Positions 1 to 32,084 of a DNA stretch of 32,084 nucleotides are shown piece by piece; position 1 is the stretch's first letter, and the number at the start of each line of letters is the position of its first letter. Source of the DNA: Patescibacteria group bacterium. GTDB taxonomy: Bacteria; Patescibacteriota; Minisyncoccia; Phycocordibacterales; UBA12088. The position numbers and the translations under genes are program-made. The notes under the pieces are model-generated. The model made no database searches and was not told the DNA's origin. It saw only the letters and a program-made list of their open reading frames with translations. The stretch is from assembly GCA_015491245.1 (NCBI GenBank), contig WFWH01000041.1, forward strand, positions 1 through 32,084, written 5' to 3'.

Positions 1-474
1 CTATTCCACCTGCTGCGCTGCGGGAATGCCGTAGGTTGCCTCTATCTTCTCGCGCAGTACAGGGAGGTATGCCTCGCCCAAGGAATCGGAGATTGCCGCG
101 GCAAAGTATTCGGCGAGGAGCGGATTGCCCTTTCCTTCCAGTATTTCTCCGAGGCATTCCCCGCACGGCGCCTCACCATTCACCACCTCTTCAAGGCAGT
201 CACATACTAATGCCCTTTCTTGATGTGAGGGATCGGTGAAGCAATATGTGCAGGGGTTCTGGAGGCAGCATTGGTAGCGGCCGCTGGCTATGAGCGCTCT
301 CACTCCCTCGGATACCTCGGCGCTCAGCGCGCGCGGCTCCGCGGCGCCTTGCGGTGCCGCGCGGCCACCATCGTGCAGTAGGGGCGCGGCCCAATACCCC
401 GCCGCCGCAGCGGCGGCTATCGCCAGCGTGCCGACAGCGTAGCGAGCGAAAGCGGTAGGGATGCGTGTCAACAT
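1..474 (-). CDS. Membrane-anchored 8-cysteine protein, putative metal binding
   Basis: This 157-residue protein of unknown function has an N-terminal hydrophobic segment (about residues 10-32, Ala-rich), which is an anchor or signal. The rest is an exported domain with eight cysteines in four close groups: QCC, CTYC, CDC and CGEC, within about 45 residues. I recall similar CC..C..C / CDC / CGEC proteins from Parcubacteria, but cannot name a family. The cysteine spacing suggests metal binding or structural disulfides. The reading frame stays open upstream to 588. I chose the ATG at 474 because it directly precedes the hydrophobic segment, and an earlier start would overlap the DUF411 gene. It lies 7 nt after that gene's stop, so the two are probably co-transcribed, and the DUF411 partner favours a role in copper or soft-metal handling. 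The existence of the gene is secure; the role is inferred. Confidence 0.7.
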   Translation of the reverse strand: MLTRIPTAFARYAVGTLAIAAAAAAGYWAAPLLHDGGRAAPQGAAEPRALSAEVSEGVRALIASGRYQCCLQNPCTYCFTDPSHQERALVCDCLEEVVNGEAPCGECLGEILEGKGNPLLAEYFAAAISDSLGEAYLPVLREKIEATYGIPAAQQVE

Positions 475-481
475 ATGCGGG

Positions 482-967
482 TTAGATGGTGAGATAGGGA
501 CGCAGTGCGCCGTTGGTAAATTGGTACACCTCAAAGGGGGCGCGCTTGGGGCCCGGCATGCCTGGTGTGCCAGAAGGCATGCGCGCAAGCCCGATGCCGT
601 CTATTGCGGGCCGCTCTGCCAGCAATTTTTGCAGCGCTTCCATAGGCACATGCCCCTCCACGCGATAGCCCGCCATGGTAATGGTGTGGCAGCTGAGGCC
701 GTCTTGGGGGATGCCGTAGCGCTTCTTCACTGCATCCATATCATCGGTGTTCCGTACCGACACAGTGAAACCGTTGCGCCGCAGGGCTTTGGCGTACCCC
801 TCGCAGCAGCCGCACGTGGGTGATTTGTATAGTACTGCGGTTATGCCGGAGCCAAACCCTGTTACGGGAGGCTGCGGGTCTGCGGGAGCGGTAAGCAGGT
901 AGAATCCCGTGCCGCCGAGCACGAGCACCAGTGCGGCCGCCGCCGCACCAAGCATGGTATTACGCAT
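482..967 (-). CDS. DUF411 family metal-binding protein
   Basis: This is a 161-residue protein with an N-terminal membrane anchor (about residues 5-26) and a DUF411 domain. The diagnostic features are the TCGCC cluster (C52, C54, C55) at the start of a thioredoxin-like strand-helix, followed by an SCHT motif (C93, H94) and EGHVP (H106). DUF411 proteins are usually found with copper-resistance genes and are thought to bind copper or another soft metal outside the membrane; the exact chemistry is not settled. The frame is open upstream to 1228, but the only start that puts a hydrophobic segment at the N-terminus is ATG 967, with ATG 955 as the alternative. No Shine-Dalgarno sequence is visible. 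It lies between the two-helix protein and the 8-Cys protein, and the three read as one minus-strand unit. Confidence 0.85.
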   Translation of the reverse strand: MRNTMLGAAAAALVLVLGGTGFYLLTAPADPQPPVTGFGSGITAVLYKSPTCGCCEGYAKALRRNGFTVSVRNTDDMDAVKKRYGIPQDGLSCHTITMAGYRVEGHVPMEALQKLLAERPAIDGIGLARMPSGTPGMPGPKRAPFEVYQFTNGALRPYLTI

Positions 968-1041
968 ACGCAATGTGTGTGAGGTATTGAGCGGATAAGG
1001 GGAAGTGATGCCGTGCGGATAGGTTGCCGCGCATTCCGCCG

Positions 1042-1464
1042 TTACCACACACGTGGATGTACAATCCCTTTTGCCAGCGCCTGCCGCAACGGATCGCGGA
1101 GGGGAAGAGGCGGCGCACTGTGCAGGAGCAATGCGGTTTGTTGGTTTTGGCGCGCCACGCACGCGGCGAGAACGCGCGCGGGGATTCTCGCGGCGCCTAA
1201 CGCGGCCGCCAGTGCCGCCAGTGCCCACAGGAGAATAGTCTGCAGTGTGGGACTAAAATAGAAAGTGTGCTGCCACTGCAGCACATGCTGGGCTACGCTG
1301 GTGGCGCAGGCGTTGGTGCGCGTAAACGGGCAGGTGCGCCCACCCTGATTGTGTGTTGCGTAGTCGGTGCCGCCGAGCAGCAGTACTCCCACCAATGCCG
1401 CCAATATCCCTGCGGCGACAACGGAACCGCGCGTGCGTTTTTTGCAGCATGCACGTTGCATCAT
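1042..1464 (-). CDS. Small two-helix membrane protein, probably part of the metal cluster
   Basis: This 140-residue protein is unrecognised by name. Two hydrophobic helices are visible, at about residues 14-32 and 73-91. Between them is a loop with a CPF motif, a second cysteine (NAC) and a VLQWQ motif. The tail ends in a GIVHPRVW-like sequence. I recall Parcubacteria proteins with the same plan (CPF, C, WQ, two helices, a G-x-x-x-P tail) beside metal genes, but cannot verify this here. The start chosen is the first of two adjacent ATGs (1464 and 1461). The frame runs upstream to 1575, but that part is basic, low in signal, and crosses the inverted repeat at 1570-1593. The gene is first in a minus-strand unit with the DUF411 and 8-Cys genes. 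Confidence 0.6.
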   Translation of the reverse strand: MMQRACCKKRTRGSVVAAGILAALVGVLLLGGTDYATHNQGGRTCPFTRTNACATSVAQHVLQWQHTFYFSPTLQTILLWALAALAAALGAARIPARVLAACVARQNQQTALLLHSAPPLPLRDPLRQALAKGIVHPRVW

Positions 1465-1569
1465 GTGGCCAGTGTAAAACAATTTTCCCTTTCTGTGAAC
1501 GCGCAGTGGTACTTTTTTTCGGGATGCGTGCATACCGTACATAGCGCCGCGGGCGTGGCACGGCTTTGT

Positions 1570-1593
1570 AGGCACTCATCAATTTGAGTGCCT
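1570..1593. promoter_or_regulatory. Perfect 9-bp inverted repeat, possible operator
   Basis: AGGCACTCA and TGAGTGCCT face each other across a 6-nt A/T-rich loop. The repeat lies upstream of the metal-cluster genes and just past the terminator of the carbonic-anhydrase-like gene. It has no T-run on the side that would make it a minus-strand terminator, so an operator or an RNA hairpin in the leader fits better. Its function is inferred. Confidence 0.4.
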
Positions 1594-1622
1594 CAAAAAC
1601 AAAACCCGCCGTGCAGGCGGGT
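1594..1622 (-). terminator. Intrinsic terminator of the carbonic-anhydrase-like gene
   Basis: Read on the minus strand, a 7-bp GC stem (ACCCGCC/GGCGGGT, plus-strand arms 1604-1610 and 1616-1622) is followed directly by a T-rich tract (TTTTGTTTTTG). It begins 17 nt after the stop codon of the minus-strand gene ending at 1640. This is the best classical terminator in the left part of the window. Confidence 0.85.
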
Positions 1623-1639
1623 CGAGAAGGGGAGGGGTT

Positions 1640-2455
1640 TTAATCCGCCGCTTCTTGCGGGGCGGCGGGGACAACGCCGGCGGCTTCCGTGCGCACTTCG
1701 CCCTCCTTTTCGGTGAGGCGATACACCGGAAGCCCTGCGGCAAGGCGGCGGAGCGTTTCCTCGCGGCCGCGTGCTGCGGCGGCGAAGAGCTCCTCGGTGA
1801 GTGCGCCCAGTGCTGCAGCATCCTCTCCGGTGACGCCGAAGAGGGGTGCGATCGCGGCCGCATAGGCGCGCAGGCGCCGCGCTGAGCGCGCAGCATCAAA
1901 CACGAATGCCTGGCCATGGGCATTCGTGTGCGCTGCCATACGGCGCTCGGATTCGTTCACCACCACCGCGCCCTCGCGGTGGTCTCCGGCATAGGTGTCG
2001 CAGCGCACCGCGCTTTCGGTTTGTGCTTCCGCAAGTGCGCGGGTGAGCAGTGCCGCGAGCGCCGCAGCGTCCTCGGCCGCCATGCCGTACGCCGCGGCGT
2101 CGTGCAGCGCATGACGTACGTGGCCGCAGCCCGTCCAGCGCGGCGCGCCGTCGGCAACGTGCGTGTCGCTGTGCACGCACAGGCGCCCCCCCAAGAAGGA
2201 GAGGGTAGCACGCCAGAGCGCTTCTACCGAAGGGGCAGGAAGCCCTTGCGCGCGGCGCGCGCGGGCAACGGCGGCTGCTGCAAGCACGAGCTCCATGTCG
2301 CCACCGGGCGCGGCGAGCCCGTGGGTTTGCCCTTCCGCACACCTGCCATCCACGCAGCAGGCGTGCCGCGACATTCCCTCCGCTTCCTCCGGTTGGCGGA
2401 TACCTTCCGCGACGAAAGCGGCGGCGTCTTTTTGATTAAGATAATTTTTTCCCAT
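1640..2455 (-). CDS. Putative beta-carbonic-anhydrase-like protein
   Basis: This 271-residue soluble, alanine-rich protein has near its N-terminus CCVDGR (C33 or C34, D36, R38), which matches the Cys-x-Asp-x-Arg motif of beta-carbonic anhydrases. An APGGD loop follows, then HSDTH, and later TGCGH. In classical beta-carbonic anhydrases the second zinc site is His-x-x-Cys. Here the position two before the cysteine motif is W-T-G-C, so the usual histidine is missing and the metal site must differ or be lost. It could be a divergent zinc enzyme or a non-catalytic relative. The ATG at 2455 has a good Shine-Dalgarno sequence (AGGGGAG), unusual for this window, and an extended -10 upstream. It is transcribed away from tyrS and ends at an intrinsic terminator. 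The gene is secure; the family assignment is tentative. Confidence 0.6.
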   Translation of the reverse strand: MGKNYLNQKDAAAFVAEGIRQPEEAEGMSRHACCVDGRCAEGQTHGLAAPGGDMELVLAAAAVARARRAQGLPAPSVEALWRATLSFLGGRLCVHSDTHVADGAPRWTGCGHVRHALHDAAAYGMAAEDAAALAALLTRALAEAQTESAVRCDTYAGDHREGAVVVNESERRMAAHTNAHGQAFVFDAARSARRLRAYAAAIAPLFGVTGEDAAALGALTEELFAAAARGREETLRRLAAGLPVYRLTEKEGEVRTEAAGVVPAAPQEAAD

Positions 2456-2504
2456 ACGTTCTCCCCTGGCGTTTTTCTTCTGCTCTTTTGGTGAGCCGGC
2501 GGGG

Positions 2505-2513
2505 ATTGTAGCA
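2505..2513 (-). promoter_or_regulatory. Extended -10 promoter for the carbonic-anhydrase-like gene
   Basis: On the minus strand this reads TGCTACAAT, an extended -10. It lies about 50 nt before the ATG at 2455 and leaves room for a leader that includes the AGGGGAG ribosome site. This is one of the few genes here with a conventional leader. Confidence 0.55.
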
Positions 2514-2620
2514 CACCCCCTATGGAATGGAAGAGGCGCAACGGCAGAGGGCTGGGAAAACTAAAAAAAACACGACATGCGTGAGGTGCGGTACGTCCGC
2601 ATGTACATTTTTGCGTAGGT

Positions 2621-2629
2621 TGGTACAAT
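2621..2629 (+). promoter_or_regulatory. Extended -10 promoter of tyrS, near-leaderless
   Basis: TGG-TACAAT ends 8 nt before the tyrS ATG (2638). A transcription start about 7 nt after a -10 element would fall almost on the start codon. No -35 close to TTGACA is visible, as is common for TGn-type promoters. Confidence 0.6.
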
Positions 2630-2637
2630 GCAGTCCT

Positions 2638-3906
2638 ATGGAAGGCACACAACGCGGCACCCCACCCCATCATTCCCTGCACGCGCGCGGGCTTATCGCA
2701 CAGGTCGGCGGCGGTACGCTGGAAGAGATTTTTTCCGTGCCGCGCAAGGTGTACCTCGGCATTGATCCGAGTGCTGACTCCATTCATGTGGGCAATTTGG
2801 TGCCCGTCATACTGTTGAAGCACCTGTGCGACCTCGGGCATACTCCTGTGCTGCTCGTGGGGGGCGGCACGGGACTCATCGGCGATCCCAAGGAAAGCGG
2901 CGAGCGCCCGTTGCTTGCCAAAGAGGCGGTGCGGGAAAACGCTGCCGCGCTCGCGCGCCAGCTCTCCGCACTTCTCCAAACTGATTCTCTCCTCATGGTG
3001 GATAACGCCGCGTGGCTCACCGAACTGCACCTCATTGATTTTTTGCGCGACATTGGCAAGCACTTCAGCGTAAACCAGCTCATCAAGCGCGACGTGGTGC
3101 GCCGCCGCCTGGAGACCGAGGAGGACAGCATTTCCTACACCGAGTTTTCGTACACGCTCCTGCAGGCGTACGATTTTCTCCATCTGTTTGAAACGCAAGG
3201 GGTAACGCTGCAGGTGGGTGGCGCGGACCAGTGGGGCAATATTGTGGCGGGTGTGGATCTCATCCGCAGAAAGAAGCGTGCGGCCGCCTATGCGCTCACC
3301 ACACCCCTTGTGGTAGACAAGACTACCGGAAAAAAGTTCGGCAAGTCGGAGGGCAATGCCGTGTGGCTGGCGCCGGACAAGACCTCGCCGTTTGCGTTCT
3401 ACCAATTTTGGCTCAACGTCGCCGACGAGAATGTGGAGGAGTACCTGAAAATATTTACCTTTATGCCGCTTCCGCGCATTGCGGAGGTGGTGGCGGCGCA
3501 TCGCGCTACACCGCACGCGCGCCACGCCCAGCGCACACTCGCGCACGCGGTGACGGCGTTCGTGCATGGCGCCAAGGCGGCAGAAGCAGCAGAGGAAGTA
3601 TCCCGCGCGCTCTTCGGCGGGGGAGATTTCTCATCGCTTTCAGAGGCGGCGCGCGCGGCTCTCCTGAACGAGGTTCCCTCACTCGTGCTTTCCAGCGAGG
3701 AGCGGAAAGAGGGAGTAGCGGTCGCGGATGCGCTCGTGCGCACGGGCCTTGCCACCTCCAAATCGGAGGCGCGCCGCCTAGTGGAGAGCGGCGGTGTTAC
3801 GGTAGACGGCGTGCCGGCGACGTCGGAAACCAAAGTGGGTACGGCGCTCCCCGAGGGGCGTTGGGTGCTCCTGCGCCGCGGCAAAAAGGTGGCGCTGGTG
3901 CGCTAG
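2638..3906 (+). CDS. tyrS: Tyrosine--tRNA ligase
   Basis: This class I aminoacyl-tRNA synthetase activates tyrosine with ATP and charges tRNA-Tyr. It has 422 residues, the normal length. The HIGH-type motif is HVGN (residues 50-53, after a GIDPSADSIH strand), and the KMSKS-type loop is KFGKS (233-237, within a KKFGKSEGN context), both typical of bacterial TyrRS. The C-terminal 60 or so residues form an S4-like RNA-binding domain (TSKSEARRLVESGGV). The frame is open from 2527, but ATG 2638 is chosen because the family N-terminus starts there and a TACAAT -10 lies just upstream. It is divergent from the carbonic-anhydrase-like gene and convergent with comF, with only 19 bp between the two stops. 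Housekeeping function; high certainty. Confidence 0.97.
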   Translation: MEGTQRGTPPHHSLHARGLIAQVGGGTLEEIFSVPRKVYLGIDPSADSIHVGNLVPVILLKHLCDLGHTPVLLVGGGTGLIGDPKESGERPLLAKEAVRENAAALARQLSALLQTDSLLMVDNAAWLTELHLIDFLRDIGKHFSVNQLIKRDVVRRRLETEEDSISYTEFSYTLLQAYDFLHLFETQGVTLQVGGADQWGNIVAGVDLIRRKKRAAAYALTTPLVVDKTTGKKFGKSEGNAVWLAPDKTSPFAFYQFWLNVADENVEEYLKIFTFMPLPRIAEVVAAHRATPHARHAQRTLAHAVTAFVHGAKAAEAAEEVSRALFGGGDFSSLSEAARAALLNEVPSLVLSSEERKEGVAVADALVRTGLATSKSEARRLVESGGVTVDGVPATSETKVGTALPEGRWVLLRRGKKVALVR

Positions 3907-3909
3907 CAT

Positions 3910-3926
3910 GCGCGTAGGAAACGCGC
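3910..3926. terminator. Small hairpin between convergent tyrS and comF
   Basis: GCGCGT and ACGCGC pair around a 5-nt loop in the 19-bp gap between the two stop codons. There is no T-run on either side, so if it terminates transcription it does so weakly. It could also serve as a shared 3'-end structure. Confidence 0.3.
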
Positions 3927-4603
3927 TACCCCGCGAATGCGAGTGCGTGTACTACGTGCGCACCCGCCGACAAAAGCGCGCGCCGCGCTTCGCACAGGGT
4001 GGCGCCCGTGGTGGCGATGTCGTCCACCAGCACCACCTGTGCCCCCGAAAGCGCCGCGGTGCGCCGTGCCAGAAACGCGCCTGCGACATTCTCCGGACGG
4101 CGCGCATGCGGCAGGCGCGATTGGGGAGGGCCGTTGCGCGTGCGCACCAGTACATCTTCCCGCACGGTAAGGCGCGTCTCTGGGAGCGCGTGTGTGAGCG
4201 CGTGCGCCAAGAGGGCGCTTTGGTTGAAGCCCCGCGCGCGCAGGCGCGCGGGGCAAAGCGGTACGGGCACCAGGAGTGCGGGTGCCTGATTTTCTTGCAC
4301 CGCAAGAATCTGCGGCGGCTTTTCGGCAAGCGGCGGGAGCAGGGGCGCACCAGCAGCGCGTGCCCCCCTGAATTTCAGCGCCCACAGCAGCTGGCGCACT
4401 TCCGGCGCGCGGTAGGGGTACAGCACCGTAATCCACGGGTGGCGTGCGTGCGGGCGCGGCGCGTAGAGGGTGTACAGGCGTGCTGCGGGTATGCGCCGCC
4501 ATGCGTGCACCCTCTTGTGCGCGGGGAACAGCAGTACCTGCAGCAGCGCCGCGCCGCGCGCCCACGCTGCCGCCAGCACGCGCGCTGTTTTCCGTTTCGC
4601 CAT
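3926..4603 (-). CDS. comF: ComF family phosphoribosyltransferase-like competence protein
   Basis: This 225-residue protein shows the ComF hallmarks: an LVPVPL strand followed by RARGFNQSALLA in the middle, and the PRPP-binding loop VLVDDIATTGAT near the C-terminus. ComF proteins are needed for uptake or processing of transforming DNA in naturally competent bacteria, and some take part in recombination, but the reaction is not fully defined. The N-terminal zinc-finger cysteines of many ComF proteins are absent here; the N-terminus is Arg/Ala-rich instead. The start is ATG 4603. It diverges from the pilus locus across a 47-bp gap with a palindromic -10 element, suggesting joint expression of DNA uptake and pilus genes. 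Confident family call. Confidence 0.88.
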   Translation of the reverse strand: MAKRKTARVLAAAWARGAALLQVLLFPAHKRVHAWRRIPAARLYTLYAPRPHARHPWITVLYPYRAPEVRQLLWALKFRGARAAGAPLLPPLAEKPPQILAVQENQAPALLVPVPLCPARLRARGFNQSALLAHALTHALPETRLTVREDVLVRTRNGPPQSRLPHARRPENVAGAFLARRTAALSGAQVVLVDDIATTGATLCEARRALLSAGAHVVHALAFAG

Positions 4604-4614
4604 GGGTAACCGAG

Positions 4615-4624
4615 TGGTATACTA
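4615..4624. promoter_or_regulatory. Palindromic -10 element shared by comF and pilM
   Basis: TGG-TATACT on the plus strand is an extended -10 for pilM (ATG 4651, leader about 20 nt). The GTATAC core is self-complementary, so the minus strand reads TAGTATACC and can serve comF (ATG 4603, 12-15 nt downstream). Sequence symmetry at -10 elements is known to allow divergent transcription; its use here is inferred. Confidence 0.55.
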
Positions 4625-4650
4625 AGTCACTATAGCACGCTCAGTAACGT

Positions 4651-5880
4651 ATGGGTTTCCTTGACCGCTTTAATTTCCAGGATGCGCTCCGTGCGCTCCC
4701 TTTTTCTCCCAAGGGAAAGAGCGCATTGGGTATTGATATTGGTTCCTCTTCCGTCAAAGTCACGCAAATCCGCAATGAAAACGGCGTGGCGATACTGGAG
4801 ACGTACGGTGAACTTGCGCTGGGTCCCTATGCGGACGTAGAGATTGGGCGTGCGACCTCGTTAGAGGTTGATCGCCTCACTGAAGCCCTGCGCGACATTT
4901 TGCGGGAGGCAAACGTTACGACCAAAGAGTGCGGCGTTTCCATACCCTTCACCTCCAGCCTTATTTCGCTCCTGACACTTCCCGCGGTAGACCGCAAGAC
5001 GCTCACCAACATGATTCCCTTGGAGGCGCGCAAATACATCCCTGTTCCCATTTCCGAGGTGCTCTTGGACTGGTTTGTCATTCCCGAAGGTGATGCCAAA
5101 TTTCTCTCAAAAGAGGATGCCGAGGAGTCGCACGCTGCTCCCACCGAAGCACTCGCGCCACAAAAAATCGCCCCCGCTTCTCCCCTCACGCCCTCACCCC
5201 CCCAAGGGCGGCACACGCGGGAGCCGGAGAAAAAACTGCACGTACTTCTCGTGGCAATTCATAACGAGGTGCTGCGGAAATTTGATACGGTCATGAAGGC
5301 GCTTGGACTGCGCCCCGCATTTTATGAAATAGAAATTTTCAGCACCATCCGCTCGGTATTGGGGCGCGGGGTGGCGCCGGTGATGGTGCTGGATATCGGC
5401 GCGGCGCGCAGTAAAATTTATATCGTGGAGGCGGGGGTGGTACGTGCCACCCATGCGGTGAACAAGGGGGCGCAGGACATCACGCTCACCCTTGCGAAAA
5501 CGGCGCAAATTTCCATCACCAAAGCGGAGGAAAAAAAGCGCGAGGTAGGCCTTCTGTCGGTCCCAGGGGATACCATTGGCGAGAAACTCGCCCCCATTGC
5601 CCACCGTACGATGGAGTATATTTTCGCAGAGGCAGAGCGCGCCATTTTAGCATACCAGCGCCGCTTCCATGCCAATATCGCGCAGGCGGTGCTGACCGGC
5701 GGCGGCGCCACACTCAAGGGGCTCTTGCCGCTCGCACAGAAAAAATTTGAGCGCGAGGTGGTGCTGTCGGACCCGTTTAAGAAGGTGCAGTATCCCGCAT
5801 TTTTGGAAGAGGTACTGCGGGATGCAGGGCCTGAATTTGCGGTATCACTCGGCCTTGCGCTGCGCAAATTGCGCGAGTGA
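4651..5880 (+). CDS. pilM: Type IV pilus inner-membrane platform protein PilM
   Basis: This 409-residue actin-like ATPase-fold protein forms the cytoplasmic ring of the T4P alignment complex and binds the N-terminal tail of PilN. The first phosphate motif is GIDIGSSSVKV (about residues 28-38). The middle shows the PilM signature SIPFTSSLISLLTLPAV and MIPLEARKYIPVPISEV, and VLTGGGATLKGL lies near the C-terminus. An insertion of about 35 residues rich in Pro/Ala (around 167-192) sits in the middle and looks like a flexible loop. It is the first gene of a plus-strand pilus locus reaching 18832, and the start is supported by a TATACT -10 upstream. High certainty. Confidence 0.93.
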   Translation: MGFLDRFNFQDALRALPFSPKGKSALGIDIGSSSVKVTQIRNENGVAILETYGELALGPYADVEIGRATSLEVDRLTEALRDILREANVTTKECGVSIPFTSSLISLLTLPAVDRKTLTNMIPLEARKYIPVPISEVLLDWFVIPEGDAKFLSKEDAEESHAAPTEALAPQKIAPASPLTPSPPQGRHTREPEKKLHVLLVAIHNEVLRKFDTVMKALGLRPAFYEIEIFSTIRSVLGRGVAPVMVLDIGAARSKIYIVEAGVVRATHAVNKGAQDITLTLAKTAQISITKAEEKKREVGLLSVPGDTIGEKLAPIAHRTMEYIFAEAERAILAYQRRFHANIAQAVLTGGGATLKGLLPLAQKKFEREVVLSDPFKKVQYPAFLEEVLRDAGPEFAVSLGLALRKLRE

Positions 5881-5973
5881 AGCACCGCGTCGTGTCCTCA
5901 AGGGATCGTACCCGCAACGCGCTTTATACACAGCTTACCCCTAGTGCGGACGCGCAAGAGGCACACTATGCCG

Positions 5974-5979
5974 TATAAT
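5974..5979 (+). promoter_or_regulatory. Candidate -10 (TATAAT) upstream of pilN
   Basis: A perfect TATAAT inside CCGTATAATT lies 61 nt before the chosen pilN start. The same CCGTATAAT string recurs before the receiver gene (9746) and the major pilin (12701). No clear -35 is seen. Confidence 0.45.
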
Positions 5980-6040
5980 TACCCATACCTGCAGCCGCAT
6001 TCCGCGCCGCGCGGCGGGCGCATGCACTACGGTGTCCCGT

Positions 6041-6862
6041 ATGGAGCCTCGATTTAAAACCTCATTTATTCCCAAGACATCACTCCCCGCCCAAGGGGAC
6101 GGCGGGGCGCATGCAGCATCCCCAAAGCGAGGCAGTACGCTTTTACTGTCGGCGGGTGTGTTGTTCATTGCATCGCTTACCGCGGCGGGTGCCCTCTACG
6201 CGTACCGGAGTTACCTAGTGAACGATATTGCGTACAAGGCGGATTTGCTGCAAGAAGAGCGCAAGTCCATCGATCCCGCCCTGATACGTGCCATGGCGCG
6301 CCACATGGCGCGCATTGAAGCGGCGAAAAAGATTCTTGCCGCTCACATTGCCCCCACCGTGCTGTTTTCCTTTCTTGAGGAAATTACCCTGGAGAATGTG
6401 CGCTATGCGAGCATGCGTATGGCCGCAAACGAAGGAAGCATTCAGGTGGCGCTTCAGGGTGAAGCGACTAATTTTGAGGCAGTTGCCCTGCAATCAGATG
6501 TGTACGGCAACAACCGCATGGTGCGGCGCGCGTTGTTTTCTGACGTGAATCGCAACAGTGAGGGGTTGGTATTGTTCAACGTGGACGCCACTATGGATCC
6601 GCGTTTTTTGCGCTACGGGAATTATCTCACCCTTCGTGCCAAGGGGGATGGGGCGGTAAGCGACACTCCGGATACCGCGGGGGACGCTCCGGCGCCGTCG
6701 CGGCCTACCTCGGCAGAGGCACCTCCGGCGGCAGTGGTTCCGCAAGAGGCAACGCCCTCCGCAGGAGAGACTGGCGGCGATGCAGAAACAGATGCGGGTT
6801 CCTCGGAAGGTGCGGAGTCTCCGGAAGGCTTACTGCCACCGCCACCGGCCGCATTACCGTAG
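6041..6862 (+). CDS. pilN: PilN-like type IV pilus assembly protein
   Basis: This 273-residue protein has a short cytoplasmic N-terminus, one membrane helix (about residues 30-54), a coiled-coil stretch and a ferredoxin-like periplasmic-type domain. The pattern APTVLFSFLEEITLENVRYAS resembles the PilN segment of the form hxxLxxIP.xVxLxxhxh. The last 70 or so residues are a Pro/Ala/Glu/Ser-rich, low-complexity tail not typical of PilN. PilN links PilM to PilO and the pilus platform. The start chosen is ATG 6041; an in-frame GTG at 6032 is an alternative. The call rests on position between pilM and a PilO-like gene and on topology; sequence similarity is modest. Confidence 0.78.
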   Translation: MEPRFKTSFIPKTSLPAQGDGGAHAASPKRGSTLLLSAGVLFIASLTAAGALYAYRSYLVNDIAYKADLLQEERKSIDPALIRAMARHMARIEAAKKILAAHIAPTVLFSFLEEITLENVRYASMRMAANEGSIQVALQGEATNFEAVALQSDVYGNNRMVRRALFSDVNRNSEGLVLFNVDATMDPRFLRYGNYLTLRAKGDGAVSDTPDTAGDAPAPSRPTSAEAPPAAVVPQEATPSAGETGGDAETDAGSSEGAESPEGLLPPPPAALP

Positions 6863-6898
6863 CGCACACACATCAATGCCTGTAATCAAGTTTTTACC

Positions 6899-7504
6899 AT
6901 GAAAAACCAAACGCTCATTGCGCTCGTGTTGTTCCTTGGTGCCCTCGGTGTGTACCTTGGATTGGTGCAGCCGCTGTATTCCAGTGTGCAGGCGCTTAAG
7001 CCGCGCAGTGCGCAGTTGGATGCGGCGCTGAAAAATGCAGATCAATTTCGCGCGCGCATGAAAGAGCTGAGCGCTGAATTTTTGGTAAAAACCGACAATG
7101 AGAATGCACGGCGCCTCCAAAAGTTGCTGCCGGACAATATAGACAACGTGCGCCTCATTATCGACATCAACAACATTGCCCGCGGGCGCGAGGTGGCGAT
7201 TCGTGATTTTTCTATTACGGAAAATGCACCTCCAGAATCGCCTACACGCGGCGCCGCGCGCCGTGCGGCACGCAGTGAGGAACTTTCTCCTTCAGGCCCG
7301 CGCTACCGCAGTGTGGATCTCAGCTTCACGGCGGAAGCGCCATACCGCCGCTTTCTCGCATTCCTTGATGATTTGCAAAACAGCTTGCGCCTGGTGGATG
7401 TGCGGAAGATACAAGTTTCTCCCGCAGTGCCGGTTGAGGGGGAAGAAGCGGAAGAGCCGAATTACCAGTTTTCCCTTACTCTTACCACGTATTGGCTTGA
7501 GTAG
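6899..7504 (+). CDS. pilO: PilO-like type IV pilus assembly protein
   Basis: This 201-residue protein has one N-terminal membrane helix (about residues 6-22), a coiled coil (about 27-75), then a ferredoxin-like domain ending in NYQFSLTLTTYWLE. The motif RFLAFLDDLQNSLRLVDVRKI is characteristic of PilO, which pairs with PilN in the alignment subcomplex. A 20-residue Arg/Pro/Ala linker splits the domain around residues 110-132. It lies 36 nt downstream of pilN and 14 nt upstream of the next gene. No Shine-Dalgarno sequence is seen before ATG 6899. Fairly certain from the fold pattern and position. Confidence 0.85.
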   Translation: MKNQTLIALVLFLGALGVYLGLVQPLYSSVQALKPRSAQLDAALKNADQFRARMKELSAEFLVKTDNENARRLQKLLPDNIDNVRLIIDINNIARGREVAIRDFSITENAPPESPTRGAARRAARSEELSPSGPRYRSVDLSFTAEAPYRRFLAFLDDLQNSLRLVDVRKIQVSPAVPVEGEEAEEPNYQFSLTLTTYWLE

Positions 7505-7518
7505 AACTGCCGAGGCGT

Positions 7519-7845
7519 ATGGAATCAGTACTGCAGCACAAAAATTTCGTTATCATCGTAGGGACCGGCCTTATCATTGCCGCCGCATTCCTCTTTTTGT
7601 CCAAAACCGACCCGGAAAGCGCCGGTGCCGCAGCGGCGCTCTCTGCCGAAACACGTGCGCGATTGGAGCAGAGCGCTGAGATAGAGCGTGAGATTATTCA
7701 AGAGCTCCGCAAGCTGCAGTCCATCACGTTTGACGATTCTTTGTACGAAGATCCCTCCTTCCAACAATTAGTGGATTTCAGCCGCCCGATAGAGAGCCAG
7801 CCAGTGGGGCGCGACAATCCCTTTGCACCACTTTCGGTGCAGTAG
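7519..7845 (+). CDS. Small single-helix protein in PilP position
   Basis: This 108-residue protein has one N-terminal membrane helix (about residues 8-28), a charged helical middle, and a C-terminal GRDNPFAPL motif. A short R/D-PF-x-P motif also occurs in PilP and in other envelope-spanning secretion proteins. Its place after pilO is where pilP sits in Gram-negative loci. No lipobox cysteine is seen, so it is not a PilP lipoprotein. It could be a CPR-specific replacement that contacts PilN/PilO. A weak GAGG lies before ATG 7519. The gene is secure; the function is inferred from context. Confidence 0.65.
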   Translation: MESVLQHKNFVIIVGTGLIIAAAFLFLSKTDPESAGAAAALSAETRARLEQSAEIEREIIQELRKLQSITFDDSLYEDPSFQQLVDFSRPIESQPVGRDNPFAPLSVQ

Positions 7846-7850
7846 CGGAA

Positions 7851-7867
7851 AGGGCGCGCAGCGCCCT
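7851..7867 (+). terminator. GC hairpin directly after the PilP-like gene
   Basis: AGGGCGC and GCGCCCT form a perfect 7-bp stem with a GCA loop, starting 6 nt after the stop codon. There is no T-run. It may be a weak terminator or an RNA-stabilising 3' structure that adjusts expression between pilO and pilB. Confidence 0.4.
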
Positions 7868-7911
7868 CGTGCACCCGTATTTATTTGCATCATCGTAATT
7901 GATACCCTACC

Positions 7912-9750
7912 GTGGATATCCTCTCTCTACTCATTGATAAAGGGGTCATCACTGAAGCAGATGCCGCTGCATTCCGTGAGGAAGCGGCGCGCGAAGGCTT
8001 GCCCATTGAGGAGATACTAAAGCGGCATGAGGTGCCCAAAGAGACGGTGCTCGCGGTGCGCGGCGAATATTTGCAGATGCCGACGCGCGTGATCCCTGAG
8101 GGGTACGTGGTGCCCTCAGAGGTGCTCTCGCTCATTCCCGAAGAGTCGGCGCGGCACTACGGCATAGTGCCGCTCGCGTTTGCCGATGGGGTGTTAGAGG
8201 TAGGCATGACCGACCCCGATAACATAGAGGCGGTAGATGCGCTTAACTTTATCGCATCCCAAAAAGGCATGACCTATAAAATTTTTCTCATTGCCCAGGA
8301 AGATTTTGACCGCGTGCTTGCGATGTATGGCGGCATCGGTGGTGCCATCAATAAGGCGCTGACCGCACTCAATGAGGGTGGCGATGAGGAGCAAAAGCCA
8401 GTGGTACATTTGGGGGGGCGCAGTGCCCGCCCCCAGGAATCCCTTACTGCGCCCGCGACGCCGCAGGGAGTGCCGGAGGCGCGCATTGAGAGCGAGGATG
8501 CACCGGTTACCAAAATTGTGGCAACGATTATCCGTAATGCGGTAGATGGCAACGCTTCGGATATTCACATTGAAAATAACGGAGAGAAGGTGCGCGTGCG
8601 CTTTCGGGTGGACGGGGTGCTGCATACCAGTATTTTGCTCCCCACCAAGGTGCACCGTGCCATTGTGAGCCGTGTGAAAATACTCGCATCGTTAAAGTTG
8701 GATGAGCGGCGCAAGCCACAGGATGGGCGCTTTTCCGCCACCATTGACGGGCGCAAAATTGATTTTCGCGTATCTACCTTTCCTACCCGTTTCGGGGAAA
8801 AGGTGGTGCTGCGCATTTTGGATCCGGAAAAGGGCATTACGCGCCTGGAAGAGTTGGGCATGGGTGAGGCGCACATCAAAACGGTGCGTACCGCCATACA
8901 GAAGCCCTACGGCATGGTGCTCATCACAGGTCCCACCGGATCGGGAAAATCCACCACGCTTTACGCCATGCTGTCAGAAATGGATACCGAGCGCAAAAAC
9001 GTCGTCTCTCTGGAGGATCCGGTGGAGTACAACATTGCGGGGGTCAGCCAATCGCAAGTGCGCCCCGATATCGGCTACACCTTTGCCAACGGCCTGCGCT
9101 CCATTTTGCGCCAGGATCCGGATGTGATCATGGTGGGCGAGATACGCGACAAGGAAACGGCGCAGTTGGCGGTGCAGTCAGCCCTGACGGGGCATTTGGT
9201 TCTCTCCACACTCCACACCAATACCGCAATCGGCGCGATCCCCCGCCTGCGCAACATGGGGGTAGACCCTTATCTCATCGCGCCCACACTGGAGCTCGTC
9301 ATTGGCCAGCGTTTGGTGCGCCGCCTGTACCCGGGCTCGGGGCGCAAAATTCCGCTGGAGGGCACGCTGAAAAAGATGTTAGATGAGCAATTTGCAGATT
9401 TGCCCGAAGAGTACAAGAAAGACATTCCCTTGGACCAGGGCTATATCTGGGGGCTCCAGCCCACCGGTGATTGCCCCACCGGTACACGCGGGCGTACCGC
9501 GGTACACGAGGTGCTGGCGGTAACCCGAGAATTTGAGGATGCCATTCTCAACGATGCGGGAGAAAACGAACTGTACGACTTGGCGCGCAGCAAGGGCTAC
9601 CTTACCATGCGCGAATCAGCGATCGTCAAAGCGCTCAAAGGCGAGATACCGCTGGAAGAGGTTAATACGCTGGGCGGATCGTTTGCGGCGCTCGCCGAGG
9701 AAGAGGCGGTGCAAAACCCGGCTCAACCCCCCGAGGAAATTGCCGTATAA
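7912..9750 (+). CDS. pilB: Type IV pilus extension ATPase PilB (GspE family)
   Basis: This 612-residue protein has N1/N2 domains (residues 1-150 or so, MshEN-like) and a C-terminal AAA+-type motor. It shows Walker A GPTGSGKST (about 340-348), Asp box LEDPVEY, Walker B DPDVIMVGEIRD, and His box STLHTNTA. It drives pilus polymerisation from the cytoplasmic face together with PilC and PilM. The four-cysteine zinc site typical of PilB/GspE is largely missing: the first pair reads LYPGSGRK, and only one Cys remains in the GDCPTGTRGR region. The start is GTG 7912, matching the family N-terminus. The TAA stop is part of a TATAAT that could drive the next gene. High certainty. Confidence 0.95.
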   Translation: MDILSLLIDKGVITEADAAAFREEAAREGLPIEEILKRHEVPKETVLAVRGEYLQMPTRVIPEGYVVPSEVLSLIPEESARHYGIVPLAFADGVLEVGMTDPDNIEAVDALNFIASQKGMTYKIFLIAQEDFDRVLAMYGGIGGAINKALTALNEGGDEEQKPVVHLGGRSARPQESLTAPATPQGVPEARIESEDAPVTKIVATIIRNAVDGNASDIHIENNGEKVRVRFRVDGVLHTSILLPTKVHRAIVSRVKILASLKLDERRKPQDGRFSATIDGRKIDFRVSTFPTRFGEKVVLRILDPEKGITRLEELGMGEAHIKTVRTAIQKPYGMVLITGPTGSGKSTTLYAMLSEMDTERKNVVSLEDPVEYNIAGVSQSQVRPDIGYTFANGLRSILRQDPDVIMVGEIRDKETAQLAVQSALTGHLVLSTLHTNTAIGAIPRLRNMGVDPYLIAPTLELVIGQRLVRRLYPGSGRKIPLEGTLKKMLDEQFADLPEEYKKDIPLDQGYIWGLQPTGDCPTGTRGRTAVHEVLAVTREFEDAILNDAGENELYDLARSKGYLTMRESAIVKALKGEIPLEEVNTLGGSFAALAEEEAVQNPAQPPEEIAV

Positions 9751-9751
9751 T
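9746..9751 (+). promoter_or_regulatory. TATAAT overlapping the pilB stop codon
   Basis: A perfect TATAAT in the context GCCGTATAAT includes the pilB TAA stop. It lies 15 nt before the receiver gene ATG at 9767, so the mRNA leader would be about 8 nt. The wider CCGTATAAT string is identical to that at 5974 and 12701. Confidence 0.5.
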
Positions 9752-9766
9752 AGTGACCGCACGCGC

Positions 9767-10210
9767 ATGAAAAAAGGAAAACAACCTCCCAAGGTGGTGT
9801 TGGTGGATGACGACGAGTTTCTCGTTGACATGTATGCGCACAAGTTCAAGGAGCGCGGAGTTGACGTGGCGGCATTCCGCAAGGGGGAAGAGGCGCTGGC
9901 GTATCTGCGGCAAGGAAACACCCCTGATCTTTTGGTCGTTGATCTTGTGATGCCGAACGTAGACGGGCTCACATTGCTGCGCGCGGTGCAAGACATGCGC
10001 CTTTCTCCCCGGCCGGTCATTATTATTCTTTCCAACCAGGGGCAGGAAGAAGACATTGAAAAGGCGCGCGCACTGGGGGCGGACGGCTACCTTATCAAAG
10101 CAAACGCGGTACCTTCCGAGGTAATTGAAATGTGCCTCAACCACCTGGAAGGGAGAGGCGCGTCAAGTGTCGCACAGGGGCACGATGCGCATCTAGCGGC
10201 GCATCGCTAA
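9767..10210 (+). CDS. Stand-alone response regulator receiver protein
   Basis: This 147-residue protein consists of one REC domain without an output domain. The acidic pocket is DDD (14-16), the phospho-acceptor is D59 in VVDLVMP, the switch Ser is S89 in LSNQ, and the conserved lysine is K111 in YLIKA. All catalytic residues are present, so it should be phosphorylatable. The last 25 residues are low in structure. It sits between pilB (16 nt upstream) and pilT (15 nt downstream), suggesting a CheY/PilG-like role in switching between extension and retraction. No histidine kinase is in the window. The start is ATG 9767 with a TATAAT upstream. The domain is certain; its target is inferred. Confidence 0.9.
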   Translation: MKKGKQPPKVVLVDDDEFLVDMYAHKFKERGVDVAAFRKGEEALAYLRQGNTPDLLVVDLVMPNVDGLTLLRAVQDMRLSPRPVIIILSNQGQEEDIEKARALGADGYLIKANAVPSEVIEMCLNHLEGRGASSVAQGHDAHLAAHR

Positions 10211-10225
10211 AAGCGTGGCAATATT

Positions 10226-11347
10226 ATGGACCGAGAAGCACACAGCATTTATCTGCAGCACGCCGCTAAATTGGTACAGGAGGGGCGCGACTACACCGAT
10301 GATCTGAAAGCGCTGGTGGATACCGTGGTGAGCGAGGGTGCGTCGGATTTGCACTGTACGGTGGGTTACCATCCCACGATGCGGGTGGAGGGTGCGCTCA
10401 TTCCCCTCACCCAGTTTGAGAAACTAACGCCCGAAGACACGGCGGGATTGGCGCGCGCGCTCCTGAACGATGCGCAGATGCGTTTCTTTTTTGCCCAAGA
10501 GGAAATTGATTTTTCCTATACGGCAGCCGAACAGGTGCGCTTTCGCGGCAACGCGGCATTTGAGCGGGGCAATATTGCCATTTCGCTTCGCCTCATCAAC
10601 AACCTCATCCGCTCCTTGGAGGAGTTGCGGCTTCCTCCCATTTTGGAGGAGTTTACCAAGCATAAGCAGGGGTTCTTCCTGGTAGTGGGGCCGGTAGGGC
10701 AGGGCAAAACCACCACGCTTGCCGCTATGCTGCAAATTATTAACGAGCAGCGCACGGAAAAAATTGTCACCATTGAGGACCCCATAGAGTATCTATTTAC
10801 CCCGAAAAAATCCATGATAATCCAACGCGAGGCGCGGGTGGACACGAAAGATTTTCACCATGCCCTGCGCGCCGCCTTACGCCAAGACGTAAACGTCATC
10901 ATGGTGGGGGAGATGCGCGCGATGGAAACCATAGCGAGTGGGGTTACCGCCGCCGAGACGGGGCATTTGGTGTATTCCACGCTTCATACCAACAACGCTG
11001 CGCAAACCATTGACCGCATCATTGATTCGTTTCCCGCCGGCCAGCAGGACCAGATACGGGTGCAACTCGCCTCCAGTTTGACCGGCATTTTCTCCCAGCG
11101 CCTCGTGCCCAGCATTGCCGGCGGGCGCGTGCCCGCCTACGAGCTTCTGATCAACACCAAGGCCGTAGCAAACCTCATCCGCGAGCGGCGCACCCATGAG
11201 ATCAATACCGTTATTGAAACGGGAGTGGAAGAGGGCATGATTTCGCTGAACCACTCGCTCGCGGAGCTTGTGCGCCGCGGCGAGGTGGCGGTAGAGCAAG
11301 CGTTTGTGGTGTCCACCGAGCCGAAGGAGCTGGAGCGCCTCTTGTGA
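10226..11347 (+). CDS. pilT: Type IV pilus retraction ATPase PilT
   Basis: This 373-residue protein of normal PilT length has an N-terminal PAS-like domain containing SDLHCTVGYHP. It shows Walker A GPVGQGKTT (about residue 155; Gln replaces the common Ser but the P-loop is intact), Asp box IEDPIEY, Walker B NVIMVGEMRA, and His box STLHTNNA. The C-terminal AVANLIRERRT corresponds to the AIRNLIRE motif required for retraction. It depolymerises the pilus, giving twitching and DNA uptake. No Shine-Dalgarno sequence precedes ATG 10226. A hairpin follows the stop. High certainty. Confidence 0.94.
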   Translation: MDREAHSIYLQHAAKLVQEGRDYTDDLKALVDTVVSEGASDLHCTVGYHPTMRVEGALIPLTQFEKLTPEDTAGLARALLNDAQMRFFFAQEEIDFSYTAAEQVRFRGNAAFERGNIAISLRLINNLIRSLEELRLPPILEEFTKHKQGFFLVVGPVGQGKTTTLAAMLQIINEQRTEKIVTIEDPIEYLFTPKKSMIIQREARVDTKDFHHALRAALRQDVNVIMVGEMRAMETIASGVTAAETGHLVYSTLHTNNAAQTIDRIIDSFPAGQQDQIRVQLASSLTGIFSQRLVPSIAGGRVPAYELLINTKAVANLIRERRTHEINTVIETGVEEGMISLNHSLAELVRRGEVAVEQAFVVSTEPKELERLL

Positions 11348-11370
11348 CGGCGCGCGCTGCACGCGCGCCG
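11348..11370 (+). terminator. GC hairpin directly after pilT
   Basis: A 9-bp stem (CGGCGCGCG and CGCGCGCCG) with a 5-nt CTGCA loop begins at the base after the pilT stop. The following GCGCCTTTCTCTG is only weakly T-rich. It is probably a partial terminator or 3'-end structure. Confidence 0.45.
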
Positions 11371-11431
11371 CGCCTTTCTCTGTTAGGATACTATATACCA
11401 TTCCACGGAAGCGCATCTGAAAAATCCGCCT

Positions 11432-12640
11432 ATGCTGTTTACCTACAAAGTTATTTCCCAAAATGGGCAAAAGTTTGAGGGGGAAATAGAGGCCATAAAC
11501 CAAGATGTGGCGATCAGTAGCCTGCAGAACCGCGGGTTCATCGTGGCGGATATCCGCCCAGCCGAGAAAAAGTCCCCCTGGGAGTGGGAATTCTCCTTCG
11601 GTAGCGGCATCTCAACGCGCGACATCGTGATCGTTTCGCGCCAAATCGCCACCCTGTTTGAGGCGCAGGTATCGGCACTGCGCATTTTCCGCCTTTTGGC
11701 GACTGAGATGGAGAATAAAAACCTGCAGCGCGTGTTTGCCGCGGTGGCAGATGATTTGCAGGGTGGCAGCTCCATTTCACGCGCACTCGCCAAACACCCG
11801 CAGGTATTTTCTGAATTCTACGTCAACATGGTGCGTACCGGTGAGGAGACGGGAAAACTGGACGAAGTATTTACGTTCCTCGCGGATTATTTGGACCGCA
11901 CTTATGAGATTACGAGCAAGGCGCGCAATGCGCTCGTCTACCCGGCATTTGTGATTGCCACATTCATTATCGTGATGTGGCTTATGCTCACCATGGTGAT
12001 ACCGCGCCTGGGCGACATGCTGCGCGAGTCGGGGCTGGAGCCGCCCGTGTACACCAAGGTAGTGCTCGCGCTCTCCGATTTTGCAACGAGTTACAGCTAT
12101 GTGCTGCTTTTTCTTATCGCGGCACTCTCAATAGCGCTGTGGCGCTACTACCGCACTCCGCAGGGGCGCCTTGCGATGGACGAGCTGAAGTTGCGCCTTC
12201 CCGCGGTGGGTAATTTGTACCGCAAGCTGTATCTCTCGCGCATTGCCGATAATGTGAGCACCATGCTGGACAGCGGCATATCCATGGTGCGCACGCTGGA
12301 GGTGACTGCCGAGGTGGTAGATAATGCGGTGTACCGCACCATCCTCAGGACCGCGCTACAGGAGGTGAAAAACGGCATGGCGCTCTCAGGTGCGCTCTCA
12401 CGCTATCCCGAAATACCCAGCATTATGGTGCAGATGATACGTGTGGGTGAAGAGACGGGGGAGTTGGGCACCATCCTGCGAACCCTCTCCAAGTTTTACC
12501 GCCGCGAGGTGGAAAACGCCGTGGATACCCTTATCGGACTCATAGAGCCCGCGATGATTGTGGCGCTGGGGCTGGGCGTGGGCGTGTTGCTCGCTTCGGT
12601 GCTTATTCCGATTTACAACATCACACTCTCCATTCAATAG
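11432..12640 (+). CDS. pilC: Type IV pilus platform protein PilC (GspF family)
   Basis: This 402-residue polytopic membrane protein has two GspF repeats, each ending in the pattern MVRTGEETGKLDEVF (about residues 130-145) and MIRVGEETGELGTIL (about 333-348). Membrane helices lie at about 170-192, 220-240 and 375-398. PilC is the platform that transmits motor ATPase rotation to pilin insertion. The N-terminus FTYKVISQNGQKFEGEIEA matches the family, supporting ATG 11432. A GATACT/TATACC region about 40 nt upstream could be its own promoter. High certainty. Confidence 0.95.
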   Translation: MLFTYKVISQNGQKFEGEIEAINQDVAISSLQNRGFIVADIRPAEKKSPWEWEFSFGSGISTRDIVIVSRQIATLFEAQVSALRIFRLLATEMENKNLQRVFAAVADDLQGGSSISRALAKHPQVFSEFYVNMVRTGEETGKLDEVFTFLADYLDRTYEITSKARNALVYPAFVIATFIIVMWLMLTMVIPRLGDMLRESGLEPPVYTKVVLALSDFATSYSYVLLFLIAALSIALWRYYRTPQGRLAMDELKLRLPAVGNLYRKLYLSRIADNVSTMLDSGISMVRTLEVTAEVVDNAVYRTILRTALQEVKNGMALSGALSRYPEIPSIMVQMIRVGEETGELGTILRTLSKFYRREVENAVDTLIGLIEPAMIVALGLGVGVLLASVLIPIYNITLSIQ

Positions 12641-12700
12641 TGTCTCTTGTTGCCGCTACTGTTATCCACAGCCCTTTTCTGCATACGGGAGGTAAGACCG

Positions 12701-12786
12701 TATAATACAAGCATAATCGACGAGGGTGGTCCTAGGTCAGCCCCCTTTTAAGCGCGATTATTATTCAGCATAGCTTTTATTAATCT
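12701..12786 (+). promoter_or_regulatory. Promoter and long leader of the probable major pilin
   Basis: A perfect TATAAT (12701-12706, in CCGTATAAT) is followed by a leader of about 74 nt before ATG 12787. This is long for the window. The leader contains GGGTGGTCCTAGG and a CCCCC run that may pair, followed by an A/T-rich stretch, with no clear Shine-Dalgarno sequence. A separate, strong promoter fits the high expression expected of a major pilin. Any regulatory role of the leader is inferred. Confidence 0.5.
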
Positions 12787-13212
12787 ATGGTATCTATGCG
12801 TACACGTAACACTACGCGAGGGTTCACCCTCATCGAACTTTTGGTGGTGATCGCCATCATCGGCATCCTCGCATCGGTCGTGCTTGCCTCGCTCGGCAGT
12901 GCACGCGAACGCGCGCGCCTGGCATCTGCACAATCTTCGCTCAAAAGCGCGCAGGCAGCGGCAGTGATCTGTGAGGATGGGGGCGGCACGGTGCAGCCTG
13001 CTGCTTCGGGAACCGCACCCACTGCGGGATCAAATATTTGCAGCGATACTGCGATTACCGATGCCACGTACCCGTCTTTGCCTGCTAACTGGGCGTATAC
13101 AAATTCCACTGCGGGTGGTTCTGCGGGAGACGGAGTCTTCACTATTGAGGCTTCGGGAGAGGGCAACACCATCACTTGTGATGCCAATGCGTGCTCTACT
13201 ACAAGTGCGTAA
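12787..13212 (+). CDS. pilA: Probable major type IV pilin (prepilin)
   Basis: This 141-residue protein has a classic class III signal. The leader ends at R-G12, and the mature part begins F13[10 protein letters not shown], with Glu at position 5, then the hydrophobic N-terminal helix. The globular part is small, rich in Ala/Ser/Thr/Gly, with paired cysteines (ICEDG and SNICSD near the middle, ITCDANAC at the end) likely to form disulfides. Its own promoter, a strong terminator after it and its small size make it the best candidate for the main pilus subunit; this is inferred. ATG 12787 or ATG 12796 could both start it. Prepilin status is certain. Confidence 0.88.
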
Positions 13213-13237
13213 ACAAAAACATAATAAGCAGAACGCA

Positions 13238-13265
13238 AGAAAAACCCCGCATGCGGGGTTTTTCT
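13238..13265. terminator. Strong bidirectional terminator between two pilins
   Basis: This is a perfect 28-nt palindrome (AGAAAAACCCC to GGGGTTTTTCT around GCATGC), followed by TTTTG. It starts 26 nt after the stop of the first pilin and separates it from the rest of the pilin genes. The A-run on the left and the T-run on the right allow termination in both directions. Confidence 0.88.
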
Positions 13266-13282
13266 TTTTGTACACCCTGCGG

Positions 13283-13288
13283 TATGCT
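13283..13288 (+). promoter_or_regulatory. -10 element of the GspG-like pilin, near-leaderless
   Basis: TATGCT ends 8 nt before the ATG at 13297, just past the strong terminator. The gene therefore needs its own promoter, which supports this element. Transcription would begin within 1-2 nt of the start codon. Confidence 0.55.
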
Positions 13289-13296
13289 TAAGAACA

Positions 13297-13746
13297 ATGA
13301 GTGTGTCCGCACCAAGAAGTGCACCGGGTGCCGCAAAAGGTTTTTCCCTTGCAGAGCTGCTGGTGGTGCTAGGCGTCATCAGCATCCTCGCTGCCACCGT
13401 TATGGTGAGTTTGAGTGATTCACGCGTAAAGGCGCGCGATGCACAGCGGGTGAGTGAGCTGCAAAACCTGAAGGTGGCACTGGAACTCTACCGCGATGCC
13501 AACGGCGGCACCTATCCCGCATCACTCTCCGACCTCACCCCCACCTATGTAGATCCCGTTCCGTCTGATCCGTTGAGCGGCAACGCCTACACCTATGTTC
13601 CCTCGTCCGGAAACGGCACCTATGTGCTCATAGCGCCCGATTTTGAGAAAGCGTCTAACCTCCCCGACGACGACAAAAACGGCACTATCCTCAACCAAGA
13701 CTGCGGCAACGCCGATGATCCCCTGCCGTACTGTGTCCAGCCCTGA
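13297..13746 (+). CDS. GspG-like pilin / pseudopilin
   Basis: This 149-residue prepilin is cleaved after G15: AAKG then FSLAELLVVLGVISILAATV, with Glu at +5. The mature domain contains LELYRDANGGTYPASLSDL, then TYVDPVPSDPLSGNAYTYV, which is close to the major pseudopilin GspG/PulG of type II secretion and to many Gram-positive-type pilins. The acidic C-terminal region (DFEKASNLPDDDKNG) could bind calcium, as in GspG, but the exact ligands are not clear. It lies after a strong terminator with its own near-leaderless -10. It could be a second major pilin or a minor one. Prepilin status is certain. Confidence 0.88.
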   Translation: MSVSAPRSAPGAAKGFSLAELLVVLGVISILAATVMVSLSDSRVKARDAQRVSELQNLKVALELYRDANGGTYPASLSDLTPTYVDPVPSDPLSGNAYTYVPSSGNGTYVLIAPDFEKASNLPDDDKNGTILNQDCGNADDPLPYCVQP

Positions 13747-13766
13747 ATGTAACTTACCGCACCGCC

Positions 13767-14597
13767 GTGCTTTCTTCGCTACTCATTTCCTCTTTTGCGT
13801 TTGTTTTCGGCACGCTCGTCGGGAGCTTTCTCAACGTGGTGCTGATGCGCCGCGGTGTGCGCTCCCCGTGGCGGGGGCGCTCTGCGTGCCGCGCGTGCGC
13901 GCGTGTGCTCTCGGCGCTGGAGCTTATTCCACTCATTTCTTTCGCAGCGCTGCGCGGCAGGTGCCGCACCTGCGGTGCCACGCTCTCCCTCCAGTATCCC
14001 GCAGTGGAGCTGCTCACCGGTTTTTTGTTTCTCTTTTCCTCCCTTGCGCTCGCGCCGCAGAGCTCGGCGGCGTGGGGCACACTCGCGTTTTGGTGGATTG
14101 CTATGAGTTTTTTCGTGCTCATTGCGGTGTATGACTGGCGCCACGCGCTCATACCCGACGAGTACCTCATTCCCTTTGCGGCGGCGGGTGCTGCCTACGC
14201 GCTCTATACGGCCGCGCTCTCCTCCGCTTTTGGGGAAGTGCTCTTAGACCGCGCCCTCGCCGCGGTACTGCTGTTCCTTCCCTTTTACGCCCTTTGGCAC
14301 TATTCAGAGGGGAGATGGATAGGGCTCGCGGATGGGAAGCTTGCTGCGGCGCTCGGTGTGTGGCTGGGGCTCTCCCAAGGGCTTTCCGCGGTGGCGCTTT
14401 CTTTTTGGGTGGGCGCTGCGGTGGTGCTCCTTTTCATGGCGGCGCAGCGCTTGTTGCACTACCGCGACGCGCTCACCATGAAGAGCGAGATACCCTTCGG
14501 ACCCTTCATGGTTGCAGGCGCGCTCCTGGTACTGTTTTTTGATATTTCCGCCGTCGATGCGACACAGTGGCTGGTTTCCCTCTTTCCTTTTTCCTAA
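13767..14597 (+). CDS. pilD: Prepilin peptidase / N-methyltransferase PilD
   Basis: This 276-residue polytopic membrane aspartic protease cleaves prepilin leaders and methylates the new N-terminus. The N-terminal domain holds GTLVGSFLNVV and the two zinc CxxC pairs (C41/C44, C66/C69). The catalytic aspartates are D123 in VYDWRHALIPD and D189 in GLADGK, where the usual GxGD motif has Ala instead of the second Gly. At least six hydrophobic helices are visible. The start is GTG 13767, 20 nt after the preceding pilin, fitting the typical N-terminus. It would serve all the prepilins encoded around it. High certainty. Confidence 0.94.
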   Translation: MLSSLLISSFAFVFGTLVGSFLNVVLMRRGVRSPWRGRSACRACARVLSALELIPLISFAALRGRCRTCGATLSLQYPAVELLTGFLFLFSSLALAPQSSAAWGTLAFWWIAMSFFVLIAVYDWRHALIPDEYLIPFAAAGAAYALYTAALSSAFGEVLLDRALAAVLLFLPFYALWHYSEGRWIGLADGKLAAALGVWLGLSQGLSAVALSFWVGAAVVLLFMAAQRLLHYRDALTMKSEIPFGPFMVAGALLVLFFDISAVDATQWLVSLFPFS

Positions 14598-14629
14598 TTG
14601 GTGCCATTGGTATTTGGAAGAACGTGCCC

Positions 14630-14635
14630 TACAAT
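14630..14635 (+). promoter_or_regulatory. -10 element before the GspH-like prepilin, near-leaderless
   Basis: TACAAT ends 9 nt before ATG 14645, about 33 nt after the pilD stop. Spacing is the same as at tyrS. Confidence 0.5.
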
Positions 14636-14644
14636 ACAAGCTGT

Positions 14645-15310
14645 ATGTTCTCGCGTTTTATACTTACGCGCGGGCGCCGTGGTGCCAGTGTGCAGCCTTG
14701 CTTTAAGGCGCAGGAGTTGCAAGGTGTGCGGGGCTTCACTCTCATTGAGCTTCTTACGGTTATTGCGATTATCATTTTTATCTCCAGCGCACTCTTTTTT
14801 CAGGGTGCGCGCCAGCGTGCGGGGACTGAGGTGAAAAATGCCGCCTACGGCCTCGCGCTCCAACTGCGCGAGTTGCAAGCGGAAGCGCTCGGAGTACGGG
14901 GAAAAAGTGGCGATTTTAGCGGCCGTGTGGGGATGAATTTCTTCCTTGAGGTAGATGACCAAAAAGACGACCGCGAGTATGTTACCTTTGTGGATGCAGA
15001 TGATGATTTCCGCTACACCCCCGCCGCCGATACGCTGCTGGATACCTTGGCATTACCGGCGCGCGTGCGCATCCGTGAAATTAACCGATTGGGAAGCGGC
15101 CAGGACCCCGCTACGGTCACGCCCGGTGGTGAGAGTAACGGGGTGACGGTCGTGTTTGTGCGCCCAGTGCCGGATGCCACCATTTCCTTAGTGCAGGCAG
15201 CTGCGGCGTACCCTTGGACGGGCGCAGAGATAGTGCTAGAGAGCACCTTGGATAATACGGTCGCCGCCAAGGTGGTGGTGAAGGATGCAGGGGTTATCTA
15301 TGTGGAGTAG
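14645..15310 (+). CDS. GspH/FimT-like minor prepilin
   Basis: This 221-residue prepilin has a long 30-residue leader ending VRG, then F31-TLIELLTVIAIIIFISSALFF, with Glu at +5. The following KNAAYGLALQLRELQAEALGVR helix is like that of FimT/GspH minor pilins, and the rest is a beta-rich globular domain with aspartate-rich loops (VDADDDF, VDDQKDD). GspH/FimT-like pilins belong to the tip-initiation complex, and FimT-type pilins can bind DNA. The frame is open from 14567, but ATG 14645 is supported by a -10 at 14630. Prepilin status is certain; the subfamily is likely. Confidence 0.85.
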   Translation: MFSRFILTRGRRGASVQPCFKAQELQGVRGFTLIELLTVIAIIIFISSALFFQGARQRAGTEVKNAAYGLALQLRELQAEALGVRGKSGDFSGRVGMNFFLEVDDQKDDREYVTFVDADDDFRYTPAADTLLDTLALPARVRIREINRLGSGQDPATVTPGGESNGVTVVFVRPVPDATISLVQAAAAYPWTGAEIVLESTLDNTVAAKVVVKDAGVIYVE

Positions 15311-15349
15311 AATATTGCTTAAGGAAACGCCGCACCCTCACGCCCTGTT

Positions 15350-16696
15350 ATGTTTATAACCATGTTGCCGAACCAATCGTCTCGCCCCCGCGCCGCTGCA
15401 CACGGATTTACCCTGGTGGAAATGCTGGTGGCGGTATCGGTGTTTATTATTGTGGTGTTAATCGCGGTGGCGTCCTTGCTGACGTTGTTAGATGCCAATG
15501 TGAAAAGCCGCTCCCAGCAGCTGGTGTTTAACAACCTCACGGTGGTACTGGAGGGAATGGTGCGCAGCATACGCGCTGGCGCCGCATACACCATAGAGGC
15601 AGGCGGCACGCGCTTGCGATTCACCGATGCTGATGGTGACGAGATTGTTTATGAGCATGTAGTAGACAGCGGTACGGGGAGAGGGAGTGTGGTGCGTATC
15701 GTCAACCCTTCCGCCGGCGGAACACCGGTAACATTAACGCCGGCTTCCCTGGATGTGGCGGTGCTGCTGTTTGAAGCGGTGCCTTTTTCAGGCAATGCGA
15801 GCGGCGAGTTTGACAAAGTGTTGATCACGCTTCGCGCGCGCTCCGTGACCGGTGATCCGGCAACGGATTCTGAATTTACGCTCCAAACTACTGTATCGCA
15901 AAACGCGCGGGTAACAGTGCCTTCGTCCGGAAGCTTTGCCCTGGGGACTAACGTCCCCTACTGCACCATTCCAGATAACGTGCCTGGTATCTCCCTGTTG
16001 GTGGAGTTTGAAAATGAAAAAAATGCGTATACTGCCCTCAAAGGGAGTGTGTCGGACACCTATTACTTGGATTACGTACTGGATAAGCCCATTCCCGCCG
16101 GCAATTACCAGCTCTACCTTGCTGCGTGGGATGACCACTGCGTAGTGCAAGACAGCGCGGGAAACACTTCGGTGTGCTACGAGGGGTTGGCGCGCTATAC
16201 GCAAGCGGGGGAGTCCATTACCGCGCGCCTTACTCTGCGGGATACTGGAGGGGCAACGCGGTATGTATACACGTCTGCCACCCCCGATTTGCCGTGCGGG
16301 GAGGATTTTCCCGAGATTCCGCCGACGGTCCCCAAAGATTTGGACCTGAACGATGACGGGAAATACAGTTGGTATGAATATGTGGTGGCGGCGGGGGGTG
16401 ACGACCACGCCGCCAACCAAGGCGTGAATAATCCCTACTTCAGCTGCCTGAATTTCTTTACCGACCCCAATGACCTTGCGGCGGGTGCATTAGACACCAC
16501 GGCAACGAACGAGGAGATCATAGCGGTGCGCATCCTGCACTCCAATTGCGTAGAGGTAGACAAGGGAAACCAGGCAAACTGCAGTGGCGCCTCGGGCGGC
16601 AGTGTGGTGCCCGCGTGCCTCGGTTTTGTGTGCCTCTCGGGCAATTGCCCGCAGGGTTCGGGAGGAGACTTGGAGCTCCCGCGTGAGGAGCTATAA
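15350..16696 (+). CDS. PilW/GspJ-like minor prepilin with an EF-hand loop
   Basis: This 448-residue, unusually large minor prepilin has a leader ending AAAHG19, then F20-TLVEMLVAVSVFIIVVLIAVA, with Glu at +5. The segment VFNNLTVVLEGMVRSIRAG is typical of PilW/GspJ. The N-terminal half is a beta-rich pseudopilin domain with no Cys. The C-terminal half has several Cys and, at about residues 332-343, a full EF-hand calcium loop, DLNDDGKYSWYE, with ligand positions D1, N3, D5, S9 and E12. A calcium-stabilised, surface-exposed extension is therefore likely. ATG 15350 and ATG 15362 are both possible starts. It begins a tight minor-pilin run, with 11 nt to the next gene. Confidence 0.85.
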   Translation: MFITMLPNQSSRPRAAAHGFTLVEMLVAVSVFIIVVLIAVASLLTLLDANVKSRSQQLVFNNLTVVLEGMVRSIRAGAAYTIEAGGTRLRFTDADGDEIVYEHVVDSGTGRGSVVRIVNPSAGGTPVTLTPASLDVAVLLFEAVPFSGNASGEFDKVLITLRARSVTGDPATDSEFTLQTTVSQNARVTVPSSGSFALGTNVPYCTIPDNVPGISLLVEFENEKNAYTALKGSVSDTYYLDYVLDKPIPAGNYQLYLAAWDDHCVVQDSAGNTSVCYEGLARYTQAGESITARLTLRDTGGATRYVYTSATPDLPCGEDFPEIPPTVPKDLDLNDDGKYSWYEYVVAAGGDDHAANQGVNNPYFSCLNFFTDPNDLAAGALDTTATNEEIIAVRILHSNCVEVDKGNQANCSGASGGSVVPACLGFVCLSGNCPQGSGGDLELPREEL

Positions 16697-16707
16697 GCAA
16701 CAAAAAG

Positions 16708-17289
16708 ATGCACCGAGCGGAAAGGCAGTCGAACACGTCAAGTGCGTTCACTCTGGTAGAAACGCTGGTAGCGGTTGCAATTTTGGCATTGGTGCTTGCG
16801 GCGTATCTCTCGCTCGCGCAGGAAGGCGTTTCGCTGGTAACCAATGCCAAACAGCGCACGACGGCATTTTACCTTGCCAATGACGCCATGGAGTACATCA
16901 AAAACATTCGCGCAACTGATTTGTCCAACAGGAAAGAAATACTGGCGGCGGGAAGCGATTTTTACTCCATACTTTTCACCAATGGGAAGTGTAACGGCCC
17001 CAACGGCTGCGCACTGGACACCGCCAACGGAACGGCACAAGAGTGTGTGCCCGCGGGTGGACAGGTATGCCAGCCTCTGCGCTTTGACGACGCTGCCTCT
17101 TTGTATACGTATGATCCCGCGGCACCACCCTCTGCATTTACCCGCGTGGTGCGCATTACGCCCTCTTCGGGGCTTTCCGACGAGGTAGCGGTGTCGGTAG
17201 AGGTTTCATGGGAAGAAAAAACTGGAAAGAAAACATATACGATTACCCGCCTTTTCTATGATTTTGAAGCCGTGGTTCCCGGCCCGTGA
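16708..17289 (+). CDS. PilV/GspI-like minor prepilin
   Basis: This 193-residue prepilin has the leader MHRAERQSNTSSA and the mature start F14-TLVETLVAVAILALVLAAYLSL, with Glu at +5. The residue before the cleavage site is Ala instead of the near-universal Gly; PilD tolerates Ala in some pilins, so it may still be processed. The helix TAFYLANDAMEYIKNIRATD is typical of PilV/GspI minor pilins. Five cysteines lie in the globular part. It starts 11 nt after the PilW-like gene and ends 1 nt before the next start, so it is translationally coupled. Confident call. Confidence 0.87.
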   Translation: MHRAERQSNTSSAFTLVETLVAVAILALVLAAYLSLAQEGVSLVTNAKQRTTAFYLANDAMEYIKNIRATDLSNRKEILAAGSDFYSILFTNGKCNGPNGCALDTANGTAQECVPAGGQVCQPLRFDDAASLYTYDPAAPPSAFTRVVRITPSSGLSDEVAVSVEVSWEEKTGKKTYTITRLFYDFEAVVPGP

Positions 17290-17290
17290 T

Positions 17291-20940
<3,650 letters not shown>

Positions 20941-20957
20941 CGGCACATGTGGGTGTG

Positions 20958-20966
20958 TGCTATGCT
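20958..20966 (+). promoter_or_regulatory. Extended -10 of gatC, near-leaderless
   Basis: TGC-TATGCT ends 7 nt before ATG 20974, which places the transcription start at or next to the start codon. Confidence 0.55.
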
Positions 20967-20973
20967 CGTCTGC

Positions 20974-21270
20974 ATGATAGATGAGGCTACAGTACGACAC
21001 CTGGCGCACTTAGCACGGGTGGCACTGAGTGAGGAAGAGGCGGCAGCGTTGCGGCGCGATTGCGCGGCGGTACTGGAGTATGTGTCTGAATTGGCGCGCG
21101 CAGCGGTGGCGAAGGAAAAAGAAGCGCCACTTGATCTCGGCCCAGTGCACAATGTGATGCGGGAGGATGTTGTGGCATGTGAGGCGGATGTTGCTCCCGA
21201 AGTGCTGCTAGAGGCCGCGCCGGTGCGGGAAGGCCCCTATGTGCGTGTGAAAAAAATATTGGATGCCTAA
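20974..21270 (+). CDS. gatC: Asp/Glu-tRNA amidotransferase subunit C
   Basis: This 98-residue protein of typical GatC length wraps around GatA and GatB and stabilises the GatCAB complex. That complex converts Glu-tRNA-Gln and Asp-tRNA-Asn to the amide forms. The pattern is VRHLAHLARVALSEEEAAAL, then LEYVSELARA, and a C-terminal LGPVHNVMREDV with EGPYVRVKKIL, all characteristic. The frame is open from 20947, but ATG 20974 fits both the family start and the TGCTATGCT promoter. It is followed by gatA; gatB is not in the window. Confidence 0.93.
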   Translation: MIDEATVRHLAHLARVALSEEEAAALRRDCAAVLEYVSELARAAVAKEKEAPLDLGPVHNVMREDVVACEADVAPEVLLEAAPVREGPYVRVKKILDA

Positions 21271-21285
21271 GTAGTGGATGTACGT

Positions 21286-22704
21286 ATGACGGTGGGAGAG
21301 GTGCGAGAGAAGGTGGAGCGCCACGGCGCCCGCGCGGTCGCGCGGGATGCGGTTGCGGCTATCGCCGAAAAGGATGCGAAGGTGGGCGCTTTTTTGGAAG
21401 TGTTTGATGATGTACAGGCACAGGCGGACGCGGTGGACCGCCGCCTTGCTGCGGGGGAGCGCCTTCCTTTGGCGGGAGTACCCATTGCACTGAAAGACAA
21501 TATTTTGGTGCGGGGAAAGCGCGTGAGTGCGGCCTCGCGCATGTTGGAAGGCTACGTAGCGCCGTATGACGCGCACGTCGTGCGGCGCCTCAAGGAAGCG
21601 GGTGCCGTGCTCATTGGGCGCACCAATTGCGATGAGTTTGCCATGGGGTCATCCACAGAATATTCGGCGTTTGGCCCCACGAAAAACCCGCACGACCCCT
21701 CCAGGGTGCCGGGGGGCTCTTCCGGCGGATCGGCGGCGGCGGTTGCTGCGGGCATGGTGCCGCTTGCGCTGGGTTCGGATACGGGCGGCTCCATTCGCCA
21801 GCCCGCCAGTTTTTGCGGTGTGGTGGGACTCAAACCGACGTATGGTGCGGTATCGCGGTATGGGCTTATTGCCATGGGCTCTTCGCTGGATGTCATCGGG
21901 CCGTTTGCCGCTACGGTTGCCGATGTGGCACTGCTCTATCGCACCATCGCGGGCCATGATCCCTGTGACAGCACCTCGCTGCCGCCCGAGGGGCACCCCT
22001 CTCGCGCGCACCACGAGCGCACACACCCGCTGCGCATCGGCGTGCCGCGCGACTTGCTGGGCGAGGGTATGGATTCGCGTGTGGCACAGGTGTTTGAGGA
22101 AGCGCTTGCGGCACTCGCGCGTCGAGGGCACGAGGTGGTGGATATTGCGCTTCCTGCCGCGCGCCATGCGCTTGCGGTGTACTACATAATCATGCCGGCC
22201 GAGGCATCCACCAACTTGGCGCGCTATGACGGCGTGCGCTACGGTTTGCATGTGGAGGGTGCGGATCTGTGGGAAGATTATTTGCGCACGCGGCAAGAAG
22301 GTTTTGGTCCTGAGGTAAAGCGCCGCATTCTCTTGGGCACCTATGTGCTCTCCGCAGGGTACTACGATGCCTACTACCGCAAGGCGCAAAAGGTGCGCCG
22401 CGCCATACGGCGCGAGTTTGCCGCGGCATTTGCTACAGTGGACGTGATTGCTACTCCCACCGCACCGACTCCTCCCTTTCGCCTTGGGGAGAAGCGCGAT
22501 CCGCTCTCCATGTATCTTGCGGACGTGTTTACCGTGCCCGCGAACATTGCAGGCATACCCGCACTGTCCTTGCCTATGGGGAGTGTAGAAGAAGGCGGCG
22601 CTTCATTGCCGCTGGGAATGCAATGTATGGCGGCGCACAGGAATGAAGAAGTGCTGTTCCACATCGGCGAGGAGCTGGAAGCGCACCATGCCGCCTCCCG
22701 CTGA
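21286..22704 (+). CDS. gatA: Asp/Glu-tRNA amidotransferase subunit A
   Basis: This 472-residue amidase-signature glutaminase releases ammonia for tRNA transamidation. The catalytic triad is K70 (ALKDN), the cis-Ser S145 (GGSSGGS) and the nucleophile S169 (DTGGSIRQP), with the spacing of characterised GatA (75 and 24 residues). The C-terminus IAGIPALSLPMG is typical. I chose ATG 21286; an in-frame GTG at 21274, 3 nt after the gatC stop, is equally possible and adds four residues. The insertion around DSTSLPPEGHPSRAHHERTH (about residues 227-246) replaces the usual loop. It is coupled with gatC, and its presence suggests indirect Gln-tRNA and/or Asn-tRNA synthesis in this organism. High certainty. 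Confidence 0.95.
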   Translation: MTVGEVREKVERHGARAVARDAVAAIAEKDAKVGAFLEVFDDVQAQADAVDRRLAAGERLPLAGVPIALKDNILVRGKRVSAASRMLEGYVAPYDAHVVRRLKEAGAVLIGRTNCDEFAMGSSTEYSAFGPTKNPHDPSRVPGGSSGGSAAAVAAGMVPLALGSDTGGSIRQPASFCGVVGLKPTYGAVSRYGLIAMGSSLDVIGPFAATVADVALLYRTIAGHDPCDSTSLPPEGHPSRAHHERTHPLRIGVPRDLLGEGMDSRVAQVFEEALAALARRGHEVVDIALPAARHALAVYYIIMPAEASTNLARYDGVRYGLHVEGADLWEDYLRTRQEGFGPEVKRRILLGTYVLSAGYYDAYYRKAQKVRRAIRREFAAAFATVDVIATPTAPTPPFRLGEKRDPLSMYLADVFTVPANIAGIPALSLPMGSVEEGGASLPLGMQCMAAHRNEEVLFHIGEELEAHHAASR

Positions 22705-22706
22705 GG

Positions 22707-22712
22707 TATACT
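22707..22712 (+). promoter_or_regulatory. -10 element of the SH3-HEPN gene, overlapping the gatA end
   Basis: TATACT in GAGGTATACTGG begins 3 nt after the gatA TGA and ends 9 nt before ATG 22722. No -35 is apparent. Confidence 0.5.
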
Positions 22713-22721
22713 GGTGACTGC

Positions 22722-24095
22722 ATGGCAAAAGAAGGAGGGCCTGGACCATTGGACCCCGGGCATTGGACCACCGATCCGGTATCGGTAATTGCGGTACTGC
22801 TTTTCATTGGCGCAGTGGTCAATGCGCTGCTTTCCTCGATTGAGGCGCGCTTCGGTTTTGATCCCACCAATCCTTCGGGGCGCTACCCTCTCTTTGTCCT
22901 ACAGGAGTCCACGCCGCTCAAAACACCCGTGCGGGTGGTGGCAGAGGAAACCTCGGTGTATGCAACCGCAGGTGCACAGGCGGTGACGGTGGGCCGCCAG
23001 CGCCGCGGTGCGTGGGGCACATTGGCAGACGGCCCTCTGGTCCTTCAGGATGCCCAGTGGTGGAAGGTGGATTTTTTTGCCGGCGCCGACGGATGGGTGC
23101 CCGCGCGCGTGCTGCGTGGTGGGGATGCGCGGGCGCTTCTTACCGACCCCGTACCACCGGGTACGCGCGTAGCGGCTTCTTTTAATGACGTTGCGGTGTA
23201 TCCCTCGGCGGGCGGCGGCGCCGCGCGCGGCACCCAGAGCATGCGCGCGCGCGGGCGTGTGGTGGAAGGGCCGCTGATGGTGGGCGGCGCGCGTTGGTGG
23301 AAGGTAGATTTTGAGAAAGAACCTGACGGGTGGGTGGAAGAACGAAATCTCGAGCGTATCCGCCCTGCTTCCTTCACCTATCTCACCGCCGCCACGCCGC
23401 TTTCCTCCGCCGTACGCACCACGGTAGAAACGCCGCTCTACCGAGACCCGGGAAAGGGCATACTGGATTTTTTGGAGCAAGGGGTGCGGGGGGTACTCAC
23501 TGGGGGTCCCGAAGAGCGTGAGGGCATTACTTGGTGGCGCGTTGCATTCAGGGGCGGCAAAGCGGAGGGATGGCTTCCCGCTGCCACGCTAGAGCGTGTG
23601 TTGTTTCCACGTGCGCTTTCATCTTTGTCCAGCCTCAAGGTGTGGCTGTTCGCCCTCTCACTTGCGGCATCCGCCCTCCTGGCGGTATTCATTTTCGGGG
23701 TGTTGGTGCGGCTGGCGCGCGTGCGCCGCGAAGAGCTTGCGGCGCTATGGCGCGGTGCCCCTCAACAGCGTGGAGTGGAGCAGGATCCGCGCTGGCGGCA
23801 TATTGAAATGCTGATGCAGTCTGAGAACCCCGCCCAATGGCGACAAGCTATTCTGGAGGCGGACATTATTTTGGATGCACTCCTGACGAAAATGGGATAC
23901 CAAGGTCTGGGGGTGGGGGAAAAACTGCGCCAAATTGAGCGGAGTGACTTTTCCAGCATAGATGCAGCATGGGAAGCGCACCGTGTGCGCAACCGTATCG
24001 CCCATGAGGGAAGCGAGTTCCTCTTGACTAAGCGTGAGGCACAAAGGGTGCTTCAGCTATATCGCGCGGTTTTTGAAGAGTTTTTCTACCTCTAG
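22722..24095 (+). CDS. Membrane protein with three SH3-like repeats and a C-terminal HEPN-like domain
   Basis: This 457-residue protein of unknown function has a membrane helix at about residues 17-40. Three SH3-like repeats follow, at about 68-130, 145-210 and 228-290, each ending in a WWKVDF/WWRVAF strand and a GWV or GWL turn. A second helix lies at about 303-328. The cytoplasmic C-terminal domain (about 345-457) is helical: it starts WRQAILEADIILDALLTKMGYQG and contains VRNRIAHEG, with R423, N424 and H428. This fits the HEPN Rx4H motif with a polar residue after Arg, as in DUF4145-like proteins and many RNases. I recall similar C-terminal domains in Parcubacteria proteins. The topology suggests sensing outside and an RNA-directed or protein-binding domain inside. 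Nuclease activity is a guess. The gene is secure, with its own -10. Confidence 0.75.
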   Translation: MAKEGGPGPLDPGHWTTDPVSVIAVLLFIGAVVNALLSSIEARFGFDPTNPSGRYPLFVLQESTPLKTPVRVVAEETSVYATAGAQAVTVGRQRRGAWGTLADGPLVLQDAQWWKVDFFAGADGWVPARVLRGGDARALLTDPVPPGTRVAASFNDVAVYPSAGGGAARGTQSMRARGRVVEGPLMVGGARWWKVDFEKEPDGWVEERNLERIRPASFTYLTAATPLSSAVRTTVETPLYRDPGKGILDFLEQGVRGVLTGGPEEREGITWWRVAFRGGKAEGWLPAATLERVLFPRALSSLSSLKVWLFALSLAASALLAVFIFGVLVRLARVRREELAALWRGAPQQRGVEQDPRWRHIEMLMQSENPAQWRQAILEADIILDALLTKMGYQGLGVGEKLRQIERSDFSSIDAAWEAHRVRNRIAHEGSEFLLTKREAQRVLQLYRAVFEEFFYL

Positions 24096-24128
24096 TGCCT
24101 TTGGTCCCCAAAAGGGAGAACTTTGGTC

Positions 24129-24157
24129 TTGCCATACCGGCGGGAGGATGCTATGCT
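24129..24157 (+). promoter_or_regulatory. Promoter of the initiator-like tRNA
   Basis: TTGCCA (24129-24134), a 17-nt spacer, then TATGCT (24152-24157) preceded by TGC. The start would lie near 24164, just before the tRNA. This is one of the best complete sigma70-type promoters in the window. Confidence 0.75.
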
Positions 24158-24169
24158 ACCTATATAGAA

Positions 24170-24240
24170 AGCGGGGTAGAGAAGTAGTATCTCGGGAGGC
24201 TCATAACCTCCAGACGTGGGTGCAAATCCCACCCCCGCAA
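24170..24240 (+). tRNA. tRNA-Met(CAT), initiator-like, with unusual D- and T-loops
   Basis: The cloverleaf has anticodon CAT at 24202-24204 in the loop CTCATAA, anticodon stem GGAGG/CCTCC, T-stem GTGGG/CCCAC, and acceptor GCGGGG/CCCCGC. The first base (A) does not pair with its partner (A72), as expected for a formyl-Met initiator. Oddities: the D-loop is only 7 nt and lacks the G18-G19 pair, and the T-loop reads TGCAAAT, with G instead of T at position 55. These are the two sides of the usual D-loop/T-loop contact. No CCA is encoded. It could be a functional, reduced initiator or a degenerate copy; the complete promoter argues that it is expressed. Confidence 0.8.
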
Positions 24241-24258
24241 CAAAGAAAGCGTGACACG

Positions 24259-24290
24259 CAAAGCGCCGCCCCGTACGGGGCGGCGCTTTG
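24259..24290. terminator. 32-nt perfect palindrome after tRNA-Met
   Basis: CAAAGCGCCGCCCC and GGGGCGGCGCTTTG surround a GTAC centre. The stem is very stable and lies 18 nt after the tRNA. Only a CTTTG follows, so it is T-poor. It is probably the tRNA terminator or a 3'-processing block. Confidence 0.65.
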
Positions 24291-24459
24291 TGCAGGTCGC
24301 GGGAAGGGATGGTGGGGATAACGGTATTTGCCCCTTCCACAGGGGTATGCCATGCTTACAAATACGGGGTTCAGCGCCCTCGCACTTCGTGCGAGCGCAC
24401 TGGCATTACTCATTAAACACATTACGGCGGTTCGCTTCTGCGGGTCCGAAAACCGAATT

Positions 24460-25131
24460 ATGAAGCGAAAAAATTACACGGCATTCTTTGCTGGAGCGCT
24501 TTTTGCGGCTCCTTTGTTTGCAGTGGCCACCTTTGCGTTTGGGCAGGTACATGCGGACGCGAGTGCGGGCGCAGCTTCTGCTTCCGCTGCGAGTGTTACG
24601 GCAGTGCCCGTTACTATGACGGACCGGCAGCGCGACGCGTTGATCCGTAGCTTGATGGCGCGTGTGCAAAAATTGGAGCGGCGTGTGGTACGGCTGGAAA
24701 ACCTATTGAAAGCGCGCACCGGCGCCACCCCCCTTCCGAGGCCGCTCCCTTTCAAAGAGCCCGAAGACATGCAAAAGTTCAAGAAGCGGCTCCATGACCA
24801 GGGTAGCGGCAATATTCGCGTGTGCCATGCGGGAGACGGCGCAGATATGACACTGCGGGTCAATATTGCCGCCATGAAGGCGCATCTCGGCCACGGTGAC
24901 ACGTTGGGCGTGTGCGGATCCGGTCAGTTCAATGAGGTGCTTAAGAAACTATTGGAAAGGAAAATGACGAAGATGCAGGAAGCATATCTCGATCATTTGG
25001 ACGACGAAGAGGACGCGGGCGACGATGATGACGAAGATGATGACGATGATAACGGCGAACGCGACGATCGGGATGAGGAAGACGGTGACGTTGATGATAG
25101 CGCGGGTACTGCTGGTTCTAATAGCTCATAG
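24460..25131 (+). CDS. Secreted protein with coiled coil, a CH...HLxHGDxxGxC domain and an acidic tail
   Basis: This 223-residue protein has a signal peptide (KRK then a hydrophobic stretch, about residues 9-28, with a probable cut near VHA-D), an Ala/Ser linker and a coiled coil (about 55-87). A small domain follows with VCHAGDG (C122, H123), then AHLGHGDTLGVC (H142, H145, D147, C152). This pattern matches the extracellular module I know as xICHxP...HLxHGDxxGxC, found in many surface proteins of Bacteroidetes and CPR; its function is not established and metal binding is plausible. The last 45 residues are almost all Asp/Glu/Gly. The frame is open from 24328, but ATG 24460 directly precedes the signal peptide. 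Secretion is confident; the role is unknown. Confidence 0.75.
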   Translation: MKRKNYTAFFAGALFAAPLFAVATFAFGQVHADASAGAASASAASVTAVPVTMTDRQRDALIRSLMARVQKLERRVVRLENLLKARTGATPLPRPLPFKEPEDMQKFKKRLHDQGSGNIRVCHAGDGADMTLRVNIAAMKAHLGHGDTLGVCGSGQFNEVLKKLLERKMTKMQEAYLDHLDDEEDAGDDDDEDDDDDNGERDDRDEEDGDVDDSAGTAGSNSS

Positions 25132-25168
25132 CGCGCTACTCGTACTGCGGTAATCGCGCCATTGTCCA

Positions 25169-25193
25169 CCGCGCCCGCTTGTTGCGGGCGCGG
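25169..25193. terminator. 10-bp GC hairpin after the acidic secreted protein
   Basis: CCGCGCCCGC and GCGGGCGCGG pair around a TTGTT loop, 37 nt after the stop codon. No T-run follows. It is placed as a terminator but lacks the classical tail. Confidence 0.45.
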
Positions 25194-25219
25194 CTGCGCG
25201 TAGGGGGGTACATTATGCT

Positions 25220-25249
25220 TTGCGCGGCCGCGCGCCCCCTTGCTATACT
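25220..25249 (+). promoter_or_regulatory. Promoter of the nucleotidyltransferase, near-leaderless
   Basis: TTGCGC (25220-25225), an 18-nt spacer, and TATACT (25244-25249) preceded by TGC. The -10 ends 9 nt before ATG 25259. Confidence 0.65.
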
Positions 25250-25258
25250 AGCAGTGCT

Positions 25259-25954
25259 ATGCAGTGTGTCATACTTGCTGCAGGGAAGGGAACGCGCATG
25301 CGCCCTTTGACCGATTTTCGCCCCAAAACACTGGTAAAGCTCAATGAGCGGCCCATTTTGGATTACATCGTGGAGGCACTCCCCGATGAGGTGACTGATT
25401 TGGTGTTGGTCATTGGGTACCGCGGTGAACAGGTACGGGAGCACTGCGGTGATAATTTTTACGGGCGCCGCGTTACGTATGTAGAGCAGGAAAATCCCGT
25501 GGCAGGGACCGCCAATGCACTGGAGCAGGCACGGGCAGCGATAAAAGGGAAGTTTCTTGTCCTAATGGGTGATGATCTCTACGGGAAAAAAGGCCTTACG
25601 CGCGCCGTCTCCCACGATTTGTGCGTTATCGCCGCAGAGAGTGACGAGCCAGAAAAGCAGGACGTGGTTATTCAGAGAGAAGACGGCACGCTCAGCTACT
25701 TTTTGGAGAAACCCAATCCTGCCCCTGCCAAGCTGGTGGCAACCGGCGCATTTGTGCTAGACGAGCGCATCTTTAATTACCAGACCGCGCCAGACCCTCG
25801 CACCGGGGAGCAGCATCTCCCTGTTATGGTGCAGCAGTTGGCACAAGAATACGCAGTGCCGGTTGAGGTGCTGGAAAAGTGGTACCCTATCGGCTACCCG
25901 GGCGATGTGGTAGTGGTGGAGCGGGTACTGAAGGAGGTGAGTTTGTTGGATTAG
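25259..25954 (+). CDS. Sugar-1-phosphate nucleotidyltransferase
   Basis: This 231-residue single-domain NTP-transferase has an N-terminus LAAGKGTRMRPLT, the nucleotide-binding signature of the glucose-1-phosphate thymidylyl/uridylyl/cytidylyl and mannose-1-phosphate guanylyl families. RPKTLVKLNERPILDYIVEAL, then VLMGDDLY (metal-binding Asp) and a FLEKP strand follow. It makes NDP-sugars for surface polysaccharide or cell-wall precursors, but base and sugar specificity cannot be read from sequence. There is no left-handed beta-helix domain, so it is not GlmU-like. The frame is open from 25220, but ATG 25259 is the family start and lies on a TGCTATACT -10. No other sugar gene is nearby. Confidence 0.88.
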   Translation: MQCVILAAGKGTRMRPLTDFRPKTLVKLNERPILDYIVEALPDEVTDLVLVIGYRGEQVREHCGDNFYGRRVTYVEQENPVAGTANALEQARAAIKGKFLVLMGDDLYGKKGLTRAVSHDLCVIAAESDEPEKQDVVIQREDGTLSYFLEKPNPAPAKLVATGAFVLDERIFNYQTAPDPRTGEQHLPVMVQQLAQEYAVPVEVLEKWYPIGYPGDVVVVERVLKEVSLLD

Positions 25955-25969
25955 CGTTTCTCGTGCGCC

Positions 25970-25997
25970 TTGAATCGGCCCGCACGTATGGTATGCT
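25970..25997 (+). promoter_or_regulatory. Promoter of tRNA-Met/Ile2
   Basis: TTGAAT (25970-25975), a 16-nt spacer, and TATGCT (25992-25997) preceded by TGG. Transcription would start near 26004, leaving a 24-nt 5' leader before the tRNA. Confidence 0.7.
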
Positions 25998-26027
25998 TTT
26001 TGCGCGTGGGGTATTACCCTCTTACCT

Positions 26028-26101
26028 GCCGGGGTAGCTCAGTTGGTTAGAGCGTGGGACTCATAAACCCAAGGTCGTGAGTTCGATCCTCACCCCCGGC
26101 A
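26028..26101 (+). tRNA. tRNA-Met(CAT), elongator, or tRNA-Ile2
   Basis: This is a regular 74-nt cloverleaf. Acceptor GCCGGGG/CCCCGGC is fully paired, D-stem GCTC/GAGC holds the loop AGTTGGTTA, anticodon CAT is at 26062-26064, and T-loop TTCGATC is normal. The closing pair of the anticodon stem is an A·A mismatch. Full acceptor pairing rules out the usual initiator. A CAT anticodon can also belong to tRNA-Ile2 (lysidine-modified), which sequence alone does not decide. The discriminator is A. No CCA is encoded. Confidence 0.9.
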
Positions 26102-26108
26102 CTGTACG

Positions 26109-26137
26109 TTGCGATGTGGTGCCGCATCGGGTATGAT
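26109..26137 (+). promoter_or_regulatory. Promoter of tRNA-Asp
   Basis: TTGCGA (26109-26114), an exact 17-nt spacer, and TATGAT (26132-26137). The start falls near 26144, 7 nt before the tRNA. Confidence 0.7.
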
Positions 26138-26150
26138 AGCGCATGCGCCA

Positions 26151-26224
26151 GCGGGCGTAGCTCAACCGGTTAGAGCACCCGCCTGTCACGCGGGAGGTTG
26201 CGGGTTCGAGTCCCGTCGCTCGCG
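26151..26224 (+). tRNA. tRNA-Asp(GTC)
   Basis: This is a full cloverleaf with acceptor GCGGGCG/CGCTCGC (one G·T), anticodon GTC at 26185-26187 in loop CTGTCAC, T-loop TTCGAGT, and discriminator G73 as expected for Asp. No CCA is encoded. Its last 18 nt are repeated 185 bp downstream. Confidence 0.95.
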
Positions 26225-26267
26225 CACAAAGCAGCCGCCGTACGCCACGCGTACGGCGGCGTTGCGG
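26207..26267. repeat. 61-bp direct repeat, copy 1 (includes the tRNA-Asp 3' end)
   Basis: It comprises the last 18 nt of tRNA-Asp plus 43 nt downstream, including a perfect 12-bp hairpin (GCCGCCGTACGC / GCGTACGGCGGC, 26234-26260). It is identical base for base to 26392-26452. In this copy the hairpin probably ends the tRNA transcript. Confidence 0.9.
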
Positions 26268-26293
26268 GTGCGCAGAGCGCTACGGGACTCGAA

Positions 26294-26347
26294 CGGCGTG
26301 CCCGGTATACAAGAGCCGCCCGCGGCGGCTGCTTGTCGGGCACGCCG
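26294..26347. repeat. 54-nt two-tier hairpin / cruciform
   Basis: The outer stem is CGGCGTGCCC / GGGCACGCCG (10 bp). Inside it are ACAAG/CTTGT and AGCCGCC-CGC-GGCGGCT stems. Immediately to its left, 26282-26294 is an inverted 13-nt copy of the tRNA-Asp T-arm (GTTCGAGTCCCGT on the minus strand). It lies between the two 61-bp direct repeats. Confidence 0.75.
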
Positions 26348-26391
26348 CGTCCAACGCCGCTTAGCGCGCGTGCGCGCTTAGCAGAGTGGGA

Positions 26392-26452
26392 CGAGTCCCG
26401 TCGCTCGCGCACAAAGCAGCCGCCGTACGCCACGCGTACGGCGGCGTTGCGG
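26392..26452. repeat. 61-bp direct repeat, copy 2
   Basis: An exact copy of 26207-26267 at an offset of 185 bp. It starts with a tRNA-Asp tail (18 nt) that has no tRNA body in front, so it is a fragment. The 12-bp hairpin is at 26419-26445. Confidence 0.9.
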
Positions 26453-26613
26453 ACTGAGCGCGTCCACATAGGTAACTTTTTCTATTTTTTAGAGTTTTTT
26501 ATAAAAAAGCAGCCACTTCTGCTGCTGCTACTCCGCACCGGGGAGTGACGGGGGTGATTGCGGCAGTGGTGCTGTGCTAGTATTTACTAGGAATTAGCAA
26601 TTGCATTATTCAT
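26453..26613. other. AT-rich gap before the cupredoxin gene
   Basis: No gene is seen. Much of this segment, notably 26475-26508 and 26578-26613, is far richer in A/T than the rest of the window, with T-runs and ATAAAAAAG. AGCAG and CTGCT runs near 26508-26530 could form a small hairpin. It may be a promoter UP region or the edge of inserted DNA. Confidence 0.4.
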
Positions 26614-26619
26614 TATAGA
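26614..26619 (+). promoter_or_regulatory. -10 element of the cupredoxin gene, leaderless
   Basis: TATAGA, in an AT-rich context, ends 7 nt before ATG 26627, the normal distance from a -10 element to the transcription start. Confidence 0.5.
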
Positions 26620-26626
26620 GAATAGT

Positions 26627-27148
26627 ATGAACACCAAATTACTTATTGGCGGTATAGTGGTACTCGCCGGAGTTTTGGTCGTGTTCTTGTGGTTGCGCAG
26701 CAGCCAGGAAATGCCTGCCACCGTTGATGCGCCAACTGGCGTTCCTCCTGCGCCCGCAGCGCCTCCTGCGCAACAATCTCCGACGGCCACCCAAGCGCAA
26801 AGCGCCTCCACACCGGTCGCGGATGAAACAGACCCCTCTCCTGCAGCTTCTCCTGCTGCTGAGACGTCTTCCCAAAAGACCTTTAACATCACTGGACGCA
26901 ACTTCGCATTCTCCCTGCAGGAGATTCGCGTGAAAAAGGGTGACACCGTCACCATCAACTTTTCTTCCGTGGAAGGATTCCATGACTTCACCATTGACGA
27001 ATTCAACGCGCGCACTGAACGGGTCCAAGCAGGCCAGTCAAGCTCGGTGACGTTTGTGGCGGACAAAGCAGGTACGTTTGAGTATTACTGCTCCGTGGGA
27101 AGCCACCGCGCGCTGGGCATGGTGGGGCGACTCATTGTGGAAGAGTAG
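26627..27148 (+). CDS. Membrane-anchored cupredoxin (blue copper protein)
   Basis: This 173-residue protein has an N-terminal membrane anchor (about residues 5-23), a Pro/Ala/Ser/Thr-rich linker (about 28-82), then a cupredoxin domain. The type 1 copper ligands are complete: H119 (GFHDF), C155, H160 and M165 (YYCSVGSHRALGM). It should carry a copper ion and move electrons, or buffer copper, outside the membrane. No oxidase or reductase partner is in the window. It lies upstream of a small membrane peptide and a ZIP transporter. A strong terminator follows. The start is ATG 26627, on its own -10. The fold and copper site are confident; the partner is unknown. Confidence 0.92.
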   Translation: MNTKLLIGGIVVLAGVLVVFLWLRSSQEMPATVDAPTGVPPAPAAPPAQQSPTATQAQSASTPVADETDPSPAASPAAETSSQKTFNITGRNFAFSLQEIRVKKGDTVTINFSSVEGFHDFTIDEFNARTERVQAGQSSSVTFVADKAGTFEYYCSVGSHRALGMVGRLIVEE

Positions 27149-27183
27149 CGACAGCGGCCTTATCCAAGAGGTGCCAATGCAAA

Positions 27184-27203
27184 AACCCCGGTGTGCCGGG
27201 GTT
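27184..27203 (+). terminator. Intrinsic terminator of the cupredoxin gene
   Basis: AACCCCGG and CCGGGGTT pair around a TGTG loop, followed by CTTGTAATTTT. It begins 36 nt after the stop codon. Confidence 0.8.
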
Positions 27204-27302
27204 CTTGTAATTTTGGGGCGTGCACTGCCATGCCGCACAGTAGCCTATAGGAAGGCGTCATGGGGATTCGTGCCACGCCGCGCTGTACCTGAGGGGTGCT
27301 AG

Positions 27303-27308
27303 TATATT
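27303..27308 (+). promoter_or_regulatory. -10 element of the 50-residue peptide gene
   Basis: TATATT, within GCTAGTATATTCTAC, ends 5 nt before the double ATG at 27314/27317. Confidence 0.4.
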
Positions 27309-27313
27309 CTACA

Positions 27314-27466
27314 ATGATGTTCTTTACCGTTTTTTTGGGTGTCTTGGTTGTACTGGTGGCAGCAGCACACATAGCAGCCGCTGGAGGCATACTGTGTACT
27401 TTTTATGCCTATCGTGTGCTACGCGGAAATGAGAGTGGTGATCAGCGCCATCATTCCCGCACCTAG
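27314..27466 (+). CDS. Small membrane peptide, 50 residues, unknown function
   Basis: The ORF starts MMFFTVFLGVLVVLVAAAHI, giving a single clear membrane helix (about residues 3-30), then a short basic tail (YRVLRGNESGDQRHH). It has a -10-like TATATT just upstream, in the same near-leaderless geometry as its neighbours. Its 3' end overlaps the ZIP transporter gene on the opposite strand by 48 bp (27419-27466). It lies between cupredoxin and ZIP genes and ends in two histidines, so a metal-related role is possible but unproven. Small size makes a chance ORF conceivable, but a helix this clean after a plausible promoter argues for a gene. Confidence 0.5.
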   Translation: MMFFTVFLGVLVVLVAAAHIAAAGGILCTFYAYRVLRGNESGDQRHHSRT

Positions 27467-28186
27467 CGCCGCCCAGAAGAGAGGGAGCATGATTCCCTCA
27501 CGCTGTGCCGCCCGTAATGAGTGAGGCGCGAGATCTTGTGCGATTACCGAGAGGAGCGCACCGCCCGCTACCGCGAGCACACCCGCGCGGAGTACCTCAG
27601 CCTCTCCCAGGAGAAGGCCGCCGGTGATGCCAATAAGGACAGTTCCGGATACTAAAAAATTTCGCACGAGCGCTTGCCTCACCGAGAGTCCCGCACGCCG
27701 CAGCACAAAAAATTCTGATAATTCCTGGAGCGTTTCATGTAGCACTACCGCAAGTGTCACCGCGATGCCCAAGGAAACGCTCACGGTAAATGAAGTGGCA
27801 ATCATAATGCCGTCTCCCGCATTATGCACCGCATCTGCGGCGAGTATACGTAAGGCATGCGGGCGTGCATTCTCACGTGTGTGTTCACAGGTGTCCTCAC
27901 GATGATGGTGGTGGTAGTCAGTGACAGTTTTTCCTAGGAGGTACATGAGACCGATACCTGCCAGGGCAAGCCCCAACATTGTTGGCAGGGAAAGTACATT
28001 GGCAATTTCTCTGAAAATGCCTACGGCCACTACTATAAACACCCCCGCGGCAAAACTCACCAAGAGGTGCAGGTGCGTTTGGGTCCATCGAGAGAAAAAA
28101 CGGTTGAGCGTAATGACGCCGATGAGGGACACCGACATGACCACCAAACCGGCAAGCAGTGGATAAGCAAAAAAGAAATTTTCCAT
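27419..28186 (-). CDS. ZIP family divalent metal transporter
   Basis: This 255-residue polytopic membrane protein with about eight helices takes Zn2+, Fe2+ or related metals into the cytoplasm. The two ZIP metal-site helices are clear: HNAGDGIMIATSF (H121, N122, D125) and HETLQELSEFFVL (H150, E151, E155). The loop between helices 3 and 4 is histidine-rich (HHHH at 92-95, plus CEH), as in many ZIP proteins. The frame is open to 28315, but ATG 28186 starts directly before the first helix, with a TATGCT on the minus strand (28204-28209) upstream. It is divergent from the export operon and its 3' end overlaps the small peptide gene. Confident family call; the metal is not determined. Confidence 0.9.
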   Translation of the reverse strand: MENFFFAYPLLAGLVVMSVSLIGVITLNRFFSRWTQTHLHLLVSFAAGVFIVVAVGIFREIANVLSLPTMLGLALAGIGLMYLLGKTVTDYHHHHREDTCEHTRENARPHALRILAADAVHNAGDGIMIATSFTVSVSLGIAVTLAVVLHETLQELSEFFVLRRAGLSVRQALVRNFLVSGTVLIGITGGLLLGEAEVLRAGVLAVAGGALLSVIAQDLAPHSLRAAQREGIMLPLFWAALGAGMMALITTLISA

Positions 28187-28279
28187 GAAAAGGGTTACTT
28201 TGCAGCATACGCACCTTATCTCTTGTCGGCAAGCTGCGCGGATGCGTAAGGATGCAGCGACGCGGCGCGTGCAGTGCGC

Positions 28280-28285
28280 TATACT
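28280..28285 (+). promoter_or_regulatory. -10 element of the MacAB-type operon
   Basis: TATACT ends 14 nt before ATG 28300, so the leader is about 8 nt. The following AGAGAAGAAAG is purine-rich but not a clear Shine-Dalgarno sequence. Confidence 0.55.
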
Positions 28286-28299
28286 AGAGAAGAAAGCGT

Positions 28300-29883
28300 A
28301 TGGGTAAGAACGCATTCCGTGGTATTTTGCTGGCAGGTGCGGTGGTAGCGGTCACAGTGGCGTTTGGGATATGGCGCACAGGAGGACAGAGTGCACCCCC
28401 CTATGAATACATTGCTGCCGTACGAGGCGCCGTGGTGCGCGAAGTGAACGTGACCGGTGTGGTGGAGCCTGCATTACGCATCCCGCTTGCTTTTGAGAAG
28501 GGGGGAAGGGTTGCACAAATTTTCGTGGGAGAGGGACAAGCGGTGCGTGCGGGAGATTTACTTGCTCGCCTGTCCGATGCAGAAGCGGATGCGGCGTACC
28601 GCGCTGCATTGGCTGAATTGGCTGAAACACGCGCGCGGTGGGAAAAAACACTGCGTGGCGCACGCCAGGAGGAAAGAGCCCTCGCGGAGGCAAAACTTGG
28701 TGCCGCGCGCCTCCAAGAGCTTCAGGCGGAAGAGGAGGTGAAAGAGAAAGTAGCCGAGGCTTTTTCGCGCGCGTATGGTGAGGTGCGAAAAAGTATTGAC
28801 CAATTGTACGAGAGGGAAGTTTCGGGTTCATTTCGGTTTGGCGTTAACATAGATGACGGCAGTGTGCGTTACTTTTTTTCCGCACCACGCGAGGAAGCCA
28901 TCACCCTCAGCGAGCTGCGCACCCAGCTCGCCACGCGCTTTGCTGCATGGCAAGCGCGCAATGCGTACCAGGAGGAGGCGGCAGATGCGGGTGCGCACGC
29001 GCGTGCAGCAGAGGACGACCTTACTCTCTTGCGCACACTCTTGTCTAAAATGAGTGAAGTAATCATTGCACAGCGTGCGCGCAATACCAGCCAACAGGCG
29101 ATATACGATCGCTACAAAGACGATCTGGCTACTGCGCTGAATACGGTGAATGGGCTCCTCGCGTCGGTAAAACGCGCCCGCTTTGCGTACGAGCGCGCAC
29201 AGGCGGAAGTGCGCGTTGCGGAAGCAGAGCAGATGCTCACCACCGCCCCTGCACGCACCGAGGATGCGGCAATCGCTGAGGCGGCGGTGCGCCGCGCCCG
29301 CGCACGCGTAGCACAGGCCGCAGCACAGAGAGATGCGTGGTACCTGTTTGCGCCAAAGGACGGCATCATCACGCGCCGTGATGTGGAAGAGGGCGAGGTG
29401 GTGGCGGCAGGTGCGCCTGTCATAATGCTCGCGCCGGCGGCACGCTATCAATTGCGGGTGTTTCTCCCCGAGACAGACATAGTGGATGTCCGTGTCGGAC
29501 AGATGGCCCGCGTGTCACTAGATGCGGTGGAGGGGGAAACGTTTGATGCGCGGGTAGCGTCAATTGCGCCCCAGGAAACCATCCGTGACGGCGTACCTAC
29601 CTATAAGACCATTCTTTTCGCGGAGGAGCTGCCGTCGCAGGCGCGCTCCGGGATGTCGGCTGAGATCACCATCAAAGCGGCGGAAGTGCGCGACGTAATA
29701 AAAGTGCCTGCACGTACCCTGCAAGAGGAGGATGGTAAAGCGTACGTGCGTATCCTCACCGAGGACGGGCGAGTGGAGAAACGGCCGGTGGAGACGGGTC
29801 TGCGCGGGTCCGACGGCAGCGTTGCAATACGAAAAGGGGTAGCCGAGGGTGAAAGGGTGATACTCTTTTTGCGGGGAGAGTGA
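28300..29883 (+). CDS. Periplasmic-adaptor-like (HlyD/MacA family) efflux protein
   Basis: This 527-residue protein has one N-terminal membrane helix (about residues 8-25). The first half of a lipoyl domain (GRVAQIFVGEGQAVRAGDLLARL) follows, then a long alpha-helical hairpin (about 90-335), the second lipoyl half (FAPKDGIITRRDVEEGEVVAAGAPVIML) and beta-barrel plus membrane-proximal domains. It is longer than E. coli MacA because of an insertion in the hairpin (about 150-215, with SFRFGVNIDDGSVRYFF). In a cell without an outer membrane it may act as a spacer or extracellular funnel for the MacB-like exporter encoded next. It forms one unit with the ATPase (43-nt gap) and the permease. Substrate unknown. 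Confidence 0.88.
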   Translation: MGKNAFRGILLAGAVVAVTVAFGIWRTGGQSAPPYEYIAAVRGAVVREVNVTGVVEPALRIPLAFEKGGRVAQIFVGEGQAVRAGDLLARLSDAEADAAYRAALAELAETRARWEKTLRGARQEERALAEAKLGAARLQELQAEEEVKEKVAEAFSRAYGEVRKSIDQLYEREVSGSFRFGVNIDDGSVRYFFSAPREEAITLSELRTQLATRFAAWQARNAYQEEAADAGAHARAAEDDLTLLRTLLSKMSEVIIAQRARNTSQQAIYDRYKDDLATALNTVNGLLASVKRARFAYERAQAEVRVAEAEQMLTTAPARTEDAAIAEAAVRRARARVAQAAAQRDAWYLFAPKDGIITRRDVEEGEVVAAGAPVIMLAPAARYQLRVFLPETDIVDVRVGQMARVSLDAVEGETFDARVASIAPQETIRDGVPTYKTILFAEELPSQARSGMSAEITIKAAEVRDVIKVPARTLQEEDGKAYVRILTEDGRVEKRPVETGLRGSDGSVAIRKGVAEGERVILFLRGE

Positions 29884-29926
29884 AATACCCATTCTCCAAA
29901 CCTGCGCCTGCTGCACCACACAGAGC

Positions 29927-30628
29927 ATGAATCTGCTTGAGGTCAAAGATGTGGAAAAGACCTACCCCGACGGCACGCGGGCGCTGCGTGGCGTTACGCT
30001 CTCCGTGCGCGCGGGGGAAATGGTGGCGGTTATGGGCCCGTCAGGATCGGGGAAATCCACCCTCCTGCATATTCTGGGGCTGCTGGATCGTGCAACAAAA
30101 GGCACGTACCGTTTTAAGGGACAGCGCACGGAAGCATTTGATGGCGCAACACTGGCGCACCTGCGTAATGCGGGGATAGGGTTTGTCTTCCAATTATTCA
30201 ATCTGATCGCAAACTTCTCCGTGGAAGAGAATGTGCAATTGCCGCTCTATTACTCGCAAGTTCCCGAGCGGGAGTGGCGCACTCGCGCGCATGAGATGTT
30301 AGAACGGGTGGGTTTGATGCATAAACGAAATCAATATCCCAATAAGCTTTCCGGCGGTGAGCGCCAGCGTGCGGCGATCGCGCGCGCGTTGGTTACGCAC
30401 CCGGAGATAATTCTCGCAGATGAGCCGACGGGCAATTTGGACAGCGCAACCGGGGCGCAGGTGATGGCACTGTTTCAAATGCTGCACCGAGAGGGGAAGA
30501 CCATCGTGCTCATTACACACGATCCCACTATCGCGGCATATGCGGAGCGTGTGGTACATCTCCGCGACGGCGTGGTAGCACGTGAAGCAATGCACCGCGC
30601 GGCCGCACCTCACACACCCACACCATGA
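29927..30628 (+). CDS. ABC transporter ATPase, MacB/LolD type
   Basis: This 233-residue ATPase has Walker [10 protein letters not shown] (about residues 38-46), Q-loop FVFQLFNLI, signature LSGGERQR, Walker [13 protein letters not shown] and H-loop LITHDP. The short linker and the DEPTGNLD motif are typical of MacB/LolD/FtsE-type exporters, which use ATP for mechanotransmission rather than classical transport. It pairs with the permease that starts in its last codons (ATGA overlap at 30625-30628), indicating translational coupling. High certainty. Confidence 0.95.
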
Positions 30629-31869
30629 AATTGCATCACGCCGCCCATCAGGCCCTGCGGGGCCTATCCGCGCACCCTACGTGGCTTGGCCTTGCGCTGT
30701 TAGGTATAGCCATTGGCGTTGCTGCGGTGGTGTCTATCGCATCCTTGGGGGAGAGCGCTCGTGCGCTCGTGGTGGGAGAGATAGAGGGATTAGGCGCGGA
30801 AACGGTAGTGGTGCGCCCCGGCAGGGAGCCGAAGGGGCTCGCAGATATTCCTGATTTGCTGCTTACCCAATCGCTCACCATGCAAGATGTCGCGGCGCTG
30901 CAGCGGCGGGAAAATGTGCCGCACTTGCAGGACCTCATGCCTACCGTTTTCCTGCCCGGCCTTGTTGCGCGGAAAACAGAATCGTTCCGTGCGCATGTGT
31001 TTGGCGGAGATGCGAATTTTTTCAAAAAAGCACTTTCACTAGAGGTGAAGGAAGGGGTGGTATTTTCCAAGGAAGAAATTCGCGCCAAGCGACGCGTGGC
31101 GGTTATCGGCAGCCGTGTGCGCGATGAGCTTTTCGGCGGCGCGCAGGCGGTGGGCAAGAGGATAACCGTGGGGGGTGTCAAATTTAGGGTAGTAGGGGTG
31201 TTCGCACCGGCGGGCCAGGTTGCGTTTTTCGACGTAGACCGCGCAGTCGTCGTTCCCTATACCGCCGCTCAAGCCTACATAACAGGAACCCGCTACTTCA
31301 ATGAAATCGCCTTGCGTTTTAAGTCTCCTGAGTATGTAGCGCGCGGGGTGCGCGATGTGGCAGCGACCCTGCGGGAGCGCCACCGCCTCGGCCCCAACGA
31401 TGAGCCGGATTTCAACATCGTCACCCAACAGGCACTGGTGCGCCAGGTGGCTACCATAGTGGACGCACTAACGGTGTTTTTAATTGCGGTCGTTGCGGTG
31501 GCGCTCGTGGTGGGGGGCATTGGCATCATGAATATCATGCTGGTTTCGGTGACCGAGCGCACGCGCGAGGTGGGGGTGCGCAAAGCGGTGGGCGCGACCG
31601 ACCGCGACATTCTGCTGCAGTTTCTGCTGGAAGCGCTGCTGCTCACCGTAGCGGGCGGCATCGCGGGCGTTGTAGGCGCGCTGGGATTGTCCTATCTTGC
31701 CGCACGTGCGGTGGCGCGGTTTACTGCGCTTGATTGGCCGTTTGTGGTCCCGTGGGGTACGGTGCTGCTGGCAGTTTTTGTTGCAGGGATGATTGGGCTG
31801 GTGTTTGGCCTTTACCCGGCATGGAAGGCGGCACGGAAAGATCCGGTTGCGGCATTGCGCCATGAGTAG
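30625..31869 (+). CDS. ABC transporter permease, MacB type (FtsX domain)
   Basis: This 414-residue permease has an N-terminal helix (about residues 18-40), a large extracytoplasmic domain (about 45-275, MacB-PCD type) and three C-terminal helices (about 285-310, 335-365 and 375-400). The FtsX core NIMLVSVTERTREVGVRKAVGAT is a strong MacB marker. The last residues ARKDPVAALRHE match the family end. Together with the adaptor and ATPase it should form an exporter for a peptide, lipid or antibiotic; the substrate cannot be told. The start overlaps the ATPase stop by 4 nt. High certainty. Confidence 0.94.
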   Translation: MKLHHAAHQALRGLSAHPTWLGLALLGIAIGVAAVVSIASLGESARALVVGEIEGLGAETVVVRPGREPKGLADIPDLLLTQSLTMQDVAALQRRENVPHLQDLMPTVFLPGLVARKTESFRAHVFGGDANFFKKALSLEVKEGVVFSKEEIRAKRRVAVIGSRVRDELFGGAQAVGKRITVGGVKFRVVGVFAPAGQVAFFDVDRAVVVPYTAAQAYITGTRYFNEIALRFKSPEYVARGVRDVAATLRERHRLGPNDEPDFNIVTQQALVRQVATIVDALTVFLIAVVAVALVVGGIGIMNIMLVSVTERTREVGVRKAVGATDRDILLQFLLEALLLTVAGGIAGVVGALGLSYLAARAVARFTALDWPFVVPWGTVLLAVFVAGMIGLVFGLYPAWKAARKDPVAALRHE

Positions 31870-31902
31870 AGGGCGGTATCCGTGTGCGCAGCGTGAGGCA
31901 TT

Positions 31903-31932
31903 TTGCTCTCTCTGGCGGTCTTGTGGTATAAA
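31903..31932 (+). promoter_or_regulatory. Promoter of tRNA-Thr
   Basis: TTGCTC (31903-31908), an 18-nt spacer, and TATAAA (31927-31932) preceded by TGG. The tRNA begins 17 nt after the -10. Confidence 0.65.
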
Positions 31933-31948
31933 AGGAGCGCACGGCAGT

Positions 31949-32021
31949 GCCACCGTAGCTCAGTTGGTAGAGCGCATCCATGGTAAGGATGAGGTCCCCG
32001 GTTCAATCCCGGGCGGTGGCT
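31949..32021 (+). tRNA. tRNA-Thr(GGT)
   Basis: This is a complete cloverleaf with acceptor GCCACCG/CGGTGGC, D-stem GCTC/GAGC, anticodon stem CATCC/GGATG with GGT at 31982-31984, and T-loop TTCAATC. The discriminator is T73; bacterial tRNA-Thr usually has A73. No CCA is encoded. A 5-bp hairpin (CGCAG/CTGCG) follows at about 32029-32043. Confidence 0.93.
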
Positions 32022-32043
32022 CAGCACTCGCAGCCCTGCTGCG

Positions 32044-32084
32044 CTTGTGGTGAGAGTTATTTTTACTTTGGAAAGGCATACTAT
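32044..32084 (+). other. Window end, start of the next promoter region
   Basis: No gene is seen. A T-rich stretch (TTATTTTTACTTT) and a final GCATACTAT resemble the -10 region of a gene beyond the window. Confidence 0.3.

Follow-up and report, generated by a model that had tools for sequence, protein, structure and literature searches.

HEPN RNases are best known for their roles as toxins and defense effectors, and IRE1 joins an outer domain, a transmembrane (TM) helix and an inner RNase. The KEN domains of IRE1 and RNase L are HEPN-type RNases, the HEPN RNase site carries an Rx4-6H signature with N, D or H following the arginine, and DUF4145 has been recorded in Firmicutes in fusion with a TM segment and an SH3 domain (PMC3710099). 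RNase Y has its cytosolic RNase held by one membrane anchor (PMC7029143), and a tRNA amidotransferase with a lineage-specific component that associates with membranes is known from yeast mitochondria, where GatFAB contains GatF (PMC4027206). Protein families enriched in CPR bacteria are largely membrane proteins and poorly annotated (PMC6744442); the HEPN family described here may well be one of them, as yet without a name.

We have analyzed a gene on a 32,084-nucleotide stretch of DNA from a Patescibacteria group bacterium (the window; contig WFWH01000041.1 of assembly GCA_015491245.1). The explanation that we favor, to which we give a probability of about 0.4, is that its product is a HEPN protein, tethered to the membrane and facing the cytosol, that binds RNA, probably cleaves it and would act on tRNA beside GatCAB; put more generally, an undescribed core gene probably handles RNA at the membrane. 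This reading builds on what computation reveals about the fold, the RNxxxH motif and its conservation, the topology, and the co-location with gatC-gatA, joined in other lineages by gatB.

The open reading frame is complete, running uninterrupted from ATG to stop over 457 codons (Table 1). Hydropathy locates the two membrane helices that had been proposed from the sequence, and they flank three repeats spaced at about 79 residues whose pairwise local scores (122, 97 and 67) were each equaled by 0 of 1000 shuffles. The SH3 identity of these repeats is weaker than the repeats themselves, being based on sub-threshold matches to SH3_3 (PF08239, bacterial SH3; 24.1 bits and E 4e-5 for the 457-residue protein, 22.4 and 20.3 bits in relatives, against a cut-off of 27 bits) and on WWxV...GW signatures; Tudor_5 passes its cut-off in one relative. 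Charges flanking the first TM helix are uninformative for topology, whereas counts across homologues place more positive charge after the last TM helix than before it in 106 cases versus 20 with the opposite bias, which argues that the HEPN domain is cytosolic and the SH3-like repeats lie outside. The original prediction of three outside SH3-like repeats therefore stands as to their number and their side of the membrane, but the SH3 profile stays below its cut-off; the proposed linkage of a cytosolic HEPN domain, through the second helix, to an outer SH3-like region is borne out by the charge bias and the repeat statistics.

Table 1. Features of the locus, in window coordinates.
Feature	Coordinates	Strand	Basis
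ligA, NAD-dependent DNA ligase	18898..20940	+	neighbor cluster mostly at -3; name by sequence reading
gatC	20947..21270	+	neighbor cluster at -2 in 88/117 order loci; name by sequence reading
gatA, amidotransferase subunit A, 17 bp upstream	21274..22704	+	PF01425, E 4e-159
Whole gene: two-helix membrane protein, SH3-like ectodomain and predicted cytosolic HEPN domain	22722..24095	+	ORF; homologues; order-wide conservation
TM helix 1, residues 22-40	22785..22841	+	hydropathy
SH3-like repeat 1, residues 64-141	22911..23144	+	repeat alignment, shuffles; SH3_3 sub-threshold
SH3-like repeat 2, residues 142-220	23145..23381	+	repeat alignment, shuffles
SH3-like repeat 3, residues 221-300	23382..23621	+	repeat alignment, shuffles
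TM helix 2, residues 311-329, conserved anchor just ahead of the cytosolic domain	23652..23708	+	hydropathy; positive-inside rule, 144 homologues
Predicted HEPN domain, residues 347-457	23760..24092	+	AF2 pLDDT 92.5; structural re-alignment
R423-N424-x3-H428 motif	23988..24005	+	sequence, conservation
tRNA-Met (CAT), initiator-like by reading	24170..24241	+	ARAGORN; same place in 53/111 order loci

An AlphaFold2 (AF2) model of the C-terminal domain built from 77 sequences (pLDDT 92.5, pTM 0.84) predicts helices at positions 10-19, 24-44, 52-57, 67-86 and 91-107 of the domain, with the RNxxxH motif at 77-82 inside the fourth of these. Foldseek alone returned no match for this model at E < 0.001, so that the HEPN assignment rests on re-alignment of the Foldseek candidates with VIA-align, on the motif and on weak profile matches. 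In the re-alignment, HEPN-fold proteins fill all of the top 25 PDB rows at Z 9.9 to 7.0 (MntA-HepT 9.9, Thermus HepT-like 9.5, HEPN-MNT 8.7, Csm6' 8.6, AF0298 8.5, TM0613 7.0) and the first unrelated row follows at 6.6, values that are not decisive alone, given that a Z below about 13 can be background for helical bundles; the best structural match, 6m6u (MntA-HepT), aligns 105 residues at 3.2 A. Profile matches among family members are weak and sub-threshold yet consistent: HEPN_Swt1 recurs in 37 of 58 members, DUF4145 reaches 1.4e-5, the RiboL-PSP, Cthe2314 and pEK499 HEPN models also appear, and the match of one member to DUF4145, which spans positions 9-87 of the 88 in the profile, scores 23.0 bits where the cut-off is 23.1. 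The window protein gave no DUF4145 (PF13643) match at E up to 1 in the Pfam profile search, a PDB sequence search returned nothing meaningful, and hhalign comparisons with small sets of HepT and DUF4145 sequences from CPR genomes gave low probabilities. A four-helix bundle unrelated to HEPN, in which RNxxxH had arisen by chance, would fit the Foldseek and hhalign outcomes as well as the low Z values; we consider this highly improbable in view of the step from 25 HEPN-fold rows down to unrelated bundles, the recurrence of several independent HEPN Pfam models among the weak matches and the conservation of the motif. The C-terminal domain is thus predicted to adopt a HEPN fold, as had been suggested from its sequence.

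The motif itself, RNRIAH beginning at residue 423, places R423, N424 and H428 exactly where the original prediction had them and agrees with the Rx4-6H signature with a polar residue after the arginine. Since 2.3% of shuffles of this domain also produce R[NDH]x3H, the motif alone is weak evidence; we count it as real because 57 of 58 domains from homologues in the same order retain all of R, N and H, as do 53 of 59 homologues in a sample drawn largely from other parts of the phylum. Neither of the outcomes that would have told against the HEPN proposal, a different fold or a lack of conservation at R423 and H428, was encountered. A 39-row full-length alignment further reveals invariant positions at W358, W373, E379, D381, L384, G395, A416, W417, H420, R423, N424, A427, H428, G430, F451 and E453. 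Of these, D381 and H420 are conserved equally to, or more than, the triplet and outlast it where the motif decays. Such decay is seen in six loci of the wider phylum and in genus g4, which belongs to the same family as the window genome; all of these keep the gene and its position; in two loci of that sister genus (L052:5185-5958 and L314) the gene still stands behind gatA with a decayed motif and no SH3 repeats. The persistence of the gene in clades that have lost the motif implies that catalysis is not its sole function, and a catalytic role is likely in most lineages. These same members, together with the conservation of D381 and H420, would suit a non-catalytic membrane scaffold in which the HEPN fold positions an RNA or protein partner at the membrane and RNxxxH forms a binding surface, a reading that we hold to be unlikely because at least about 90% of members keep R, N and H jointly, as is usual for an active site.

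A further aspect concerns the ectodomain, on which the idea of a one-protein device coupling an envelope signal to RNA cleavage or binding depended. Most members of the family are only about 130-250 residues long and carry a membrane anchor alone; those outside the order are mostly of about 130-200 residues with one N-terminal TM helix followed by the HEPN domain, the N-terminus being weaker or amphipathic-looking in 12 of 46. SH3-like repeats occur in approximately 16 of 111 order rows and the ectodomain is absent from most homologues. On the domain tree, where many forks are unsettled, the SH3 label requires 11 changes, at least three of them forced by well-supported branches, which indicates that the ectodomain has been gained or lost repeatedly; such repeats recur as an ectodomain particular to certain lineages. 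An IRE1-like sensor-effector, in which the SH3 ectodomain would sense the state of the envelope and switch RNA cleavage in stress, defense or growth arrest, suits the topology of the SH3-bearing lineages and finds some encouragement in one other member (L046:6217-7590) that carries bacterial TSP3 repeats (E 3.9e-17) in place of the SH3-like region; against it stand the many homologues with no ectodomain at all and the core chromosomal nature of the gene, and we regard it as quite improbable for the window protein and reject it as a general role of the family. The toxin-antitoxin or defense reading was likewise rejected: this is a normally single-copy chromosomal gene behind gatA that matches no PADLOC anti-phage defense model, profile searches found no HepT (PF01934) match in the protein or in the window genome, the recurrent neighbors are gat genes with no toxin-antitoxin partner among them, and the plasmid, phage and viral-contig collections contain no homologue.

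The HEPN genes form a chromosomal core family in Patescibacteria, near-constant in one order and common across the phylum. A single-sequence search detected the gene in 86 of 98 relatives, and a profile search in 231 of the 379 genomes sampled across the phylum. In the contig search of a genome collection the lone protein query found nothing and the alignment query 561 loci, and the 80 of these that were listed are named as Patescibacteria, as its subgroups or as bacterial MAGs. The gene is normally single-copy; two matches were also seen in several other genomes of the phylum, and one locus (L207:8643-9275) has a second HEPN-derived paralogue two genes after gatB that lacks RNxxxH and bears C-terminal TM helices. 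Within the order, 87 of the 98 genomes yielded gatA and 85 of these 87 also yielded the HEPN gene, the two exceptions being G005, a genome of genus g4 with a motif-less homologue directly behind gatA, and G025, whose sequence ends soon after gatA. Ten order genomes lack both genes; several of them are near-complete and in few contigs, eight retain gatB and none has a glutaminyl-tRNA synthetase (GlnRS) above cut-off. This joint absence (Fisher p 5e-11) was set aside as evidence of functional linkage, given that loss of the block and an assembly gap across a linked block cannot be distinguished.

The gene is part of the gatCAB operon. Upstream, on the same strand and within 1 kb, gatA is found in 117 of 120 order loci (within 60 bp in 106), usually preceded by ligA and gatC, and gatB lies elsewhere in the genome; among 49 loci from elsewhere in the phylum, 41 have gatA upstream, 27 have gatB downstream and 24 show the full arrangement gatA-HEPN-gatB. 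The gaps that separate the HEPN gene from gatA and gatB cluster near zero, many of the genes overlapping by 1 or 4 bases, and the gene is probably co-transcribed with the gat genes. No fusion of the HEPN domain to a Gat subunit was seen among the homologues. The first same-strand tRNA gene within 400 bp downstream has a CAT anticodon in 53 of 111 order loci and in 6 of 46 wider loci, that is, in all 59 loci with such a tRNA gene, and many of these tRNA(CAT) genes read as initiator-like. A profile search of the window genome found no GlnRS above cut-off, and GatCAB is presumably essential there. Taken together, the gatCAB operon and the tRNA(CAT) context point to tRNA biology or to a core housekeeping role.

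Several loci depart from this arrangement. In three of them the HEPN gene sits away from gatCA, between a PH-domain-like membrane gene and gatB, possibly with a coaE-like gene intervening (names by reading of the sequence). Further along the window, reading alone suggests a protein that carries a long tail of acidic Asp/Glu residues at 24328-25131 and a small membrane-anchored cupredoxin-like protein at 26627-27148. Among 20 sampled gatB regions, 18 of them from genomes in which no HEPN gene was detected, several read gatC-gatA-gatB and several hold unrelated membrane or envelope genes in the HEPN slot, VirB2/TrbC-like ones included; four loci from families without the HEPN gene have what reads as a small VirB2/TrbC-like membrane gene between gatA and gatB.

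That the slot is not exclusive to the HEPN gene, along with the conserved RNxxxH and membrane anchor, would be expected of a general membrane-tethered HEPN endoribonuclease that turns over mRNA or rRNA much as RNase Y does, with adjacency to gatCA as an inherited operon arrangement and no partnership; this reading is possible though doubtful, since gat adjacency is kept over many families with gaps that resemble those of translational coupling. A Gat partnership is plausible. Its strongest form, in which tRNA-dependent amidotransfer in many Patescibacteria would have its own membrane-anchored HEPN component, tying GatCAB to the inner membrane and cleaving or sequestering tRNA, for instance mischarged or surplus tRNA, as the quality-control RNase of the gatCAB operon, strikes us as doubtful. 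The gene has the location in the gat operon that a GatCAB component should have, but it is not present wherever gatCAB occurs (231 of 379 genomes, versus gatB in 363 of 379).

We therefore return to a membrane-tethered HEPN protein that acts on tRNA beside GatCAB. The window protein would represent, in Paceibacteria, a core protein that is widespread in Patescibacteria, its anchor holding the HEPN domain at the cytosolic face and the outer SH3-like region being an addition of this lineage; the SH3 repeats probably serve, in some lineages, just to hold the protein at the envelope. The HEPN domain would dimerize, as HEPN proteins do, and bind RNA at the membrane; metal-independent cleavage of that RNA through R423, N424 and H428 may follow in most lineages. 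Its substrate would be tRNA, with a putative role in charging, quality control or turnover.

In the literature that we could cover, we found no paper linking HEPN with GatCAB and none describing a HEPN family of the gatCAB operon; the sole paper found to join Patescibacteria and HEPN concerns archaeal immunity. What is new is not HEPN itself, which is known, but the phyletic, membrane and operon context of one HEPN family. If the favored reading holds, this would be a rare housekeeping HEPN, near-constant in an order, common across a phylum, membrane-bound and lodged in the gatCAB operon, and one of the many unexplained CPR membrane protein families would gain a function. The proposal is directly testable on a soluble domain of about 110 residues, and genome-wide transposon data exist for a Saccharibacterium (PMC10633639).

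When set against the described systems, DUF4145 (PF13643, of the HEPN clan) is the closest family by sequence, the best member falling just short of its cut-off, and the Firmicutes fusions provide a precedent for the architecture. The window protein nevertheless lies under that cut-off, and the present family consists of single-domain membrane proteins in the gatCAB operon, unfused to nucleases or helicases. With HepT and MntA-HepT it shares the closest structural match and the R-N/D-x3-H type of motif, and it differs from them as a membrane-bound core gene that has no nucleotidyltransferase antitoxin among its recurrent neighbors. Unlike IRE1 and RNase L, it has no kinase domain, and its ectodomain is dispensable in the family. 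The likeness to RNase Y lies in a single membrane anchor with a cytosolic domain, here a predicted RNase, although the catalytic domains are unrelated and catalysis by the HEPN protein is a prediction. GatF, finally, is the precedent for a lineage-specific, membrane-associated component of this kind, the physical association of the HEPN protein with Gat being putative; GatF replaces GatC, whereas here gatC is present and the HEPN gene is the additional one.
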